Below, piece by piece: positions 1 through 56,155 of a stretch of 56,155 nt of DNA. Every line of letters begins with the position of its first letter. The first letter of the stretch is position 1. Source of the DNA: Caulobacter sp. HMWF025 (GTDB taxonomy: Bacteria > Pseudomonadota > Alphaproteobacteria > Caulobacterales > Caulobacteraceae); assembly GCF_003060965.1 (NCBI RefSeq), contig NZ_QAII01000029.1:3917-60071 (forward strand). Direction: 5' to 3'. The translations under genes were made by a program, and so were the position numbers. The notes beneath the pieces are model-generated. The model ran no database searches. It was not told where the DNA came from and saw only the letters and a program-made list of their open reading frames with translations.

Positions 1-567
1 TCCCTGAAGGCCGAAGTCCTGGGTCTTCAGCAGGAGAAGTGGCTGCTGGACGGCCTTTCGGCCTCAAAGGCCCGCTGGAACGTCCTGGCTCAGCAGATCA
101 TGGTCATGGATCTGGATCGCGATCCCAGTGAGAAGTCGGCCGTCAATCCTGACTCCTGGGCCGGTTACCGTTCACCCCGCAACCGGCTGCTCAAGCAGAT
201 CCGTGACCGCAAGATCGCAAACCCTGTCGTTCTGACGGGGGACGAGCATCAGAACTATGCCGGGGATCTATATCTGGATGGCGCGCATCCCACAGGTGCT
301 CCCATCGGAACCGAGTTCGTCGTCACCTCGATTTCCTCGGGCGGGGACGGGGTCGATCAGCGCGATGACATGGCGAAGATTCAGGCGGTCAATCCGCAGC
401 TGAAGTTCAACAACAGCCAGCGTGGCTATGCCATCTGCGATGTCACGCCCGAGCGCTGGCAGACCGAGTTCCGGGTCCTCGATGCCATCACCCGGCGCGA
501 CGGAAAGCTGACCACCCGGGCGAAGCTGGTGACTGAGGCCGGAAAACCGGGGATCGTCGCCGCCTAA
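1..567 (+). CDS. PhoD-family alkaline phosphatase/phosphodiesterase, C-terminal part
   Basis: The frame is open from the first base, so the 5' end lies outside the window; 188 residues remain. The segment has the PhoD hallmarks LGLQQEKWLLDGL, then ARWNVLAQQ, then LTGDEHQNYAGDL, whose GD-x-H contributes metal-binding residues in this family, and TSISSGGDG near the end. PhoD enzymes are Tat-exported, Ca/Fe-dependent phosphodiesterase/phosphomonoesterases that release phosphate from organic esters. The Tat signal and N-terminal metal ligands cannot be checked here. It ends 60 bases before parC. It is one of three unrelated alkaline phosphatase families in the window. Confidence 0.88.
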   Translation, partial: SLKAEVLGLQQEKWLLDGLSASKARWNVLAQQIMVMDLDRDPSEKSAVNPDSWAGYRSPRNRLLKQIRDRKIANPVVLTGDEHQNYAGDLYLDGAHPTGAPIGTEFVVTSISSGGDGVDQRDDMAKIQAVNPQLKFNNSQRGYAICDVTPERWQTEFRVLDAITRRDGKLTTRAKLVTEAGKPGIVAA

Positions 568-627
568 GGCGTCGAATCGGCGCGCGGGTTTCTGCTAGGG
601 TGAGGTTCACGCGTAACGAATCTCCCC

Positions 628-2901
628 ATGAACAAACCTGTCCTACCTCCCGGCGGTCCTGGCGATCGCATTCTTGACGAGCCGCTGACCGAGGCCCTGT
701 CGCGACGCTATCTGGCCTATGCGCTGTCGACGATCAGCTCGCGGGCCCTGCCGGACGTGCGCGACGGCCTGAAGCCGGTTCACCGTCGCGTGCTCTACGC
801 GATGAACAACATGCGTCTGAACCCGGAATCCGCAGCGCGAAAGTGCGCCAAGGTGGTCGGGGAGGTGATGGGTAACTTCCACCCGCACGGCGACCAGTCG
901 ATCTATGACGCCCTGGTGCGCCTGGCCCAGGACTTCGCCCAGCGCATCCCGCTGGTCGAAGGGCAGGGGAACTTCGGCAATATCGACGGCGATAACGCGG
1001 CGGCCATGCGTTACACCGAGTGCCGGATGACGGAAGCAGCGACCCTGCTTCTCGACGGCATCGACGAAGACGCGGTCGACTTTCGCCCCACCTATGATGG
1101 TCAGGACGAAGAGCCGGTGGTCCTGCCAGCGGGCTTCCCCAATCTTCTGGCCAACGGTTCATCCGGCATTGCCGTCGGCATGGCGACCTCGATCCCACCG
1201 CATAATGCGGCCGAACTGATCGATGCCTGCCAGTTGTTGCTCGCGCGTCCGGATGCCACGACCGAGGACTTGCTCGAGCGCGTGCCGGGGCCGGACTTCC
1301 CGACCGGTGGCGTGATTGTCGAGCCGCGTTCCAGCCTGCTGGAGGTCTATGAAACCGGACGCGGCGGCGTCCGCGTGCGGGCCAAGTGGGAGAAGGAAGA
1401 CACCGGGCGCGGCACCTACCAGATCGTCGTCACCGAGATTCCCTATCAGGTGAAGAAGTCTGATCTGGTCGAGCAACTGGCTGACCTGATCGAAAACAAG
1501 AAGGCTGCCCTCCTGGGCGACGTGCGCGACGAGAGCGCCGAGGATATCCGGCTGGTGCTGGAGCCGAAGTCCAAGAACGTCGAACCCGAAGTGCTGATGG
1601 AGAGCCTGTTCAAGCTTTCGGCGCTTGAGAGCCGGTTCCCGGTCAACATGAATGTTCTGGATGCCCGTGGCACGCCGGGCGTTATGGGGCTGAAACAGGC
1701 CCTGATGGCGTTCCTGGTGCACCGCCGCGAGGTTCTGACCCGCCGGGCCCGCCATCGCCTGGCCAAGATTGAAGCCCGTCTGCATATCCTGGACGGCCTG
1801 CTGATCGCCTACCTCAATCTCGATGAGGTCATTCGGATCGTCCGCTACGAGGACAAGCCGAAAGAGAAGCTGATCGAGACCTTCAAGCTCTCGGACATCC
1901 AGGCAGACGCGATCCTCAATACCCGCCTGCGCCAACTGGCCAAGCTGGAAGAGATGGAGATCCGCCGCGAGCATGCGGAACTCATGGAGGAGCGCGACGG
2001 CATTCTCGCCATGCTGGCCAGTGATACGCTGCAATGGAAGCTGGTCGGCGAGGGCCTGGCCCATGTCCGCGCCGCCCTGTTGAAGATCAAGCACCCGCTC
2101 GACAAGGGCGGGCGTCCGACCGGCGTCATGGGCCGTTCGATCTTCGCGGACGCGCCTCTGGTTGATGCCGATGCGGCGATGGAAGCGCTGATTGTTCGCG
2201 AGCCGATCACGATCATCCTGTCGGACCGGGGCTGGATCCGGGCCGCCAAGGGCAAGGTCGAGGATCCGTCCGAACTGAAGTTCAAGGAAGGCGACAAGCT
2301 CGGCTTCCTGGTCCCGGCAGAGACCACAGACAAGCTGCTGATCTTCTCCAGCGACGGCCGCTTCTTCACGATCGGATGTGACAAGCTGCCGAGTGCGCGG
2401 GGCCATGGGGAACCCCTGCGGATGATGATCGAGCTGGACGACAAGGTTAAGATCCTCGACGTCTTCCCGTTCAAGGCCGGCCGCAAGCGCATTCTGGCCT
2501 CGAAGCTGGGCTATGGCTTCCTGATGCCGGAAGAGGAAGCGCTGGCCAACCGCAAGGCCGGCAAGCAGGTTCTGACCGTTGACGAGGCTGGAGCCGCATT
2601 CTGTCTGGAAGCGACGGGTGATCAGCTTGCCGTGATCGGTGACAACGGCAAGATCCTGATCTTCCCGCTGGAGGAGCTCCCGGAAATGCCCCGAGGCAAG
2701 GGCGTGAAGCTGCAGGCCTATCGCGAGGGCGGTCTGCGCGATGCGCTATCCTTCAACGCTGAGACCGGCGGGTTCTGGATTGACCCTGCGGGCCGTCGTC
2801 GCGACTGGACCGACTGGCAAACCTTCGTCGGCAAGCGCGCCGGCGCTGGCAAGATGGTCCCGCGCGGCTTCCCCACCTCGAAGCGGTTCAGGCCCAAATG
2901 A
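628..2901 (+). CDS. parC: DNA topoisomerase IV subunit A
   Basis: This is the cleavage/rejoining subunit of topoisomerase IV, which decatenates daughter chromosomes together with ParE (not in the window). The protein has 757 residues, usual for alphaproteobacterial ParC. The N-terminal winged-helix/tower part carries [20 protein letters not shown] (residues 31-50) and [13 protein letters not shown] (84-96), with the catalytic tyrosine in [10 protein letters not shown] (Y129). The C-terminal third is the beta-pinwheel DNA-wrapping domain and lacks the strict GyrA-box, which favours ParC over GyrA. In the quinolone-pocket region the usual serine is glutamine (Q90) and the acidic residue is aspartate (D94). 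Its stop overlaps the next start by 4 bases. Confidence 0.96.
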
Positions 2902-4232
2902 GGACGGGACGGCTGAGGCGTCGGGCGATCGCATTTGTCGCCAGCCTGCTGGGCTGCGCCGCCGCCGGAGCCGCCTCGGCCGCGCCGTTTCCTCGGGTCC
3001 AGCCCGAGGCGGTGGGGTTCTCGAGCGAGAAGCTCCGCAAGCTGGATGAGGCGATGCAGGCCATGGTCGATCAGGGCCAGGTCGCCGGTGCGGTGACGGT
3101 GCTCGCGCGCCATGGTCAGGTCGTTCAGGCTGCGGCCTTTGGCAAACGCGGGCTGGAAGCCGGCGATCCTATGCCCATGGATGCGATCTTCCGGATCCGG
3201 TCCGAGACCAAGCCGGTCACGGGCGTGGCCATGATGATCCTCTATGAGGAGGGGCGCTGGAAACTGGACGACCCGGTCAGCAAGTATGTGCCCGAGTTCG
3301 CCAATCTTCGGGTCGCCAAGATGGACGCCGAGGGCCGGCCGGTGCTGTCGCCGATCTCGCGTCCGCCGACCATGCGCGAACTGATGACCCACACGGCGGG
3401 CTTTGCCTACGGCATCGCCGATGATCCCTCCAGCCCGGCCGACCAGGCCTACTACCGGGCCTCGGTCCTGCAGTCAGAGTCGCTCGACCAGATGGTTCGC
3501 AAGGTCTCGGACCTGCCGATGTTCGCAGAGCCGGGCACGCTTTGGCGCTACAGCATCGCCGCCGATATCCAGGGCTATATCGTCGAGAAGCTTTCCGGGA
3601 AGACGCTGCCGGTCTTTATGCAGGAGCGGATCTTTGCGCCGCTCGGCATGACGGATACGGCCTTCTATGTGCCGGCCGAGAAGGTGGGGCGTCTCGCAGC
3701 GCTCTATGATTCCGATGCCGCCGGTCGCCTGACACCGGTCCATGAGGCCGGATGGCGAGATGTGACACGGCCGCCGCTCGCCCCTTCCGGTGGCGGCGGG
3801 CTCGTCTCGACGGCCCATGATTTTGCCCGGTTTGCCCAGATGCTCCTCAATGGTGGTGACCTGGACGGGGTGAGGATACTCCAGCCTGAAACCGTGGCGC
3901 TGATGCGCCTCAACCAGTTGCCGGCGAGCTTTACGGTCACGACCAACGGGACGGCCAATGTCCTGACGACGGGCCAGAAAGCCTTCCCGTTTGCTGCAGG
4001 TATGGGCTACGGGCTCGACGTTGCCGTGGCGGTCGACCCTGCCGCTTCCGGCGCGCCCGTGGGCGTCGGGACCTTCAGTTGGGGCGGAAGTGCCGGAACC
4101 TGGTTCTGGATTGACCCGACCAACGATCTCTTTTTCATCGGCATGATTCAGCGCCTCGGCGGGGTGGGTTCAGGCCTTGATGCCACGACGAGGACTCTGG
4201 TCTACCAGGCCCTGGAACATCCGGATCAATAG
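2898..4232 (+). CDS. Secreted serine hydrolase of the class C beta-lactamase/esterase family (paralogue 1)
   Basis: A 444-residue penicillin-binding-like hydrolase. An Arg-rich N terminus and hydrophobic stretch end in AASAAP, a type I signal peptide; LLGC at residues 17-20 could be read as a weak lipobox. The catalytic SxxK is SETK (S102-K105) and the second motif is YSI at about Y218, as in EstB-like esterases. The C-terminal KTG position is replaced by SWGG. Such proteins usually act as esterases or peptide hydrolases rather than drug beta-lactamases; the substrate is unknown. The ATG overlaps the parC stop (ATGA), so translation is probably coupled. A close paralogue lies at 6184. Confidence 0.87.
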   Translation: MRTGRLRRRAIAFVASLLGCAAAGAASAAPFPRVQPEAVGFSSEKLRKLDEAMQAMVDQGQVAGAVTVLARHGQVVQAAAFGKRGLEAGDPMPMDAIFRIRSETKPVTGVAMMILYEEGRWKLDDPVSKYVPEFANLRVAKMDAEGRPVLSPISRPPTMRELMTHTAGFAYGIADDPSSPADQAYYRASVLQSESLDQMVRKVSDLPMFAEPGTLWRYSIAADIQGYIVEKLSGKTLPVFMQERIFAPLGMTDTAFYVPAEKVGRLAALYDSDAAGRLTPVHEAGWRDVTRPPLAPSGGGGLVSTAHDFARFAQMLLNGGDLDGVRILQPETVALMRLNQLPASFTVTTNGTANVLTTGQKAFPFAAGMGYGLDVAVAVDPAASGAPVGVGTFSWGGSAGTWFWIDPTNDLFFIGMIQRLGGVGSGLDATTRTLVYQALEHPDQ

Positions 4233-4238
4233 GACGTC

Positions 4239-4823
4239 ATGGCCATGGGCAAGGGACGCTTGGAAGCCTTCAGTGATGGTGTCCTGGCCATCGCGATCAC
4301 GATCATGGTCCTCGAGCTGAAGGTTCCGCACCAGGCGGATCTGGCAGCTCTGTGGCCGATCCTACCTGTGTTCCTGAGCTACGTCCTCAGCTTCATCTAT
4401 GTCGGCATCTACTGGAATAACCACCACCACATGCTGCATGCGGTGAGGTCGGTTTCGGGGCCGATCCTCTGGGCCAACCTCAACCTGCTGTTCTGGCTCT
4501 CCCTGGTTCCCTTCGTCACCGCGTGGATGGGCGAGAACCATCTGGCCCCCCTACCGGTCGCGCTTTATGGCGGTGTGATGCTGCTGGCAGCTTGCTCCTA
4601 TACCCTGCTGACCCGGTTGATCATCCGGCATGAGGGCAAGGACTCGCCACTCGCCCTTGCGACGGGCGGCGATCTCAAGGGCAAGGTTTCCCTGCTTCTC
4701 TATGTTGTCGCCATACCGGTTGCCTTTGTGAGTGTCTGGCCGGCCATCGCCGCCTATGTGGCGGTTGCCGTAATCTGGTTCATCCCCGATCGACGCATCG
4801 AGCGCGTTCTCAAGGTCCAGTAG
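4239..4823 (+). CDS. TMEM175-family (DUF1211) potassium channel-like membrane protein
   Basis: 194 residues with about six hydrophobic segments. The N terminus carries the family signature RLEAFSDGVLAIAIT, with the FSD motif at residues 11-13, which in bacterial TMEM175 proteins lines the pore of a tetrameric K+-selective channel. YWNNHHHMLHAV in the second/third helix region is also typical. It starts 6 bases after the preceding hydrolase stop and has AGGA upstream, so it is probably in the same transcript as parC and the hydrolase, although no shared function is evident. An in-frame ATG two codons later is an equally possible start. Channel activity is inferred from the family. Confidence 0.85.
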   Translation: MAMGKGRLEAFSDGVLAIAITIMVLELKVPHQADLAALWPILPVFLSYVLSFIYVGIYWNNHHHMLHAVRSVSGPILWANLNLLFWLSLVPFVTAWMGENHLAPLPVALYGGVMLLAACSYTLLTRLIIRHEGKDSPLALATGGDLKGKVSLLLYVVAIPVAFVSVWPAIAAYVAVAVIWFIPDRRIERVLKVQ

Positions 4824-4862
4824 GCACGGTTCCGACACCTCAAACAGGTGTTTGCATCGTGC
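4824..4862 (+). terminator. Two-tier hairpin after the TMEM175 gene
   Basis: Directly after the stop codon, ACACCT (4835-4840) pairs with AGGTGT (4846-4851) across a 5-base loop. An outer GCACG (4824-4828) can pair with CGTGC (4858-4862). The inner stem is followed by only three T, so it is a weak terminator or an mRNA-stabilising hairpin. Confidence 0.35.
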
Positions 4863-4906
4863 GGCCGAGCCAGTCATTCTGCCTTCCAAAATCAAGGGAG
4901 GGGCGC

Positions 4907-6085
4907 ATGAACCCGGCGGCCGAATTCGACATTATCGTCTATGGCGCGAGCGGCTTTACCGGCCGGCTGGTGGCCGAGTATCTGGCCCGCCAGTATGGCG
5001 TCGGCGGGTCCGTACGCTGGGCGATGGCCGGCCGCAGCCTGGAAAAGCTGGCGGAGGTTCGCGACGAAATCGGGGCTCCGGGCGAAACGCCGCTGGTCGT
5101 GGCCGACGCCGGTGACGAGGCTTCGCTGGCGGCGATGGTTTCGCGGACCAAGGCTGTGCTGACGACGGTCGGTCCCTACCAACTCTATGGATCAGCCCTG
5201 GTCGCGGCCTGTGCGGCCGCCGGGACGGACTATCTCGATCTCTGTGGCGAGCCCGCGTGGATGCGTCACATGATCGATGCGCATCAGGCGACGGCCCAGC
5301 GGACCGGCGCGCGCATCGTCTTTTCGTGCGGCTTCGACTCCATTCCGTTCGAACTGGGCGTCTGGTTCGTCCAGGAGGCCGCCAGGCAGAAGCTCGGCGG
5401 ACCCGTGCCCCGCGTGAAGGGCCGCGTGCGCGGCATGAAGGGCGGTTTTTCGGGCGGCACGGCCGCCAGTCTCAAGGCGACCATGGCTGCTGCGGCCAGA
5501 GACCCGTCGATCATTGCCCTGCTCAAGAATCCCTTCTCCCTCGTCCCGGGCTTTGAAGGCCCGGAGCAGCCTTCCGGAGCCAAGCCCCTGTTTGAAGAGG
5601 ATCTGGGGTCGTGGTCGGCCCCGTTCGTCATGGCGGCGATCAACACCCGCAATGTCCATCGCTCCAATGCGCTGCTGGGCCAGAGCTATGCGGCCGATTT
5701 CGTCTATGACGAGATGATGCTGACCGGGCCCGGTGATCAGGGACAGCAGATCGCCGAGGCGATCGCGGGCGGTGCAGGCGGTCTGGGCGGAGAGGGCGGC
5801 CCCAAGCCCGGCGAAGGGCCCAGCAAGGAAGAGCGCGAGACGGGCTTTTATGATGTCCTCTTTGTCGGTATCGCGGCGGACGGCCAGCGTGTCATGGCAT
5901 CGGTCAAGGGCGACAAGGACCCCGGCTATGGCTCGACGAGCAAAATGATCGCCGAAAGCGCGATTTGCCTCGTGACGGAGGCCGGTGAGGTTCCCGGTGG
6001 GATCTGGACCCCGGGCGCGGCGATGCAGGGAAAGCTGGTTGCGCGACTTGAGGCCAATGCCGGTCTCAAATTCACAGTGGAATAG
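4907..6085 (+). CDS. Saccharopine dehydrogenase-like / trans-acting enoyl reductase family protein
   Basis: 392 residues. The Rossmann N terminus has YGASGFTGRL (residues 12-21), the dinucleotide-binding loop of saccharopine dehydrogenase-like and mycobacterial trans-acting enoyl reductase proteins. The middle contains FSCGFDSIPFELGVW, highly characteristic of this subfamily, and a Gly-rich stretch at about residues 285-300. The ATG at 4907 was chosen because GGGAGGGG lies just upstream; an in-frame ATG 16 codons earlier has no ribosome site. Lysine biosynthesis is unlikely: this subfamily reduces lipid or polyketide double bonds in actinobacteria, and the substrate here is unknown. It opens a plus-strand run of oxidoreductases. 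Confidence 0.85.
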   Translation: MNPAAEFDIIVYGASGFTGRLVAEYLARQYGVGGSVRWAMAGRSLEKLAEVRDEIGAPGETPLVVADAGDEASLAAMVSRTKAVLTTVGPYQLYGSALVAACAAAGTDYLDLCGEPAWMRHMIDAHQATAQRTGARIVFSCGFDSIPFELGVWFVQEAARQKLGGPVPRVKGRVRGMKGGFSGGTAASLKATMAAAARDPSIIALLKNPFSLVPGFEGPEQPSGAKPLFEEDLGSWSAPFVMAAINTRNVHRSNALLGQSYAADFVYDEMMLTGPGDQGQQIAEAIAGGAGGLGGEGGPKPGEGPSKEERETGFYDVLFVGIAADGQRVMASVKGDKDPGYGSTSKMIAESAICLVTEAGEVPGGIWTPGAAMQGKLVARLEANAGLKFTVE

Positions 6086-6112
6086 GCCCCGTCAGCCCAA
6101 AGCCGACGGGGC
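6086..6112 (+). terminator. Hairpin after the enoyl reductase-like gene
   Basis: GCCCCGTC (6086-6093) and GACGGGGC (6105-6112) form a perfect 8-bp stem immediately after the stop codon. No T-tract follows, so termination would be inefficient or Rho-assisted. Confidence 0.4.
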
Positions 6113-6142
6113 AGAAAAACTGGCTGCGCAAGCGCCGTAAAT

Positions 6143-6155
6143 CGACCTAAGGTCG
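6143..6155. promoter_or_regulatory. Short palindrome upstream of the second serine hydrolase
   Basis: CGACCT-A-AGGTCG, a 6-bp inverted repeat with a one-base centre, lies 29 bases before the start of the next gene. Its size and position suit a regulator operator, but no matching regulator gene is adjacent. Confidence 0.25.
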
Positions 6156-6183
6156 CTTCAAACAAACGTTCGGGAGGGCGGTT

Positions 6184-7503
6184 ATGGCTGTGCGTCAGTG
6201 GATGGGAGCCGCATTGGCGGTCGGGTTGCTGGCGGCAGCGCCGGCGTTTGCGGCACCGCGCAGTGGGCCGGCGGTCACCCTGGCGACAGCGGCACCCGAG
6301 AGCGTTGGCTTTTCGACCGAGCGGCTGAAGCGCCTCGATTCAGCCATGCAGGCCCTTGTGGACCAGGGACACCTGCCAGGCGTTACGACTCTCGTTGCCC
6401 GCCACGGCAAGATCGTCAGCTTCCAGGTTCACGGCAAGAAAGGCTTCGGCGGCCCCGCGATGACCCGGGACACCGTGTTCCGGATCTACTCCCAGACCAA
6501 ACCTGTGACCGGCGTGGCCATGATGATGCTCTTTGAAGAGGGCAAATGGCGGCTGGACGATCCGGTCAGCAAATATATCCCGGAGTTCGCAAATCTGCGG
6601 GTCTTCAAGGGGCAGAACCCTGATGGCAGCTTCATCACCGAAGCGGCGGATCGACCGCCGACCATGCGCGAAATCATGAGCCATTCGGCGGGCTTTGCTT
6701 ATGGCCTTGTTCCGGACAATCCCATCGACAAAGCCTATGTCTCAACCGGCGTTTTGGGTAGCCGCAGTGGCCAGGAGTTCATCGAGAAGGTCGCTGCGCT
6801 CCCCCTGGTGGGCCAGCCCGGCAAGCAGTGGAAATACAGCGCCTCGGTCGATATCCAGGGCTTCATCATTGAAAAGCTGTCGGGAATGTCTCTGCCCGAT
6901 TTCATGCGTACACGGATTTTTGAGCCGCTGAAGATGGTCGATACCGGCTTCCATCTGCCGGTCGAGAAGTCCGACCGCCTGGCGTCTCTCTACCTGTGGA
7001 GCCCCAAGGACAAGAAGCTGGTGTCCGCCTCCGGCTTCATGGTCCTGGACATCACCAAGCCGCCGGCTGTCGCTTCCGGCGGCGGGGGTCTGGTCTCGAC
7101 CAATGCCGACTATGCCCGTTTCGCCCAGATGATCCTGAACGGTGGCACCCTCGACGGAGCCCGGATCCTCTCGCCGAGCACCATTGCCCTGATGGGCTCC
7201 AATCACCTGTCCGATGACATCATGACCGGGCAGGAGGGCTCTTTCACAAATCGCCGCGGTCAGGGCTTCGGCCTTGATTTCATGGTCATCACCGATCCGG
7301 CCCGCGCCGGAACGCCGGCCGGCAAGGGGACAATCAGCTGGGGCGGAGCGGCCGGAACCTGGTTCTGGATCGACCCGGAGAATGATCTCTTCGTGCTGGG
7401 GATGATCCACGTGCTGAACAAGGACGGCGATCCGGCCCTGCGCAATCTCGATGATCTCAGCCAGCAGCTCATCTATTCGGCCCTGGTCGACCCTTCGAAA
7501 TAA
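6184..7503 (+). CDS. Secreted serine hydrolase of the class C beta-lactamase/esterase family (paralogue 2)
   Basis: 439 residues with a clear type I signal peptide ending PAFAAP (about residue 24). The catalytic SxxK is SQTK (S103-K106), followed by PTMREIMSHSAGFAYG and YSASVDIQGFIIEKLSG, whose tyrosine starts the second motif; SWGGAAGTWFWIDPEND stands near the C terminus. The same blocks occur in the hydrolase at 2898, so the two are paralogues separated by two unrelated genes. GGGAGGGCGG just before the ATG is a strong ribosome site. Family knowledge suggests an esterase or lactonase in the periplasm; the substrate is not identifiable. It sits ahead of three oxidoreductase genes and may feed them. 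Confidence 0.87.
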   Translation: MAVRQWMGAALAVGLLAAAPAFAAPRSGPAVTLATAAPESVGFSTERLKRLDSAMQALVDQGHLPGVTTLVARHGKIVSFQVHGKKGFGGPAMTRDTVFRIYSQTKPVTGVAMMMLFEEGKWRLDDPVSKYIPEFANLRVFKGQNPDGSFITEAADRPPTMREIMSHSAGFAYGLVPDNPIDKAYVSTGVLGSRSGQEFIEKVAALPLVGQPGKQWKYSASVDIQGFIIEKLSGMSLPDFMRTRIFEPLKMVDTGFHLPVEKSDRLASLYLWSPKDKKLVSASGFMVLDITKPPAVASGGGGLVSTNADYARFAQMILNGGTLDGARILSPSTIALMGSNHLSDDIMTGQEGSFTNRRGQGFGLDFMVITDPARAGTPAGKGTISWGGAAGTWFWIDPENDLFVLGMIHVLNKDGDPALRNLDDLSQQLIYSALVDPSK

Positions 7504-7541
7504 CCGAACGAAAACAATAAGAAAATCAGGGAGCGAGCGCC

Positions 7542-8504
7542 ATGAAGGCCGCCGTCTACTATGAAACCGGGAAGCCGGACGTCCTGCGCTACGAGGACGT
7601 CGAAGATCCAAAGTGCCATGCCTCCGGCGTGCTGATCCGGGTCGAGGCTGTCAGTATCGAGGGCGGCGACACTCTCAATCGCGGGGGCGGCGCGATGGCG
7701 GGTTCCCCCCACATCGTCGGCTACCAGGCTGCCGGTGAGATCGTCGAGGTCGGGGCCGATGTCACCCACCTGAAGGTGGGACAGAAGGTCGTCACCGTGA
7801 ACGCCTTCGGCTCCCATGCCGAACTGCGCTCTGTTCCCGCCCGCAATGCCTGGCCGATCCCTGACGGCTTTGATCTGCTCAAGGCCTCGGCCATTCCCGT
7901 GCCGTTCGGCACGGCTCACGAGTGCCTGTTCGGCCATGGACTGCTGAAGTCCGGCGAGACGGTCCTGATCCAGGCCGGCGCCAGCGCGCTCGGCATCGCT
8001 GCCATCCAGCTGGCCAAGCGGGCAGGGGCGACGGTTCTCGCAACGGCATCCAGTGACGAGCGTCTGGAGCGGCTCAAGCCTTTCGGCCTCGATCACGGGA
8101 TCAACTACAGCCGGGATGACACCGTCGAGCAGGTGATGAAACTGACGGGCGGCAAGGGCGTGGATCTGGTCGTCGACCCGGTCGGTGGCGCGACGCTGCA
8201 GTCGAGCCTGCTGTCCCTCGGCTATCGCGGCCGGGTTTCACTGGTCGGCAATGCCGGTCGGGAGCCGATGATGGTGGATGTCTCTTCCCTGATGGGCGGA
8301 AACCGCAGGCTGTCCGGCGTGTTCCTGGGGGCCGAGATCATGACCGACAGGGTGCATGACCTGATCCAGAGCCTGATCGAAGAAGCCGCGCGCGGCGACC
8401 TCACCGTCCTGATCGACAGGACCTTCCCCCTGTCCGAAGCGGCGGCGGCCCATGCCTATATCGAAAGCCGTCAGGCCGTTGGCCGCGTCCTGCTGATCCC
8501 TTGA
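7542..8504 (+). CDS. NADPH:quinone oxidoreductase-like MDR protein (zinc-free)
   Basis: 320 residues, usual length for the quinone oxidoreductase branch of medium-chain dehydrogenases. The start MKAAVYYETGKPDVLRYEDV is the family N terminus, and QAGASALGIAAIQLAKRAGA (about residues 144-163) forms the NADPH-binding turn. The zinc-binding cysteines of alcohol dehydrogenases are absent. Such enzymes reduce quinones or enones with NADPH. GGGAGCGAG before the ATG is a good ribosome site. The gene follows the serine hydrolase by 38 bases and overlaps or abuts the next gene, so these form a probable operon. Confidence 0.87.
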   Translation: MKAAVYYETGKPDVLRYEDVEDPKCHASGVLIRVEAVSIEGGDTLNRGGGAMAGSPHIVGYQAAGEIVEVGADVTHLKVGQKVVTVNAFGSHAELRSVPARNAWPIPDGFDLLKASAIPVPFGTAHECLFGHGLLKSGETVLIQAGASALGIAAIQLAKRAGATVLATASSDERLERLKPFGLDHGINYSRDDTVEQVMKLTGGKGVDLVVDPVGGATLQSSLLSLGYRGRVSLVGNAGREPMMVDVSSLMGGNRRLSGVFLGAEIMTDRVHDLIQSLIEEAARGDLTVLIDRTFPLSEAAAAHAYIESRQAVGRVLLIP

Positions 8505-8509
8505 GCGAA

Positions 8510-9448
8510 ATGACCATGAACCGTGTTCTGGCCCATACGGGCGCAAGATATCCGATCATCCAGGCCCCTATGGGCTGGATCGCTCGCTACCCGCTGGCCT
8601 CGGCCGTTTCCCGGGCGGGAGGTCTGGGGATTATCGAGACCTCATCCGGTGAGACCGAAACCTGCAAGGCTGAAATCCGCAAGATGGCCGAGGCGGGCCT
8701 GCCGTTCGGTGTGAACCTGCCGATCCTGTTCCTGCGCGATGACTCCATGCTCAAGTTCGTCTGCGAGAGTGGAGTCAAGTTTGTCACCACCTCGGCAGGC
8801 AGCCCGGCCAAGTTCATCGGGCCGCTGAAGGATGCTGGCATTGTCGTCTATCATGCTGTGCCGACGCTCGATGCGGCGGTCAAATGCGCCGAGGCGGGGA
8901 TCGACGGGCTTGTCGTTGAAGGTGCCGAGGGCGGCGGCTTCAAGAACCCCGAAGAGGTCTCGACCCTAGTTCTCCTGCAAGCGATCCGGGCGCGGGTTGA
9001 TGTGCCGCTGGTGGCAGCCGGTGGCATCTGCGACGGACGCGGCATGGCGGCTGCGTTTGCGCTCGGAGCCGAGGCGATCCAGATGGGGACGCGTTTTGTC
9101 AGTTCGGCCGAGAGCCCCGTCCATGAGAACTACAAGGCGGCGATTACCGGCGGCAAGGAGACCGGCACCTGGATCCTCAACAAGAAGTCCAGTCCGTGCA
9201 TTCGCGCCCTGAAGTCCGAGCGAACCAAGGTCATCTATGATGAGGGCCTCATGCCGCCGGATGCGCTGAAGGGCATTCTCGGCGTCTATTTCGGCGGCGA
9301 TATGGAGGCGGCCCCCGCGCTCGCAGGCCAGACCGTAGGCCTGATCGATGAGGTCAAGACCGCCCAACAGATCATCGACGAGACCGTCAGTCAGTTCCAC
9401 GACATCACCGGGCGTCTCGGCGCCCTGGCCGCTGCGCGCGGCTTCTAG
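8510..9448 (+). CDS. Nitronate monooxygenase family FMN protein
   Basis: 312 residues from the ATG chosen. RYPIIQAPMGWIARYPLASA is the N-terminal barrel strand of nitronate monooxygenase/2-nitropropane dioxygenase proteins. VVEGAEGGGF and AAGGICDGRGMAAAFALGA supply the FMN phosphate loops, followed by AIQMGTRFV. These FMN barrel enzymes oxidise alkyl nitronates, though many members act as enoyl reductases. Three starts are possible: TTG 8501, overlapping the upstream stop; ATG 8510; and ATG 8516. None has a strong Shine-Dalgarno. It lies between the quinone oxidoreductase and the SDR gene, in one transcript. Confidence 0.87.
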   Translation: MTMNRVLAHTGARYPIIQAPMGWIARYPLASAVSRAGGLGIIETSSGETETCKAEIRKMAEAGLPFGVNLPILFLRDDSMLKFVCESGVKFVTTSAGSPAKFIGPLKDAGIVVYHAVPTLDAAVKCAEAGIDGLVVEGAEGGGFKNPEEVSTLVLLQAIRARVDVPLVAAGGICDGRGMAAAFALGAEAIQMGTRFVSSAESPVHENYKAAITGGKETGTWILNKKSSPCIRALKSERTKVIYDEGLMPPDALKGILGVYFGGDMEAAPALAGQTVGLIDEVKTAQQIIDETVSQFHDITGRLGALAAARGF

Positions 9449-9459
9449 GAGACTTCGAC

Positions 9460-10227
9460 ATGCAAAATCTTTTCTCGCTTGAAGGCCGGGTCGCGGTCGT
9501 CACCGGCGGCTCACGCGGTATCGGAGCCATGATCGCCAAGGGTTTCCTGACCTACGGGGCCAAGCGTGTCTACATCACGGCCCGCAAGGCCTCAGCCTGT
9601 GACGCTACCGCCGAAGCGCTGAGCGAGTTTGGTGAGTGCATCTCGCTGCCAGGCGATATCTCGACCATGGAAGGCATCGAAGGGCTCGCCAAGCGCATCA
9701 TCGAGCGCGAGGACAAGCTCGACATCCTGGTCAACAACGCCGGGGCCGCCTGGGGGGCGGCCTTTGACGAGTTCCCGGAAAGCGGCTGGGACAAGACCGT
9801 GGACCTGAACATGAAGACGCCGTTCTTCCTGACCCAGGCGTTGATTGCGCCGCTGCGGGCCGCTGCCCAGGACCGGGTGGGCAAGGTCATCAACATCTGC
9901 TCGATCGATGGCCAGTCCGTCACCAAGGACGAAACCTATCCCTATGGGGCCTCCAAGGCTGGCCTGCTGCACATGACCAAGCGCATGGCCCTGCGACTGG
10001 CCTCGGACAACATCGCCGTATCGGCCATCGCGCCGGGTGCGTTCGCTTCGGACATGAACAAGGTGGCCCGCGACCATGCCGATGCCGTGGCGAAGGCCAT
10101 CCCGGCGGGGCGTATCGGATCCGAGGAAGACATGGCCGGTGCCGCCATCTATCTGGCGTCGAGGGCTGGTGACTACGTCATGGGCGGTGCCGTCACGGTT
10201 GACGGCGGCGTGAGTTTCGCACGCTGA
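9460..10227 (+). CDS. Short-chain dehydrogenase, RhlG-like 3-ketoacyl reductase
   Basis: 255 residues of a classical SDR: TGGSRGIGA binds NADP, LVNNAGAAWGAA stabilises the sheet, and YGASKAG holds the catalytic Tyr and Lys. The opening FSLEGRVAVVTGGSRGIG and the FGECISLPGDIS segment match RhlG and related 3-ketoacyl reductases more than FabG. GGAGAC precedes the ATG. It is the last gene of the plus-strand run and ends at a strong bidirectional terminator. The likely role is reduction of a 3-keto or hydroxy acyl substrate in the same unknown catabolic route. It faces the sphingolipid operon but is not part of it. Confidence 0.88.
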   Translation: MQNLFSLEGRVAVVTGGSRGIGAMIAKGFLTYGAKRVYITARKASACDATAEALSEFGECISLPGDISTMEGIEGLAKRIIEREDKLDILVNNAGAAWGAAFDEFPESGWDKTVDLNMKTPFFLTQALIAPLRAAAQDRVGKVINICSIDGQSVTKDETYPYGASKAGLLHMTKRMALRLASDNIAVSAIAPGAFASDMNKVARDHADAVAKAIPAGRIGSEEDMAGAAIYLASRAGDYVMGGAVTVDGGVSFAR

Positions 10228-10237
10228 TCTGACGATC

Positions 10238-10271
10238 GACCGGGCGAGGGTTATGCAACCGTCGCCCGGTC
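10238..10271. terminator. Bidirectional terminator between SDR and serine palmitoyltransferase
   Basis: GACCGGGCGA (10238-10247) and TCGCCCGGTC (10262-10271) form a perfect 10-bp stem. An inner GGTT/AACC pairing extends it. It lies in the 50-base gap between two convergent genes, so it can stop transcription from both sides. Confidence 0.75.
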
Positions 10272-10277
10272 AAGCTC

Positions 10278-11495
10278 TCAGGCCGATACCCGCTTGCGCT
10301 GAGTGTCGATGATGCCGAGCGCCGTGCCGACTTCGGCGAAGACAGCCAGAACCTTGTCGATCTGTTCTTCGGTGTGCGCCGCGCTGACGCTCGTGCGCAG
10401 CAGGGGGCGGCTGTCCGGGGTCGCCGGCGGCAGGGCCAGGTTCAGATAGACACCGTTCTGCAGCAGCATGTTCCACATGCCGATCGCACTGGCCTGATCC
10501 GGCATGGTGATCGCCACAATCGGGCTGGCGGTCGGACCGGTGTGGAAGCCGAGTTCGGTCAGGCCTTCATAGAGGCGACGGGCATTGCTCATCAGCCGGT
10601 GGCGCAGGTGCGGCATCTCTTCGAGCCGCCGCAGGGCGGTCAGGGTCGAGCTGACCACCGCCGGCGGCAGCGAGGCGGTGAACATGTACGGGCGGCAGAT
10701 GACGCGCATGACTTCGAAGTCGTCGAGGTTGCTGACGCAGAACCCACCGATCGCGCCCAGGCTCTTGGAGAAGGTGCCGACGATGAAATCGACATCGTCC
10801 TCAACGCCTTCCTGTTCAGCAAGACCCCGGCCGTGCTCACCCAGGACGCCCATGGAGTGGGCCTCGTCGACCAGCAGATAGCCACCGAGCTCGCGCTTTA
10901 CCGCCGCGATTTCCTTCAGCGGTGCCGTGTCGCCGATCATGGAATAGATGCCCTCGACCACGATGAGGCGCTCACCGGGGACGTCCTTCATGCGCCGCAG
11001 GCGCTTGTAGAGATCTTCGGGATCATTGTGGCGGAAACGGATGACCTCGGCATGGCCCAGGCGCGAGCCGTCATAGATGCTCGCATGGCTGTCGGCATCG
11101 AGAATCAGGTGATCGCCGCGTCCGACCAGGGTCGACAGGACGCCAAGATTGGCCTGATAGCCGGTCGTAAAGACCATGGCATGCTTGCGATTGTAGAACC
11201 GGCCGAGCGCCGTCTCGAGTTCCACATGGGCTTCGAAACTGCCATTGGCGATCCGTGAGCCGGTGGTGCCCGTCCCGCGTTCCTGAACGGCCTTGACCGA
11301 GGCGGCTATGCTTTCAGGGTCAAAGGTGAGGCCGAGATAGTTGTTGGTGCCCAACAGGATCGTCGGACGGCCCTCAATCACGCCTTCGGTGGGTGAAATC
11401 ACGGAGTCGAACCGGATATTGAAGGGATCTGCCCCGACCTGACGGATCGCCTGATAGGCGTCGCGATAGGCGAGGTGCTTGTCGAACAGCCCCAT
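10278..11495 (-). CDS. spt: Serine palmitoyltransferase (alpha-oxoamine synthase)
   Basis: 405 residues. It is a PLP enzyme of the alpha-oxoamine synthase family that condenses serine with an acyl thioester to give 3-ketosphinganine, the first step of sphingolipid synthesis. Visible motifs are DADSHASI (H138 stacks on PLP), LLVDEAHSMGVLG (D210, H213) and TFSKSLGAIGG (K244, Schiff base). The N terminus MGLFDKHLAYRDAYQA resembles Caulobacter Spt rather than BioF or Kbl. It is the last gene of a minus-strand operon, 2 bases after the acyl carrier protein gene and downstream of an acyl-AMP ligase and a CerR-like reductase; this context argues for SPT over 8-amino-7-oxononanoate synthase. It ends at a strong terminator. 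Confidence 0.92.
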   Translation of the reverse strand: MGLFDKHLAYRDAYQAIRQVGADPFNIRFDSVISPTEGVIEGRPTILLGTNNYLGLTFDPESIAASVKAVQERGTGTTGSRIANGSFEAHVELETALGRFYNRKHAMVFTTGYQANLGVLSTLVGRGDHLILDADSHASIYDGSRLGHAEVIRFRHNDPEDLYKRLRRMKDVPGERLIVVEGIYSMIGDTAPLKEIAAVKRELGGYLLVDEAHSMGVLGEHGRGLAEQEGVEDDVDFIVGTFSKSLGAIGGFCVSNLDDFEVMRVICRPYMFTASLPPAVVSSTLTALRRLEEMPHLRHRLMSNARRLYEGLTELGFHTGPTASPIVAITMPDQASAIGMWNMLLQNGVYLNLALPPATPDSRPLLRTSVSAAHTEEQIDKVLAVFAEVGTALGIIDTQRKRVSA

Positions 11496-11497
11496 GT

Positions 11498-11749
11498 TTA
11501 GCCCTTGTTCCGAAGATCTTTAATCAGGTTGGACAGGTCGCCGGCGGTCTCGACAGAAGCCAGACGATCAAGCGGGATCGAGAGGTCGAACACGTCCTCA
11601 AGCTCCATGATGATGTTCATCAGGGCCAGGGAGTCGACCTGCAGGTCACGACCGATGTGGGTTTCGTCGGCGACCTCGACGGGGCGCCCGAGAACCGAGG
11701 TTGCCGCCTTGCCGATTTCCCGAAGAGTGAGATCCGTAACCGCTTTCAT
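11498..11749 (-). CDS. Dedicated acyl carrier protein of the sphingolipid operon
   Basis: 83 residues. The phosphopantetheine site is DLQVDSLALMNIIMELEDVF, with the modified serine in DSL (about S39). It is divergent from housekeeping AcpP, which normally has GADSLD. It lies directly before serine palmitoyltransferase and in the same operon as a fatty acyl-AMP ligase, so it most likely receives the activated fatty acid and hands it to SPT as acyl-ACP. A 94-base gap upstream contains a possible promoter, so acp and spt may also be made on their own. Confidence 0.9.
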   Translation of the reverse strand: MKAVTDLTLREIGKAATSVLGRPVEVADETHIGRDLQVDSLALMNIIMELEDVFDLSIPLDRLASVETAGDLSNLIKDLRNKG

Positions 11750-11795
11750 GCCGACTTGCCGAAACCCCCGTTTGCGGACCTGACTGACTCGAACT

Positions 11796-11825
11796 GTAAC
11801 AGGGCTATTGTCGGATTCCTGACAA
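11796..11825 (-). promoter_or_regulatory. Possible internal promoter for acp-spt
   Basis: Reading the minus strand, TTGTCA (11825-11820) is followed after 18 bases by TGTTAC (11801-11796), giving a start point about 40 bases before the acyl carrier protein ATG. The gap is AT-rich compared with its surroundings. The -10 is a weak match. Confidence 0.35.
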
Positions 11826-11843
11826 AATTGGCGGTTAACGTCA

Positions 11844-12785
11844 TCAAACCGTAACTAAAAACTCCCGCTTTCGGTACCAGCTCACGCTATGGGAGAATCC
11901 TGCGTCGATCTGATATCGCGTCGCGAGAGCGCCGGGGACGCATTCGGCCTCCGAGAGGCTCCAGTTCCGGTGCAGGATCTCTCGCGCCTTGCCGGGGGTG
12001 AAAATAGAGACTGTGCCTGTGACGCGGGACCAGGTCTGTGACAGCCGGGCGATTGCCGTGATCAATCCGTCTGGAACCCGGATCAGACGGGGCTGTCTGC
12101 CGACCGCCCTCCCGGCCGACTGCATCACTTCGTCCCAACCATAGCCTTCGGACCTGGCGTCCGACAGCGCGAAGGTCCCGGGCCGCCAGTGGCGGGCCAG
12201 ATCGGCAATCTGCGCGGCAGCATCCTCGACATGGATCAGGGCCATCCGCGCTCGGGCATCGAGGACCGGTAGCCACGGCGAGGTCTGCGCCAGACGAAAG
12301 AGATCGAGGGTCTCCATGTCGCCCGGCCCATAGATGGCCGGTGGCCTGACGACCGTCAGATGGCTGCCGACAATGGCCCTGACGGCGTCTTCGCCGCCGC
12401 GCTTGCTGGCGGCATAGTCAGAAAGCGCCGGGGACCGTGCCGCGAGGCTGGAAACGAGCATCACCCTGGCACCGGTCTTTTGGGCCGCGCTGGCCACCGC
12501 GCGAGCGCCAAGGACATTCACCCGATCGAACTCGTCGCGGGATTTCGCCTTGATCAGGCCAGCGGCATGAATGACCACATCGGCACCGGTGCAGAGGCGG
12601 TCCAGGCCTGCGGCAGAAGTGAGATCGCCGACGACCAGCTCTGGCTCAAGGCCTGCCCATTCCGGATCAACAATGTCTCGCCTGGCCAGGATGCGAACCG
12701 TCCAGCCGCCGTCAGCCATGGTCCTGACCAGGTGCCGGCCGAGGAACCCGGTTGCGCCGGTGATCGCGACCACACGCGAGGTCAT
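11844..12785 (-). CDS. cerR: CerR-like NAD(P)-dependent epimerase/reductase (3-ketosphinganine/ceramide reduction)
   Basis: 313 residues of an extended SDR. ITGATGFLGRHLVRTMA (about residues 9-25) is the GxxGxxG cofactor loop, and ALSDYAASKRGGE holds the Tyr-x3-Lys pair. In Caulobacter the NAD-dependent epimerase-like gene of the sphingolipid locus is CerR, which reduces the 3-keto group of the sphingoid product; the placement between the acyl-AMP ligase and acp-spt supports the same role here. Gene order rather than sequence alone decides this: by sequence it could also be a sugar-nucleotide epimerase. It starts 3 bases after the upstream stop. Confidence 0.8.
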   Translation of the reverse strand: MTSRVVAITGATGFLGRHLVRTMADGGWTVRILARRDIVDPEWAGLEPELVVGDLTSAAGLDRLCTGADVVIHAAGLIKAKSRDEFDRVNVLGARAVASAAQKTGARVMLVSSLAARSPALSDYAASKRGGEDAVRAIVGSHLTVVRPPAIYGPGDMETLDLFRLAQTSPWLPVLDARARMALIHVEDAAAQIADLARHWRPGTFALSDARSEGYGWDEVMQSAGRAVGRQPRLIRVPDGLITAIARLSQTWSRVTGTVSIFTPGKAREILHRNWSLSEAECVPGALATRYQIDAGFSHSVSWYRKREFLVTV

Positions 12786-12788
12786 GGC

Positions 12789-14498
12789 CTAGCCGCGATT
12801 AGCATAGGCACCGGCCAGGAAGGCCGCCCGGGCCTTAGAGCGGCTTAGTTTGCCTGACGATGTTTGCGGCAGGGCGTGAGCCCCGACCAGGTGGACCTGG
12901 ACTTCAACACTATGGCGTACCCGCAGGACCGTTGCGACGGCCTCGGCCAGGGCCTTGCGGCTCTCGGCATCGCCGCCACGAGCCTGCACCAGGACGATGA
13001 TGACGTCTTCGGTTTCGCCAGGCGTCGAAAAGGCCGCGACATCACCACTGCGCAGACCGTCGGTCTCGGCTTCGGCGGTCCACTCCAGATCCTGCGGCCA
13101 GATATTTCGGCCGTTGAGAATGATCAGGTCCTTGGCGCGCCCTGTGATCACGATCTCGCCCTCGACCAGGAAGCCAAGGTCGCCGGTATCAAGCCAGCCG
13201 CCTTCGGCCAGGACGCGGGCGGTCTCTTCAGGCTGCTCGAAATAGCCCTGCATCAGGCTGGGGCCGCGGGCAAAAATCCGTCCGACCTGCCGCTCCGCCA
13301 GGGGCAGGCCGTTTTCATTCCGGACTTCAAGCTCGTGGTGGGGAAGCACCGGACCGTTGCGGGCAAAGTCGCGCGCCCGGTCGCCGTCATCACTTTCAAC
13401 GGCCAGGCCGTTCTCCAGTTGCTCGATATCCAGGCGCTCGACCTTAAGCCCACCACCAAGCGGAGCCATCGACAGGGCCAGGGTGGCCTCGGCCATCCCG
13501 TAGCTGGCGACAAAGGCCGTTTCCGAGAATCCAACCGCCTTGAATCGCTCGGCAAATGCTTTCAGCGGTCCGGTGCGGATCATGTCTCCGCCGAGGCCAG
13601 CGCTGCGCCACCGCGAGAGATCCAGATGGTCGATAGCTGCAGCTTCCGCGCGGCGGGCGCAGAGCTCATAGCCAAAGGTCGGGCTGTAGCTGATGGTGCC
13701 ACCGTTCCGGGTCAAAAGGTCCAGCCACATCAGAGGGCGGCGAACAAAGGCCCCGGTCGGCAGGAGGTCAACCGACATCTGGCTGGTCATCGGGCTCAGG
13801 AGGAAGCCGATCAGCCCCATGTCATGATAGAGCGGCAGCCATGAGATGGCGCGATCTTCGGGGCGGACCTGCAGGCCGTCGCGCGTGATCGCCACGGCAT
13901 TGGCCATCAGCGCCCTGTGTGTCACCACCACGCCGGTTGGAAAGCGCGTGCTTCCCGACGAGAACTGAAGATAGCAGGTCTGGTCTGGCTCAATAGCGGG
14001 CAGATCAATGCCGGAAGTCGGGGGCAGGTCTGCGAGGACCCCGGCGAATTTCAGGGGCGTCTGGGCAGCGATCTCGGGCAGCCAAGCGGCCATGGATGCC
14101 GGGCCGATCAGGATTGAGGCCCGGGCCGAGGCCAGCATCCGGGTGATCTGGTCGACATAGGCCGCGCGCCCTCCCAGCGGAGCGGGCAAGGGCAAGGGGG
14201 CCGGGGCAAGACCGGCATACTGGCACGCAAAAAAGGCGCGAACGAAGTCGGCGTCCGTTTCGGCAATCAGGCCAACGGTGCCACCCGGCACGGCCCCCGT
14301 CGCCAGCATCCGCCCGGCAAGGTCCATCGCCTGGGCTCGAAGGTCTGCATAGGGCAGGGCCTCGACCAGTTCACCGCGCAAAGAATAGAGGTTCACGCCG
14401 GTTTCGCCCGTGGCCGCAAAGTCGAGCGCGGCCGTCAGGGTCGGAAAATCGGCGAAGCGCACCGTTCGCCCGGCGCCTGTCGGTGTCATCATCATCAT
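12789..14498 (-). CDS. Fatty acyl-AMP ligase of the sphingolipid operon
   Basis: 569 residues of the adenylate-forming family. LQFSSGSTRFPTGVVVTH is the ATP phosphate loop, SWLPLYHDMGLIG is typical of fatty acyl-AMP ligases, GWLDTGDLGFLVEG binds ribose, and the C-terminal LPQTSSGKLSR holds the adenylation lysine. It probably activates a fatty acid with ATP and loads it on the acyl carrier protein two genes downstream. The start is one of four consecutive ATG codons; the first overlaps the flippase stop as ATGA. The frame stays open far upstream through the flippase gene, but that part is antisense-like noise with no family similarity. Confidence 0.88.
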   Translation of the reverse strand: MMMMTPTGAGRTVRFADFPTLTAALDFAATGETGVNLYSLRGELVEALPYADLRAQAMDLAGRMLATGAVPGGTVGLIAETDADFVRAFFACQYAGLAPAPLPLPAPLGGRAAYVDQITRMLASARASILIGPASMAAWLPEIAAQTPLKFAGVLADLPPTSGIDLPAIEPDQTCYLQFSSGSTRFPTGVVVTHRALMANAVAITRDGLQVRPEDRAISWLPLYHDMGLIGFLLSPMTSQMSVDLLPTGAFVRRPLMWLDLLTRNGGTISYSPTFGYELCARRAEAAAIDHLDLSRWRSAGLGGDMIRTGPLKAFAERFKAVGFSETAFVASYGMAEATLALSMAPLGGGLKVERLDIEQLENGLAVESDDGDRARDFARNGPVLPHHELEVRNENGLPLAERQVGRIFARGPSLMQGYFEQPEETARVLAEGGWLDTGDLGFLVEGEIVITGRAKDLIILNGRNIWPQDLEWTAEAETDGLRSGDVAAFSTPGETEDVIIVLVQARGGDAESRKALAEAVATVLRVRHSVEVQVHLVGAHALPQTSSGKLSRSKARAAFLAGAYANRG

Positions 14499-15850
14499 AC
14501 GCCTTTGGCGTCGTTTGCGTCTTTCGCGCAAGAGGGTTCGTTGTCTCTGAGGACGGAGGGGCGCCCAAGTTGGGCCCTTAGGGTGAGGAACATGCCGGTC
14601 GCCATGGCAAGCGCTGCTCCGATCAGGGCAAGGCCTGCACCGCTCAGGCCCATAGTCCGGATCAGCGGCACGAGGGCGAGCAGAAACAGGCTGGAAACGA
14701 CGATGCGTACCCTGAGGGCTGCCCCGGCAGCACGCATTGACACCAGCATCGGCTCCAGGGGCAGGGCCAGGATTCCGATCGCAGCAGCGGCAACCTGCCA
14801 GGTCATGATGCCGGCAGCGCCCACATAGGCCTTGCCCATGACCAGCGCCAGCAGGGGCTTGCCAGCCAGGGCGCTGAGCAGGAGCAGAGCGCCGGCGACT
14901 GCGCCGCCGAGCAGGGAAATCTGGATGGCCAGCTTCCGCATCGCGCCTTCCCCTTCTGTGACCCGAAGCTTGGCGAGTTCCGGATAGAGCGCCGGGATCA
15001 GCAGGCGAGCGGGCTTGGCCATGCCGTCGGCCACCTGACGTCCGATCCGCCAGAGTGCAGCCTGGGCCGGTCCAAGCAACCCTCCGACCATCAGGGTGAT
15101 CAGATGGGTAAAGGCAACGTCCAGGGTGCTGCTGAAGTTCGTGGCCCAGGCAAACTTCCAGACGCCGGGCAATCCCTCCCCAACGGGACCGAACAGGGAA
15201 AAGCCCCGAAGCAGATCGCGCCGGCCCATCTCGCGCCAGGCGATCGTGCCGACGTAGCAGAACGAGGCAATCGGTCCGGCCGCCCAGGCCAGCAGATAGC
15301 CCCAGAGTGGGGCATTGAGCAGGAAGGCGAGGCCGGTACCGGCGAGACGGACCGTCGAGCTGACGGCCTGCTCTCCGGCCAGATATCGAAACTTGTCGAA
15401 CAGTCGCAAAAGCCCGACGGAGGTGGCAGAGGTCATGACCGCAATGGTCAGGGAATAAAGCGCCGCGAGTGGGGCCACCTCGCTCGACCATCCAAGGATC
15501 GATCCAAAGAGCAGCGCGCCACCAATCCCCAGAATGACGCCGACGAGTCCGCTGCCCAGGTCGAGAACGAGCGACAGTCGAACCACCTGCTGGAACTCGG
15601 TGCGGTCGTGCTTGAGCAGGGGCTCGGCACCATACTGAAGGACCGTTTGCCAGGACTGGAACTTGACGACATCGCCCAGGAACTGGGCGAAGGCCGTGAT
15701 GAGGGTCAGCACGCCCATCTGGGCAAGGCCCAGGCCCCGAGCTGAAAGGGCGAGGTAGCCAAGGCTGACAAGGGCATTGACGGTGCGACCACCCAACAGG
15801 GTTCCGGCATTGCTCAGGACGTGGGCGAAGACGGATCTCTGCTTGCTCAT
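14495..15850 (-). CDS. MOP-superfamily polysaccharide/lipid flippase
   Basis: 451 residues with about twelve hydrophobic segments. The N terminus (SNAGTLLGGRTVNALVSLGY) and the overall pattern match the PST/Wzx branch of MOP exporters, which flip lipid-linked sugars across the inner membrane. No O-antigen polymerase or sugar-nucleotide genes are near. Its start overlaps the upstream transferase stop and its own stop overlaps the downstream ligase start, so it is translationally coupled to both. In this operon the likely cargo is a sphingolipid intermediate, which is inference; a polysaccharide precursor is the alternative. Confidence 0.8.
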   Translation of the reverse strand: MSKQRSVFAHVLSNAGTLLGGRTVNALVSLGYLALSARGLGLAQMGVLTLITAFAQFLGDVVKFQSWQTVLQYGAEPLLKHDRTEFQQVVRLSLVLDLGSGLVGVILGIGGALLFGSILGWSSEVAPLAALYSLTIAVMTSATSVGLLRLFDKFRYLAGEQAVSSTVRLAGTGLAFLLNAPLWGYLLAWAAGPIASFCYVGTIAWREMGRRDLLRGFSLFGPVGEGLPGVWKFAWATNFSSTLDVAFTHLITLMVGGLLGPAQAALWRIGRQVADGMAKPARLLIPALYPELAKLRVTEGEGAMRKLAIQISLLGGAVAGALLLLSALAGKPLLALVMGKAYVGAAGIMTWQVAAAAIGILALPLEPMLVSMRAAGAALRVRIVVSSLFLLALVPLIRTMGLSGAGLALIGAALAMATGMFLTLRAQLGRPSVLRDNEPSCAKDANDAKGV

Positions 15851-16998
15851 GCCGCTGCTATGCCGAGCTTCGCGGCTATGGCGGCGGCCGCCCGATGTGA
15901 GGACGGCGTCGCCGAAAGATCAAAGCTTTCGGCAAACCCGGTTTTCTGGGCCGCTAGATAGCTACCATGCCCCTGGCGTGCGGCCTCGATGGCGTCGACC
16001 AGATGATCGGCCGAGTCCAGAACGGGCCCGTATCCCCAGTGGTGGAAGCTCTCGTCACCTTGCCAGGCCGCATTTGAGGCATTGAGGAACAGGCACGGCT
16101 TGGGCGTGCGAAGGAATTCATAGACCTGACTGCTGACGTCGCCGAGGTAGATGTCCGCCGCGCGGGTATAGGTCATGTCGATTGCGGCCGGACCGCCAAG
16201 ATCAATATGGATCCGTGGATTGTTCCGATAGGGCGCGAGACTTTGCAGCATCTCCTGGCTAGCCCCGTCGAACAGCCGGATATGCGGGGCGAAGATCAGG
16301 TTGAAGCGGTCGTCGTCGGCAAAGGCCTTGAGAACGTCCACGCCAAAGCGTGGCCAGGAGCCCAGGGTTGCGTGGAAATGCGGGTTGTAGACAACCACCG
16401 GCCGCGCCTCGGGAAACACGGGGAGGGGCGATCCCGGCAGGGCGTCGATCAGGTCAAACTTCGGATAGCCGACCATCGCGCAGTTTTCTGGGCGGACCCA
16501 TCCGCCCTCGACCATGCGGTCTCTCTGCTTGGGGCCTGCTGCCATGACCAGGTCAAACTGCCTCAGCCGCGGTTCGAAAACACCCCCCCGATCGCCTGCG
16601 CCGTGCTGTGTGTAGACCAGCAGGGGCTTCTGGACTCCTAGCTTCCTGAGCAGGGCGCTGGTGCGTTCGGGTGTGACGATCGCGTCAAACCGTCCCAGCG
16701 CCCAGGCGTTCGCGGCGAGCATCAGGGCCTTTGGCGGCGTTGATGCCTCCTTGAACCGCAGGTTTCTCAGCCACTGCGGGCCAAGCAGGCTCATGGCCAG
16801 ATCGGGGCCGTTCGAAGCCCGCAGTAACGCGCGGGCATAGTCGAGATGGTCCTGCGTCGTCGCCTGGACTTCCACAGACAACTCCGGCCAGCCCTTAGCG
16901 AGCGCTACGGCGATCGGCAGGCTGTGCAGGATCTGGTGGGTCTGGGCGATATAGAGAAAGCAGACCTTTGGCTTTCTGGAAGGGCTGTCCGGGGTCAT
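15847..16998 (-). CDS. GT-B transferase related to CDP-glycerol glycerophosphotransferases
   Basis: 383 residues, soluble. LVYTQHGAGDRGG in the middle and GDVSSQVYEFLRT near the C terminus correspond to the HG and D-x-SS blocks of TagB/TarF-type CDP-glycerol transferases, and VVYNPHFHATLGSW to their donor-site loop. These enzymes move glycerol-phosphate or sugars to lipid-linked acceptors. Placed between LptC-like and flippase genes in a sphingolipid operon, it may add a glycerophosphate or sugar head group. That is inference: the acceptor cannot be read from sequence. It overlaps the flippase start by 4 bases and follows the LptC-like stop by 18. Confidence 0.7.
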   Translation of the reverse strand: MTPDSPSRKPKVCFLYIAQTHQILHSLPIAVALAKGWPELSVEVQATTQDHLDYARALLRASNGPDLAMSLLGPQWLRNLRFKEASTPPKALMLAANAWALGRFDAIVTPERTSALLRKLGVQKPLLVYTQHGAGDRGGVFEPRLRQFDLVMAAGPKQRDRMVEGGWVRPENCAMVGYPKFDLIDALPGSPLPVFPEARPVVVYNPHFHATLGSWPRFGVDVLKAFADDDRFNLIFAPHIRLFDGASQEMLQSLAPYRNNPRIHIDLGGPAAIDMTYTRAADIYLGDVSSQVYEFLRTPKPCLFLNASNAAWQGDESFHHWGYGPVLDSADHLVDAIEAARQGHGSYLAAQKTGFAESFDLSATPSSHRAAAAIAAKLGIAAA

Positions 16999-17016
16999 CT
17001 GCGCGTCGGTGCCCGT

Positions 17017-17631
17017 TCACTGGCCCGGGTTGAGGCGAGTCTTCACGCGCCCCTTGAAGACCACCCGGTCGCCCTTGTCGGAAACGGCATAGCTGTCGGC
17101 CTGAACCTTGTTGCCCGACGCACTGGCACCGTTGATGCCCTCCTGACCGACGACGTCGCCTGTTCGCGTGTCGATCAGGGCTTGCTGAGTGGAAAAATCA
17201 TAGCCATTGCCACTGTTGACCCGGACGTCGCCGGTCAGCTGAAGCAGGCCTTTGGCCTCGTCATAGACACCCTGTCGCGAGACAACCTGGGTCGGCTCCG
17301 GCGAGCCATAGCCGCGGGTCAAATGGGGGGCGTCGAGGGCAACACGGTTGGGGTCCACAGTATCGCGGACAGCACCTGTTGCCGTGATCAGGAACGTCCG
17401 GCCGTCCTTCATGAGGCCGGTAAAGCGCGGATTGTCCATCCGCAAGCCATTGCGATCTAGAGGCGTTTCAACCGCTTCCGTATTGAAGGCACCAAGGGCC
17501 GTCTGGGCGATGATGGCGACAAGGACAGACGCTGCTAGAGCGGGGAGGGCCAGACGAAGGATACGGACCGCCTTGCGTCGGCGAGGCCGTGTCTTGCGCC
17601 GGACGGCGACAGGTAGAGCGGTCGTGGTCAT
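17017..17631 (-). CDS. lptC: LptC-family lipid transport protein
   Basis: 204 residues from the ATG chosen. A basic N terminus (RRKTRPRRRKAVRIL) precedes one membrane anchor, LALPALAASVLVAIIAQ, followed by a beta-jellyroll with MDNPRFTGLMKDGRTF and LLQLTGDVRV, typical of alphaproteobacterial LptC. LptC links the LptB2FG extractor to the LptA bridge. Here no lptA or lptB follows; instead it heads the sphingolipid operon. It may be a second LptC used for sphingolipid transport, or the only LptC, separated from lptA. A TTG 20 codons upstream extends the frame but has no ribosome site. Confidence 0.82.
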   Translation of the reverse strand: MTTTALPVAVRRKTRPRRRKAVRILRLALPALAASVLVAIIAQTALGAFNTEAVETPLDRNGLRMDNPRFTGLMKDGRTFLITATGAVRDTVDPNRVALDAPHLTRGYGSPEPTQVVSRQGVYDEAKGLLQLTGDVRVNSGNGYDFSTQQALIDTRTGDVVGQEGINGASASGNKVQADSYAVSDKGDRVVFKGRVKTRLNPGQ

Positions 17632-17730
17632 GGCGGCCAGGGGCTGACGACGTCGAAGGATTGGCTTAGTGCCGACTGCGCGATCTCCCAAGTGATAATC
17701 TTCGGGTCGGAAGCGGCAGGCGGCAGATAC

Positions 17731-17768
17731 AAAAACGGCCGGCCAAGCGGTGAGGCTTGCCGGCCGTT
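17731..17768 (-). terminator. Rho-independent terminator of the HU gene
   Basis: On the minus strand an AACGGCCGGC-type stem of about 14 bp with one bulge encloses a 6-base loop and is followed by TTTTT (bases 17735-17731). It lies 19 bases past the HU stop codon. Confidence 0.8.
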
Positions 17769-17786
17769 CGTGTTCAAGCCTGAGGC

Positions 17787-18065
17787 TTAGCCGTTGACGG
17801 CGTCCTTCAGTTGCTTGGCAGGCGTGAAAGCGACCTTCTTGGAGGCTGCGATCTCGATGGCAGCGCCGGTGGCCGGGTTGCGGCCGGTGCGGGCCGGCTT
17901 GGCCTGGACCTTGAACTTGCCGAAGCCCGGGATCGAGACTTCTTCGCCCTTCACGGCAGCATCCGTCAGCGACTTGAAGACGCCGTCGATGATCGACTTG
18001 GCCTGAGCCTTGGTCAGCTTGTCGTCGGCAGCAACGGCGGCGTCGACCAGATCCGAAACGTTCAT
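17787..18065 (-). CDS. DNA-binding protein HU
   Basis: 92 residues, standard HU length. Signature elements are SIPGFGKFKV and the DNA-binding arm ARTGRNPATGAAIEIAA, followed by KKVAFTPAKQLKDAVN. HU is an abundant nucleoid protein that bends DNA as a dimer; the single alphaproteobacterial form is likely a homodimer. Its own terminator and a 221-base divergent upstream region show that it is monocistronic. GATGAG just before the ATG serves as the ribosome site. A second HU/IHF-fold gene (ihfA) lies at 47498. Confidence 0.95.
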   Translation of the reverse strand: MNVSDLVDAAVAADDKLTKAQAKSIIDGVFKSLTDAAVKGEEVSIPGFGKFKVQAKPARTGRNPATGAAIEIAASKKVAFTPAKQLKDAVNG

Positions 18066-18111
18066 GATTTTAGCTCATCTCAAGTGGAATCAATGAGCGC
18101 CAACCCTGACG

Positions 18112-18125
18112 AACCCAAATGGGTT
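18112..18125. promoter_or_regulatory. Palindrome in the HU leader/promoter region
   Basis: AACCCA-AA-TGGGTT, a 6-bp inverted repeat with a 2-base centre, lies 47-60 bases before the HU start codon. It could be an operator or an mRNA hairpin. No candidate regulator is identified. Confidence 0.3.
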
Positions 18126-18286
18126 TGTCACCTCATCCCAGCAAATAGGGCGTTTGGCGTGATTTTGGGGCAAGGATCACCTCCCCGGGGCCGATGAAAC
18201 CTGACACCATGCGCAACGGTTGCGCTCCGGGGCGGGTGACGGACAAGACTTGCCGTGGTAGCGGTAACGAAAATCAGGGGGAAAAC

Positions 18287-19954
18287 ATGGCGAAAGCCGG
18301 GAATCTGGGGGCGAAGGGCGGTGAAGTCGTCGGTCGCAAGGACGGTCTGGTCATTGGGGCCGCTTCGGTCGGCACCGTTTTCGAGTGGTACGACTTCTAT
18401 CTGTACGGCTCTTTGGCGACCTATATCACGCACCACTTCTTCTCCGGCGTGAACGAGACAACCGGCTATATCTTCGCCCTCCTGGCCTTTGCGGCCGGCT
18501 TTGCGGTTCGTCCGTTCGGGGCCCTGGTTTTTGGTCGCCTGGGCGATCTTTGGGGGCGCAAGAACACCTTCCTGATCACCATGCTGCTGATGGGACTGTC
18601 GACCTTCGTGGTCGGCCTGCTGCCCAGCTATGACAAGATCGGGATCATCGCGCCCATAGCCCTGGTCATCATGCGCCTGATCCAGGGCCTTGCGCTCGGC
18701 GGCGAGTACGGTGGGGCCGCGACCTATGTGGCCGAGCATGCCCCTGCCAACCGACGCGGACTCTATACGAGCTTCATTCAGGTCACGGCGACCTTCGGTC
18801 TTTTCCTGAGTCTCGTGGTCATCCTGTTCACCCGCAATCTGGTGGGTGACGACGCGTTCAAGGCCTATGGATGGCGCATCCCGTTCCTGATCTCAGTGCT
18901 TCTGCTGGGCGTCTCGCTTTGGATCCGACTGCAGCTGTCGGAGAGCCCTTCTTTCCAGAAGATGGTCGACGAGGGCAAAGGCAGTAAACAACCGCTGACG
19001 GATTCCTTCGCCAAATGGGGCAACCTCAGGATCGTCATTCTTGCCCTGGTCGGGCTGACGGCTGGCCAGGCGGTGGTCTGGTATACCGGTCAGTTCTATG
19101 CGCTGTTTTTCCTGGAGAAAATGCTCAAGGTCGACGGCGGCCTGACCAATGCGCTTGTCGCGATCTCGCTGCTGATCGGTACGCCGTTCTTCGTCTTCTT
19201 CGGTTGGCTCTCGGATCGGATCGGACGCAAATGGATCATCATGGCCGGCTGCGTGCTGGCCTGTCTGACCTATTTCCCGCTCTTCAAAACCCTGACGGTA
19301 GCGGCCAATCCGCAACTGGCAGCCGCTGTTGCGTCGTCGCCCGTCACGGTGGTCGCGGACCCGGCTGACTGCTCCTTCCAGTTCGACCCCATCGGCAAGA
19401 CGGTGTTCAACACCTCCTGCGATCTGGCCAAATCCTATCTTGCCAAGGCCGGCGTGACCTATGTGAACCAGGCCGCGCCTGCGGGCACCGTGGCCGAGGT
19501 CAGGATCGGTGCGGTAACGCTTCCGTCGTTTGCGGGCGAGACTCTCGACAAGGCTGCGTTCAAGGACCGGAAGAAGGCCTGGGAGGCGGAACTGGGGACG
19601 GCCCTGAAGTCGGCGGGCTATCCGGCCAAGGCCGACAGTGCGCTGGTCAACAAGCCGCTTGTCGTCGGCATCCTGACCCTGCTGGTCATCTATGTGACCA
19701 TGGTCTACGGCCCGATTGCAGCCATGCTGGTGGAGATGTTCCCGACCAACATCCGCTACACCTCGATGAGCCTGCCGTATCACATCGGCAATGGCTGGTT
19801 CGGGGGCTTCCTGCCGACCACGGCCTTCGCCATGGTCGCTGCAACGGGCAACATCTACTACGGACTTTGGTATCCGATCGTCGTCGCCGGAATCACGGCC
19901 GTGATCGGCATCCTGTTCCTGAAAGAAACCAAGGACGTCGACATCGAAGCCTGA
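18287..19954 (+). CDS. MHS-family MFS transporter with an extra periplasmic domain
   Basis: 555 residues. The N-terminal half matches metabolite:H+ symporters of the ShiA/ProP type: GTVFEWYDFYLYGSLA (29-44), motif A GRLGDLWGRKNTF (83-95) and LALGGEYGGAA (135-145). A second motif A, GWLSDRIGRKW, is at 306-316. Between the next helix and GILTLLVIYV (about 337-455) stands a hydrophilic insert of roughly 118 residues with two cysteines (in ADCSF and TSCDL), so it is probably periplasmic. AGGGGGAAAAC before the ATG decides the start; an ATG 31 codons earlier has no ribosome site. Organic acid or osmolyte uptake is likely; the substrate is unknown. Confidence 0.88.
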   Translation: MAKAGNLGAKGGEVVGRKDGLVIGAASVGTVFEWYDFYLYGSLATYITHHFFSGVNETTGYIFALLAFAAGFAVRPFGALVFGRLGDLWGRKNTFLITMLLMGLSTFVVGLLPSYDKIGIIAPIALVIMRLIQGLALGGEYGGAATYVAEHAPANRRGLYTSFIQVTATFGLFLSLVVILFTRNLVGDDAFKAYGWRIPFLISVLLLGVSLWIRLQLSESPSFQKMVDEGKGSKQPLTDSFAKWGNLRIVILALVGLTAGQAVVWYTGQFYALFFLEKMLKVDGGLTNALVAISLLIGTPFFVFFGWLSDRIGRKWIIMAGCVLACLTYFPLFKTLTVAANPQLAAAVASSPVTVVADPADCSFQFDPIGKTVFNTSCDLAKSYLAKAGVTYVNQAAPAGTVAEVRIGAVTLPSFAGETLDKAAFKDRKKAWEAELGTALKSAGYPAKADSALVNKPLVVGILTLLVIYVTMVYGPIAAMLVEMFPTNIRYTSMSLPYHIGNGWFGGFLPTTAFAMVAATGNIYYGLWYPIVVAGITAVIGILFLKETKDVDIEA

Positions 19955-19974
19955 ATGGGACCGATGGACGGCTT

Positions 19975-20817
19975 CTAGAGTCCGTCGAGAATTGCGGGCT
20001 GGGCATCGCTGATGTCCAGCTCGCTTCCGGCGGCTTCACCTTGTGGCGATAGTACCCTGGGGCTACGCGCGCCGCGTTCACGGGCCGACATCAACGCCCA
20101 GCCGCCGGGCTTGAGGATTTCGAGGGGGGAGAAGCGCGCCTTGTAGGCCATCTTCTCGCTGCCAGGGACCCAGTAGCCCAGATAGACGAACGGCAAACCC
20201 GTCTGCCGGGCCTGGACCAGATGATCCAGAATGATGAAGGAACCGAGGCTCCGCCGCCCCTCATCCGGATCATAGAAGCTGTAGACCAGCGACAGGCCGT
20301 CGGCGAGGACATCGACCAGGACGCAGGCAACAAGATCGCCTGGGCCTCGGTCCAGTGACTTGCGGCGGTACTCGATCAGATGGGTGCGGACCGCCGTATC
20401 CTCGACCATCGCCACATAGTCGGGCCAGGTCATTTCGGCCATTCCGCCGTCGGCGTGGCGGGTCAGCAGGTAGCGGCGCAGCAGTTCAAATTGCTCAAGC
20501 GTCGCCTCAGCCTCAACCAGATGCCGCTCCAGGTCCTCATTGCGTCCAAGAACGCGTCGCTCCGACCTTGAGAAGACATAGTCGACGACGGGGGCTCGCG
20601 CCGACTGGCAAGCGCGGCAGGTCTCGCAGGCCGGCCGGTAGGCGATGTTCTGAGAGCGACGGAAGCCGACCTGGGTGAGGCCGTCATTGACCGTGGGGCC
20701 GTCCGAGAGAGGGAGGTGGGCGAAAACCTTTCGCTCTTCCCGACCCGGCAGATAGGGGCAGGGCGTCGGCGCTGTCAGGAAGAACCGAAGCTGTCGCGTC
20801 GGAAAATGCTGAGTCAC
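19975..20817 (-). CDS. bpt: Aspartate/glutamate leucyltransferase (N-end rule)
   Basis: 280 residues. It belongs to the Bpt/ATE family, which transfers Leu (or Arg in eukaryotes) to N-terminal Asp/Glu so that proteins enter ClpS/ClpAP degradation. The N-terminal block has CPYLPGREERKVF and RPACETCRACQSARAPV, the conserved cysteine cluster; the GNAT-like C-terminal block has SFYDPDEGRRSLGSF and LGYWVPGSEKMAYKARF. The start is GTG. The gene is convergent with the transporter (20-base gap) and stands alone. Confidence 0.92.
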   Translation of the reverse strand: MTQHFPTRQLRFFLTAPTPCPYLPGREERKVFAHLPLSDGPTVNDGLTQVGFRRSQNIAYRPACETCRACQSARAPVVDYVFSRSERRVLGRNEDLERHLVEAEATLEQFELLRRYLLTRHADGGMAEMTWPDYVAMVEDTAVRTHLIEYRRKSLDRGPGDLVACVLVDVLADGLSLVYSFYDPDEGRRSLGSFIILDHLVQARQTGLPFVYLGYWVPGSEKMAYKARFSPLEILKPGGWALMSARERGARSPRVLSPQGEAAGSELDISDAQPAILDGL

Positions 20818-20870
20818 TGAAGCGCCCGTCCCCTTTCAGCGGCCCGAGGCCGATGAGCGATTAGGGGGCA

Positions 20871-20894
20871 TGGCGCAGGTTTGCGCAAGCGCCA
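20871..20894 (-). terminator. Hairpin downstream of motB
   Basis: TGGCGC (20871-20876) pairs with GCGCCA (20889-20894) about 25 bases past the motB stop. No T-tract is present, so this is a weak candidate. Confidence 0.3.
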
Positions 20895-20917
20895 GAGTCG
20901 GACTGGCCGCTGCTGCG

Positions 20918-21817
20918 TTAAAGCCCATCAGGCAGGACCGGCTTTTCACGCAAAAGCACAATCGAGATGCGCCGGTTTCCGGCAAGCGTCGGGTCGTCCG
21001 CGTAGAGCGGCTCCGAATTGGCCTTGCCCGAAACCTGATAGATCCGGTCGTCATCGACGCCGGCATTGCGCAGCACGAGGCGTGAGGCATCAGCTCTTGC
21101 GGCGGAAAGAGACCAGTCACTGTCGCTCTTGCGGCCTTCGGCATTGGCGCTGGTATGGCCCGAAACAGTCACCCGGTTCGGGAGCTGATTGATCACCTTG
21201 GCAACGGCGCGCAGCAGGATCCGGGCTCGGTCATTGGGCTCGCGCGAGTTCTCCTTGAACATCGAGCGCCCTTCCTGGTCGATCAGCTGAATGCGCAAGC
21301 CTTCAGGCGTCTGATCGATCATGATCTGCTTGGACAGTTCCGCCAGTTCCGGCATGTCCTGCAGCGACTGCCGCAGGGACTGCGCTGCGGAGGCGAAGCT
21401 GTCCTGCTCCTTCTTTGCCAGAGCATCGCGCAAGGCTTGCTCACTGGCGGAATCAAGGCTCCCCGTGCTCGAGCTCTGACCTTCCTTGTTGGTTTCGTCC
21501 GGGGCTTCGGGAGCCATCTGCTGGATTACGGACATCTTGCCGTCGGCCTTGGCACCGTCATCACCCAGCGAGGTTCCGCCCAGGATCCCGCCCGAGCCGC
21601 TGGTAGTCGACGAAATCGAAGCCGGCGCGAAATAGTCCGCAATCCCCTGCTTTTGCTCGGGGCTGGTCGTGTTGAGCAGCCACATCAGCAGGAAGAACGC
21701 CATCATGGCGGTCACGAAGTCGGCGTAGGCGACTTTCCACGCGCCGCCGTGGTGGCCGCCGCCGACCACCTTCTTGACCTTCTTGATGACGATAGGCTGC
21801 TCGCCGCTGACGGCCAT
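20918..21817 (-). CDS. motB: Flagellar stator protein MotB
   Basis: 299 residues. The short basic cytoplasmic N terminus ends in GGAWKVAYADFVTAMMAFFL; D33 is the proton-carrying aspartate, in the single membrane helix. A Ser/Gly-rich linker follows, then an OmpA-like peptidoglycan-binding domain with VTVSGHTSANAEGRK. With MotA it forms the proton-driven stator. motA is not adjacent, as is usual in Caulobacter, so expression must be coordinated in trans. A TTAA-N6-TTAAC sequence lies just before the start. Confidence 0.94.
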   Translation of the reverse strand: MAVSGEQPIVIKKVKKVVGGGHHGGAWKVAYADFVTAMMAFFLLMWLLNTTSPEQKQGIADYFAPASISSTTSGSGGILGGTSLGDDGAKADGKMSVIQQMAPEAPDETNKEGQSSSTGSLDSASEQALRDALAKKEQDSFASAAQSLRQSLQDMPELAELSKQIMIDQTPEGLRIQLIDQEGRSMFKENSREPNDRARILLRAVAKVINQLPNRVTVSGHTSANAEGRKSDSDWSLSAARADASRLVLRNAGVDDDRIYQVSGKANSEPLYADDPTLAGNRRISIVLLREKPVLPDGL

Positions 21818-21931
21818 CGTGCTTAAGCCTGCTTAACTTTGACCCACGGAAGGTGAAGGGTGGACGTTAAGATGGGGTTGCCGTTCGGGCTCTGACGCGC
21901 GAAATCGCAGACCGAACAAGGAGTCACCGGC

Positions 21932-22786
21932 ATGAAGACGGCATTTATCGGTCTGGGCGTGATGGGCTATCCCATGGCCGGTCATCTCAAGGGCGCCGGT
22001 CATGAGGTCTCGGTGTTCAACCGCAGCCCTGCCAAGGCGCAAGCCTGGGCCACGGAGCACGGTGGGGCGACCTTTGCGACCGTCGCCGAGGCTGTGGCGG
22101 GATGTGACCTGGTCTTGCTCTGTGTCGGCAATGACGACGATGTCCGTGCCGTCGTGGCCCAGTGCCTTCCGGCCATGGCGGACGGCGGGGTGATTGTCGA
22201 TCACACCACGACCTCGGCGGTGGTTGCTCGCGAGATGGCGGTTCTGGCCCGGGAGGGGGGGCGTGACTTCGTCGACGCGCCGGTGTCGGGTGGTCAGGCC
22301 GGAGCGGTCAATGGCCAGCTGACCATCATGGCGGGTGGCGACGCGGCAGCCTATGCGCGGGTTGAGCCGGTGATCTCGGTCTATGCCAAGGCGGTGCGGC
22401 GGATGGGCGAGGTCGGAACCGGCCAGCTCACCAAGATGTGCAACCAGATCGCCATCGCCGGGGTGGTGCAGGGCGTGGCCGAGGCGCTGCATTTCGCCAA
22501 GCGCGCCGGCCTGCCGACCGATGACGTGCTGGCGGCGATCTCCAAGGGCAGTGCCCAGTCCTGGCAGATGGAAAACCGCTGGCCGACCATGGCGCGGGGT
22601 GAATTTGATTTCGGCTTCGCCGTCGACTGGATGCGCAAGGACCTGGGCATAGCCCTCGTCGAGGCAGACCGAAACGGGGCCAGGCTGGAAAGCACCGCGC
22701 TGATCGATCAGTTCTATGCCGAGGTTCAGGCCATGGGCGGCAATCGCTGGGATACGTCCAGCCTTGTGGCGCGACTGGAGAAGTAA
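21932..22786 (+). CDS. 3-hydroxyisobutyrate dehydrogenase-family protein
   Basis: 284 residues of the beta-hydroxyacid dehydrogenase family. IGLGVMGYPMAGHL (residues 6-19) is the NAD(P) loop, DAPVSGGQAGAVNGQLTIM the substrate segment, and GTGQLTKMCNQ holds the catalytic lysine. Members oxidise 3-hydroxyisobutyrate, tartronate semialdehyde or related acids. Genes for the preceding valine steps are in the window (30080 and 31852) but not adjacent, so a valine role is possible, not shown. AAGGAG lies upstream of the ATG. It heads a four-gene run ending at 24680. Confidence 0.88.
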   Translation: MKTAFIGLGVMGYPMAGHLKGAGHEVSVFNRSPAKAQAWATEHGGATFATVAEAVAGCDLVLLCVGNDDDVRAVVAQCLPAMADGGVIVDHTTTSAVVAREMAVLAREGGRDFVDAPVSGGQAGAVNGQLTIMAGGDAAAYARVEPVISVYAKAVRRMGEVGTGQLTKMCNQIAIAGVVQGVAEALHFAKRAGLPTDDVLAAISKGSAQSWQMENRWPTMARGEFDFGFAVDWMRKDLGIALVEADRNGARLESTALIDQFYAEVQAMGGNRWDTSSLVARLEK

Positions 22787-22813
22787 TCCGGCGTCATTTT
22801 GGGGGGAGAGGCA

Positions 22814-23203
22814 ATGTCGGTAAATCTGACGGGCATCTGGCAGGGGCTCTATTCCTACCCTCAGGGTTATGAGCCGGTCGGTTTCACGGCCACGTTGCTC
22901 GAGAACGGCAAATGGCTGAGTGGCTCGATCCACGAAGTGGCTCTGGAACATGACGGCCTACCCGTCGAGGTATTCGCGACATTGCTGGGGAGCCGGCAAG
23001 GGCGCCAGGTCGATTTCGCCAAGACCTACGACGGTACGGGCGACTGGGCGCATCAGGTGTTGTACGACGGTTTGCTCAACGACGACGCCACCGAACTGAC
23101 AGGGCGCTGGTCGATCCCGGGGGTCTGGTCGGGCAAGTTCCTCATGATCCGCCCCGAAGGACGCCGCGCCGGCGTCATTCGGGAAGTCTTCCAAGCCGTC
23201 TGA
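22814..23203 (+). CDS. Hypothetical protein, small beta-rich
   Basis: 129 residues with no recognised family. It opens NLTGIWQGLYSYP, has alternating hydrophobic stretches rich in Gly, Trp and Tyr (FTATLLENGKWLSGSIHE, LTGRWSIPGVWSGKFLMIR) and no signal peptide or membrane helix. The pattern suggests a small lipocalin-like beta barrel, which is only a guess. GGGGGGAGAGG before the ATG is a strong ribosome site. It lies between the dehydrogenase and the MetX-like hydrolase with short gaps, so it is probably cotranscribed. Confidence 0.72.
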   Translation: MSVNLTGIWQGLYSYPQGYEPVGFTATLLENGKWLSGSIHEVALEHDGLPVEVFATLLGSRQGRQVDFAKTYDGTGDWAHQVLYDGLLNDDATELTGRWSIPGVWSGKFLMIRPEGRRAGVIREVFQAV

Positions 23204-23220
23204 AGGTTAGGTCCATCGCC

Positions 23221-24297
23221 TTGTTTCGACATCTTGCAGCCGCCGTCGCACTGTCCCTCGCCTTAGCCACTACAGCCGCGGCCGCTCCCGCGGTCGCGCC
23301 AAAGGAGGGCGATTTCGTCGCTCGGGACTTCAGGTTCCGGTCAGGCGAGGTCCTTCCCGAGTTGAGGCTTCACTACACCACCCTGGGCGAGCCGAAGCGC
23401 GACGCCAGCGGCCGGGTCACCAATGCGGTGATGGTCCTGCATGGTACCGGCGGTACAGGGCGACAGTTTCTGAGCCCCCAGTTTGCCGACGAGCTTCTCG
23501 TGCCGGGCGGACTGCTGGATCCGGCCAAATACTACATCATCCTTCCCGACGGCATTGGTCACGGCAAGTCATCCAAGCCGAGCGACGGCCTGCATGCCCG
23601 GTTCCCGCAGTATGACTACGACGACATGGTCGCCGCCCAGCACCTGCTGCTCACCCAGGGGCTCAAGGTGGATCACCTGCGGCTGCTGATGGGTACCTCG
23701 ATGGGCTGCATGCACAGCTTTGTCTGGGGCGAGGCCTGGCCGGATTTTGCAGACGCCCTGGCCCCGTTCGCGTGCTTGCCGAACGAAATCGCCGGTCGCA
23801 ACCGCATGTGGCGCAAGCTGCTGATCGATGCGGTCCGGCAGGACCCCGCCTGGAAAGGTGGTGACTATGGCGAGCAGCCCAGGGAGGGCCTGCGCACGGC
23901 GCTGGGCCTTCTGATGGTGGCGGGCCTCTCGCCCTTGCCGACCCAGATGGCCGCGCCCACCCGCGCGGCCGCCGACAAGGCCGTGGATGACTATTTCACG
24001 GCTCGCATGCCGGCGCTGGACGCTAATGACCTGATCTATCAGGTGGCCGCGTCACACACCTATGACCCGTCGCCGAAGCTGGAGACGATCACTGCGCCGG
24101 TGCTGTGGATCAACTCCGCCGACGACTTCATCAATCCGCCGGAACTGGGGATCGCGGAGCCGCAGGCCCGGCGACTGAAGAACGGGACGTTTGTCCTGCT
24201 GCCGATCAGCGAAAAAACCAAGGGGCACGGAAGCCACACCTGGGCGGTGCTGTGGAAGGACCGGCTGTCGGCGTTCCTCAAGGCGACCGAGCGCTGA
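23221..24297 (+). CDS. Secreted alpha/beta hydrolase, homoserine O-acetyltransferase-like
   Basis: 358 residues starting at TTG, supported by AAGGTTAGG upstream and by a signal peptide (LSLALATTAAAAP) beginning there; no ATG is in frame before residue 71. The fold matches MetX: VMVLHGTGGTG forms the oxyanion loop, LLMGTSMGCMHSF carries the nucleophile S160, and INSADDFINPPEL and KGHGSHTW supply Asp and His. Because it is exported and has altered substrate-site residues, methionine synthesis is unlikely; it is better regarded as a periplasmic esterase of unknown substrate. Confidence 0.85.
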   Translation: MFRHLAAAVALSLALATTAAAAPAVAPKEGDFVARDFRFRSGEVLPELRLHYTTLGEPKRDASGRVTNAVMVLHGTGGTGRQFLSPQFADELLVPGGLLDPAKYYIILPDGIGHGKSSKPSDGLHARFPQYDYDDMVAAQHLLLTQGLKVDHLRLLMGTSMGCMHSFVWGEAWPDFADALAPFACLPNEIAGRNRMWRKLLIDAVRQDPAWKGGDYGEQPREGLRTALGLLMVAGLSPLPTQMAAPTRAAADKAVDDYFTARMPALDANDLIYQVAASHTYDPSPKLETITAPVLWINSADDFINPPELGIAEPQARRLKNGTFVLLPISEKTKGHGSHTWAVLWKDRLSAFLKATER

Positions 24298-24308
24298 GGG
24301 ATCGCCCT

Positions 24309-24680
24309 CTGAACCCGCGCCGGATCTATGGCCGGGCCGCAGCTGTCGTTCTCGCCATTGAGATCGGCATCGCGGTGTTCGTGGATGATGCGCTCATCCG
24401 TCCCTACTTCGGCGACGCCCTGGCGGTGGTGCTGGTGTATCTGGGGGCGCGTTGGCTGTTGCCTTTGAGGCCGGTTACCGCAGCGGCGGGGGCGCTCGCC
24501 CTGGCTGTAGCCATTGAACTGGCCCAGTACTTCCACATGCTTGCGGTGCTTGGCCTGGAGCACAATCGGCTGGCGCGAACCATCCTGGGCGGTGTTTTTG
24601 ATCCGGTCGACCTGGTCGCCTATGCCTCAGGGGCCGCGGCCGCGCTGATCGTCGAGCGCGTCCGCGGCGAGCGCCTGTAG
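24309..24680 (+). CDS. DUF2809 family small membrane protein (probable CTG start)
   Basis: 123 residues from a CTG codon. The family features are clear: IEIGIAVFVDDALIRPYFGD at the N-terminal helix, then VLVYLGARWLLPL, ALAVAIELAQYF, and the C-terminal DLVAYASGAAAAL. Four hydrophobic helices are visible. In this frame no ATG, GTG or TTG occurs between the upstream gene's stop and the conserved N terminus. CTG at 24309, seven bases after GAGGGA, gives the right length. The function of DUF2809 is unknown. It is the last gene of the 21932-24680 run and is convergent with the next gene. Confidence 0.72.
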   Translation: MNPRRIYGRAAAVVLAIEIGIAVFVDDALIRPYFGDALAVVLVYLGARWLLPLRPVTAAAGALALAVAIELAQYFHMLAVLGLEHNRLARTILGGVFDPVDLVAYASGAAAALIVERVRGERL

Positions 24681-24681
24681 A

Positions 24682-25530
24682 CTATTCCGCAGCGATCGCG
24701 GGCGCGAACTGGTCACGCACGGTGGCCAGTCGCTCACGGTTATCATGGTCCCACGGATGGAAACCCGGGCGATACCACGCCCAGTATTCCCGCGCGCAGC
24801 GGCGGAACAGGCCAGGCTGGCCGAACAGGAACCACAGGACCCTGGCGCGGGCGGCTCCCGGCTTCATGCCGTCGGCCTCGAGGAGCTTGCTGGCATAGAC
24901 GGTGATGTTGCGGGTGAACATGATGCTGATCAGCACCATGACCCGGACACGCAGGCGGTAGCGCTGTAGGGGCTTCCAGCCCTTGGTGATCTCCTGGAAG
25001 ACATCGAACGCCACGGCCTTGTGCTCGGTTTCTTCCAAGGCATGCCATTGCCACAGCCGCGTCATCTCGGGGTCGGTGTTGCGGAAGAGGTCGTCGCTGC
25101 GCATGAACGAGTCGGCCATCATCGAGGTAAAGTGCTCGAGGGCGATGGTTGCGCCCAGCATGGCCATCGGGCCACGGCCCCGAACCATGGTGGTGCGTTC
25201 TCTCACCTGGGCTTCGATCTCGGCCACAGGATAGCGGCTGCGATCCAGACCCCCATTCATAGCCACATGTTCGCGCGAGTGGATGGCTTCCTGGGTGATG
25301 AAGGCCTTGGCGTCATCGAGCAGCTTGCCCGACAGTTTGGGGCGATAGTGGCGGACCGCGTCCATGAACAAGCGCTCGCCGTCCGGGAAGGTCAGGGAGA
25401 GGGCGTTGAACACCGCCGTGCCAACCACATCACCGCCCAGCCATGCCCCCTTGCCGACAGCCTGGGTGTCGAAGTGGAGGTCGCGGGGGATGACGGTGAC
25501 GTCGTCGGGGGTGCTGCGTGGCGGTGCCAT
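24682..25530 (-). CDS. Predicted metal-dependent hydrolase, PF10118/COG3687 family
   Basis: 282 residues, all-helical. The conserved acidic and His pattern of this family is visible: FITQEAIHSREHVAMN, ATIALEHFTSMMADSF and WHALEETEHKAVAFDVF, which together could hold a di-metal centre. The reaction is not established; the hydrolase label is a family name. AGGAT lies 9 bases before the ATG. It is divergent from a TetR gene, which is the obvious candidate for its regulator. Confidence 0.82.
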   Translation of the reverse strand: MAPPRSTPDDVTVIPRDLHFDTQAVGKGAWLGGDVVGTAVFNALSLTFPDGERLFMDAVRHYRPKLSGKLLDDAKAFITQEAIHSREHVAMNGGLDRSRYPVAEIEAQVRERTTMVRGRGPMAMLGATIALEHFTSMMADSFMRSDDLFRNTDPEMTRLWQWHALEETEHKAVAFDVFQEITKGWKPLQRYRLRVRVMVLISIMFTRNITVYASKLLEADGMKPGAARARVLWFLFGQPGLFRRCAREYWAWYRPGFHPWDHDNRERLATVRDQFAPAIAAE

Positions 25531-25579
25531 GGTGTTTGATCCTGCCTCGGGATACGGATGGGATGTTCAAGTCTGACGA

Positions 25580-25608
25580 TAGAATGGCGTTACCGACAAA
25601 AATGTCAA
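25580..25608 (-). promoter_or_regulatory. Sigma-70-type promoter of the PF10118 gene
   Basis: On the minus strand a perfect TTGACA (25608-25603) is followed after 17 bases by ATTCTA (25585-25580), about 50 bases before the ATG. The -35 overlaps a short GACA/TGTC palindrome and the likely start codon of the divergent TetR gene, so TetR binding here could repress both genes. Confidence 0.6.
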
Positions 25609-26216
25609 TAGAGAATTCTGACTGCCGCATCCGGCACCGCCGTTCGCCCGAGGCGTCACGCGCCAACATCCTGGCCGCCGCAGAGGCGATCCTGCTGGCC
25701 TCAGGTCCACAGGATCTGAAGTTGGTCGAGGTGGCCAAGGGTGCCGGCGTGGCCAACGCCACCGTGCTGCACCACTTCGGTTCGATTGACGGTGTCCAGA
25801 CCGCCCTGATGGAACGGATGATCCGGCAGCTGGTCGACAATGTGCTGTCCATCACCGTGGCAGAGGGGCAGGGCGCGGCCTTCGCCGGTGCAGGCATGCT
25901 TGCCCTGTTCGACGCCTTTGAGACCCAGGGCGCAGCGCGCCTGGCCGCCTGGCTGGCGCTGACCGGCGAGGCATCTCGGATGACGGGCGTCCGGGGCGCG
26001 GTTCAGGAGGTGATCGATGCGCGCATCAGCCAGATCGACGGCGTCTCCGCCGAGGTGATGGGCGACTTCATCTTGGGCTGCGTTACCTACGCCCTGGGGG
26101 TCGGCCTGTTCGGCGCGCCACTGGGCGAGCTGCTCGGCAAGCCGCCGGGCCGGGCGCGGGAAGTGGCCCTGGGCATTCTGCAGGCGCGACTGGACGCGGC
26201 GGCGCGCGGCGCCTAG
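25602..26216 (+). CDS. TetR-family transcriptional regulator
   Basis: 204 residues. The N-terminal helix-turn-helix is in SRANILAAAEAILLASG ... LVEVAKGAGVANATVLHHFG, the standard TetR DNA-binding block; the C-terminal ligand domain is divergent. The start is uncertain: ATGs at 25563, 25584 and 25602 are in frame. The last was chosen because the codons before it (AGA, TTA, ACA, AAA) are foreign to this GC-rich genome and the stretch holds the divergent promoter. It faces the PF10118 gene and probably controls it. Confidence 0.85.
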   Translation: MSIENSDCRIRHRRSPEASRANILAAAEAILLASGPQDLKLVEVAKGAGVANATVLHHFGSIDGVQTALMERMIRQLVDNVLSITVAEGQGAAFAGAGMLALFDAFETQGAARLAAWLALTGEASRMTGVRGAVQEVIDARISQIDGVSAEVMGDFILGCVTYALGVGLFGAPLGELLGKPPGRAREVALGILQARLDAAARGA

Positions 26217-26271
26217 AGCATTTTCCGACGAAGTGGAGGCCGGTTCGTCGTCAGAAAATGCGTTAAAACAA
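26217..26271. repeat. Extragenic palindromic repeat of alphaproteobacterial type
   Basis: The whole gap between the TetR and NUDIX stops is one imperfect inverted repeat. GCATTTTC-CGACGA (26218-26231) pairs with TCGTCG-TCA-GAAAATGC (26245-26261) around AGTGGAGGCCGGT, followed by an A-rich tail. I recognise the GCATTTTC...GAAGTGG..CCGGTTCG...GAAAATGCG pattern as a repeat scattered between genes in Rhizobiales and Caulobacter genomes. Here it also sits where a bidirectional terminator for convergent genes is needed. Confidence 0.65.
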
Positions 26272-26275
26272 ATGA

Positions 26276-26659
26276 CTAGAGGGCCGCAAGCACCACACGC
26301 ATAAGCGGCGCAAGACGGATCTCGCCCGGATCGGTGATGTCGATCCAGGCCATCTCCTCGATCTCGGCGCTCACGCCGATCTCGCCATCGACCTGAGCCA
26401 GATAGGTGGCGGCCCTGACCGTGAAGCCGGCTTCGTTGGCGGCCGGTGCCTCGAAATGCCCGAGCAGGTCCGCGCTCACCAACTTGCAGCCCAGTTCCTC
26501 GTCAAGCTCACGGGCGAGGGCGGTGATGTCATCCTCACCCGGCTCGAGTTTACCGCCAGGCTTCATGAAGATCGCCGTGCCACGCTTGCGGACCACCAGC
26601 ATCCTGCCGCCGTCGTTGCGAATTACTGCGGTGACGATGTCGATGATGCCTTGCGTCAC
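26276..26659 (-). CDS. NUDIX hydrolase
   Basis: 127 residues, a single NUDIX domain. The box GGKLEPGEDDITALARELDEELG (G-x5-E-x7-RE-x2-EE) is complete, with the metal-binding REL-EE residues. The family hydrolyses nucleoside diphosphates linked to another group, often as house-cleaning of oxidised nucleotides. The start is GTG, overlapping the hemB stop as GTGA, so it is translationally coupled to hemB. A role in heme synthesis is not implied. It ends at a palindromic repeat. Confidence 0.88.
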   Translation of the reverse strand: MTQGIIDIVTAVIRNDGGRMLVVRKRGTAIFMKPGGKLEPGEDDITALARELDEELGCKLVSADLLGHFEAPAANEAGFTVRAATYLAQVDGEIGVSAEIEEMAWIDITDPGEIRLAPLMRVVLAAL

Positions 26660-27660
26660 GCCCCCAGCGTCTCCGCTGCCCAGGGCGCAAAATAGGTGAT
26701 GATCCCGGCGGCACCGGCACGCTTGAAGGCTGTGAGGCTTTCGAGCACGGCGCGGTCATGATCGATCCAGCCGTTCTGGGCCGCCGCCTTGATCATCGCG
26801 TACTCGCCCGACACCTGGAAGGCGTAGGTGGGCATGCGGAACTCGTCGACCAGGCGGCGCAGGATGTCGAGATACGGCATCCCCGGCTTGACCATGACCA
26901 TGTCGGCACCTTCGGCGATGTCGAGGGCGACTTCGCGGATGGCTTCTTCGGTATTGGCCGGGTCCATCTGGTAGGTCTTCTTGTCGCCCTGGCCGGCCGA
27001 GAGCTTGGCCGAGCCGATGGCGTCGCGGTACGGGCCATAGAAGGCCGAGGCATATTTGGCGGCATAGGACATGATCATCACGTCCTGGAAATTGGCCCCC
27101 TCAAGGGCGGACCGCAGGGCCCCGATACGGCCGTCCATCATGTCGGACGGGGCCAGGATGTCGGCTCCGGCCTCGGCCTGCATCAGGCCCTGCTCGATCA
27201 GGCGCTCGATGGTCGGGTCGTTTAGGATCTTGCCCCCTTCGACCACGCCGTCATGGCCGTGGTCGGTGAAGGGATCGAGCGCCACGTCGCACATGATGCC
27301 GACCTCCGGCGCAGCGTCCTTCATGGCCTTGACCGCGCGCGGGATGACGCCGTCCGGATCGGCGGCGATCGAGCCGGTGGCATCCTTCCGGGCCCCGTCG
27401 ATGTGCGGGAAGATGGCGATGGCCGGGATGCCCAGGTCGCGGGCCCGAACGGCGGCCTTTGCGGCTTCCTTGACCGATAGTCGCTCGACGCCCGGCATGG
27501 ACGCCACCGGGATGACGCCTTCGCCCTCGTGCACGACCATCGACCAGATCAGGTCGGAGGGACGCACCTCGGTCTCGCGGACAAGTCGGCGCGTCCAGTC
27601 AGACTGACGCAGACGGCGAAGCCGGGTGGCGGGATAGGGCGCAAGAGGGGGCGTTGTCAT
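26656..27660 (-). CDS. hemB: Delta-aminolevulinic acid dehydratase (porphobilinogen synthase)
   Basis: 334 residues, full length. It condenses two 5-aminolevulinate molecules to porphobilinogen. The Schiff-base lysines are K202 (SYAAKYASAFYGP) and K258 (MVMVKPGMPYLD). The metal site region reads DVALDPFTDHGHDG (125-138), with Asp in place of the zinc cysteines, so this is the Mg-dependent, zinc-free type common in alphaproteobacteria. It follows a DUF2147 gene by 48 bases. The enzyme supplying its substrate, HemA, is encoded at 33966. Confidence 0.96.
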   Translation of the reverse strand: MTTPPLAPYPATRLRRLRQSDWTRRLVRETEVRPSDLIWSMVVHEGEGVIPVASMPGVERLSVKEAAKAAVRARDLGIPAIAIFPHIDGARKDATGSIAADPDGVIPRAVKAMKDAAPEVGIMCDVALDPFTDHGHDGVVEGGKILNDPTIERLIEQGLMQAEAGADILAPSDMMDGRIGALRSALEGANFQDVMIMSYAAKYASAFYGPYRDAIGSAKLSAGQGDKKTYQMDPANTEEAIREVALDIAEGADMVMVKPGMPYLDILRRLVDEFRMPTYAFQVSGEYAMIKAAAQNGWIDHDRAVLESLTAFKRAGAAGIITYFAPWAAETLGA

Positions 27661-27708
27661 GCCTCTGGTTTCGCGCGGGCGAGCCGGCGAGGCAAGGCAC
27701 TTTGCCCC

Positions 27709-28164
27709 TTAAGGTGTCCGGTCGGCCACGGCGTAGGGCCCGTCAATGCGGGTCCAGACCTGGGACTTGCAGAGAAGATTGCCGATCACGCAGCCCTTGG
27801 CCCGAAGGGTCTTGCCGTCCAGAAGTTCGGCCGAGCCCTGGAAGGTCATTCTGAGCGTCGGGACATAGACCCGGCCGCTGAGCGATCCATTCTTCTGGGC
27901 TTCGAAGTTCCGCAGGATCCTCTGGCCGATGAGGCTCTCCGAGCCGCTGTTGCGGGCGTCCGCCTGAGCCTTGGCGCTGGCCCAGATCACGACGCCGCAA
28001 GTCTCGCCACCACAGTTCTTGATCTCGAGGTGGACGCTGTCCCGAGGATTGCGCCACACACCATAGGTGCGGGACACGTCATTGGGTTCGGCGGCATGGG
28101 CCGGCCCTTGGCCAAGGGCCGCCATGGCCGCCAGTGCGATATGGCCGGATCTGAAAATACGCAT
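27709..28164 (-). CDS. DUF2147 family secreted protein
   Basis: 151 residues. A signal peptide (IALAAMAALGQGPAHAAEP) is followed by the DUF2147 core: YGVWRNPRDSVHLEIKNCG with the typical CGGETCGVVIWA cysteine pair, and a C-terminal RAKGCVIGNLLCKSQVWTRI. The family is periplasmic and uncharacterised. The ATG at 28164 is preceded by CCAGGCAAC; an upstream TTG lacks support. It may share a transcript with hemB and the NUDIX gene. Confidence 0.83.
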   Translation of the reverse strand: MRIFRSGHIALAAMAALGQGPAHAAEPNDVSRTYGVWRNPRDSVHLEIKNCGGETCGVVIWASAKAQADARNSGSESLIGQRILRNFEAQKNGSLSGRVYVPTLRMTFQGSAELLDGKTLRAKGCVIGNLLCKSQVWTRIDGPYAVADRTP

Positions 28165-28204
28165 GTTGCCTGGATAGCGCCCCTTCAAGAGGGCGAGACT
28201 TGTG

Positions 28205-28237
28205 AAAAACGCCGCCGCTTTTCAAGGCTGGCGGCGT
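28205..28237 (-). terminator. Rho-independent terminator of the monooxygenase gene
   Basis: On the minus strand ACGCCGCC (28237-28230) pairs with GGCGGCGT (28216-28209), with a 13-base loop and a TTTTT run after the stem, 85 bases past the monooxygenase stop. Confidence 0.75.
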
Positions 28238-28321
28238 CCAAGGCGATTCAATCCATGTAACAGCAGATTTCAGGGCCATGCCTGGGCGACAACCGGGCGA
28301 TTGCTGATCAAGCCTTCTGCA

Positions 28322-29824
28322 TCACGTATAGTGGAAGGCTGCGACATCCAGATCGATGGCCGGAAGGGCGTCCTTCTCGGCCCAGTAGTCCTGGGTATGT
28401 CGCCATTCAGGCTTGTCGCCGGCCTTGGGCAGGAGGTGGAGGCCACGCATCAGATAGCCGGGATTGAAGTTTTCGGGGTCGATCCAGGGGCCCAGCTTCA
28501 TGTCCTTGTCCTCCGGTCGAAGCGCGACCGAGACCTGGCTGGCTCCCCTGGCCTCCATGTGGGCGAGAAGGCGGCACACGAAGTCGCCGATCAGGTCGGC
28601 CCTCAGGGTCCAGCTGGCGCGGAAATAGCCGAAGACCCAGATCATGTTGGGAACGCCGGTGAACATCATCCCCCGGTAGGTGATCGTGTCCGAGAAGGTG
28701 AGGGGCTTTCCGTCGATCTCGAACGCGATGTCGCCGAGGACGTTCAGATTGAACCCGGTGGCGGTGACGATGATGTCGGCTTCAAGCGTTTCGCCGGATT
28801 TCAGCAGCAGCCCCTTGGGCGTGAACCGCTCGATCTCGTCGGTCACGACCGAGGCCTGGCCTGAGGCGATGCCCTGGAACAGGTCGCCGTCCGGGACGAA
28901 GGCGATCCGCTGCCGCCAGGGGCGATAGCGCGGCGTGAAATGCTTCTCGATGTCGAAGTCCTCACCGAGGAAGGCCTTCACACCCTCCAGGAGTTCGGCC
29001 TTTACGACGTCAGGTTCCGCGACCGCTCGGTGCGTGAACATCTCCTGATCAAACAAGGCCTTGCGCCGCACGATCTCATGAATCCAGGTCTCGTCGATCT
29101 GGATTTCCCGCAGCGTGTTGGCGAGGTCGTTCTCGTTGCGACCGGGCACGAAATAGGTGGGGGAGCGCTGCAGCAGCGTGACGTGGGCGCAGTCGCCGGC
29201 GATGGCCGGGACCAGGGTGGCGGCGGTCGCGCCCGATCCGATGACCACGACCCGTTTGCCGCTGTAGTCGAGACCTTCGGGCCACTCCTGGGGATGGATG
29301 ATCTGGCCTTCATAGTCACCCATGCCGGGCCATTCTGGCGTGTAGCCCTGCATCTGCCGGTAGTAGCCCTGGCACATCCACAGGAAGTTCGTCGTGAAGG
29401 TCAGGATCTTTCCGTCGCTCCGGGTCACTTCCAGTGTCCAGAGCTTCTGGCTCGATGACCAGCGGGCATGGGTGATCTTGTGGCCATATCGAATGTGGCG
29501 GCCCAGATCGTTTTCCTCGATCACTTCGCCCATGTAGCGCAGGATTTCCGCAGCGCTGGCGATAGGCGGACCAACCCAGGGCTTGAAGCGATAGCCGAAG
29601 GTGTAGAGGTCGCTGTCCGACCGGATGCCGGGATAGGTGTGGCTGCGCCAGGTGCCGCCGAAATCGCCGAGGGCGTCGAGCACGACAAATCGGGTGCCGG
29701 GCCGCTGCCGGGTCAGGTGGTAGGCTCCGCCGACACCCGAGATTCCGGCCCCAACGATGATGACATCGAAGTGCTCGACCCCTGTCGCATCTGCTGGCCT
29801 GGCGAGTGTGGCTGTCTCTGTCAT
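28322..29824 (-). CDS. Baeyer-Villiger-type flavin monooxygenase
   Basis: 500 residues. Two Rossmann motifs are present: VGAGISG (24-30) for FAD and GSGATAA (196-202) for NADPH. Between them [11 protein letters not shown] (171-181) matches the class B monooxygenase fingerprint F-x-G-x3-H-x3-W with Tyr for Phe. Such enzymes insert oxygen into ketones or oxidise soft nucleophiles with NADPH and O2. The substrate is unknown; cyclic or long-chain ketones are common. It is divergent from an acyl-CoA dehydrogenase, and its promoter region carries a perfect FNR-type box at activator spacing. Confidence 0.9.
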
Positions 29825-29909
29825 TGGACCCGACTCCTGCTGGCGGCGGGCCTGACGGCCGCGTCGCGTTTCTCTCCCGGTGACGCCTCTTTCGGACGCC
29901 TAACTAATC

Positions 29910-29915
29910 ATTGTA
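29910..29915 (-). promoter_or_regulatory. -10 element of the monooxygenase promoter
   Basis: TACAAT on the minus strand (5 of 6 to TATAAT). The predicted start point is near 29903, about 78 bases before the ATG. There is no -35 hexamer; an FNR-type box occupies that place. Confidence 0.55.
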
Positions 29916-29936
29916 AAGTTGAGGCTGATCCTGTGT

Positions 29937-29950
29937 TTGATCGGGATCAA
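29937..29950 (-). promoter_or_regulatory. FNR/FixK-type box upstream of the monooxygenase
   Basis: TTGATCGGGATCAA is a perfect match to TTGAT-N4-ATCAA. Its centre is about 40.5 bases upstream of the predicted start point of the minus-strand promoter, the class II activator geometry. No -10 is found at the matching distance on the plus strand, so the acyl-CoA dehydrogenase is a less likely target. Confidence 0.65.
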
Positions 29951-30079
29951 GCGGATTCTGACATTCACCGGGCCAAAGCCTGTGCGCGACGCTGGCGCAT
30001 TGACACAGGGCCTGCCGCACGGCAGTTCAACGTTCAAGAAGGCTGGGGCGGTTCTGCCCTGCACGGGAGGATATCGCGC

Positions 30080-31219
30080 ATGGATTTCTCGCTCAGCGAT
30101 GATCAACTGGCCATCCAGGACGCGGCGAAAGCCTTCGCTGTGGGACAGCTTGCCCCGCACTCGTCCCGTTGGGATGAAGAGAAGTTTTTTCCGGTCGACG
30201 TGCTTCGCGAGGCGGCCCAACTTGGGTTTGCCGGGATCTATGTGAACGAGGATGTCGGCGGCACAGGGCTTTCCCGGCTTGATGCGTCCATTATCTTTGA
30301 AGCGCTCAGCTACGGCGATGTCCCCACAGCGGCCTATCTGACCATTCACAACATGGCGTCGTGGATGATCGACCGGTTTGCTTCGGAAGCGCTGCGTCAG
30401 AAATACCTGCCGCGCCTGACGACCATGGACCTGATCGCGAGCTATTGCCTCACCGAGCCCGGTTCAGGTTCGGACGCCGCCAACATGCGAACCTCGGCGC
30501 GCCTCGACGGCGATCACTATGTGCTCAACGGCGGCAAGGCCTTCATCTCCGGCGGCGGGGTCTCTGACATCTATGTTGTCATGGCCCGAACGGGAGGCGA
30601 GGGTGCCAAGGGCGTTTCGGCCTTTGTCGTCGAGAAGGGCACGCCAGGCCTCAGCTTCGGGGCCAATGAACGCAAGATGGGCTGGAACGCCCAGCCCACG
30701 GCCCAGGTGAACTTCGACGACTGCCGGGTGCCGGTTGCCAACCGGATCGGTCAGGAGGGCGAGGGCTTCCGGTTTGCCATGATGGGGCTGGACGGCGGAC
30801 GCCTGAATATCGCCTCCTGCTCGCTGGGCGGGGCCCAGTTCGCGCTGGATACGGCCAAGGCCTATATGGAGAGCCGGAGCCAGTTCGGGCGGCAGTTGAA
30901 GGAGTTTCAGGCTCTGCAGTTCAAGCTGGCGGATATGGCCACCGAACTGGAGGCTGCGCGGCTGATGGTTCGTAACGCGGCCCACGCCCTCGACAACCGT
31001 CACCCTGAGGCCACCAAGCTCTGCGCCATGGCCAAGCGGTTTGCGACCGACGCCGGCTTCCAGGTTGCCAACGACGCCCTGCAGCTTCATGGCGGCTACG
31101 GCTACCTGCAGGACTATCCTCTGGAACGGATCGTACGAGACCTGCGGGTGCACCAGATCCTGGAAGGGACCAACGAGATCATGCGCGTCATCATAGCGCG
31201 CGAGATCTTTCGGCAGTAG
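30080..31219 (+). CDS. Acyl-CoA dehydrogenase, probably isobutyryl-CoA dehydrogenase
   Basis: 379 residues. [14 protein letters not shown] binds FAD and substrate, [16 protein letters not shown] is the second signature, and [19 protein letters not shown] with [10 protein letters not shown] holds the FAD contacts and the catalytic glutamate. The whole sequence resembles mammalian ACAD8, which oxidises isobutyryl-CoA to methacrylyl-CoA in valine breakdown. The hydrolase for a later valine intermediate lies two genes downstream, which supports this. GGGAGGA before the ATG is a strong ribosome site. Confidence 0.88.
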
Positions 31220-31255
31220 AGCCACGTCCAGCCTCCGCCGAACCCAGGACCAGAC

Positions 31256-31858
31256 GTGATCTATCTCTGCCGCCATGGCCAGACCGAGTGGAACCGCGAC
31301 CGCCGCCTGCAAGGGCAGGCCGAAGCCGACCTGACGCCGCTGGGCCGCCTGCAGGCCGCTGCGATGGCCGACCTGCTGTTCGACCTTCTCGCCCGCGAGC
31401 CGTCAGCGGACTGGCGGATCGTCGCTAGCCCGCTCCGGCGGACCCGCGATACCGCCCAGGCGATCGCCGACCGGCTCGGCCTGGATCTGGCCTTCGATGA
31501 TCGGCTGATGGAACTGACGGTCGGGGCGTGGGAAGGGCGGCTCTATGCCGACGTGCAGCACGAAAATCCCGAGGCCTTCAAAAGCCCCGAATGGTTCTTC
31601 ACTGCGCCAGGCGGCGAGACCTACGAGCAGGTCATGGCGCGTGTCTCCGACTGGCTGACCGGGCAGGTCGCCGAGCCTGACCGTCGGCTGATCGTGGTCA
31701 GCCACGGCATTGCCGGCCGTCTGCTGCGCGGTACCTATGCCGGGCTGTCGCGCGAGGAGACCCTGGCCCAGGACGTGCCGCAAGACGCGGTGTACCGATT
31801 GAGCGGTGGCCAGATCGACCGCCTGGACTGCGAACCCGTCGAGGAACCCGCATGCTGA
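31256..31858 (+). CDS. Histidine phosphatase family protein
   Basis: 200 residues of the phosphoglycerate mutase-like branch. The RHG motif CRHGQTEWNRDRRLQGQ is at residues 5-21 with the phospho-accepting His7, followed by SPLRRTRDTAQAIADRL and VVSHGIAGRLLRG with the second catalytic His. The start is GTG with AGGA upstream. It lies between two valine-pathway genes and overlaps the next start by 7 bases, so it is cotranscribed. A link to CoA metabolism is unproven; general phosphatase activity is likely. Confidence 0.87.
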   Translation: MIYLCRHGQTEWNRDRRLQGQAEADLTPLGRLQAAAMADLLFDLLAREPSADWRIVASPLRRTRDTAQAIADRLGLDLAFDDRLMELTVGAWEGRLYADVQHENPEAFKSPEWFFTAPGGETYEQVMARVSDWLTGQVAEPDRRLIVVSHGIAGRLLRGTYAGLSREETLAQDVPQDAVYRLSGGQIDRLDCEPVEEPAC

Positions 31859-32907
31859 ACGATACGGCCGAAATCATTGTCCGCGTTCAAAAAAACGTTG
31901 GCCGGATCACCCTCAACAGGCCCAAGGCGCTGCACGCCCTGACCTTGGGCATGTGCGAGACCATGATCGACACCCTACTGGAATGGCAGGGCGATCCCGA
32001 GATCGACATGGTCATGATTGACCATGCCGGCGAGCGCGGCTTCTGCGCGGGTGGTGACATCCGGATGCTGGCCGAGAGCGGCGCTGGAGACGGTGTAGCG
32101 GCGCGGCAGTTTTTTCATACGGAATATAGACTTAACCACCTACTGTTCACCTATGATCGCCCCGTTGTGGCGATTATGGATGGCGTCGTGATGGGCGGTG
32201 GTGTCGGAATCTCGATGCCGGCCCACTACCGGATCGCGACCGATCGAACGACCTTCGCCATGCCCGAGACCGGGATCGGTCTGTTCCCGGACGTCGGCGG
32301 GGGCTGGTATCTGCCGCGCCTGCCCGGCAAGGCCGGGCTCTGGCTGGCTCTCACGGGGGCGCGGATCAAGGCCGCTGATTGCCTCCGCCTCGGGATTGCC
32401 ACTCATTTCGTCGAGTTCGGCGCGATCGAAGGTCTGAAGAAGAAGGTGATCGCGGATCATCGCCGGATCGATGAAACCCTGCGGATGTATCGGGCGGATG
32501 CCGGTAAGGCTCCGCTGGCCAGCATCGAGCAGGACCTGAACCGGCTTTTCGTCGGCGAAAGCGTCGAGGAAATCTTCGAATTCCTGGAAATGGACTCCAG
32601 CGACTGGGGCAAGGCGCAACTTGCCGTGCTCAAGACCAAGTCGCCCCAGACCCTCAAAGTGGCGTTCCGGCAACTGCAGAGCGGGGCGCTGGCCGAGGAT
32701 TTCGCCGAGCACATGGCGCTGGAGTATCGCATCGGCGCGAGGGTGGTGCAAAAGCCCGACTTCATCGAGGGCGTCCGGGCCGTCATAGTTGACAAGGACA
32801 ATGAACCGAGATGGTCACCCGCAGATCTTGCCGGGGTAACCGAGGCGATGCTCGACGAGATTTTTGCGCCCCTGCCGGCGGCCGATGAGTGGACGCCGCT
32901 GACGTAG
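31852..32907 (+). CDS. 3-hydroxyisobutyryl-CoA hydrolase (enoyl-CoA hydratase family)
   Basis: 351 residues, the longer HIBCH form of the crotonase fold. FCAGGDIRML builds the first oxyanion-hole strand, VVMGGGVGISMPAHYRIATD the second, and FAMPETGIGLFPDVGGGWYL contains the Glu and Asp used in hydrolysis of 3-hydroxyisobutyryl-CoA, a step of valine catabolism. The length and PDVGG segment separate it from true enoyl-CoA hydratases. It is the third gene of the 30080-32907 run. Confidence 0.9.
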   Translation: MLNDTAEIIVRVQKNVGRITLNRPKALHALTLGMCETMIDTLLEWQGDPEIDMVMIDHAGERGFCAGGDIRMLAESGAGDGVAARQFFHTEYRLNHLLFTYDRPVVAIMDGVVMGGGVGISMPAHYRIATDRTTFAMPETGIGLFPDVGGGWYLPRLPGKAGLWLALTGARIKAADCLRLGIATHFVEFGAIEGLKKKVIADHRRIDETLRMYRADAGKAPLASIEQDLNRLFVGESVEEIFEFLEMDSSDWGKAQLAVLKTKSPQTLKVAFRQLQSGALAEDFAEHMALEYRIGARVVQKPDFIEGVRAVIVDKDNEPRWSPADLAGVTEAMLDEIFAPLPAADEWTPLT

Positions 32908-32966
32908 CGGATTGCCTGCGCTAACGTGTGCGCAATCAAGAACATGTCCGGTTCGGAAGGAATGCC

Positions 32967-33773
32967 ATGCGCAAGCCGCTTCTCAGTCTCGTTGCCGTGC
33001 TCGGCCTTGCCGCCTGCGCCACGACGCCCATGGGACCGCCGCCTCCGCCGCCACCGCCTTCGGGCGCATCGGTCGTCCAGATTCCCGGCAATATCGCCGT
33101 CGCCATCAGCGATCCCGCCCGTCCGGCTGCGGACATGGCGCGCGATGCAGACAGGATGCCGGCAGAGGTCCTGGCCTTTGCTGGGGTCAAGACGGGCGCA
33201 AAGGTGGCCGACCTGATTCCGGGGGGCGGTTACTTCACGCGGATCCTGTCAAAGGCCGTCGGCCCCAAGGGGCGGGTCTTCGCCTATGTGCCGGACGAGT
33301 TGACCAAGCTGGCCAAGCGCGAGCCGGCGGTGAACGCCATCGCCCGCGATCCGGCCTTCCACAATGTCACCGTGATCCTGAACACGCTGCCGAGCTTCTC
33401 CGCACCTGAAAAGCTGGATCTGGTTTTCACCGCCCAGAACTATCATGACATGCACAACAAGTTCATGGGCCCCGCTGACCTCGGCGCTGTGAATAAGGCC
33501 GTGTTTCGGGCCCTGAAGCCGGGCGGCGTTTATCTGGTGATCGACCACTCTGCTCAGCCGGGAAGTGGTCTGAGGGATACCGAAGGTTTCCACCGCATTG
33601 ATGCTGCCGTCGTCAAGTCTGAGGTTACAGCCGCCGGCTTCATTTTTGAGGGCGAGAGCAAGGTCCTTCGAGACCCCGCCGACAAGCGCGATGTCAGTGT
33701 TTTCGATCCGTCAATTCGCGGCAAGACCGATCAGTTCATCTACAAGTTCCGCAAGCCGGGCGGCGCACGTTGA
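32967..33773 (+). CDS. Lipoprotein with a SAM-methyltransferase fold (COG4798 type)
   Basis: 268 residues. The N terminus is a lipoprotein signal with lipobox LAAC (about residue 17), then a run of eight prolines. The body has a class I methyltransferase layout: VADLIPGGGYFTRIL as motif I, VFAYVPDE as motif II, LDLVFTAQNYHDM as motif IV and LKPGGVYLVIDHSA as motif V. Predicted methyltransferases of COG4798 often carry export signals although SAM is cytosolic, so the real activity is uncertain. AAGGA before the ATG decides the start over an upstream GTG. Confidence 0.82.
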   Translation: MRKPLLSLVAVLGLAACATTPMGPPPPPPPPSGASVVQIPGNIAVAISDPARPAADMARDADRMPAEVLAFAGVKTGAKVADLIPGGGYFTRILSKAVGPKGRVFAYVPDELTKLAKREPAVNAIARDPAFHNVTVILNTLPSFSAPEKLDLVFTAQNYHDMHNKFMGPADLGAVNKAVFRALKPGGVYLVIDHSAQPGSGLRDTEGFHRIDAAVVKSEVTAAGFIFEGESKVLRDPADKRDVSVFDPSIRGKTDQFIYKFRKPGGAR

Positions 33774-33965
33774 CGTCCGGCACCTCATCCAGTGCCTGCA
33801 GTGGCGCAGGGCAGTCCTGTTTTGGGGTGACGAAGGACCTGTTGCTGTTGTCTAAGTAGTGGTCCTTATGTGGACAGCATCGTCCGGCACATGCGAAACG
33901 CAGGGTATCGAGAAGGGACCGATTGTCCGGCGGCGAGGGTCGTCAGGCGGTCGAGCAAGAACACC

Positions 33966-35192
33966 ATGGACTACAAATCCGCGTTCAGCGCCGCCATTGG
34001 CCAGATCCGTGAAGAGGGTCGCTACAGGGTGTTCGCCGATCTGAAGCGCCATCGCGGCGCTTTTCCGCGTGCGACCTGGACCGGCCCCGAGGGCCGGGAA
34101 AACGAAGTCGTTGTCTGGTGTTCGAACGACTATCTGGGCCAGGGCCAGAACCCGGTTGTTCTTGATGCCATGCATGCGGCGATCGATCAGCATGGCTCTG
34201 GATCGGGTGGCACCCGCAACATCTCGGGCACCAACCATCATCACGTCGAGCTGGAGGCCGAACTGGCCGACTTGCACGGCAAGGACGCGGCCCTCCTGTT
34301 CACCTCGGGATACGTTTCGAACGAAGCGAGCCTTAGCGTTCTCTACAAGATCCTGCCCGGCCTGATCATCTTCTCGGACGAGCAGAACCACGCCTCAATG
34401 ATTGCGGGTATCCGCAACGGCGGCGGAAAGCGGCACATTTTCCGCCACAACGATCTGGCGCACCTGGAAGAACTGCTGGCGGCCGCTCCGGTTGATGCGC
34501 CGAAGCTCGTGGCCTTCGAGAGCGTCTATTCGATGGACGGCGACATCGCCGATGTCGGCGCGACAGCGGCCCTGGCCAAAAAGTACGGGGCCATGACCTA
34601 TCTGGACGAAGTCCATGCGGTCGGCATGTACGGCCCGCGCGGTGGCGGCGTCGCCGAGCGCGACGGCGTCATGGACCAGATCGACATTATCGAGGGGACG
34701 CTCGGCAAGGCCTTCGGCGTGATGGGGGGATACATCACCGGCGATTCCGAAGTGATCGACGCCATCCGACTGATGGCATCGGGCTTCATTTTCACGACCT
34801 CATTGCCGCCGGCCCTGACGGCGGGGGCACTGGCGAGCGTGAAGTGGCTCAAGCAGCAGCCTGCCGTTCGCGACTCGCATCAGGAGCGCGCCAGGGTCCT
34901 GAAGTCCATGTTCAAGGCTGCGGGCCTTCCGGTCATGGAAAACGACAGTCATATCGTGCCGGTCCTCGTTGGGGATCCCAATCACACCAAGCTGATCAGT
35001 GACATGCTGCTGGCGGACTACGGCATCTATGTGCAGCCGATCAACTATCCGACGGTTCCGCGTGGTACAGAACGTCTGAGGTTCACGCCGACGCCGTTCC
35101 ATACCGACGACATGATGCGCAAGCTGGTCGGCGCGATGGAGAAGCTCTGGGCCCATTGCAATGTGGCGCGGATGGGTGGCCACGCGGCCTAG
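33966..35192 (+). CDS. hemA: 5-aminolevulinate synthase
   Basis: 408 residues. It is the C4-pathway enzyme joining glycine and succinyl-CoA into 5-aminolevulinate, the alphaproteobacterial route to heme. [12 protein letters not shown] at residues 18-29 is the diagnostic N terminus, [11 protein letters not shown] holds the PLP-stacking His142, [13 protein letters not shown] the Asp/His pair, and EGTLGKAFG the Schiff-base K248. The ATG at 33966 gives the standard length; an in-frame start 32 codons earlier adds an unconserved leader. It shares its fold with serine palmitoyltransferase at 10278. It ends at a strong convergent terminator. Confidence 0.95.
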
Positions 35193-35238
35193 CGGCCAGT
35201 TGGTGCTCTTCCTGGGCGTCAGCCCGAATGAGAGCTTC

Positions 35239-35274
35239 GCCGTTGCCCTGAACGGCTATCAACAGGGCAACGGC
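35239..35274. terminator. Bidirectional terminator between hemA and mucR
   Basis: GCCGTTGCCCTG (35239-35250) and CAGGGCAACGGC (35263-35274) form a perfect 12-bp stem with a 12-base loop, midway between convergent stop codons. Little T-tract is present on either side. Confidence 0.7.
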
Positions 35275-35290
35275 TGTTCCTGCACATGGA

Positions 35291-35731
35291 CTAGCGTCCG
35301 CGCCTAACGCCTTTTCCCAGTCCTATCTGCTTTGCAAAATCAGAGCGTCGCGCCGCATAGGCGGGCGCGACCATCGGATAGTCCGGTGGCAAGCCCCATT
35401 TGCGCCGGTAGTCCTCAGGGCTCATGTCATAGTGAGATCGAAGATAGCGCTTCAGCATCTTGAGGTGCTTACCGTCCTCGAGACAGACGATGTAGTCGTG
35501 ATGCAGCGAGCGCGAGACGGGCACCGCAGGCTTTGCCTTCTCGGGCGTTCGGATCAGGTCGTTTGCCGCGAGGCCGGCCAGCGCCTGGTGTACCGTCCGG
35601 ATCAGGTCGGGGATCATGGTCCGCGATACCGTGTTCTGGCCGAGATAGGCCGAAACGATGTCGGCACTGAGCGCCAGGAAATCAGGAGAGCGTCCGGAAT
35701 CTGAAGCTCTCTCGCTGCCTTGCATCGCCAT
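35291..35731 (-). CDS. MucR/Ros-family transcriptional regulator
   Basis: 146 residues. The Ros-type finger region reads [21 protein letters not shown], followed by [21 protein letters not shown], the strongly conserved MucR core. The second cysteine of the usual C-x2-C is replaced (CLED), as in Caulobacter MucR proteins. MucR proteins are H-NS-like silencers of AT-rich promoters and in Caulobacter take part in cell-cycle and surface-gene control. It is divergent from glyA over a 162-base region. A second ATG two codons in is an equally possible start. Confidence 0.9.
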
Positions 35732-35893
35732 CGCGTGTGTCTCTTCTGCCGCGGGTTCAAGTTGATCCCGAACGGCAACACCGCCCGGTCATGTCCCGAA
35801 CGTGCAGGGTTGATTTGGGTTCCATCATTGATCGCAGCGCGCAGGCGGTTAAAGAGAGCGCAACTGACTCCCCGCAGCGCTTGGAGAGCGTCC

Positions 35894-37186
35894 ATGACCG
35901 CACCCAATTCGAACCTGAACGCCTTCTTTGGCGCGGATCTCGCAACAACCGATCGTGACATCTTTGACCGGATCGGTCTGGAGCTGGGGCGTCAGCAGAA
36001 CCAGATCGAGCTCATTGCCTCCGAAAACATCGTCTCCAAGGCCGTTCTGCAGGCTCAGGGCTCGATCCTGACCAACAAGTATGCCGAGGGCTATCCGGGC
36101 AAGCGCTACTATGGTGGCTGTGAGTTTGTCGACGAGATCGAGACCATTGCGATTGAGCGCGCCAAGGCCCTCTTCGGTGCCGGCTTTGCAAACGTTCAGC
36201 CGCACTCGGGTTCGCAGGCCAACCAGGCCGTCTTCATGGCGCTGCTGCAGCCGGGCGACAATTTCCTGGGCATGGACCTCGCTGCCGGCGGCCATTTGAC
36301 TCACGGGTCACCGGCCAATCAGTCGGGCAAGTGGTTCAAGCCGGTGTCCTACTCGGTCCGCCAGCAGGACCATCTGATCGACTACGACAGCGTCGCCGAG
36401 ATTGCCCAGCGCGAGAAGCCGAAGCTGATCATCGCCGGCGGCAGTGCCTATAGCCGCGAGATCGATTTCGCCCGTTTCCGCGAGATCGCCGACAGCGTCG
36501 GGGCCTATCTGATGGTCGACATGGCCCACTTCGCGGGTCTCGTCGCCGGTGGTGTGTATCCAAGCCCGATTCCGCACGCCCACATCGTCACGACGACCAC
36601 CCACAAGACCCTCAGGGGACCTCGCGGTGGCCTGATCCTGACCAACGACGAAGCCATCATCAAGAAGGTCAACTCGGCAGTTTTCCCCGGTCTGCAGGGC
36701 GGCCCGCTCGAACATGTGATTGCGGCCAAGGCCGTCGCTTTCGGCGAAGCCCTCCAGCCGGCGTTCAAGGACTATGCGCGTCAGATTGTCGCCAATGCCC
36801 GCGCCCTGGCTGAGGCTCTGGGCAAGTCCGGCGTGAACATCGTGTCAGGCGGAACCGACAGCCACCTCATGCTGGTGGATCTTCGCCCCAAGTCCGTCAC
36901 GGGCCGAGACGCCGAGCACAGCCTCGAGCGTGCCAACATGACCTGCAACAAGAACGGCGTCCCCTTCGACACCGCACCGTTCACCGTGACTTCAGGGATC
37001 CGTCTCGGCACGCCCGCCGGCACGACGCGGGGCTTCCAGGAAGCCGAGTTTGCCCGGGTTGGCGAACTGATTGGCGAAGTGATCAACGGCCTTGCCGCGA
37101 ACGGTGCCGACGGCAACGGTGCGGTTGAAGACAAGGTCCGTGAGGAAGTCCTGGCCTTGACGGCACGCTTCCCGATCTACAACTAA
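35894..37186 (+). CDS. glyA: Serine hydroxymethyltransferase
   Basis: 430 residues. It interconverts serine and glycine with tetrahydrofolate. [12 protein letters not shown] at 40-51 is the family N terminus, [13 protein letters not shown] the PLP ring contact, and [14 protein letters not shown] the Schiff-base lysine K238. GGAGAG before the ATG sets the start; upstream in-frame codons add 58 unconserved residues. It probably leads a transcript with nrdR and ribH-nusB-thiL. It supplies glycine for HemA and consumes serine used by SPT. Confidence 0.96.
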
Positions 37187-37217
37187 TAGGTTCGACGCAG
37201 CCGGAGGGGGCTAGATC

Positions 37218-37691
37218 ATGCGATGCCCGTTCTGTGGACACGCTGAAAGCCAAGTCAAGGACAGCCGCCCGTCGGAAGATGGTGCGGCGATCCGGCGCCG
37301 TCGCGCCTGTCCCGAGTGCGGTGGGCGTTTCACCACGTTCGAGCGCGTTCAACTGCGTGAGCTGACAATTCTCAAGCGGTCCGGGCGTCGCTCGCCGTTT
37401 GATCGTGAGAAGCTGGTCAGATCAATTTCTCTGGCGATGCAGAAGCGTCCTGTGGACGCCGAACGAATTGACCGCATGATCAATGGAATCGTTCGACAGC
37501 TCGAAAGCATGGGCGAGACGGAACTTCCTTCGTCTACTGTGGGGGAGATGGTCATGAAGGCGCTGAAGGCGCTCGATGACGTGGCCTATGTCCGCTATGC
37601 GTCGGTCTATCGCGATTTCAAGGAAACTAGCGATTTCGCAAAGTTTCTGGGTGAAGAAGGTCTGAGTGACGTCGCAGAAGACGAGACTTAG
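37218..37691 (+). CDS. nrdR: Transcriptional repressor NrdR
   Basis: 157 residues. The N-terminal zinc ribbon is [18 protein letters not shown] with a second pair in [15 protein letters not shown], followed by the ATP-cone domain that senses dATP/ATP. NrdR represses ribonucleotide reductase genes through NrdR boxes; no such gene is in the window. GGAGGGGG lies upstream of the ATG. Position after glyA is conserved in alphaproteobacteria. Confidence 0.95.
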
Positions 37692-37762
37692 GCACAGTTT
37701 GGTTTTGGTGGGTCTTGAGTTTGTCGGCGAACGGTCGGCCTCGGCCCTGGAGTTCGAGCTTG

Positions 37763-38227
37763 ATGGTTGAAGACAAAATCCGCCTGCTGATCGTGGAGGG
37801 CCGAAGCTATTCGGGGATCTCCGACGAACTGCTGCGCGGGGCCGCCCAGGCCATTGAGGCTTACGGGGCGGATTACGATGTGATCACCGTCTCGAGTGCC
37901 CTTCAGATCCCTGGCGCGGTGGCTCTGGCGGAAGAGGCCGGACACAAGCCGGTCGGTGTTCGCTATGACGGCTATGTCGCCCTGGGCTGCGTGATCCGTG
38001 GCGAAACCTATCATTTCGAGATCGTGGCCAATGAGACGGCTCGTGGTCTGCAGGACCTGTGCATCGGCAAGCGTCTTGCCATTGGCTTTGGGGTTCTGAC
38101 GGTTGACGAGGAAGACCAGGCCTGGACGCGAGCCCGCGTTAGCGAAGGTGATCGTGGCGGCGCGGCGGCCAAGGCCTGCCTGGAGACCGTAGCCCTCAAG
38201 CGTCAGTTGCTGGGGCAAACCCGATGA
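37763..38227 (+). CDS. ribH: 6,7-dimethyl-8-ribityllumazine synthase
   Basis: 154 residues. It makes the riboflavin precursor lumazine from the pyrimidine and the four-carbon phosphate. Core motifs are [33 protein letters not shown] with the catalytic His, and [25 protein letters not shown] follows. The upstream genes ribD, ribE and ribBA, often found between nrdR and ribH, are missing here. Its stop overlaps the nusB start (ATGA). The ATG used fits the usual length. Confidence 0.93.
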
Positions 38228-38676
38228 GCAAGGCCCAACGCATTCAACCGCGGTCTGTGGCGCGGCTCGCCGCGGTGCAGGCGCTGTACCAGATGGAAGT
38301 CTCGGGCGTTGGTGTCGAGGCTGTGGTTCGCGAGTTCTCGGAACACCGGTTTGACCGCGACGTCGACGGCCAGCAGATGGCCGCCGCCGACGAGACCTTT
38401 TTTGCCGAATTGGCCAAAGGGGTCGTCGGCCATCAATCCGAGATCGATCAGGCTATCGTGAAGCGACTTGCCTCCGGCTGGCGTCTGGACCGGCTGGATG
38501 CGACTGCCCGGGCGGTTCTGCGCGCCGGGGCCTTTGAACTCATCCATCGTCGCGATGTGCCGACCGAAGTCGTCATCGACGAATATGTTGAAATCGCCAA
38601 ATCCTTCTTCGAAGGACCGGAGGCCGGATTCATCAATGGCGCCCTCGACGCGATTGCCCGCGATGCACGAAGCTGA
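38224..38676 (+). CDS. nusB: Transcription antitermination factor NusB
   Basis: 150 residues, all-helical. [16 protein letters not shown] at the N terminus and [19 protein letters not shown] with [20 protein letters not shown] at the C terminus are classic NusB blocks. With NusE/S10 it binds boxA RNA to keep rRNA transcription going. It overlaps ribH by 4 bases and thiL by 14, so all three are translationally coupled. Confidence 0.95.
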
Positions 38677-39694
38677 CGGCGAAGACGACTGGTTTGCAGA
38701 TGATGGCCCGTCAGAGCAGACGGCGCCAGCCAACGAGTTCGACCATATAGCACGCTTGCTGCGTCCGCTGACCCGGGGTGACCCTGCTGCCCTGGATCTG
38801 CTCGACGATGCCGCCGTGCTGCCGTCGCGGCCGGGCCACGACCTGGTGATTACCAAAGACGCCATGGTCGCCGGCGTTCACTTCCTGACCGGAGAGGCTC
38901 TTGATGTTGTGGCCCGCCGGCTGCTGAGAACCAACCTCTCTGACCTGGCGGCCAAGGCGGCCGAACCTTATGGCTATTTCCTCGCGGTCGGTTGGCCCTC
39001 GGGTACCACCGTCGCGGACCGCGAACTCTTTGCCTACGGTCTTGCAGAAGACGGCGCGCTCTACGATGTCAGCCTTCTCGGAGGCGATACCGTCACGACA
39101 TCCGGTCCGCTTGTCGTTTCGGCGACCTTCCTTGGGTGGGCCCCCAGCGGCGATGCCGTGCTGCGCAGAGGGGCCCGTGTCGGCGACCGTCTCATGGTCA
39201 GCGGCACCATTGGTGACGGCTGGCTGGGCCTTCTGGCTCATTGGGGCGAGGTCGAGGACCCGGGTGGTGGCCTGGCCCGCCGCTACCGGATGCCGCCGCC
39301 GCGGCTCAGCATCCGCGATGCGCTAAGGGCTTATGCCCGCGCGGCCGCCGACGTTTCCGACGGCTTGCTCGCAGACGCCGGGCATGTGGCCAAGGCCAGT
39401 GGCCTGAGGGTCAATGTTGACCTTGACCGTCTTCCCCTTTCACCCGGTGCCCGTCACTGGCTTAGCGCTCAGCCGGAGGCCGGCGAGGCGCGCATGTCTC
39501 TGGCTTCGGGCGGGGATGACTATGAGATCGTCTGTGCCGTTGATCCAGGCGATGTAGCCGCTTTCCAGGCCGCCGCCATGGCGAGCGGCGTGCCGGTTCG
39601 CGATATAGGCGAGTTCGTCGAGGGCGAAGGGGTTTGTGCGCTCTTCAAGGGCAAGGACATTACGCCTGAGCAACTTGGCTGGCTGCACGGCTGA
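38663..39694 (+). CDS. thiL: Thiamine-monophosphate kinase
   Basis: 343 residues. It phosphorylates thiamine phosphate to the active diphosphate. The acidic Mg/ATP sites are [50 protein letters not shown] and, near the C terminus, [20 protein letters not shown]. The N-terminal 20 residues are unusually acidic, then [11 protein letters not shown] starts the conserved part. The start codon overlaps nusB; the Shine-Dalgarno is weak, as expected for coupling. Confidence 0.93.
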
Positions 39695-39708
39695 CCACAG
39701 CCCGTCGG

Positions 39709-39735
39709 TAGCGAAGGCTCAAGGCTTTTTCGCTA
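39709..39735 (+). terminator. Hairpin between thiL and the following small gene
   Basis: TAGCGAA (39709-39715) and TTCGCTA (39729-39735) form a 7-bp stem; a T-run lies inside its 3' arm. It may attenuate read-through from the thiL transcript. Confidence 0.3.
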
Positions 39736-39745
39736 GTCTAGTCCG

Positions 39746-40243
39746 ATGACCGGTTTTTCCATCCCGACGCGCCGCGCCTTGCTCGGCCTCATGCTTCTTG
39801 CCTCCGCAAGCCCGGCCTGGGCGAACTCGGAGAAGAAGAAGGAAGGCGAGGGGGCTCCTCCTGATCCTACGGTCAGAATCCAGCCGTTTGCCGTTCCGAT
39901 CATCGATGGCGGCAAGTTGGTGAACTATGTCTTCGTCAATCTGACCCTCAGGATGGCCACTGATGTGCCGGTCACGGTTCTGGCCAATCAGGAGCCGATC
40001 CTGCGGGATGCGATTGTCCGAGCCGCCCATCGCACGCCTTTTACCAAGTCCGACAGCTACAATGAGGTCGACTCTGCCAAGCTGCAGGCTGCGGTTCTCA
40101 AGGAGGTCGCGGCGCTCGTCGGCAAGGGCAAAGTCGCTTCGGTTGAGATTTCCAAGCAGATTCCGCGCAAGCAGGTCCCCCATCCTTCCGGCGTTCGCAG
40201 ACCCTCGATGATCGTGCAGATGGGCTCCGTCGTCAGGCCCTAG
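39746..40243 (+). CDS. Exported protein of unknown function, weak FliL-like resemblance
   Basis: 165 residues. A signal peptide (ALLGLMLLASASPAWA) is followed by a Lys/Glu linker and a domain IQPFAVPIIDGGKLVNYVF ... VTVLANQEPILRDAIVRAA. The order of a beta strand, NQ/EP and IRDAI-like helix recalls the periplasmic part of FliL, but the membrane anchor of FliL is replaced by a cleavable signal. No flagellar genes are adjacent. A second helix-rich part has AALVGKGKVASVEISKQIP. I do not assign a function. Confidence 0.7.
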   Translation: MTGFSIPTRRALLGLMLLASASPAWANSEKKKEGEGAPPDPTVRIQPFAVPIIDGGKLVNYVFVNLTLRMATDVPVTVLANQEPILRDAIVRAAHRTPFTKSDSYNEVDSAKLQAAVLKEVAALVGKGKVASVEISKQIPRKQVPHPSGVRRPSMIVQMGSVVRP

Positions 40244-40406
40244 CCCAGTCTGGACAAAGCCCCGTGGCCCCGACCTTGATCCCGGTTCGGGTTGCGCAGC
40301 CCCAATCCATTTGGCAGTGTTCTCCTCTTGGCGCCGATCGTGCGTCAGGAGGGAGCATCGAGGGGGCATGAGGTCATAAGACCCGCCCGTCGTATCGTAC
40401 GGCCTT

Positions 40407-40420
40407 TTGATCGTCATCAA
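40407..40420. promoter_or_regulatory. FNR/FixK-type box upstream of hppA
   Basis: TTGATCGTCATCAA is a perfect TTGAT-N4-ATCAA palindrome, centred about 67 bases before the hppA ATG in a 237-base intergenic region. No convincing -10 lies at class II distance, so its mode of action (class I, or repression) is open. Confidence 0.5.
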
Positions 40421-40480
40421 GGGCAAGGTACCGAAACGGCGACCCTCTCGTGATTGGAAGCGCGAAGGGGCAATTACCTA

Positions 40481-42619
40481 ATGAGTCTTTGGCTTACACT
40501 GGCCATAGCGGCCGGGCTGCTGGCGGTGCTGTATGGCGCCGTACAAACGGCCAGCTTGATGCGGGCATCGCCCGGGAATGCAAAGATGCAGGAGATCGCT
40601 GCGGCGATCCAGGAGGGCGCTCAAGCCTATCTGCGTCGTCAATATCTCACCATCTCTGTCGTCGGTGCCGTCATTCTGGTCGGCGTCTATCTGTTGATCG
40701 GCGCCTGGGCCGCCGGTGGATTCCTGGTTGGAGCCGTGCTGTCGGGAGCCGCCGGCTTTGCCGGCATGCTGATCTCGGTCAGGGCCAATGTGCGAACAGC
40801 CCAGGCCTCGTCCGAAGGGCTGGCCAAGGGCCTTTCCCTGGCCTTCACGTCCGGTGCCATCACCGGCATGCTGGTGGCCGGCTTCGCCCTCCTCGGCGTT
40901 GCGGGATACTATGCGGTCCTGACCGTTGGCCTCGGCCTTGAAGCGACCAGCCGGCCTGTCGTCGATGCACTTGTCGCCCTGGGCTTCGGTGCCTCGCTGA
41001 TCTCCATCTTTGCCCGTCTGGGGGGCGGCATCTTCACCAAGGGTGCTGATGTCGGCGGCGATCTGGTCGGCAAGGTTGAAGCAGGCATCCCGGAGGATGA
41101 CCCCCGCAACGCGGCCACGATCGCCGACAATGTCGGCGACAATGTCGGTGACTGCGCCGGTATGGCGGCTGACCTGTTCGAAACCTATGCGGTGACCACG
41201 GTCGCCACCATGGTTCTTGCCGCGATCTTCTTCCGCGGCACTGAGGCGGTGACCTCCATGATGTTGCTGCCGCTCGCTATCTGCGCGGTGTGCATCGTTA
41301 CGTCGATCGTCGGTGCCTTCTTCGTGCGCCTGGGCAAGAGCCAGAACATCATGGGAGCGCTCTACAAGGGCCTGATCGTGACGGGCGTTCTGTCCATTCC
41401 GGCTGTCTGGTATGTGATCAACCAGCTGGTCCCTGCCGCCGTTACGGTCGGCGACAAGACCTTTGATGCCAACAGCCTGTTCTATTGCGGTCTGGCCGGT
41501 CTGGCCGTGACCGCCCTGATCGTGATGATCACCGAGTACTATACGGGCACGAACTTCCGCCCGGTGAAGTCGGTGGCGCAGGCCAGTGTCTCGGGTCACG
41601 GCACCAATGTGATCCAGGGCCTGGCCATGTCTCTGGAATCGACCGCGCTGCCCGCGCTGACGATCATCGTCGGCATCCTGGTCACCTATAACCTGGCGGG
41701 TCTCTTCGGTATCGCCATCGCCACCACGACCATGCTGTCCCTTGCCGGCTTCATCGTCGCGCTCGACGCGTTCGGACCGGTCACCGACAATGCCGGTGGT
41801 ATCGCTGAAATGGCGGGCCTCCCGCCGGAAGTCCGGGTCACGACCGACGCTCTTGATGCGGTCGGCAACACGACGAAGGCTGTCACCAAGGGCTATGCCA
41901 TCGGTTCGGCTGGTCTTGGGGCCCTGGTTCTGTTTGCAGCCTATACCGAAGATCTGAAGTTCTTCTCGGCCAATGCAGCGCCGGGCAGCTTCTTTGAAGG
42001 CATGGGGCCGGTCACTTTTGACCTGTCCAATCCCTATGTCGTGGTCGGCCTGTTGTTCGGCGGTCTTCTGCCGTTCCTGTTCGGCGGCATGTCCATGACG
42101 GCAGTTGGCCGCGCAGCCGAGGCTGTCGTTGCTGAAGTCCGCCGCCAGTTCCGCGAGAACCCCGGTATCATGACCTATGAGGTCAAGCCGGAGTACGGCA
42201 AGGCGGTGGATATCCTGACCAAGGCCGCTATCCGCGAGATGATTGTGCCGAGCCTCTTGCCGGTTGTTTCACCCGTGGTTCTGTTCTTCGTGATCAAGGC
42301 CATCGCAGGCAAGGTCGATGCGTTTGCATCGCTCGGAGCCATGCTGATGGGTGTGATCGTGACCGGTCTGTTCGTTGCGATCTCGATGACCAGTGGCGGC
42401 GGTGCGTGGGACAATGCCAAGAAGGTCATCGAAGAAGGCTTCACCGACAAGGACGGCGTCCTGCACAAGAAGGGTTCGGAGGCTCACAAGGCCGCCGTCA
42501 CCGGCGATACCGTCGGCGACCCCTACAAGGACACCTCGGGTCCGGCCGTGAATCCGATGATCAAGATCACCAACATCGTCGCTCTGCTGCTGCTGGCTGT
42601 TCTGGCTCACAGCGCCTGA
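40481..42619 (+). CDS. hppA: K+-independent proton-translocating pyrophosphatase
   Basis: 712 residues with about 16 membrane helices. It couples pyrophosphate hydrolysis to H+ export across the inner membrane. The active-site segments are [20 protein letters not shown] and [20 protein letters not shown], then [16 protein letters not shown] and near the end [21 protein letters not shown] carries lysine at residue 466, where K+-dependent enzymes have alanine, so this is the K+-independent subfamily. The ATG at 40481 fits the family; nine codons upstream start with an unsupported TTG. It has its own terminator, and a perfect FNR-type box lies in its upstream region. Confidence 0.96.
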
Positions 42620-42642
42620 TCACGACTGGCGATTGAACGGCA

Positions 42643-42679
42643 ACGCCCCGGAGGGAGACCTCCGGGGCGTTTTTCTTTT
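42643..42679 (+). terminator. Rho-independent terminator of hppA
   Basis: ACGCCCCGGAGG and CCTCCGGGGCGT form a perfect 12-bp stem with a GAGA loop, followed by TTTTTCTTTT. It lies 24 bases past the stop codon. Confidence 0.92.
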
Positions 42680-42729
42680 GGGTCGAAGCGGCCAGACCGC
42701 CGGGCAGCGTTCTCCCGGCGTGAAGGATT

Positions 42730-43248
42730 CTAGTAGACGTCTTCCGGATCGAAAGGCTCGTCGCCTTCAGGCGCACCCCGTCGCTCTTCGCCGACGAACT
42801 CATGATCGATGCGTCGCCGCCGGCACGGGCCAAAGTAGTCACTGACTTTCACAAACGGGCGTGGATTGTGGATCACCTCATTGATCCGGTGCATCACACC
42901 GCGCGCTGTCAGGGGTTTGGCCAGGAACTCGGTTACGCCGGCCATGCGCGCTTCGTTCAGGGTCCGTTGGGTCGCGTGGCCCGTGATCATGATAATCGGG
43001 GCGAAGACCGATCGGCTGGCCGATGAGGTTCTGATCCACCGAATGAGGGCCAGGCCGTCCACGGGCTGCATCATCAAGTCGGTGAAGATGATGTCGATCT
43101 CGAGGGTCGTTACAATCTTCAGGGCGCTGAGCCCGTCCTCGGCCTCGTGAATTTTGCGCAGCCCAAACGAACGGAGCATCGCCCCGAGGATCTTCCGCAT
43201 GTTTGCGTTGTCATCGACGACAAGCACAGACAGCGGAGAGAGATCCAT
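42730..43248 (-). CDS. Receiver-domain response regulator with a basic C-terminal tail
   Basis: 172 residues. The receiver domain has VLVVDDNANM (acidic pair), DIIFTDLMMQPVDG with the phospho-acceptor aspartate, MITGHATQ and FLAKPLT with the switch Thr and Lys. There is no DNA-binding or enzyme domain; instead about 45 residues follow, with FGPCRRRRIDHEFVGEERRG, a tail found on several alphaproteobacterial single-receiver proteins. It probably acts by protein contact. No histidine kinase is adjacent. ATG 43248 is preferred over TTG 43257. Confidence 0.86.
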   Translation of the reverse strand: MDLSPLSVLVVDDNANMRKILGAMLRSFGLRKIHEAEDGLSALKIVTTLEIDIIFTDLMMQPVDGLALIRWIRTSSASRSVFAPIIMITGHATQRTLNEARMAGVTEFLAKPLTARGVMHRINEVIHNPRPFVKVSDYFGPCRRRRIDHEFVGEERRGAPEGDEPFDPEDVY

Positions 43249-43495
43249 CCCGTTCAAGTTCGGCCCCCGGACTTCCAGATGCTCTCAGCAACCCAAGCAA
43301 AGGTTGCCGACTGTTGGGGCAGTGTGGCTCGTACCGGGTTTCCGAAGTGTTGCGATGTCGCTCACGGAGAAGGCATCTTTGCCCTGTCAGGCCTGCACAG
43401 GGCCAAAGTGTCGCACCAGCCATGCCTTTCGAAGGCGACTTTGTCTTGAGCCAGCGGCGTCAAGACATGGCTGGTCGTCGTTGCGTGCCGGTTCT

Positions 43496-43984
43496 CTAGC
43501 GGCGATCACCGGGACGGGTGCCAGGAACACCTTCATTGTCCTGGGGCAGGAGGCCGCCGCGGCCGACGTTACCCAGAAGCTGCTCGAGGATGGTCATCTC
43601 GCGGCCACGCGTCGGGGTCTCACGGCCGTTGTAGGCAATCACCTTGCCGTCCTTGAGCGTGTAGGTATTGATCGAGGCTACTTTTTCGTCGGCCGGATTG
43701 AACTTGATGGCCACCACGTCGCGCTTGATCACCCGGGGCTGATAGAAGGCCACCCGGTCAGTCGTCTGAGAAATATAGTACCAGGTGTTGGGGTCGAAGG
43801 TCGAAACGGTCGAAGGCGAACCCAGCTTTTCCATCAGGGTCGACTTGCTGTCTTCTCCGACTTTCATGTCGACCGGCTTGGCCTCAATGGCCTGGAAACC
43901 GGAATAGCTCGTCAGCGGTGTGCAGCCGGACACCACAGCGGACAGACCGAGGGCGGCTGCGACGAAAACGGCAGGACGAAACAT
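43496..43984 (-). CDS. bamE: Outer membrane assembly lipoprotein BamE
   Basis: 162 residues. The lipoprotein signal ends in the lipobox VSGC (about residue 21). The SmpA/OmlA domain follows: DSKSTLMEKLGSPSTVSTFD and NTWYYISQTTDRVAFYQPRV, typical of BamE. BamE helps the BAM complex insert outer-membrane proteins. The C-terminal tail (RGGLLPQDNEGVPGTRPGDRR) is longer and more polar than in enterobacteria. It is divergent from the cytochrome chaperone gene. Confidence 0.92.
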   Translation of the reverse strand: MFRPAVFVAAALGLSAVVSGCTPLTSYSGFQAIEAKPVDMKVGEDSKSTLMEKLGSPSTVSTFDPNTWYYISQTTDRVAFYQPRVIKRDVVAIKFNPADEKVASINTYTLKDGKVIAYNGRETPTRGREMTILEQLLGNVGRGGLLPQDNEGVPGTRPGDRR

Positions 43985-44015
43985 GCGGGCTCCGGGACCG
44001 GAAGAATGCTGGACT

Positions 44016-44044
44016 TTGACCTATCGTCCGCGGGGGCTTAGTTC
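44016..44044 (+). promoter_or_regulatory. Possible promoter of the bc1 chaperone-yceD-plsX-fabH run
   Basis: TTGACC (44016-44021), a 17-base spacer and TAGTTC (44039-44044) lie 60 bases before the first start codon in the divergent bamE region. The -35 is good and the -10 poor. Confidence 0.35.
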
Positions 44045-44105
44045 AATGGTCCGCGTCGATCGGTTGCCGATCTACGTCCGGGTCGCGGCGAAATAGAGGC
44101 GTTGA

Positions 44106-44636
44106 ATGATTCTGGATCGGCTGTTGAAGCCAAGGCCCGCCAAGGTTGCGGGTGGAAGGCTCTATGCGGGTGCCGTGGCACAGGCTCGCCTTGCACCGCT
44201 GTACGTGCAGTTCGGTGTCCGCGATTCGCTCGAGGGGCGCTTTGAGCTCTTCTCGCTTCATGTCGTGCTGCTTCTGGAGCGGCTGAAGGGACAGGGGTCA
44301 TTGGCGGAGGAAACGTCCCAGGCCGTTTTCGACGCCTATGTTCGGGGACTGGACGACGCATTCCGTGAAATCGGTGTCTCAGACACTGCGGTCGGAAAGA
44401 AAATGAAGAAGCTGGCCGGAGCCTTCTATGGTCGATTGAAGGCCTTCGACGAAGTGATCGCATCATTGCCCGATACTCAGCCGCTGTCTGACCTCCTCGG
44501 CAGGACGGCACTCGAAGAACGCGGCGATGGCGACGTCTTGGGCCTGACAGCCTATGTGCTCAGTGCCCGCGAGTCTTTTGCGGCGCAGTCGCTGAACGAT
44601 TTGCTGGATGGAGAGGCGAAATGGCCGAACCTGTAG
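44106..44636 (+). CDS. Ubiquinol-cytochrome c chaperone (CBP3 family)
   Basis: 176 residues. LYAGAVAQARLAPLYVQFGV and GRFELFSLHVVLLLERLKGQG are the CBP3/UQCC signature, followed by FREIGVSDTAVGKKMKKLAGAFYGR. Mitochondrial Cbp3 binds the cytochrome b mRNA exit site and assists complex III assembly; the bacterial homologues are thought to assist cytochrome b. It overlaps the next gene by 16 bases. Confidence 0.9.
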   Translation: MILDRLLKPRPAKVAGGRLYAGAVAQARLAPLYVQFGVRDSLEGRFELFSLHVVLLLERLKGQGSLAEETSQAVFDAYVRGLDDAFREIGVSDTAVGKKMKKLAGAFYGRLKAFDEVIASLPDTQPLSDLLGRTALEERGDGDVLGLTAYVLSARESFAAQSLNDLLDGEAKWPNL

Positions 44637-45160
44637 AGACGGCCTGGCCCTGTCAGGTCAGCCTCGGTCGCATTGATCGTGGTGGTGTAAGCGTTCGTCT
44701 TTCACCCGACGACAAGCAGCGAAAGACCCTGGCCCGGCAACTGGGCCTTGTGTCCATCGAGACGCTGGAGGCGGAGGTCTATCTGACCCCCTGGCTCGAC
44801 GGGGCGGAAGTGTCCGGTCTAATTCGGGCCCGGGTAGTTCAGACCTGCAGCGTGACGGCGGATGATCTGGAAAGCACGATCGACACGCGCTTCAAGCTTC
44901 ACGTGATCTCCGGTGACAGTGATCAGGCCCCCCAGGATGATGGCGGCGAGTTGGCCCTGGATCCCGAGGCCGATGATCCACCCGATATTCTCGAGAACGA
45001 TATGGTGGACGTATCAGGCTACGTGGTCGAGCATCTGGCGCTGGAACTGGATCCCTTTCCGCGGAAGCCGGGGGCCGTTTTCGAGCCGCCGCAGCCGACT
45101 GCGGAGATTTCGCCGTTTTCCGCGCTGAAAGCGCTTAAGGTAAAAGGTGAAGAGGACTGA
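44621..45160 (+). CDS. YceD/DUF177 family protein
   Basis: 179 residues. The family core is VVQTCSVTADDLESTIDTRF, followed by an acidic stretch (LALDPEADDPPDILEND) and the VDVSGYVVEHLALELDPFPRKPG block. In other bacteria yceD precedes rpmF-plsX-fabH and its product is linked to 23S rRNA accumulation. Here rpmF is missing and plsX follows after 98 bases, a common alphaproteobacterial arrangement. Confidence 0.9.
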   Translation: MAEPVETAWPCQVSLGRIDRGGVSVRLSPDDKQRKTLARQLGLVSIETLEAEVYLTPWLDGAEVSGLIRARVVQTCSVTADDLESTIDTRFKLHVISGDSDQAPQDDGGELALDPEADDPPDILENDMVDVSGYVVEHLALELDPFPRKPGAVFEPPQPTAEISPFSALKALKVKGEED

Positions 45161-45258
45161 GCCAGTCCGACTCGCCGCTTTTGCGTGTTAGACACGCCAA
45201 AATATCACTGACTGTCCCGTCGGGATGTCAGGATCGTCCAGGAGCTGACGGCGCCAAA

Positions 45259-46323
45259 GTGTCCCAATCCATCGTAATCTCCATCGACGCCATGGGCGGT
45301 GACCATGGCCCGTCGATTGTCGTGCCTGGCATTGCCAAGGCGGCTGCCGCTCATTCTGGCGTGCGTTTCCTGCTGCATGGCGACGAGAGCCAGATCAATG
45401 CCGAGCTCGCCAAGGTTCCGGCGGCTCGCGCTGTCTGTGATGTTCGTCACACCGAGAAGTTCATCGCCATGGACGAGAAGCCTGCCCAGGCCATGCGCCG
45501 GGGCAAGGGGTCCAGCCTTTGGAACGCGGTTGAATCGCTGCGCGCCGGCGAAGCACAAGCCTGTGTTTCAGCAGGCAATACCGGCGCTCTGATGGCGATC
45601 TCCAAGCTGATCCTCCGCATGGGAGCTGATCTCGAACGCCCTGCCATCGTTGCCAGCTGGCCGACGATGAAGGGGATTACAGCGGTGCTGGATGTCGGGG
45701 CCAATGTCGAAAGCGATGCGGCCCAACTCGTTGAGTTTGCCATCATGGGAGCCGCCTTCCATCACGCGGTCCATGGGTCAACGCGGCCGACGGTCGGCCT
45801 GCTGAACGTTGGCTCGGAGGAACAGAAGGGCCATGAGGAAGTGCGGGAAGCGCATGCCATTCTCAGGGAAGCCCAGCTTGATTTCGACTATCGGGGGTTT
45901 GTCGAGGGCACGGACATAGCCTACGGCACCGTCGACGTGGTCGTGACGGATGGCTTTACCGGAAACGTGGCCCTCAAAACCGCCGAAGGCCTTGCGCGGT
46001 TCTTCTCCAATGAGATCAAGACGACCCTGACCTCGGGCCCCTTGGCCATGTTGGGGGCCGTGATCGCTTCCGGTGCCTTGAAGAAGATGCGGGCGCGACT
46101 GGATCCAGGCCGGGTCAATGGTGGACCGCTGCTCGGACTCAATGGGATTGTCGTCAAAAGCCATGGTGGTGCTGACTCGAGCGGCTTTGCTTCTGCCATC
46201 CGGGTCGCTGTCGATCTGGCGCGCAGCGACTTTACGGCTCAGATCGCCCGCAATCTGAAAAGCCTGACGGCGTCGTCCGCGCCGGAGCCGGTTTGTAGCG
46301 GTAATGAGGGAGCGACAGCGTGA
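45259..46323 (+). CDS. plsX: Phosphate acyltransferase PlsX
   Basis: 354 residues. It turns acyl-ACP into acyl-phosphate, the acyl donor for PlsY in phospholipid synthesis. SIDAMGGDHGPSIVVPG at the N terminus, SAGNTGALMAISKLIL in the middle and VTDGFTGNVALKTAEGL near the C terminus are diagnostic. The start is taken as GTG just before SQSIVISIDAMGG; AGGAG lies somewhat far upstream (14 bases), so the exact start is uncertain. It overlaps fabH by 4 bases (GTGA). Confidence 0.94.
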   Translation: MSQSIVISIDAMGGDHGPSIVVPGIAKAAAAHSGVRFLLHGDESQINAELAKVPAARAVCDVRHTEKFIAMDEKPAQAMRRGKGSSLWNAVESLRAGEAQACVSAGNTGALMAISKLILRMGADLERPAIVASWPTMKGITAVLDVGANVESDAAQLVEFAIMGAAFHHAVHGSTRPTVGLLNVGSEEQKGHEEVREAHAILREAQLDFDYRGFVEGTDIAYGTVDVVVTDGFTGNVALKTAEGLARFFSNEIKTTLTSGPLAMLGAVIASGALKKMRARLDPGRVNGGPLLGLNGIVVKSHGGADSSGFASAIRVAVDLARSDFTAQIARNLKSLTASSAPEPVCSGNEGATA

Positions 46324-47297
46324 GTGTCGTCCGAAGTGCCGTGACGGGTGTCGGGGCCTATCTGCCGTCCAGGATCGTGACGAATGACGACCTGGCCAAG
46401 TTTGTCGACACCAGCGATGCCTGGATTGTCGAGCGGACCGGGATTCACCAGCGCCACCAGGCCGATGACGACCAGGCGGTATCTGATCTCGCGGTCGAGG
46501 CGGCCAGGGCTGCCCTCGAGAAGGCCGGAAAGACGGCCGCTGATGTTGACCTGATCATTGTAGCGACGACGACGCCGGACCTGACCTTTCCGGCAACCGC
46601 GACGATTGTTCAGCGCAAGCTGGGTGCCCCCGTCGGTATCGCGTTTGACATCCAGGCTGTCTGCTCGGGCTTTGTCTATGCGCTGAGCGTTGCCGACGGC
46701 TTCGTGGCGCGCGGCCATGCGCGGTGCGCCCTGGTGATCGGGGCAGAGACCATGACCCGTTTGATGGACTGGACCGACCGTGGAACCTGCGTTCTGTTCG
46801 GCGATGGAGCCGGGGCCGTTGTCCTCGAGCCGCGCGACGGGCAGGGGACAACCGCCGACCAGGGTCTGCTCAGCTTCGCCCTTCGGGCGGACGGCACCAA
46901 GCAGGACCTGCTGTATGTAGATGGCGGCCCATCGAGCACTGGGACGGTCGGCAAGCTGCGGATGCTGGGGAACCAGGTCTTCAAGCACGCGGTCGTCAAT
47001 ATCTCAGAGGCCATACGCGCGGCTTCGGCCAAGGCCGGCATTGAGATTGCGGATGTCGACTGGTTCATTCCTCACCAGGCCAATCAGCGGATTCTTCAGG
47101 GTGTCGCCCATCGGGTCGGGCTGGACGAGGACAAGGTGATCTCCACGGTCGCCATTCACGCCAATACCTCGGCCGCTTCAATTCCTCTAGCGTTTGCCCA
47201 TGGCGTGGCCGACGGCCGCATCAAGCCCGGGCAGTTACTTCTGCTGGAGGCCATGGGCGGTGGTTTGACCTGGGGTGCCTGCCTTCTGCGCCTCTAG
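46320..47297 (+). CDS. fabH: 3-oxoacyl-ACP synthase III (KAS III)
   Basis: 325 residues. It starts fatty acid synthesis by condensing acetyl-CoA with malonyl-ACP. The catalytic triad is C115 in DIQAVCSGFVYAL, H252 in WFIPHQANQRI and N282 in AIHANTSAASIPLA. GTG start overlapping plsX. With plsX it places initiation of fatty acids and their use for phospholipids in one transcript. Confidence 0.95.
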   Translation: MSVVRSAVTGVGAYLPSRIVTNDDLAKFVDTSDAWIVERTGIHQRHQADDDQAVSDLAVEAARAALEKAGKTAADVDLIIVATTTPDLTFPATATIVQRKLGAPVGIAFDIQAVCSGFVYALSVADGFVARGHARCALVIGAETMTRLMDWTDRGTCVLFGDGAGAVVLEPRDGQGTTADQGLLSFALRADGTKQDLLYVDGGPSSTGTVGKLRMLGNQVFKHAVVNISEAIRAASAKAGIEIADVDWFIPHQANQRILQGVAHRVGLDEDKVISTVAIHANTSAASIPLAFAHGVADGRIKPGQLLLLEAMGGGLTWGACLLRL

Positions 47298-47341
47298 TCT
47301 CGGGCTCTGCCCACTCAGCGGGCGCGGGTTAGGTCTTGGCC

Positions 47342-47369
47342 TTGAGGCTTTGACTTCATGCGATATTAG
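47342..47369 (+). promoter_or_regulatory. Possible ihfA promoter
   Basis: TTGAGG (47342-47347) and TATTAG (47364-47369) are separated by 16 bases in the AT-richer 200-base gap after fabH. The start point would lie about 120 bases before ihfA. Confidence 0.4.
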
Positions 47370-47497
47370 CGTCATGCAGTCGGAGTTAACTGTGAGCGTT
47401 CTCAGGGTGATGGGCGCGCCCCGTTTCTGAGTGATACAGGTGTGTTCAATCTGGCGCGGTCCCGTGGGGCCCGCCTAAGCGCGTGGGGGGGGGCGTC

Positions 47498-47800
47498 ATG
47501 AAGGGCGCGACTTTGACTCGGGCTGACCTCTGCGAGGCAGTTCATGAAGAGGTTGGTCTGACTCGCCAGGACTGTGCTGGCCTGGTTGAACGGACCCTCG
47601 ACCTTGTGGCTGAAGCGCTTGAGACCGGTGAAACCGTCAAGCTCTCCGGTTTTGGCGTATTCCAGGTGCGCGACAAGCGCGCCCGTATGGGCCGTAACCC
47701 CAAGACGGGTGAACCTGCCGAGATCGAGCCGCGCCGCGTCATCGGTTTCCGCGCGTCGCAGGTCATGAAGGCGCGCATTGATCGCGCGCTCGGCGGCTAA
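47498..47800 (+). CDS. ihfA: Integration host factor subunit alpha
   Basis: 100 residues. [20 protein letters not shown] at the N terminus, [20 protein letters not shown] and [19 protein letters not shown] with the beta-arm are IHF-alpha features distinguishing it from HU. IHF bends DNA at specific sites and in Caulobacter helps sigma-54 flagellar promoters and replication control. The ribosome site is embedded in a run of nine G (47485-47493). The order fabH-ihfA-merR is conserved in alphaproteobacteria. Confidence 0.94.
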
Positions 47801-47813
47801 GGTCCATATCGCG

Positions 47814-48239
47814 GTGGCGAAAGGACCCAATGCCTTCCGCACCATCTCCGAAGCGGCTGACGTGCTGGGCGTTCCCCAGCATGTCCTGCGCTTTTGGGAG
47901 ACCCGATTCTCGTTTATCCGCCCCATGAAGCGAGCGGGCGGTCGCCGCTTCTACCGGCCCCAGGATGTCGCGGTTCTGACGGGTGTTCGTGCCTTGCTTC
48001 ACGGTGCCGGCCTGAGCATCAAGGATGTCCAGGCTCTCCATCGTGAGCAGGGTTTGAGCTCTGTTATCGCTGCGGGGCTGGGGTTACCTGCAGTCCGGGG
48101 CGCTGGCCCGCCTGCGCCCGACCTCAAGGTCGCCGGTACAATCGATGCGGTTCATCGGGGGCGTCTTGTCGCGTCACTGAACGAGCTCACCGCCTCGAAG
48201 GCGAGGCTGGACCTGCTTTTGGATCATCCCCAGCAGTGA
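47814..48239 (+). CDS. MerR-family regulator
   Basis: 141 residues from GTG. The winged helix-turn-helix is in [25 protein letters not shown], then [20 protein letters not shown], with the GGRR(F/Y)Y motif of MerR proteins. A short dimer helix with [15 protein letters not shown] follows; no metal-binding cysteines are present. This MerR type after ihfA is conserved in the class, but its target is not known to me. It lies 13 bases after ihfA and just before tRNA-Pro. Confidence 0.88.
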
Positions 48240-48304
48240 TTGAAATTCCCCGCAATTCCGGTTGCGGAGGTCAGGAGCGGCGCCTATAAGAGCGCCTCTT
48301 CCGT

Positions 48305-48381
<77 letters not shown>

Positions 48382-48410
48382 TTTCCGAAAGGGAATAGAC
48401 GGAAGAATGG

Positions 48411-48438
48411 AAAGGCCGCCCTTCGGGGCGGCCTTTTT
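48411..48438 (+). terminator. Rho-independent terminator after tRNA-Pro
   Basis: AAGGCCGCCC and GGGCGGCCTT form a perfect stem capped by a TTCG tetraloop and followed by TTT. Confidence 0.9.
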
Positions 48439-48466
48439 CAGTTTCGGGGCTGAAGGTCTCGACGCC

Positions 48467-48694
48467 CTAGAACTTCATGGGCTTGTCGGCCTTGCCCATC
48501 CACGACATCAGCGGCATCAGCGGCAGGCCCCAGCCCATTCCAACAACGATGAAATAGATCAGGTGGATGGCTCGGTTGTCGGGCAGGAAATCGTAGAGGC
48601 TGGTACCCGCCCAGATATAGACGGCGAGGAAGACCATTATGCCGATGCCGCCAATCAGTTTGCGCAGTCGGGCGGGGATTAGAGGCGTACTCAA
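48467..48694 (-). CDS. DUF2842 family small membrane protein
   Basis: 75 residues with two hydrophobic helices: [20 protein letters not shown] and [19 protein letters not shown], ending in SWMGKADKP. This pattern is DUF2842, found in alphaproteobacteria; function unknown. The start is TTG, overlapping the upstream gene stop as TTGA. It is convergent with tRNA-Pro and its terminator. Confidence 0.8.
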
Positions 48695-48942
48695 GCGGGT
48701 CTCCGAACAAGGCCGAGGACGGCCAGAAAAAGCACAGCCCCGACGGCGGACACCAGAAGTCCGCCCCAGAATCCCTGCAGGGGTAGCCCCAGTCGCTGGG
48801 CGATGAAGGCACCGATGAAGGATCCGATCACGCCGATCAGCAGCTTCGCGAACAGCGAATGCCGCTGCGCTACGGCGATGTCCGCAACCCAGCCGGCCAG
48901 AATGCCGATGATGGCGGCCGAGAACACGCCGATACTGCTCAT
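48691..48942 (-). CDS. GlsB/YeaQ/YmgE family small membrane protein
   Basis: 83 residues, three helices. [32 protein letters not shown] and [17 protein letters not shown] give the Gly-rich repeat of transglycosylase-associated proteins (PF04226), often stress-induced. GAGGAAGG directly precedes the ATG. Stop and next start overlap, so it is coupled to the DUF2842 gene. Confidence 0.87.
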
Positions 48943-49091
48943 CTGGACCTTCCTCACGCACAGTCAAGGACTGCAGGTCGGATCATCGCACGAACCCTTA
49001 CGTACGTCATGGCCCATGGACGTGGAAGCGCGGCGGGAGTACGGACGACGCGGCCCAATTTCGGCCAAGAACAGGCGCTCTCTCCGTCGTC

Positions 49092-50123
49092 ATGACGTCA
49101 TTTCTGCGTTCAGACCGTTCCCGTCCCGTGGCCCTCTGGCTGTTCGCCGTGGCCGCGCTGGTGTTTGCAATGGTGGTTGTCGGCGGTGCAACGCGCCTGA
49201 CCGACTCGGGCCTGTCCATTACCGAATGGAAGCCGATCATGGGGGCGTTGCCGCCCATGTCGGAGGCTGCCTGGCAGGCAAATTTCGCGCTCTACAAACA
49301 GATCCCGCAGTACCGGCTGGTCAATGCCGGAATGACGCTTGAGGCCTACAAGACGATTTTCTGGTGGGAGTGGGGACATCGACTGCTGGGCCGGGTCGTC
49401 GGTGCCGCCTTCGCCATTCCCTTTGTCTTCTTCCTGATCCGGGGAATGATTCCGCGTCGTCTGATCTGGCGCTGCGCGGTCATGCTGGGCCTGGGTGGCC
49501 TGCAGGGCGCAATCGGCTGGTGGATGGTGTCCAGTGGCCTTTCGGAAAGGGTATCTGTCGCGCCCGAGCGCCTGATGACCCATCTCGGCCTGGCCCTGAA
49601 CCTGTTTGTGTTGCTGCTCTGGACGGGTCTTGATGCCTGGGCGGGAGCGCCGCGAATCGAGCAGCAATCGCCCTGGCGCGGCTGGGCGCTCGCCTTCCTT
49701 GGCTTTGTCTTCTTTCAGTGTCTTCTCGGAGCCCTGGTCGCGGGGAATGACGCTGGCTTGGTCTATAATGACTGGCCGCTGATGAATGGTGCGCTGCTAC
49801 CGGATGCTTACTGGGGCAAGGGGCTGTGGAGCACCCTGGCGCACAGTCAGGGCGCGGTTCAGTTGCACCATCGTATCGTCGCTTATGCGCTGTTTGTGGC
49901 GGCGCTTGGCCTGGCCTTCATGGCCCGCCGGTCACGGCACCTCCCCGGAGAGGCCAAGGTCATGGCCTTTGGTGTCGCCGGCATCGTAACCCTGCAGGCG
50001 GGTCTGGGGATCTGGACTCTGATGGTCCATGTGCCGGTCTCGCTCGGGGTCGTGCACCAGGCGGGAGCCGCCGTGCTGCTCGGAACGGCCGCGCTGTTCG
50101 CCTGGCGGGTCCGGCGCGTCTGA
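49092..50123 (+). CDS. ctaA: Heme A synthase (COX15/CtaA)
   Basis: 343 residues with eight helices. It oxidises heme O to heme A for the aa3-type oxidase. The heme-ligating histidines are in [28 protein letters not shown] and VVHQAGAAV, the COX15 (type 2) arrangement without the disulfide cysteine pair of Gram-positive Cta[21 protein letters not shown] at the N terminus is characteristic. It stands alone, with no cox genes adjacent. Confidence 0.95.
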
Positions 50124-50210
50124 GTGAAATTCCCCGGGCCGGCGTCCGTACCGGAAAAAGTGTCACAGGGTTGAAGCAAAGCAGGCCGGTACCTTCAGGA
50201 GCGTCCGGCT

Positions 50211-51671
50211 GTGATCCGCAACACCTCTCTGGCCCTTGCCCTTTCGTTTCTGGCGTCCGGCGCGTTTGCCCAGACCCCGTCTGATCCCTATTTCAAGGCG
50301 GGTGAAGCCGCGCTGGCGCGGTCCCTGGCCGTGACGCCCAATACCGGACGCGCCAAGAACATCATCCTGTTCATCGGCGACGGCATGGGGATTTCGACCG
50401 TCGCAGCGGCCCGGATCTATGAGGGGCAGATGCGGGGCGTGGACGGTGAGTCCAACAGCCTCTCGTTCGAAAAGCTGCCCTGGACCGCCCTGTCCAAGAC
50501 CTACAGTCACGACACCCAGGTCACTGACAGTGCCGCGGGCATCACAGCGATCACCACCGGCGTTAAAACCCGGAACAAGGTCATTGGTCTGACGGGCGCG
50601 GCGGTTCCCGAGCAGTGCGCCAGCGAAAAAAGCACCCGGGTTCGGACCATCGCCGAACTGGCCAAGGCCCATGGCCTCGCCGCTGGTGCCGTGACCACGA
50701 CCCGCGTCACCCACGCCACGCCGGCGGGTGTGTATGCGCACACCGTCTATAGGGACTGGGAGAGCGATGCCGACATGCCCGTCGAGGCGCTCCAGGCCGG
50801 CTGCAAGGACATCGCCAGGCAACTGCTTGAAACGCCCGCAGGCCTTCGACTCGATGTCGTGATGGGGGGAGGGCGGTCGCGCTTTCTTCCGGAGGGCGCA
50901 GGAGGGCGGCGCGGTGACGGCCGCGACCTTACGACCGAATGGCGCAAGGCTCCCGCTTCAGCCTATGTCACGACGGCGGATCAGTTGCAGGCTCTGGATC
51001 CTGCCGCAACTGGACCCGTCCTTGGTCTCTTTGCCAATGAGCATCTTCCCTATGAGGTCGAGCGAGCCGCGCTGGGGCAGGATGTCCCGACCCTGGCGGC
51101 GATGACCAGCAAGGCGATTGATCTGCTGGCCCGCAATCCGAAGGGCTATTTCCTGCTCGTCGAGGGCGGCAAGATCGACATGGGCAGCCACCTCAACAAT
51201 GCCAAACGGACCTTGACCGAGACGATCGAGTTCTCGAAAGCCGTCCAGGCGGCCCTCGATAAGGTGGACCTCAAGGACACGCTCGTGATCGTGACGGCCG
51301 ACCATAGTCATGGCCTTGTGATCTCCGGCTATGCCGCACGCAACGCGCCGATCCTCGGCCTCGCCGGCAATGAAGGCGAGCCGATCAGGGCCGGCGACGG
51401 AAAGCCATACACGGTCCTGAGTTTCGCGACGGGTCCCGGCGGCCCGGAGGGGCAGGACCTGCGAGCTGATCCGTCCCGGGAAAACATGGAAGATGTCGAC
51501 TATCACCAGCAGGCGCTGGCCAATCTGCCGAGCGCGGCCCATTCCGGTGAAGATGTCGGCGTCTTTGCCGATGGGCCCGGAGCTTATCTCGTCCGGGGCG
51601 TCGTCGAGGAGTCCTACATCTTCCAGATCATGCGCCATGCCTTCGGGTTTGAGGCCGGAACAGCAAAATAG
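50211..51671 (+). CDS. phoA: Alkaline phosphatase PhoA
   Basis: 486 residues starting at GTG with AGGAG upstream. The signal peptide LALALSFLASGAFAQ is followed by LFIGDGMGISTVAAARI (metal ligand D57) and THE nucleophile motif VTDSAAGITA (S107), then LLVEGGKIDMGSHLNN and VTADHSHGLVISGYAAR with zinc ligands. It hydrolyses phosphomonoesters in the periplasm. A TGTCA precedes it by 46 bases but the second half of a Pho box is poor. It is convergent with phoX. Confidence 0.94.
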   Translation: MIRNTSLALALSFLASGAFAQTPSDPYFKAGEAALARSLAVTPNTGRAKNIILFIGDGMGISTVAAARIYEGQMRGVDGESNSLSFEKLPWTALSKTYSHDTQVTDSAAGITAITTGVKTRNKVIGLTGAAVPEQCASEKSTRVRTIAELAKAHGLAAGAVTTTRVTHATPAGVYAHTVYRDWESDADMPVEALQAGCKDIARQLLETPAGLRLDVVMGGGRSRFLPEGAGGRRGDGRDLTTEWRKAPASAYVTTADQLQALDPAATGPVLGLFANEHLPYEVERAALGQDVPTLAAMTSKAIDLLARNPKGYFLLVEGGKIDMGSHLNNAKRTLTETIEFSKAVQAALDKVDLKDTLVIVTADHSHGLVISGYAARNAPILGLAGNEGEPIRAGDGKPYTVLSFATGPGGPEGQDLRADPSRENMEDVDYHQQALANLPSAAHSGEDVGVFADGPGAYLVRGVVEESYIFQIMRHAFGFEAGTAK

Positions 51672-51698
51672 GCACGGTCTCTGACACCCAATGCAGCC

Positions 51699-51730
51699 CC
51701 CTGGCCGCCGTTCATCGCCGGCGGCCAGGG
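51699..51730. terminator. Bidirectional terminator between phoA and phoX
   Basis: CCCTGGCCGCCG (51699-51710) and CGGCGGCCAGGG (51719-51730) form a perfect 12-bp stem with an 8-base loop between convergent genes. Confidence 0.78.
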
Positions 51731-51742
51731 TGGGCCTTAGGG

Positions 51743-53143
51743 CTAGAGTTTGAGGCTTCCCCAGGGGCCCTTCACAGCGAGCGTGATGCCCGGGTTCTGG
51801 ATGTTGACGAACAGGGTCGAACCATCAGGCGAGAAACAGGCCCCGGCGAACTCGGAATTCCCGGTGAAGACATTTCGCCCAACCGTGTAGACCTTGCCGT
51901 CGGGGGACACGCCGCGCAGATGGTTGCGATCGACATCTGAATAGCGATCCTCGCACAGGATGATGTGGCCCCAGGGCGCGACGACCAGATTGTCCGCATA
52001 GTCCAGAACTTGGGTGTCGGCGCTTTCGACAAAGAGTTGAAGGCGGCCGGGCTGGTCGCGTTCGCCCGCCTGGCCTTCGACGGGGCTGGGGACATAACGG
52101 AAGATCTGACCGGCAGCGATCGCCCCTCCAGCTGTGCAGGCAAAATAGAGTTCACCTTTTCCGAAATAGAGGCCCTCGCCGCGCGAAAACAGGGCGGCAC
52201 CCCGCTCATGACCGCGGCGACGAATGTCATCATTGGGATTGTCGACCCCGTCCAGATCGATCCAGCGAACCGATTTCCAGCTGCGTGGCGCGAAGCTCAG
52301 CTCTTCGAAATTGCGCGTGTCGCCCCCCTCCGGCGCATCGACGAGGCCCAGGGCCTGCAGCCGGCCGCCGGCCGCAAGGTTGCGCCGGTCATTCGGAAGA
52401 AACCGGTAGAAGAGCCCGTCGGCGACGTCTTCCGTCATATAGACCACACCGGAGCGCGGATCGATGCAGGCGGCTTCGTGCTTGAAGCGTCCCATCGCCT
52501 TCAGTGGCAGGCCGGGAGCCAGTGTCGTGGAAGCGCTTGGGACCTCGAACACGTAGCCATGATCCTTGCCGACTTCGAGACCGCTCGTCAGGGTGGACTC
52601 TTCACAGCTTAGCCAAGAGCCCCAGGGCGTGGTCCCGCCGGCACAGTTTACAGTCGTTCCGACGAGGCTCAGGTGTTGGCGCAGGGTCTGGCCCGATTTC
52701 AGGTCGTACAGGATCGTCGTCGTGCCGCCGGGCAGGGGCATACCGCTTTCATGGATATCGTAGGCCAGTGACCGGTCGAGACGAGAGGCAAGGCGTCCAC
52801 CCAATCCGAATGGGCCGTAGTCCATTTCAGTGACCGAGAGTTCGTGATTGCGAACCAGCAGGACCTTGCCGTCACCAGCTTCAAAACAGCCCATCCCATC
52901 GGCCTTGTAAGGCACGAGGAAGCCGTCAGTCATAGTTTCTCCGGCCTGGGAGATGATCTGGTAGCTAAAGCCGGCGGGCAGATCGAGCATCCGGCGCGGA
53001 TCCGGGATCAGCGGACCGTAGCCCTCTACCTCGTTCCGATAGGTCTCGGGGTCTTGCCCGGCATCCTGGGCTCGCGCGGCGAGACCCGAGAAGGCGATGC
53101 TGGTTGCGACTGAGGCCACAAAGCCTCGACGGGAGATCGGCAT
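51743..53143 (-). CDS. phoX: PhoX-family (DUF839) phosphatase
   Basis: 466 residues. A Tat signal starts the protein (SRRGFVASVATSIAFSG), as expected for a cofactor-loaded enzyme. The beta-propeller carries LPAGFSYQIIS, LLVRNHELSVTEMDYGPFG, CAGGTTPWGSWLSCEES and FKHEAACIDPRSGVVYMTED, the DUF839 signature. PhoX uses Ca/Fe to hydrolyse phosphate esters. A Pho-box-like sequence lies 49 bases upstream of its start on the same strand. Some DUF839 proteins are not phosphatases, so the exact activity is not certain. Confidence 0.88.
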   Translation of the reverse strand: MPISRRGFVASVATSIAFSGLAARAQDAGQDPETYRNEVEGYGPLIPDPRRMLDLPAGFSYQIISQAGETMTDGFLVPYKADGMGCFEAGDGKVLLVRNHELSVTEMDYGPFGLGGRLASRLDRSLAYDIHESGMPLPGGTTTILYDLKSGQTLRQHLSLVGTTVNCAGGTTPWGSWLSCEESTLTSGLEVGKDHGYVFEVPSASTTLAPGLPLKAMGRFKHEAACIDPRSGVVYMTEDVADGLFYRFLPNDRRNLAAGGRLQALGLVDAPEGGDTRNFEELSFAPRSWKSVRWIDLDGVDNPNDDIRRRGHERGAALFSRGEGLYFGKGELYFACTAGGAIAAGQIFRYVPSPVEGQAGERDQPGRLQLFVESADTQVLDYADNLVVAPWGHIILCEDRYSDVDRNHLRGVSPDGKVYTVGRNVFTGNSEFAGACFSPDGSTLFVNIQNPGITLAVKGPWGSLKL

Positions 53144-53191
53144 GATGGACTCGGCTGTTAATCTATAACGGCATTCCTATGCCAAGGGCCC

Positions 53192-53209
53192 ATGACGAAC
53201 TTAAGACAG
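53192..53209 (-). promoter_or_regulatory. Pho-box-like site upstream of phoX
   Basis: On the minus strand CTGTCTT-AAGT-TCGTCAT matches CTGTCAT-N4-CTGTCAT in 11 of 14 positions, equal to TGTCt-N6-cGTCA in the Caulobacter PhoB form. It is about 49 bases from the phoX start. Confidence 0.5.
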
Positions 53210-53220
53210 TTGTGAGGTAA

Positions 53221-53226
53221 TATAAT
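53221..53226 (+). promoter_or_regulatory. -10 element of the rplM-rpsI promoter
   Basis: A perfect TATAAT lies in the AT-rich phoX/rplM intergenic region. The -35 is not clear; TTAAGA stands 14 bases upstream and overlaps the phoX Pho-box-like site. The leader to the rplM ATG would be about 145 bases. Confidence 0.6.
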
Positions 53227-53241
53227 ACCGTATCTTCCAAT

Positions 53242-53263
53242 CCCTTGCTCCATAAGGGTTTTT
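53242..53263 (+). terminator. Short terminator-like hairpin in the rplM leader
   Basis: CCCTT (53242-53246) and AAGGG (53254-53258) with a 7-base loop, followed by TTTTT. It lies between the -10 element and rplM and could act as an attenuator; the stem is only 5 bp. Confidence 0.35.
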
Positions 53264-53378
53264 GGATATTTCTCACGTCTAATGTTGACAGGTTCGACGC
53301 CCTCACGTATCTGCCGCCCCTCACGCGAACGGATCTGCTTTCTTGGATCCCGACGCACAAGGAATACGGATCAATCCC

Positions 53379-53852
53379 ATGCAAAAGACCACGGCTTCCC
53401 TGAAGCCCGCCGAGGTCGAGAAGAAGTGGATCGTGGTCGACGCCCAGGACGCCGTTGTCGGTCGTCTGGCGACGTTCATCGCCATGCGTCTTCGCGGCAA
53501 GCACCGTCCCGACTACACCCCGAACGTTGACTGCGGCGACTTCGTTGTCGTCATCAACGCCGACAAGGTGAAGTTCACCGGCAAGAAGATGGACGACAAG
53601 GTTTACTACCGCCACACCGGTCACCCGGGCGGCGTCAAGTCGACCACCCCGCGCAAGCTGCTGGAAGGCCGCTTCCCGGAACGCGTCCTCGAAAAGGCCG
53701 TCGAGCGCATGCTGCCCAAGGAGAGCCCGCTGGCTCGCAAGCAGCTGACGCATCTGCTCATCTACAACAACGGTGAGCACCCGCACCAAGCGCAAAGCCC
53801 CGAAGCGATCGATTTCGCCTCGCGCAATGCCAAAAACACCCGGAGCGCCTAA
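53379..53852 (+). CDS. rplM: 50S ribosomal protein L13
   Basis: 157 residues. [40 protein letters not shown] and [20 protein letters not shown] are diagnostic for L13, one of the first proteins to bind 23S rRNA. The ATG used gives the usual alphaproteobacterial N terminus; an upstream TTG adds 12 residues with no support. It is followed after 3 bases by rpsI, the standard pair. Confidence 0.97.
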
Positions 53853-53855
53853 GTC

Positions 53856-54329
53856 ATGTCTGAAGCTCAAGGCTTTGACGCGCTGGCCAGCCTGTCCAGC
53901 AACCCGGAAGCAGCTGCCCCGGCCGAACCCAAGATCGACGCCCAGGGCCGCGCCTACGCGACCGGCAAGCGCAAGAACGCGATCGCTCGCGTCTGGATCA
54001 AGCCCGGCAAGGGCCAGATCATCATCAACGGCCGCGAGCAGGAAGTTTACTTCGCTCGTCCGGTTCTGCGCATGATGATCGCCCAGCCTCTGGAAGTTAC
54101 CGACCGCCTGGGTCAGTTCGACGTGACCGTGACCGTTGAAGGTTCGGGCCTGTCGGGCCAGGCCGGCGCGATCCGTCACGGCCTATCCAAGGCTCTGACC
54201 TACTACGAACCCTCGCTGCGCCCCGTCCTGAAGCCGCACGGCTTCCTGACGCGCGACAGCCGCGTGGTTGAACGCAAGAAGTACGGCAAGGCCAAGGCCC
54301 GCCGCAGCTTCCAGTTCTCGAAGCGCTAA
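53856..54329 (+). CDS. rpsI: 30S ribosomal protein S9
   Basis: 157 residues. An acidic/Ala-rich extension of about 40 residues, common in alphaproteobacteria, precedes the core [38 protein letters not shown] and the basic end [17 protein letters not shown], whose last residues reach the P-site tRNA. It ends at a strong terminator. Confidence 0.97.
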
Positions 54330-54350
54330 ACGCGGTTCGCCGTGTTTGGA

Positions 54351-54387
54351 AAAGGGCGCTTCGGGAAACCGGAGCGCCCTTTTTCTT
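54351..54387 (+). terminator. Rho-independent terminator of rplM-rpsI
   Basis: AAAGGGCGCTTCGG and CCGGAGCGCCCTTT pair with one T-G wobble around a GAAA loop and are followed by TTCTTT. It lies 21 bases past rpsI. Confidence 0.92.
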
Positions 54388-54418
54388 TGTCCCTCTGTCC
54401 GGGTTGATGGGAGTCTGC

Positions 54419-55366
54419 ATGACGCCGAAGGTCTTCATCGATGGCGAAGTCGGTACCACGGGTCTGCAGATCCGCGAGCGCCTGGTCGGGCGTACCGATC
54501 TTCAGCTGATCTCGATCGATCCCGACAAGCGCAAGGACCCGGTCGCAAGAGCGGCCATGCTGAACAGCGCCGATGCGGTGATCCTGTGCCTGCCCGACGA
54601 GGCCTCGAAGGAGGCCGTGGGCCTGATCGAGAATCCGGCCGTCAAGGTGATCGACGCTTCGACCGCCTATCGCACGGCCGCGGACTGGACCTATGGTTTC
54701 GCCGAACTGGACGGCGAGCAGCGCGGCAGGATCGCTGCCGCAAAGCGGATTTCCAATCCGGGCTGCTATGCGACCGGCGCGATCGCCCTGGCCCGTCCGC
54801 TGGTCTCGGCCGGGATCCTGCCCGGAGATCTCGCCGTCTCGTTCAACGCCATCTCGGGCTACACCGGCGGCGGCAAGGCGATGATCGCCGAGTTTGAGGA
54901 CGAGACCGCCGCTAACCACACCAGGGTGCCTTACCGCATCTATGCCATGGGCCTGCAGCACAAGCATGTGCCGGAGATCCAGCAGCATGGCGGGCTTTCG
55001 ACCCGGCCGATCTTCACACCGGCAGTCGGGCGCTATGCGCAGGGCATGCTGGTTGAACTGCCGCTTCACCTCGCAGCCCTGAACAGCGCGCCGACGCTGA
55101 AGGACATCCAGGCCGCCTATGCCGCACACTATCGCGGCGAGCGGTTCGTCGAGGTCGCTTCGCTCGAGGAAGCCTCGTCGCTGACGTCGCTTGATCCTGA
55201 AGGGCTGAACGGCACCAACGGCCTGAAGCTGTTCGTGTTCGGCTCGGACGCCGGCGGTCAGGCCCGGCTGGTGGCCCTGCTGGACAATCTGGGCAAGGGG
55301 GCCTCAGGCGCAGCCGTGCAGAACCTCAATCTCGCCCTTGGGCTGGAGGAAGCGGCAGGTCTCTGA
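54419..55366 (+). CDS. argC: N-acetyl-gamma-glutamyl-phosphate reductase, type 2
   Basis: 315 residues, the short ArgC type. It reduces N-acetylglutamyl phosphate in arginine synthesis. VFIDGEVGTTGLQIRERL is the NADP-binding start, ISNPGCYATGAIA holds the catalytic C116, and SGYTGGGKAMIAEFED the substrate loop. GGGAG lies 5 bases before the ATG chosen; an ATG 4 codons upstream is the alternative. Other arg genes are not adjacent. In Caulobacter and rhizobia argC also follows rpsI. Confidence 0.95.
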   Translation: MTPKVFIDGEVGTTGLQIRERLVGRTDLQLISIDPDKRKDPVARAAMLNSADAVILCLPDEASKEAVGLIENPAVKVIDASTAYRTAADWTYGFAELDGEQRGRIAAAKRISNPGCYATGAIALARPLVSAGILPGDLAVSFNAISGYTGGGKAMIAEFEDETAANHTRVPYRIYAMGLQHKHVPEIQQHGGLSTRPIFTPAVGRYAQGMLVELPLHLAALNSAPTLKDIQAAYAAHYRGERFVEVASLEEASSLTSLDPEGLNGTNGLKLFVFGSDAGGQARLVALLDNLGKGASGAAVQNLNLALGLEEAAGL

Positions 55367-55405
55367 CCTACCGTTCTCGCCCTGCCATCGGGGCGATCTC
55401 CGTCA

Positions 55406-56155
55406 TCAGACGTCGGAGCGAACCAGCACGTAGCTGCCGGGCGCATTCTCCAGCGGCTTCAGCGGCCCCTTGGCGGGATCCCGGGCCGGGACGAGGGCCC
55501 CGGAGCGTGCCTTCAGCCAGGTGGACCAGTGGGGCCACCAGGACCCGGCATGCTCGGTCGCGTTCGATATCCAGGCGTCGACGGTTTCCGGCAGGGCCTC
55601 ATTGGTCCAGTGCTGGTACTTCTTCGCGTCAGGGTGATTGATCACGCCGGCGATGTGGCCGGAGCCGGCCATGGTGAAGGTCACCGGACCACCGAAGGCC
55701 TTTGCCCCGCGATAGACGCTCCGGAACGGAGCGATGTGATCGTCCTTGGACGATTGGACATAGATCGGGGTCTTGACCTTCTTCAGGTCCAGGGTCTCGC
55801 CGCCCAGTGACAGCAGGCCCTGGGTCAGGGCGTTGTCCTTATAGAAGTTGCGCAGGTAGAACATGTGCAGCGACTTGGGCATGCGGGTCTGGTCAGCGTT
55901 CCAGAACAGCAGGTCAAAGGGCCGCGGCTCCTTGCCCATCAGATAGTTGCTGACGAAGAACGACCAGATCAGGTCATTGCCGCGCAGGGCGTTGAAGGTG
56001 TCGGCCATCGACTGGCTGGGCAGGAAACCGCCGGTCTGGTCCATCTGCTGCTCGATGGACTGCAGCCATTCCTCGTTGGTGAACAGCAGCAGGTCACCGG
56101 CCTCGGCAAAGTCCTGCTGGGCCGCGAAGAAGGTCGTCGAATTGATGCGCTTGTC
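55406..56155 (-). CDS. phaC: Poly(3-hydroxyalkanoate) synthase, C-terminal part
   Basis: The minus-strand frame is open to the window edge, so the N terminus is missing; about 249 residues are seen. FFAAQQDFAEAGDLLLF and NEEWLQSIEQQMDQTGGFL are class I PhaC segments, YLMGKEPRPFDLLFWNAD follows, and the catalytic Asp and His are in SSKDDHIAPF and GSGHIAGVINHP; the Cys nucleophile lies outside. It polymerises 3-hydroxyacyl-CoA into storage granules. Convergent with argC across a 39-base gap. Confidence 0.94.
   Translation of the reverse strand, partial: DKRINSTTFFAAQQDFAEAGDLLLFTNEEWLQSIEQQMDQTGGFLPSQSMADTFNALRGNDLIWSFFVSNYLMGKEPRPFDLLFWNADQTRMPKSLHMFYLRNFYKDNALTQGLLSLGGETLDLKKVKTPIYVQSSKDDHIAPFRSVYRGAKAFGGPVTFTMAGSGHIAGVINHPDAKKYQHWTNEALPETVDAWISNATEHAGSWWPHWSTWLKARSGALVPARDPAKGPLKPLENAPGSYVLVRSDV

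Follow-up and report, generated by a model that had tools for sequence, protein, structure and literature searches.

The seven genes of the spt locus

The window, by which we mean the whole stretch of 56,155 nucleotides from Caulobacter sp. HMWF025 that was analysed, carries at positions 10278-17631 seven minus-strand genes, which encode in order of transcription an LptC-like protein, a GT-B-like protein, a MOP flippase, an acyl-AMP ligase, a CerR-like reductase, an acyl carrier protein (ACP) and a serine palmitoyltransferase (SPT, gene spt). The original prediction had described these genes, with their overlaps and short gaps, and all seven ORFs are confirmed. The first gene (17017..17631) is the orthologue of CC_1168 (LptC2) and adjoins the GT-B gene in Caulobacter loci; it starts with an ATG at 17631, an alternative upstream TTG extending it to 17691, and its product scores 45.3 bits on PF06835 (cut-off 21) and 29.3 on the NCBIfam model TIGR04409, under the cut-off of 38. 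The second (15847..16998), orthologous to CC_1167, encodes a protein with a predicted GT-B fold, which we propose to be a head-group phosphotransferase of the CDP-polyol/CDP-glycerate type on the basis of an AlphaFold2 model, structure matches and the PF04464 matches of its family. The CC_1166 orthologue (14495..15850) is a flippase of the MOP superfamily (PF01943, 38.7 bits against 28.2), a gene that co-occurs with spt. It is followed by the fatty acyl-AMP ligase / acyl-ACP synthetase (AasR, CC_1165; 12789..14507), with 865 bits on NF006624 (cut-off 600) and 71% identity to C. vibrioides, the CerR-like reductase (CC_1164; 11844..12785; PF01370; 56%) and the specialised ACP (AcpR, CC_1163; 11498..11749; PF00550; 80%). 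The Pfam cut-offs are all exceeded by the matches to PF00550 (ACP), PF01370 (epimerase), PF01943 (flippase) and PF06835 (LptC). The last gene (CC_1162; 10278..11495; 83%) has a product predicted, from its 680 bits on NF047599 (equivalog cut-off 500), to be a serine palmitoyltransferase that would condense serine with an acyl thioester; on the alpha-type model NF047603 it scores 520, below the 670 required.

The genes are closely packed. A gap of 18 nt separates the LptC-like and GT-B genes, the GT-B and flippase genes overlap by 4 nt, and the flippase and ligase genes overlap by 4-13 nt depending on which of the four ATGs in a run from 14507 is chosen (stop at 12789); the remaining gaps are 3 nt (ligase/CerR), 94 nt (CerR/ACP) and 2 nt (ACP/SPT). 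The mechanically listed ORF 12789-15491 is over-long, since the ligase domain begins only at its residue 378. A scan of 9900-18300 for sigma-70 promoters and terminators did no better than shuffled sequence (1 promoter-like site against a shuffle mean of 1.3, and 3 terminator-like sites against 6.2), so the operon claim is based on gene spacing and synteny. The same seven genes stand in identical order in 25 of the 80 named GT-B loci taken as the best of 590 candidates (Caulobacter, Phenylobacterium and Caulobacterales or other bacterial MAGs), and the arrangement is therefore not a matter of chance. PADLOC found no match for the LptC-like, GT-B and flippase genes.

One half of a known cluster

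This layout is not new, as it reproduces gene for gene, in order and strand, the CC_1168-CC_1162 part of the C. crescentus CC_1168-CC_1152 cluster described in PMC11324152. When the window proteins were searched by tblastn against C. vibrioides DSM 9893, all seven were found in order, with CC_1161-CC_1152 directly after them. In the window genome the cluster falls into two parts, with the break between spt and CC_1161, whereas in C. vibrioides it is contiguous: the CC_1152-CC_1161 orthologues lie in the same order on another contig, C21, at 57-78% identity, and include CerS (69%), LptF2 (69%), LptG2 (65%), CpgA, CpgB, CpgD and their partners. A contig end does not cause the split, because neither spt on contig C119 nor CC_1161 on C21 is close to the end of its contig. 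The gene content and synteny, which are directly observed, thus make the seven genes a Caulobacter-type spt operon, one of the two halves of a phosphosphingolipid system. The ceramide N-acyltransferase, predicted to be missing from the operon, is indeed elsewhere, as CerS on C21; the idea that a single operon leads all the way from fatty acid to outer membrane is not supported, since CerS, LptF2, LptG2 and the genes for the phosphoglycerate head group all sit on that contig.

Earlier work found the five ceramide genes to be required for dihydroceramide, identified CpgB as a ceramide kinase and showed that CpgD produces CDP-glycerate. PMC11324152 (PLoS Pathogens 2024) put forward LptC2, the flippase, LptF2 and LptG2, as a proposal only, as a sphingolipid export lane, and PMC12633290 names CCNA_01210-01226 the 'sphingolipid biosynthesis and export cluster'; the passage of sphingolipids to the outer membrane was stated as unknown in PMC11087976 and PMC11324152.

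With its PF06835 protein LptC2 and a second LptF/LptG pair (PF03739), the system resembles the LptB2FGC exporter of LPS, but it differs from it in that the second set adjoins sphingolipid genes, and we infer that its cargo would be a sphingolipid. The LptC-like gene of the window is the second of its genome, the other copy being found on contig C75 at 42% identity. Among 120 genomes of the order that were searched, a second LptC match is confined to the 6 spt-positive ones in the window's genus. We rejected a single origin of LptC2 as a firm claim, as the 20 LptC2 entries of our tree group with weak support (72/8) and have long branches. Against PDB sequences the LptC-like protein had no match at E<=1.

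The flippase follows the head-group genes

We surveyed genomes of the order and of the class, the order and the window's family being taken from named relatives as Caulobacterales and Caulobacteraceae. SPT was called at E<=1e-115 and 1e-110 on NF047603, values that we chose ourselves, the model's own cut-off being reached by 0 order-set genomes and by 2 of the 190 class-set genomes; the other thresholds were also our choice (flippase E<=1e-8, GT-B 1e-5 or 1e-10, CpgD 1e-20, CpgA 1e-15). CpgA and CpgD were surveyed in 53 of 307 genomes drawn from the two sets (all 36 spt-positive genomes of the order, 10 of the other 24 spt-positive genomes of the class and 7 spt-negative ones), together with 12 named genomes that carry the GT-B gene. 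The comparisons of the GT-B gene with CpgA-CpgD, and of the flippase with the head-group genes, use the 36 order-set genomes.

As had been predicted, the flippase co-occurs with spt, being directly observed in 26 of 36 spt-positive against 1 of 84 spt-negative genomes of the order; for the class as a whole the figures are 7 of 25 and 1 of 165. Polysaccharide loci typically hold MOP flippases and GT-B enzymes, and the LptC-like, GT-B and flippase genes could in principle serve LPS or a surface polysaccharide while having only a promoter in common with spt. In genome G229 the second GT-B copy (L023) overlaps, or lies next to, an ORF that resembles a sugar glycosyltransferase by eye, and a similar ORF adjoins the copies in L100 and L105. 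Such a role is very improbable and we rejected it for the leading genes, considering their co-occurrence with spt and their near absence from spt-negative genomes of the order (flippase in 1 of 84, GT-B gene in 0 of 84), and the fact that, of the 26 flippase genes in the order's spt-positive genomes, 21 share a contig with spt and are no more than 12 kb away from it.

The flippase tracks the head-group genes and not ceramide synthesis as such. CpgA-CpgD or the GT-B gene are present in 21 of the 26 flippase-positive and in 0 of the 10 flippase-negative spt-positive genomes (Fisher p 1e-5, with shared ancestry ignored), the other 5 of the 26 having neither. The region beside spt was examined for CerR and CerS in 30 of the 36 loci, including all 10 flippase-negative genomes; in these 10, the locus of no more than 4.2 kb around spt holds a match to CerR in 6 cases and to CerS in 9, so that ceramide synthesis seems not to need the flippase. 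This bears on the possibility that the flippase brings oxidised ceramide to CerR, decorated lipids not being its cargo. PMC11087976 found CerR to be periplasmic and gives the flippase as unidentified, which would leave room for such a role. We nevertheless find it improbable, as the flippase is missing at E<=1e-8 from 10 of the order's 36 spt-positive genomes, CerR matches stand beside spt in the 6 just mentioned, and the presence of the flippase goes instead with CpgA-CpgD or the GT-B gene. The link with head groups has its exceptions: G037 has CpgA-CpgD and no flippase, which we count against it, G026 and G158 have the flippase and neither the GT-B gene nor a CpgA-CpgD cassette, and in flippase-negative G201 matches to CpgB and CC_1161 adjoin spt. 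Beta- and gammaproteobacteria are reported in PMC11324152 to be without CC_1166-1168, yet to have the CPG2 genes. Searched against PDB sequences, the flippase gave one unrelated match (E 0.83).

The GT-B gene among sphingolipid genes

CC_1167 is called 'probably unrelated' in PMC11324152, which would make the GT-B gene a passenger in the operon, with no part in sphingolipid biology. The same paper gives it a cofitness of 0.57 with spt, which argues against this, and of 0.54 with CC_1159. At least 2 other sphingolipid genes stand beside the GT-B gene in 53 of the best 80 of 590 confirmed candidate loci, a sample that leans towards close relatives because it is the best of the candidates. They do so in three lineages with different layouts: the seven-gene order of the window (25 loci), GT-B-ligase-ACP-SPT (18 loci of the Acetobacter/Asaia group) and LptF2-LptG2-CerS-CC_1153-flippase-GT-B (4 Belnapia/Siccirubricoccus loci). 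The other 27 of the 80 have fewer than 2 such genes, which counts against a head-group role and for a passenger; five of them (L092, L103, L110, L115 and L130) have short flanks. In 6 of the 18 Acetobacter-group loci, Rfam found nothing to account for contig ends.

Across the order, the GT-B gene was directly observed in 11 of 36 spt-positive and in none of the 84 spt-negative genomes, which agrees with the prediction that it would go with spt rather than with polysaccharide loci. In G209 and G273, of the same family (genus g170), spt and the flippase are present without it, and G091 has it without SPT. In G227 and G291 it lies with the flippase, CC_1153 and an HAD phosphatase, away from spt, a grouping hardly expected of a passenger of the spt operon. 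In the portions of the literature on the cluster at hand, no GT-B gene mutant appears, as a passenger would allow; on balance we hold this explanation to be quite unlikely, and the GT-B gene is back as a candidate for a head-group step.

Fold and family of the GT-B protein

Neither Pfam (E<=0.001) nor NCBIfam (E<=0.01) gives a match for the window protein. Its AlphaFold2 model (pLDDT 93.0), together with structure matches, directly indicates a GT-B fold class. The best VIA structure match of the model is TagF (Z 24.3, with an rmsd of 3.5 over 326 residues), level with a UDP-GlcNAc 2-epimerase at Z 23.9, and in Foldseek UDP-GlcNAc 2-epimerases take the lead. GT-B folds are common to many UDP-sugar enzymes, and the protein's best Pfam match is a weak one to PF13579 (15.8 bits against 29.7). 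It could then be a true glycosyltransferase, adding to ceramide a sugar before the flippase turns the resulting glycosphingolipid. Glycosphingolipids are well known from sphingomonads.

The matches across the family point instead to TagF, TarF and TarL. PF04464 matches 45 of 58 family members at E<=1, and when 10 relatives were scanned singly, 7 matched at E<=0.1 and 3 not at all, 4 of the 10 passing the cut-off of 22.1 (27.7, 33.8, 25.7 and 23.8 bits). A family profile (A3) searched against PDB sequences has TarL on top (E 0.0036), with an aligned motif (GDVSSQVYEF / SDYSSLIYEY), and for the protein of L018 the top NCBIfam matches are TarL and TarF, far under their own cut-offs; 3 of the 4 proteins searched in this way had no match, and phmmer with the single GT-B protein gave one unrelated match (E 0.82). 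The family differs from TagF/TarF/TarL in occurring in Gram-negative sphingolipid clusters and in that the window protein, at 12.6 bits, stays below the PF04464 cut-off; what we claim for it is only that it may work like these enzymes. Considering also that the gene lies beside phosphosphingolipid genes (CpgB, CC_1153, HAD) and in the place of CpgA-CpgD, its product looks more like a polyol-phosphate transferase of the Tag/Tar type than a sugar transferase, and we regard the glycosyltransferase as unlikely, if the most serious of the competing explanations.

A proposed alternative or additional head-group step

CpgA-CpgD, a CDP-alcohol phosphotransferase with a CTP:phosphoglycerate cytidylyltransferase, would share with the GT-B protein a head-group step on ceramide phosphates, and in other genomes three loci (L174, L175 and L176) have them in the slot of its gene; the two differ in build, CpgA having a PF01066 domain and the other protein a GT-B fold. 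Genus g179 illustrates the exchange, with CerS-CC_1153-flippase-HAD-GT-B (L165, L166) against CerS-CC_1153-flippase-CpgA-HAD-CpgD (L175). Of the 28 spt-positive genomes that belong to the order but not to the window's family, 5 carry the GT-B gene only, 8 CpgA-CpgD only, none both and 15 neither (Fisher p 0.28, and 0.036 among the 18 with the flippase, shared ancestry being ignored in both). A strong exclusion was rejected because the former value is not significant and both occur together in several lineages: the 6 genomes from the genus of the window, AAP38, Belnapia, Siccirubricoccus, four sphingomonads, G058 and G175. We also rejected the idea that the GT-B protein always uses the CDP-glycerate of CpgD, as the gene occurs in the absence of CpgD (E<=1e-20) in 5 genomes of the order and in 5 of the Acetobacter group; in the latter, 5 of 5 examined, neither CpgA nor CpgD accompanies it.

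A pathway can be proposed as follows. The acyl-AMP ligase would load ACP, SPT would join the acyl-ACP and serine, CerR would reduce the ketone and CerS would attach the second acyl chain. The head-group enzymes may come next, CpgB with CC_1161 and then CpgA/CpgD, and the Tag/Tar-like GT-B protein could furnish the ceramide with an additional or alternative group, a polyol- or glycerate-phosphate. The MOP flippase would then bring this charged, decorated lipid over into the periplasmic leaflet, where LptC2 with LptF2/LptG2 would pass it to the Lpt bridge. We consider it probable that this Caulobacter-type spt operon encodes, with the chemistry that we infer, an alternative or additional head-group transferase in its GT-B gene and a flippase that moves the decorated sphingolipid. 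What we propose as new is the reading of the GT-B gene, which PMC11324152 had set aside. A more specific version, offered tentatively as plausible but short of probable, is that the CC_1167 family represents CDP-polyol phosphotransferases of the teichoic acid type that were recruited to sphingolipids, which would replace CpgA-CpgD in some Caulobacter relatives and acetic acid bacteria and add a further head group in Caulobacter; the adjacent flippase would be specific for such charged-head sphingolipids, and the donor would come from a CC_1153-type nucleotidyltransferase where CpgD is missing.

Anionic sphingolipids help Caulobacter to survive without LPS, according to PMC12275187. The survey sharpens the idea of their export, in that the flippase accompanies the head-group genes and not ceramide synthesis as such. 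A head group other than ceramide diphosphoglycerate is predicted for acetic acid bacteria and for some of the other relatives, and, if our reading is true, the CC_1167 family would add to bacterial phosphosphingolipid synthesis an enzyme not so far recognised.

The sphingolipid cluster and its division

All seven genes of the predicted operon were confirmed on the minus strand of window 10278-17631 by ORF reading, and the spacing between neighbours varies between an overlap of 13 nt and a gap of 94 nt. In transcription order they encode LptC2 (an LptC-like protein, PF06835), a GT-B protein (15847-16998), a MOP flippase (PF01943), the fatty acyl-AMP ligase AasR (NF006624, 865 bits for a cut-off of 600), a CerR-like epimerase-fold reductase (11844-12785, PF01370), the ACP AcpR (PF00550) and serine palmitoyltransferase (SPT; NF047599, 680 bits for a cut-off of 500); no Pfam or NCBIfam match to the GT-B protein was obtained at the thresholds used. 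Upstream, the minus-strand ORF at 17787-18065 reads by eye as what we take to be an HU-type DNA-binding protein, and a palindrome followed by T's can be seen at about 17736-17771, where the automatic scan gave no flag. The CerR-like protein starts, by eye, with a Rossmann motif, and a signal peptide is not obvious; CerR of Caulobacter is a periplasmic enzyme according to the portion of PMC11087976 consulted.

In the available portion of PMC11324152, C. crescentus CC_1168-CC_1162 are LptC2, CC_1167 (the GT-B gene), the flippase CC_1166, AasR, CerR, AcpR and Spt, and CC_1161-CC_1152, including LptF2, LptG2 and CerS, come after Spt. The same portion suggests that CC_1168, CC_1166, CC_1156 and CC_1155 together form a transport system, its authors stating that transport was not investigated, and labels CC_1167 'probably unrelated', although the cofitness values it gives for this gene are 0.57 (spt) and 0.54 (CC_1159). 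An excerpt of PMC12633290 names the region the 'sphingolipid biosynthesis and export cluster'. The window operon corresponds to the opening stretch of the published CC_1168-CC_1152 cluster. C. vibrioides DSM 9893 has the seventeen genes in one uninterrupted run, whereas in the window's genome (3.96 Mb, 176 contigs), where the window occupies 3917-60071 of contig C119, they are split between spt and CC_1161, at a break well inside both contigs. The remaining genes (CpgD, CC_1153, CerS, LptG2, LptF2, CC_1157, CC_1158, CpgA, CpgB and CC_1161; 57-78% identity) lie detached from the spt operon on contig C21, from 10622 to about 20.9 kb, ordered as in C. vibrioides, and the genome holds two LptF/G pairs (PF03739). 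The original prediction rightly placed CerS outside the operon and joined synthesis to flipping and transport, a direction already in print for Caulobacter; its 'one-operon route' fails, since CerS, LptF2, LptG2, CpgA, CpgB and CpgD are all on C21. As the gene layout and the export idea are already published for Caulobacter, they are not new. In a literature search with subscription journals mostly outside its scope, none of the titles listed gave CC_1167 a function or tested CC_1166 or CC_1168; earlier work may exist.

Co-occurrence with spt

The link to spt on which the prediction turned was found for both the flippase and the GT-B gene. The window's genome was handled as Caulobacter-like, and its order and family are taken to be Caulobacterales and Caulobacteraceae. 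Among the 120 genomes of the order set, 36 carry spt (NF047603, E<=1e-115); the flippase (P0005, E<=1e-8) is present in 26 of these vs 1 of the 84 others (Fisher p 4e-17), and the GT-B gene (E<=1e-5) in 11 vs 0 (p 5e-7). For the 190 genomes of the class set (spt at E<=1e-110), the counts are 7/25 vs 1/165 for the flippase, the lone match without spt having an E of 3e-9, and 3/25 vs 1/165 for the GT. By coordinates, 21 of the 26 flippase genes in the spt-positive order genomes share a contig with spt and are no more than 12 kb away from it, the exceptions being G227, G232, G246, G276 and G291. LptC matches occur in 111 of the 120 genomes, and a second one only in the six spt-positive genomes of the window's genus; in the LptC tree, all 20 LptC2 rows fall on one side of one weakly supported branch (72/8). 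Two genomes of this genus (G204, G248) have no spt, flippase, GT, CpgA or CpgD at the thresholds used, and the pathway appears to be absent from part of the genus.

A case for the GT-B gene as a head-group enzyme

The new point of this analysis is a case for the GT-B gene encoding a head-group enzyme. Its neighbourhoods were taken from a profile search of genome contigs with the family alignment A1, and what follows concerns the best 80 of 590 confirmed named loci. The nearest named relatives carry the label Caulobacter (best identity 81%), in a listing from which entries very close to the window's own genome may be missing. Two or more further sphingolipid-system genes are present at 53 of the 80 loci, SPT within 8 kb at 47, and an adjacent flippase (midpoints <2.5 kb apart) at 34. 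The arrangement differs by lineage: LptC-GT-flippase-ligase-CerR-ACP-SPT at 25 Caulobacter/Phenylobacterium-type loci (with variants lacking LptC there in L085 and L086, a flippase 8 kb upstream in L120, and L078 too short); GT-ligase-ACP-SPT at 18 loci of Acetobacter, Asaia, Swaminathania, Komagataeibacter and Commensalibacter, followed in 17 by CC_1161, CpgB, CC_1158 and LptF2; flippase-GT-ligase-CerR-ACP-SPT in strain AAP38 (L111); LptF2-LptG2-CerS-CC_1153-flippase-GT at four Belnapia/Siccirubricoccus loci; and CpgD to CC_1161 plus spt, all within 11 kb, in the MAG locus L099. The other 27 loci show fewer than two such neighbours and are, by title, sphingomonads in 16 cases and Caulobacteraceae in 7; sphingolipid genes are scattered in sphingomonads, according to the part of PMC11324152 at hand.

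In all 18 Acetobacter-group loci (L114, L117, L118, L121-L127, L131-L137, L141), the contig ends 0.2-1.6 kb upstream of the GT, likely at a repeat; Rfam found no RNA gene in the 6 loci scanned. A Sphingobium genome (G319) has a second, more distant GT-family gene (L209, 12686-14837; 39% to the best query), which adjoins CpgA and has CpgD, CC_1153 and a flippase match no more than 10 kb away, and this is another tie between the family and phosphosphingolipid genes.

The AlphaFold2 model of the GT-B protein (58 sequences; pLDDT 93.0, pTM 0.91) has TagF as its top VIA-align match (Z 24.3, rmsd 3.5, 326 residues) and also resembles TarL (Z 23.4), but a UDP-GlcNAc 2-epimerase (23.9) is equally close, as is a CMP-bound capsule polymerase (23.9); in Foldseek, epimerases lead and TagF ranks seventh. 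The predicted fold alone does not decide between the Tag/Tar and epimerase classes. Sequence matches lean towards Tag/Tar: PF04464 is matched by 45 of 58 family members at E<=1 and by 7 of 10 scanned singly at E<=0.1 (4 over the cut-off), a PDB search with profile A3 puts the TarL sequence first (E 0.0036), and for the L018 protein TarL and TarF head the NCBIfam matches, far under their own cut-offs, with no NCBIfam match for three other members. Because the window protein reaches 12.6 bits for PF04464, behind its 15.8-bit glycosyltransferase match, we do not claim membership of that family, and propose a putative Tag/Tar-like mechanism.

CpgD is a CTP:phosphoglycerate cytidylyltransferase and CpgA the proposed user of its product (PMC12275187 and PMC13228409, in the portions consulted). 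Both occur in the identical 28 of 65 selected genomes, and the GT, by profile A2, in 25. Of 28 spt-positive order genomes outside the window's family, 5 have the GT only, 8 the CpgA-CpgD cassette only, none both and 15 neither, a weak exclusion (p 0.28; p 0.036 among the 18 with a flippase). The gene strings of genus g179 are telling: CerS-CC_1153-flippase-HAD-GT at L165 and L166 vs CerS-CC_1153-flippase-CpgA-HAD-CpgD at L175. GT, CC_1153, HAD and flippase are grouped apart from spt in G227 (L164) and G291 (L163), and all five Acetobacter-group genomes examined have the GT and lack CpgA and CpgD. A strict either/or is contradicted by the lineages with both, namely the window's genus (its six spt-positive genomes), AAP38, G058, G175, Belnapia, Siccirubricoccus and four sphingomonads. 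Eight clusters (L163-L166, L174-L176, L219) carry an HAD-IB phosphatase (TIGR01490, 115 bits in L165), which may replace the metallophosphoesterase CC_1158: none of the eight has a CC_1158 match, and no scanned cluster with CC_1158 has an HAD match.

Genes that the flippase accompanies

The 36 spt-positive order genomes divide into 26 with the flippase, 21 of which have the CpgA-CpgD cassette or the GT, and 10 without it, none of which does (p 1e-5); outside the window's family, the counts are 13 of 18 vs 0 of 10 (p 3e-4). Five genomes have the flippase and neither cassette (G211, G232, G260, G265, G295), and in G201, without it, matches to CpgB and CC_1161 lie next to spt; the class-set exceptions are G037, with the CpgA-CpgD cassette but no flippase, and G026 and G158, with the flippase but neither cassette. 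Since a CerR match in 6 and a CerS match in 9 of the 10 flippase-negative genomes lie beside spt (locus of at most 4.2 kb), ceramide synthesis seems to be independent of the flippase, including the CerR step, proposed as periplasmic in the excerpt of PMC11087976. This analysis makes, as its second new point, a case that the flippase serves decorated sphingolipids.
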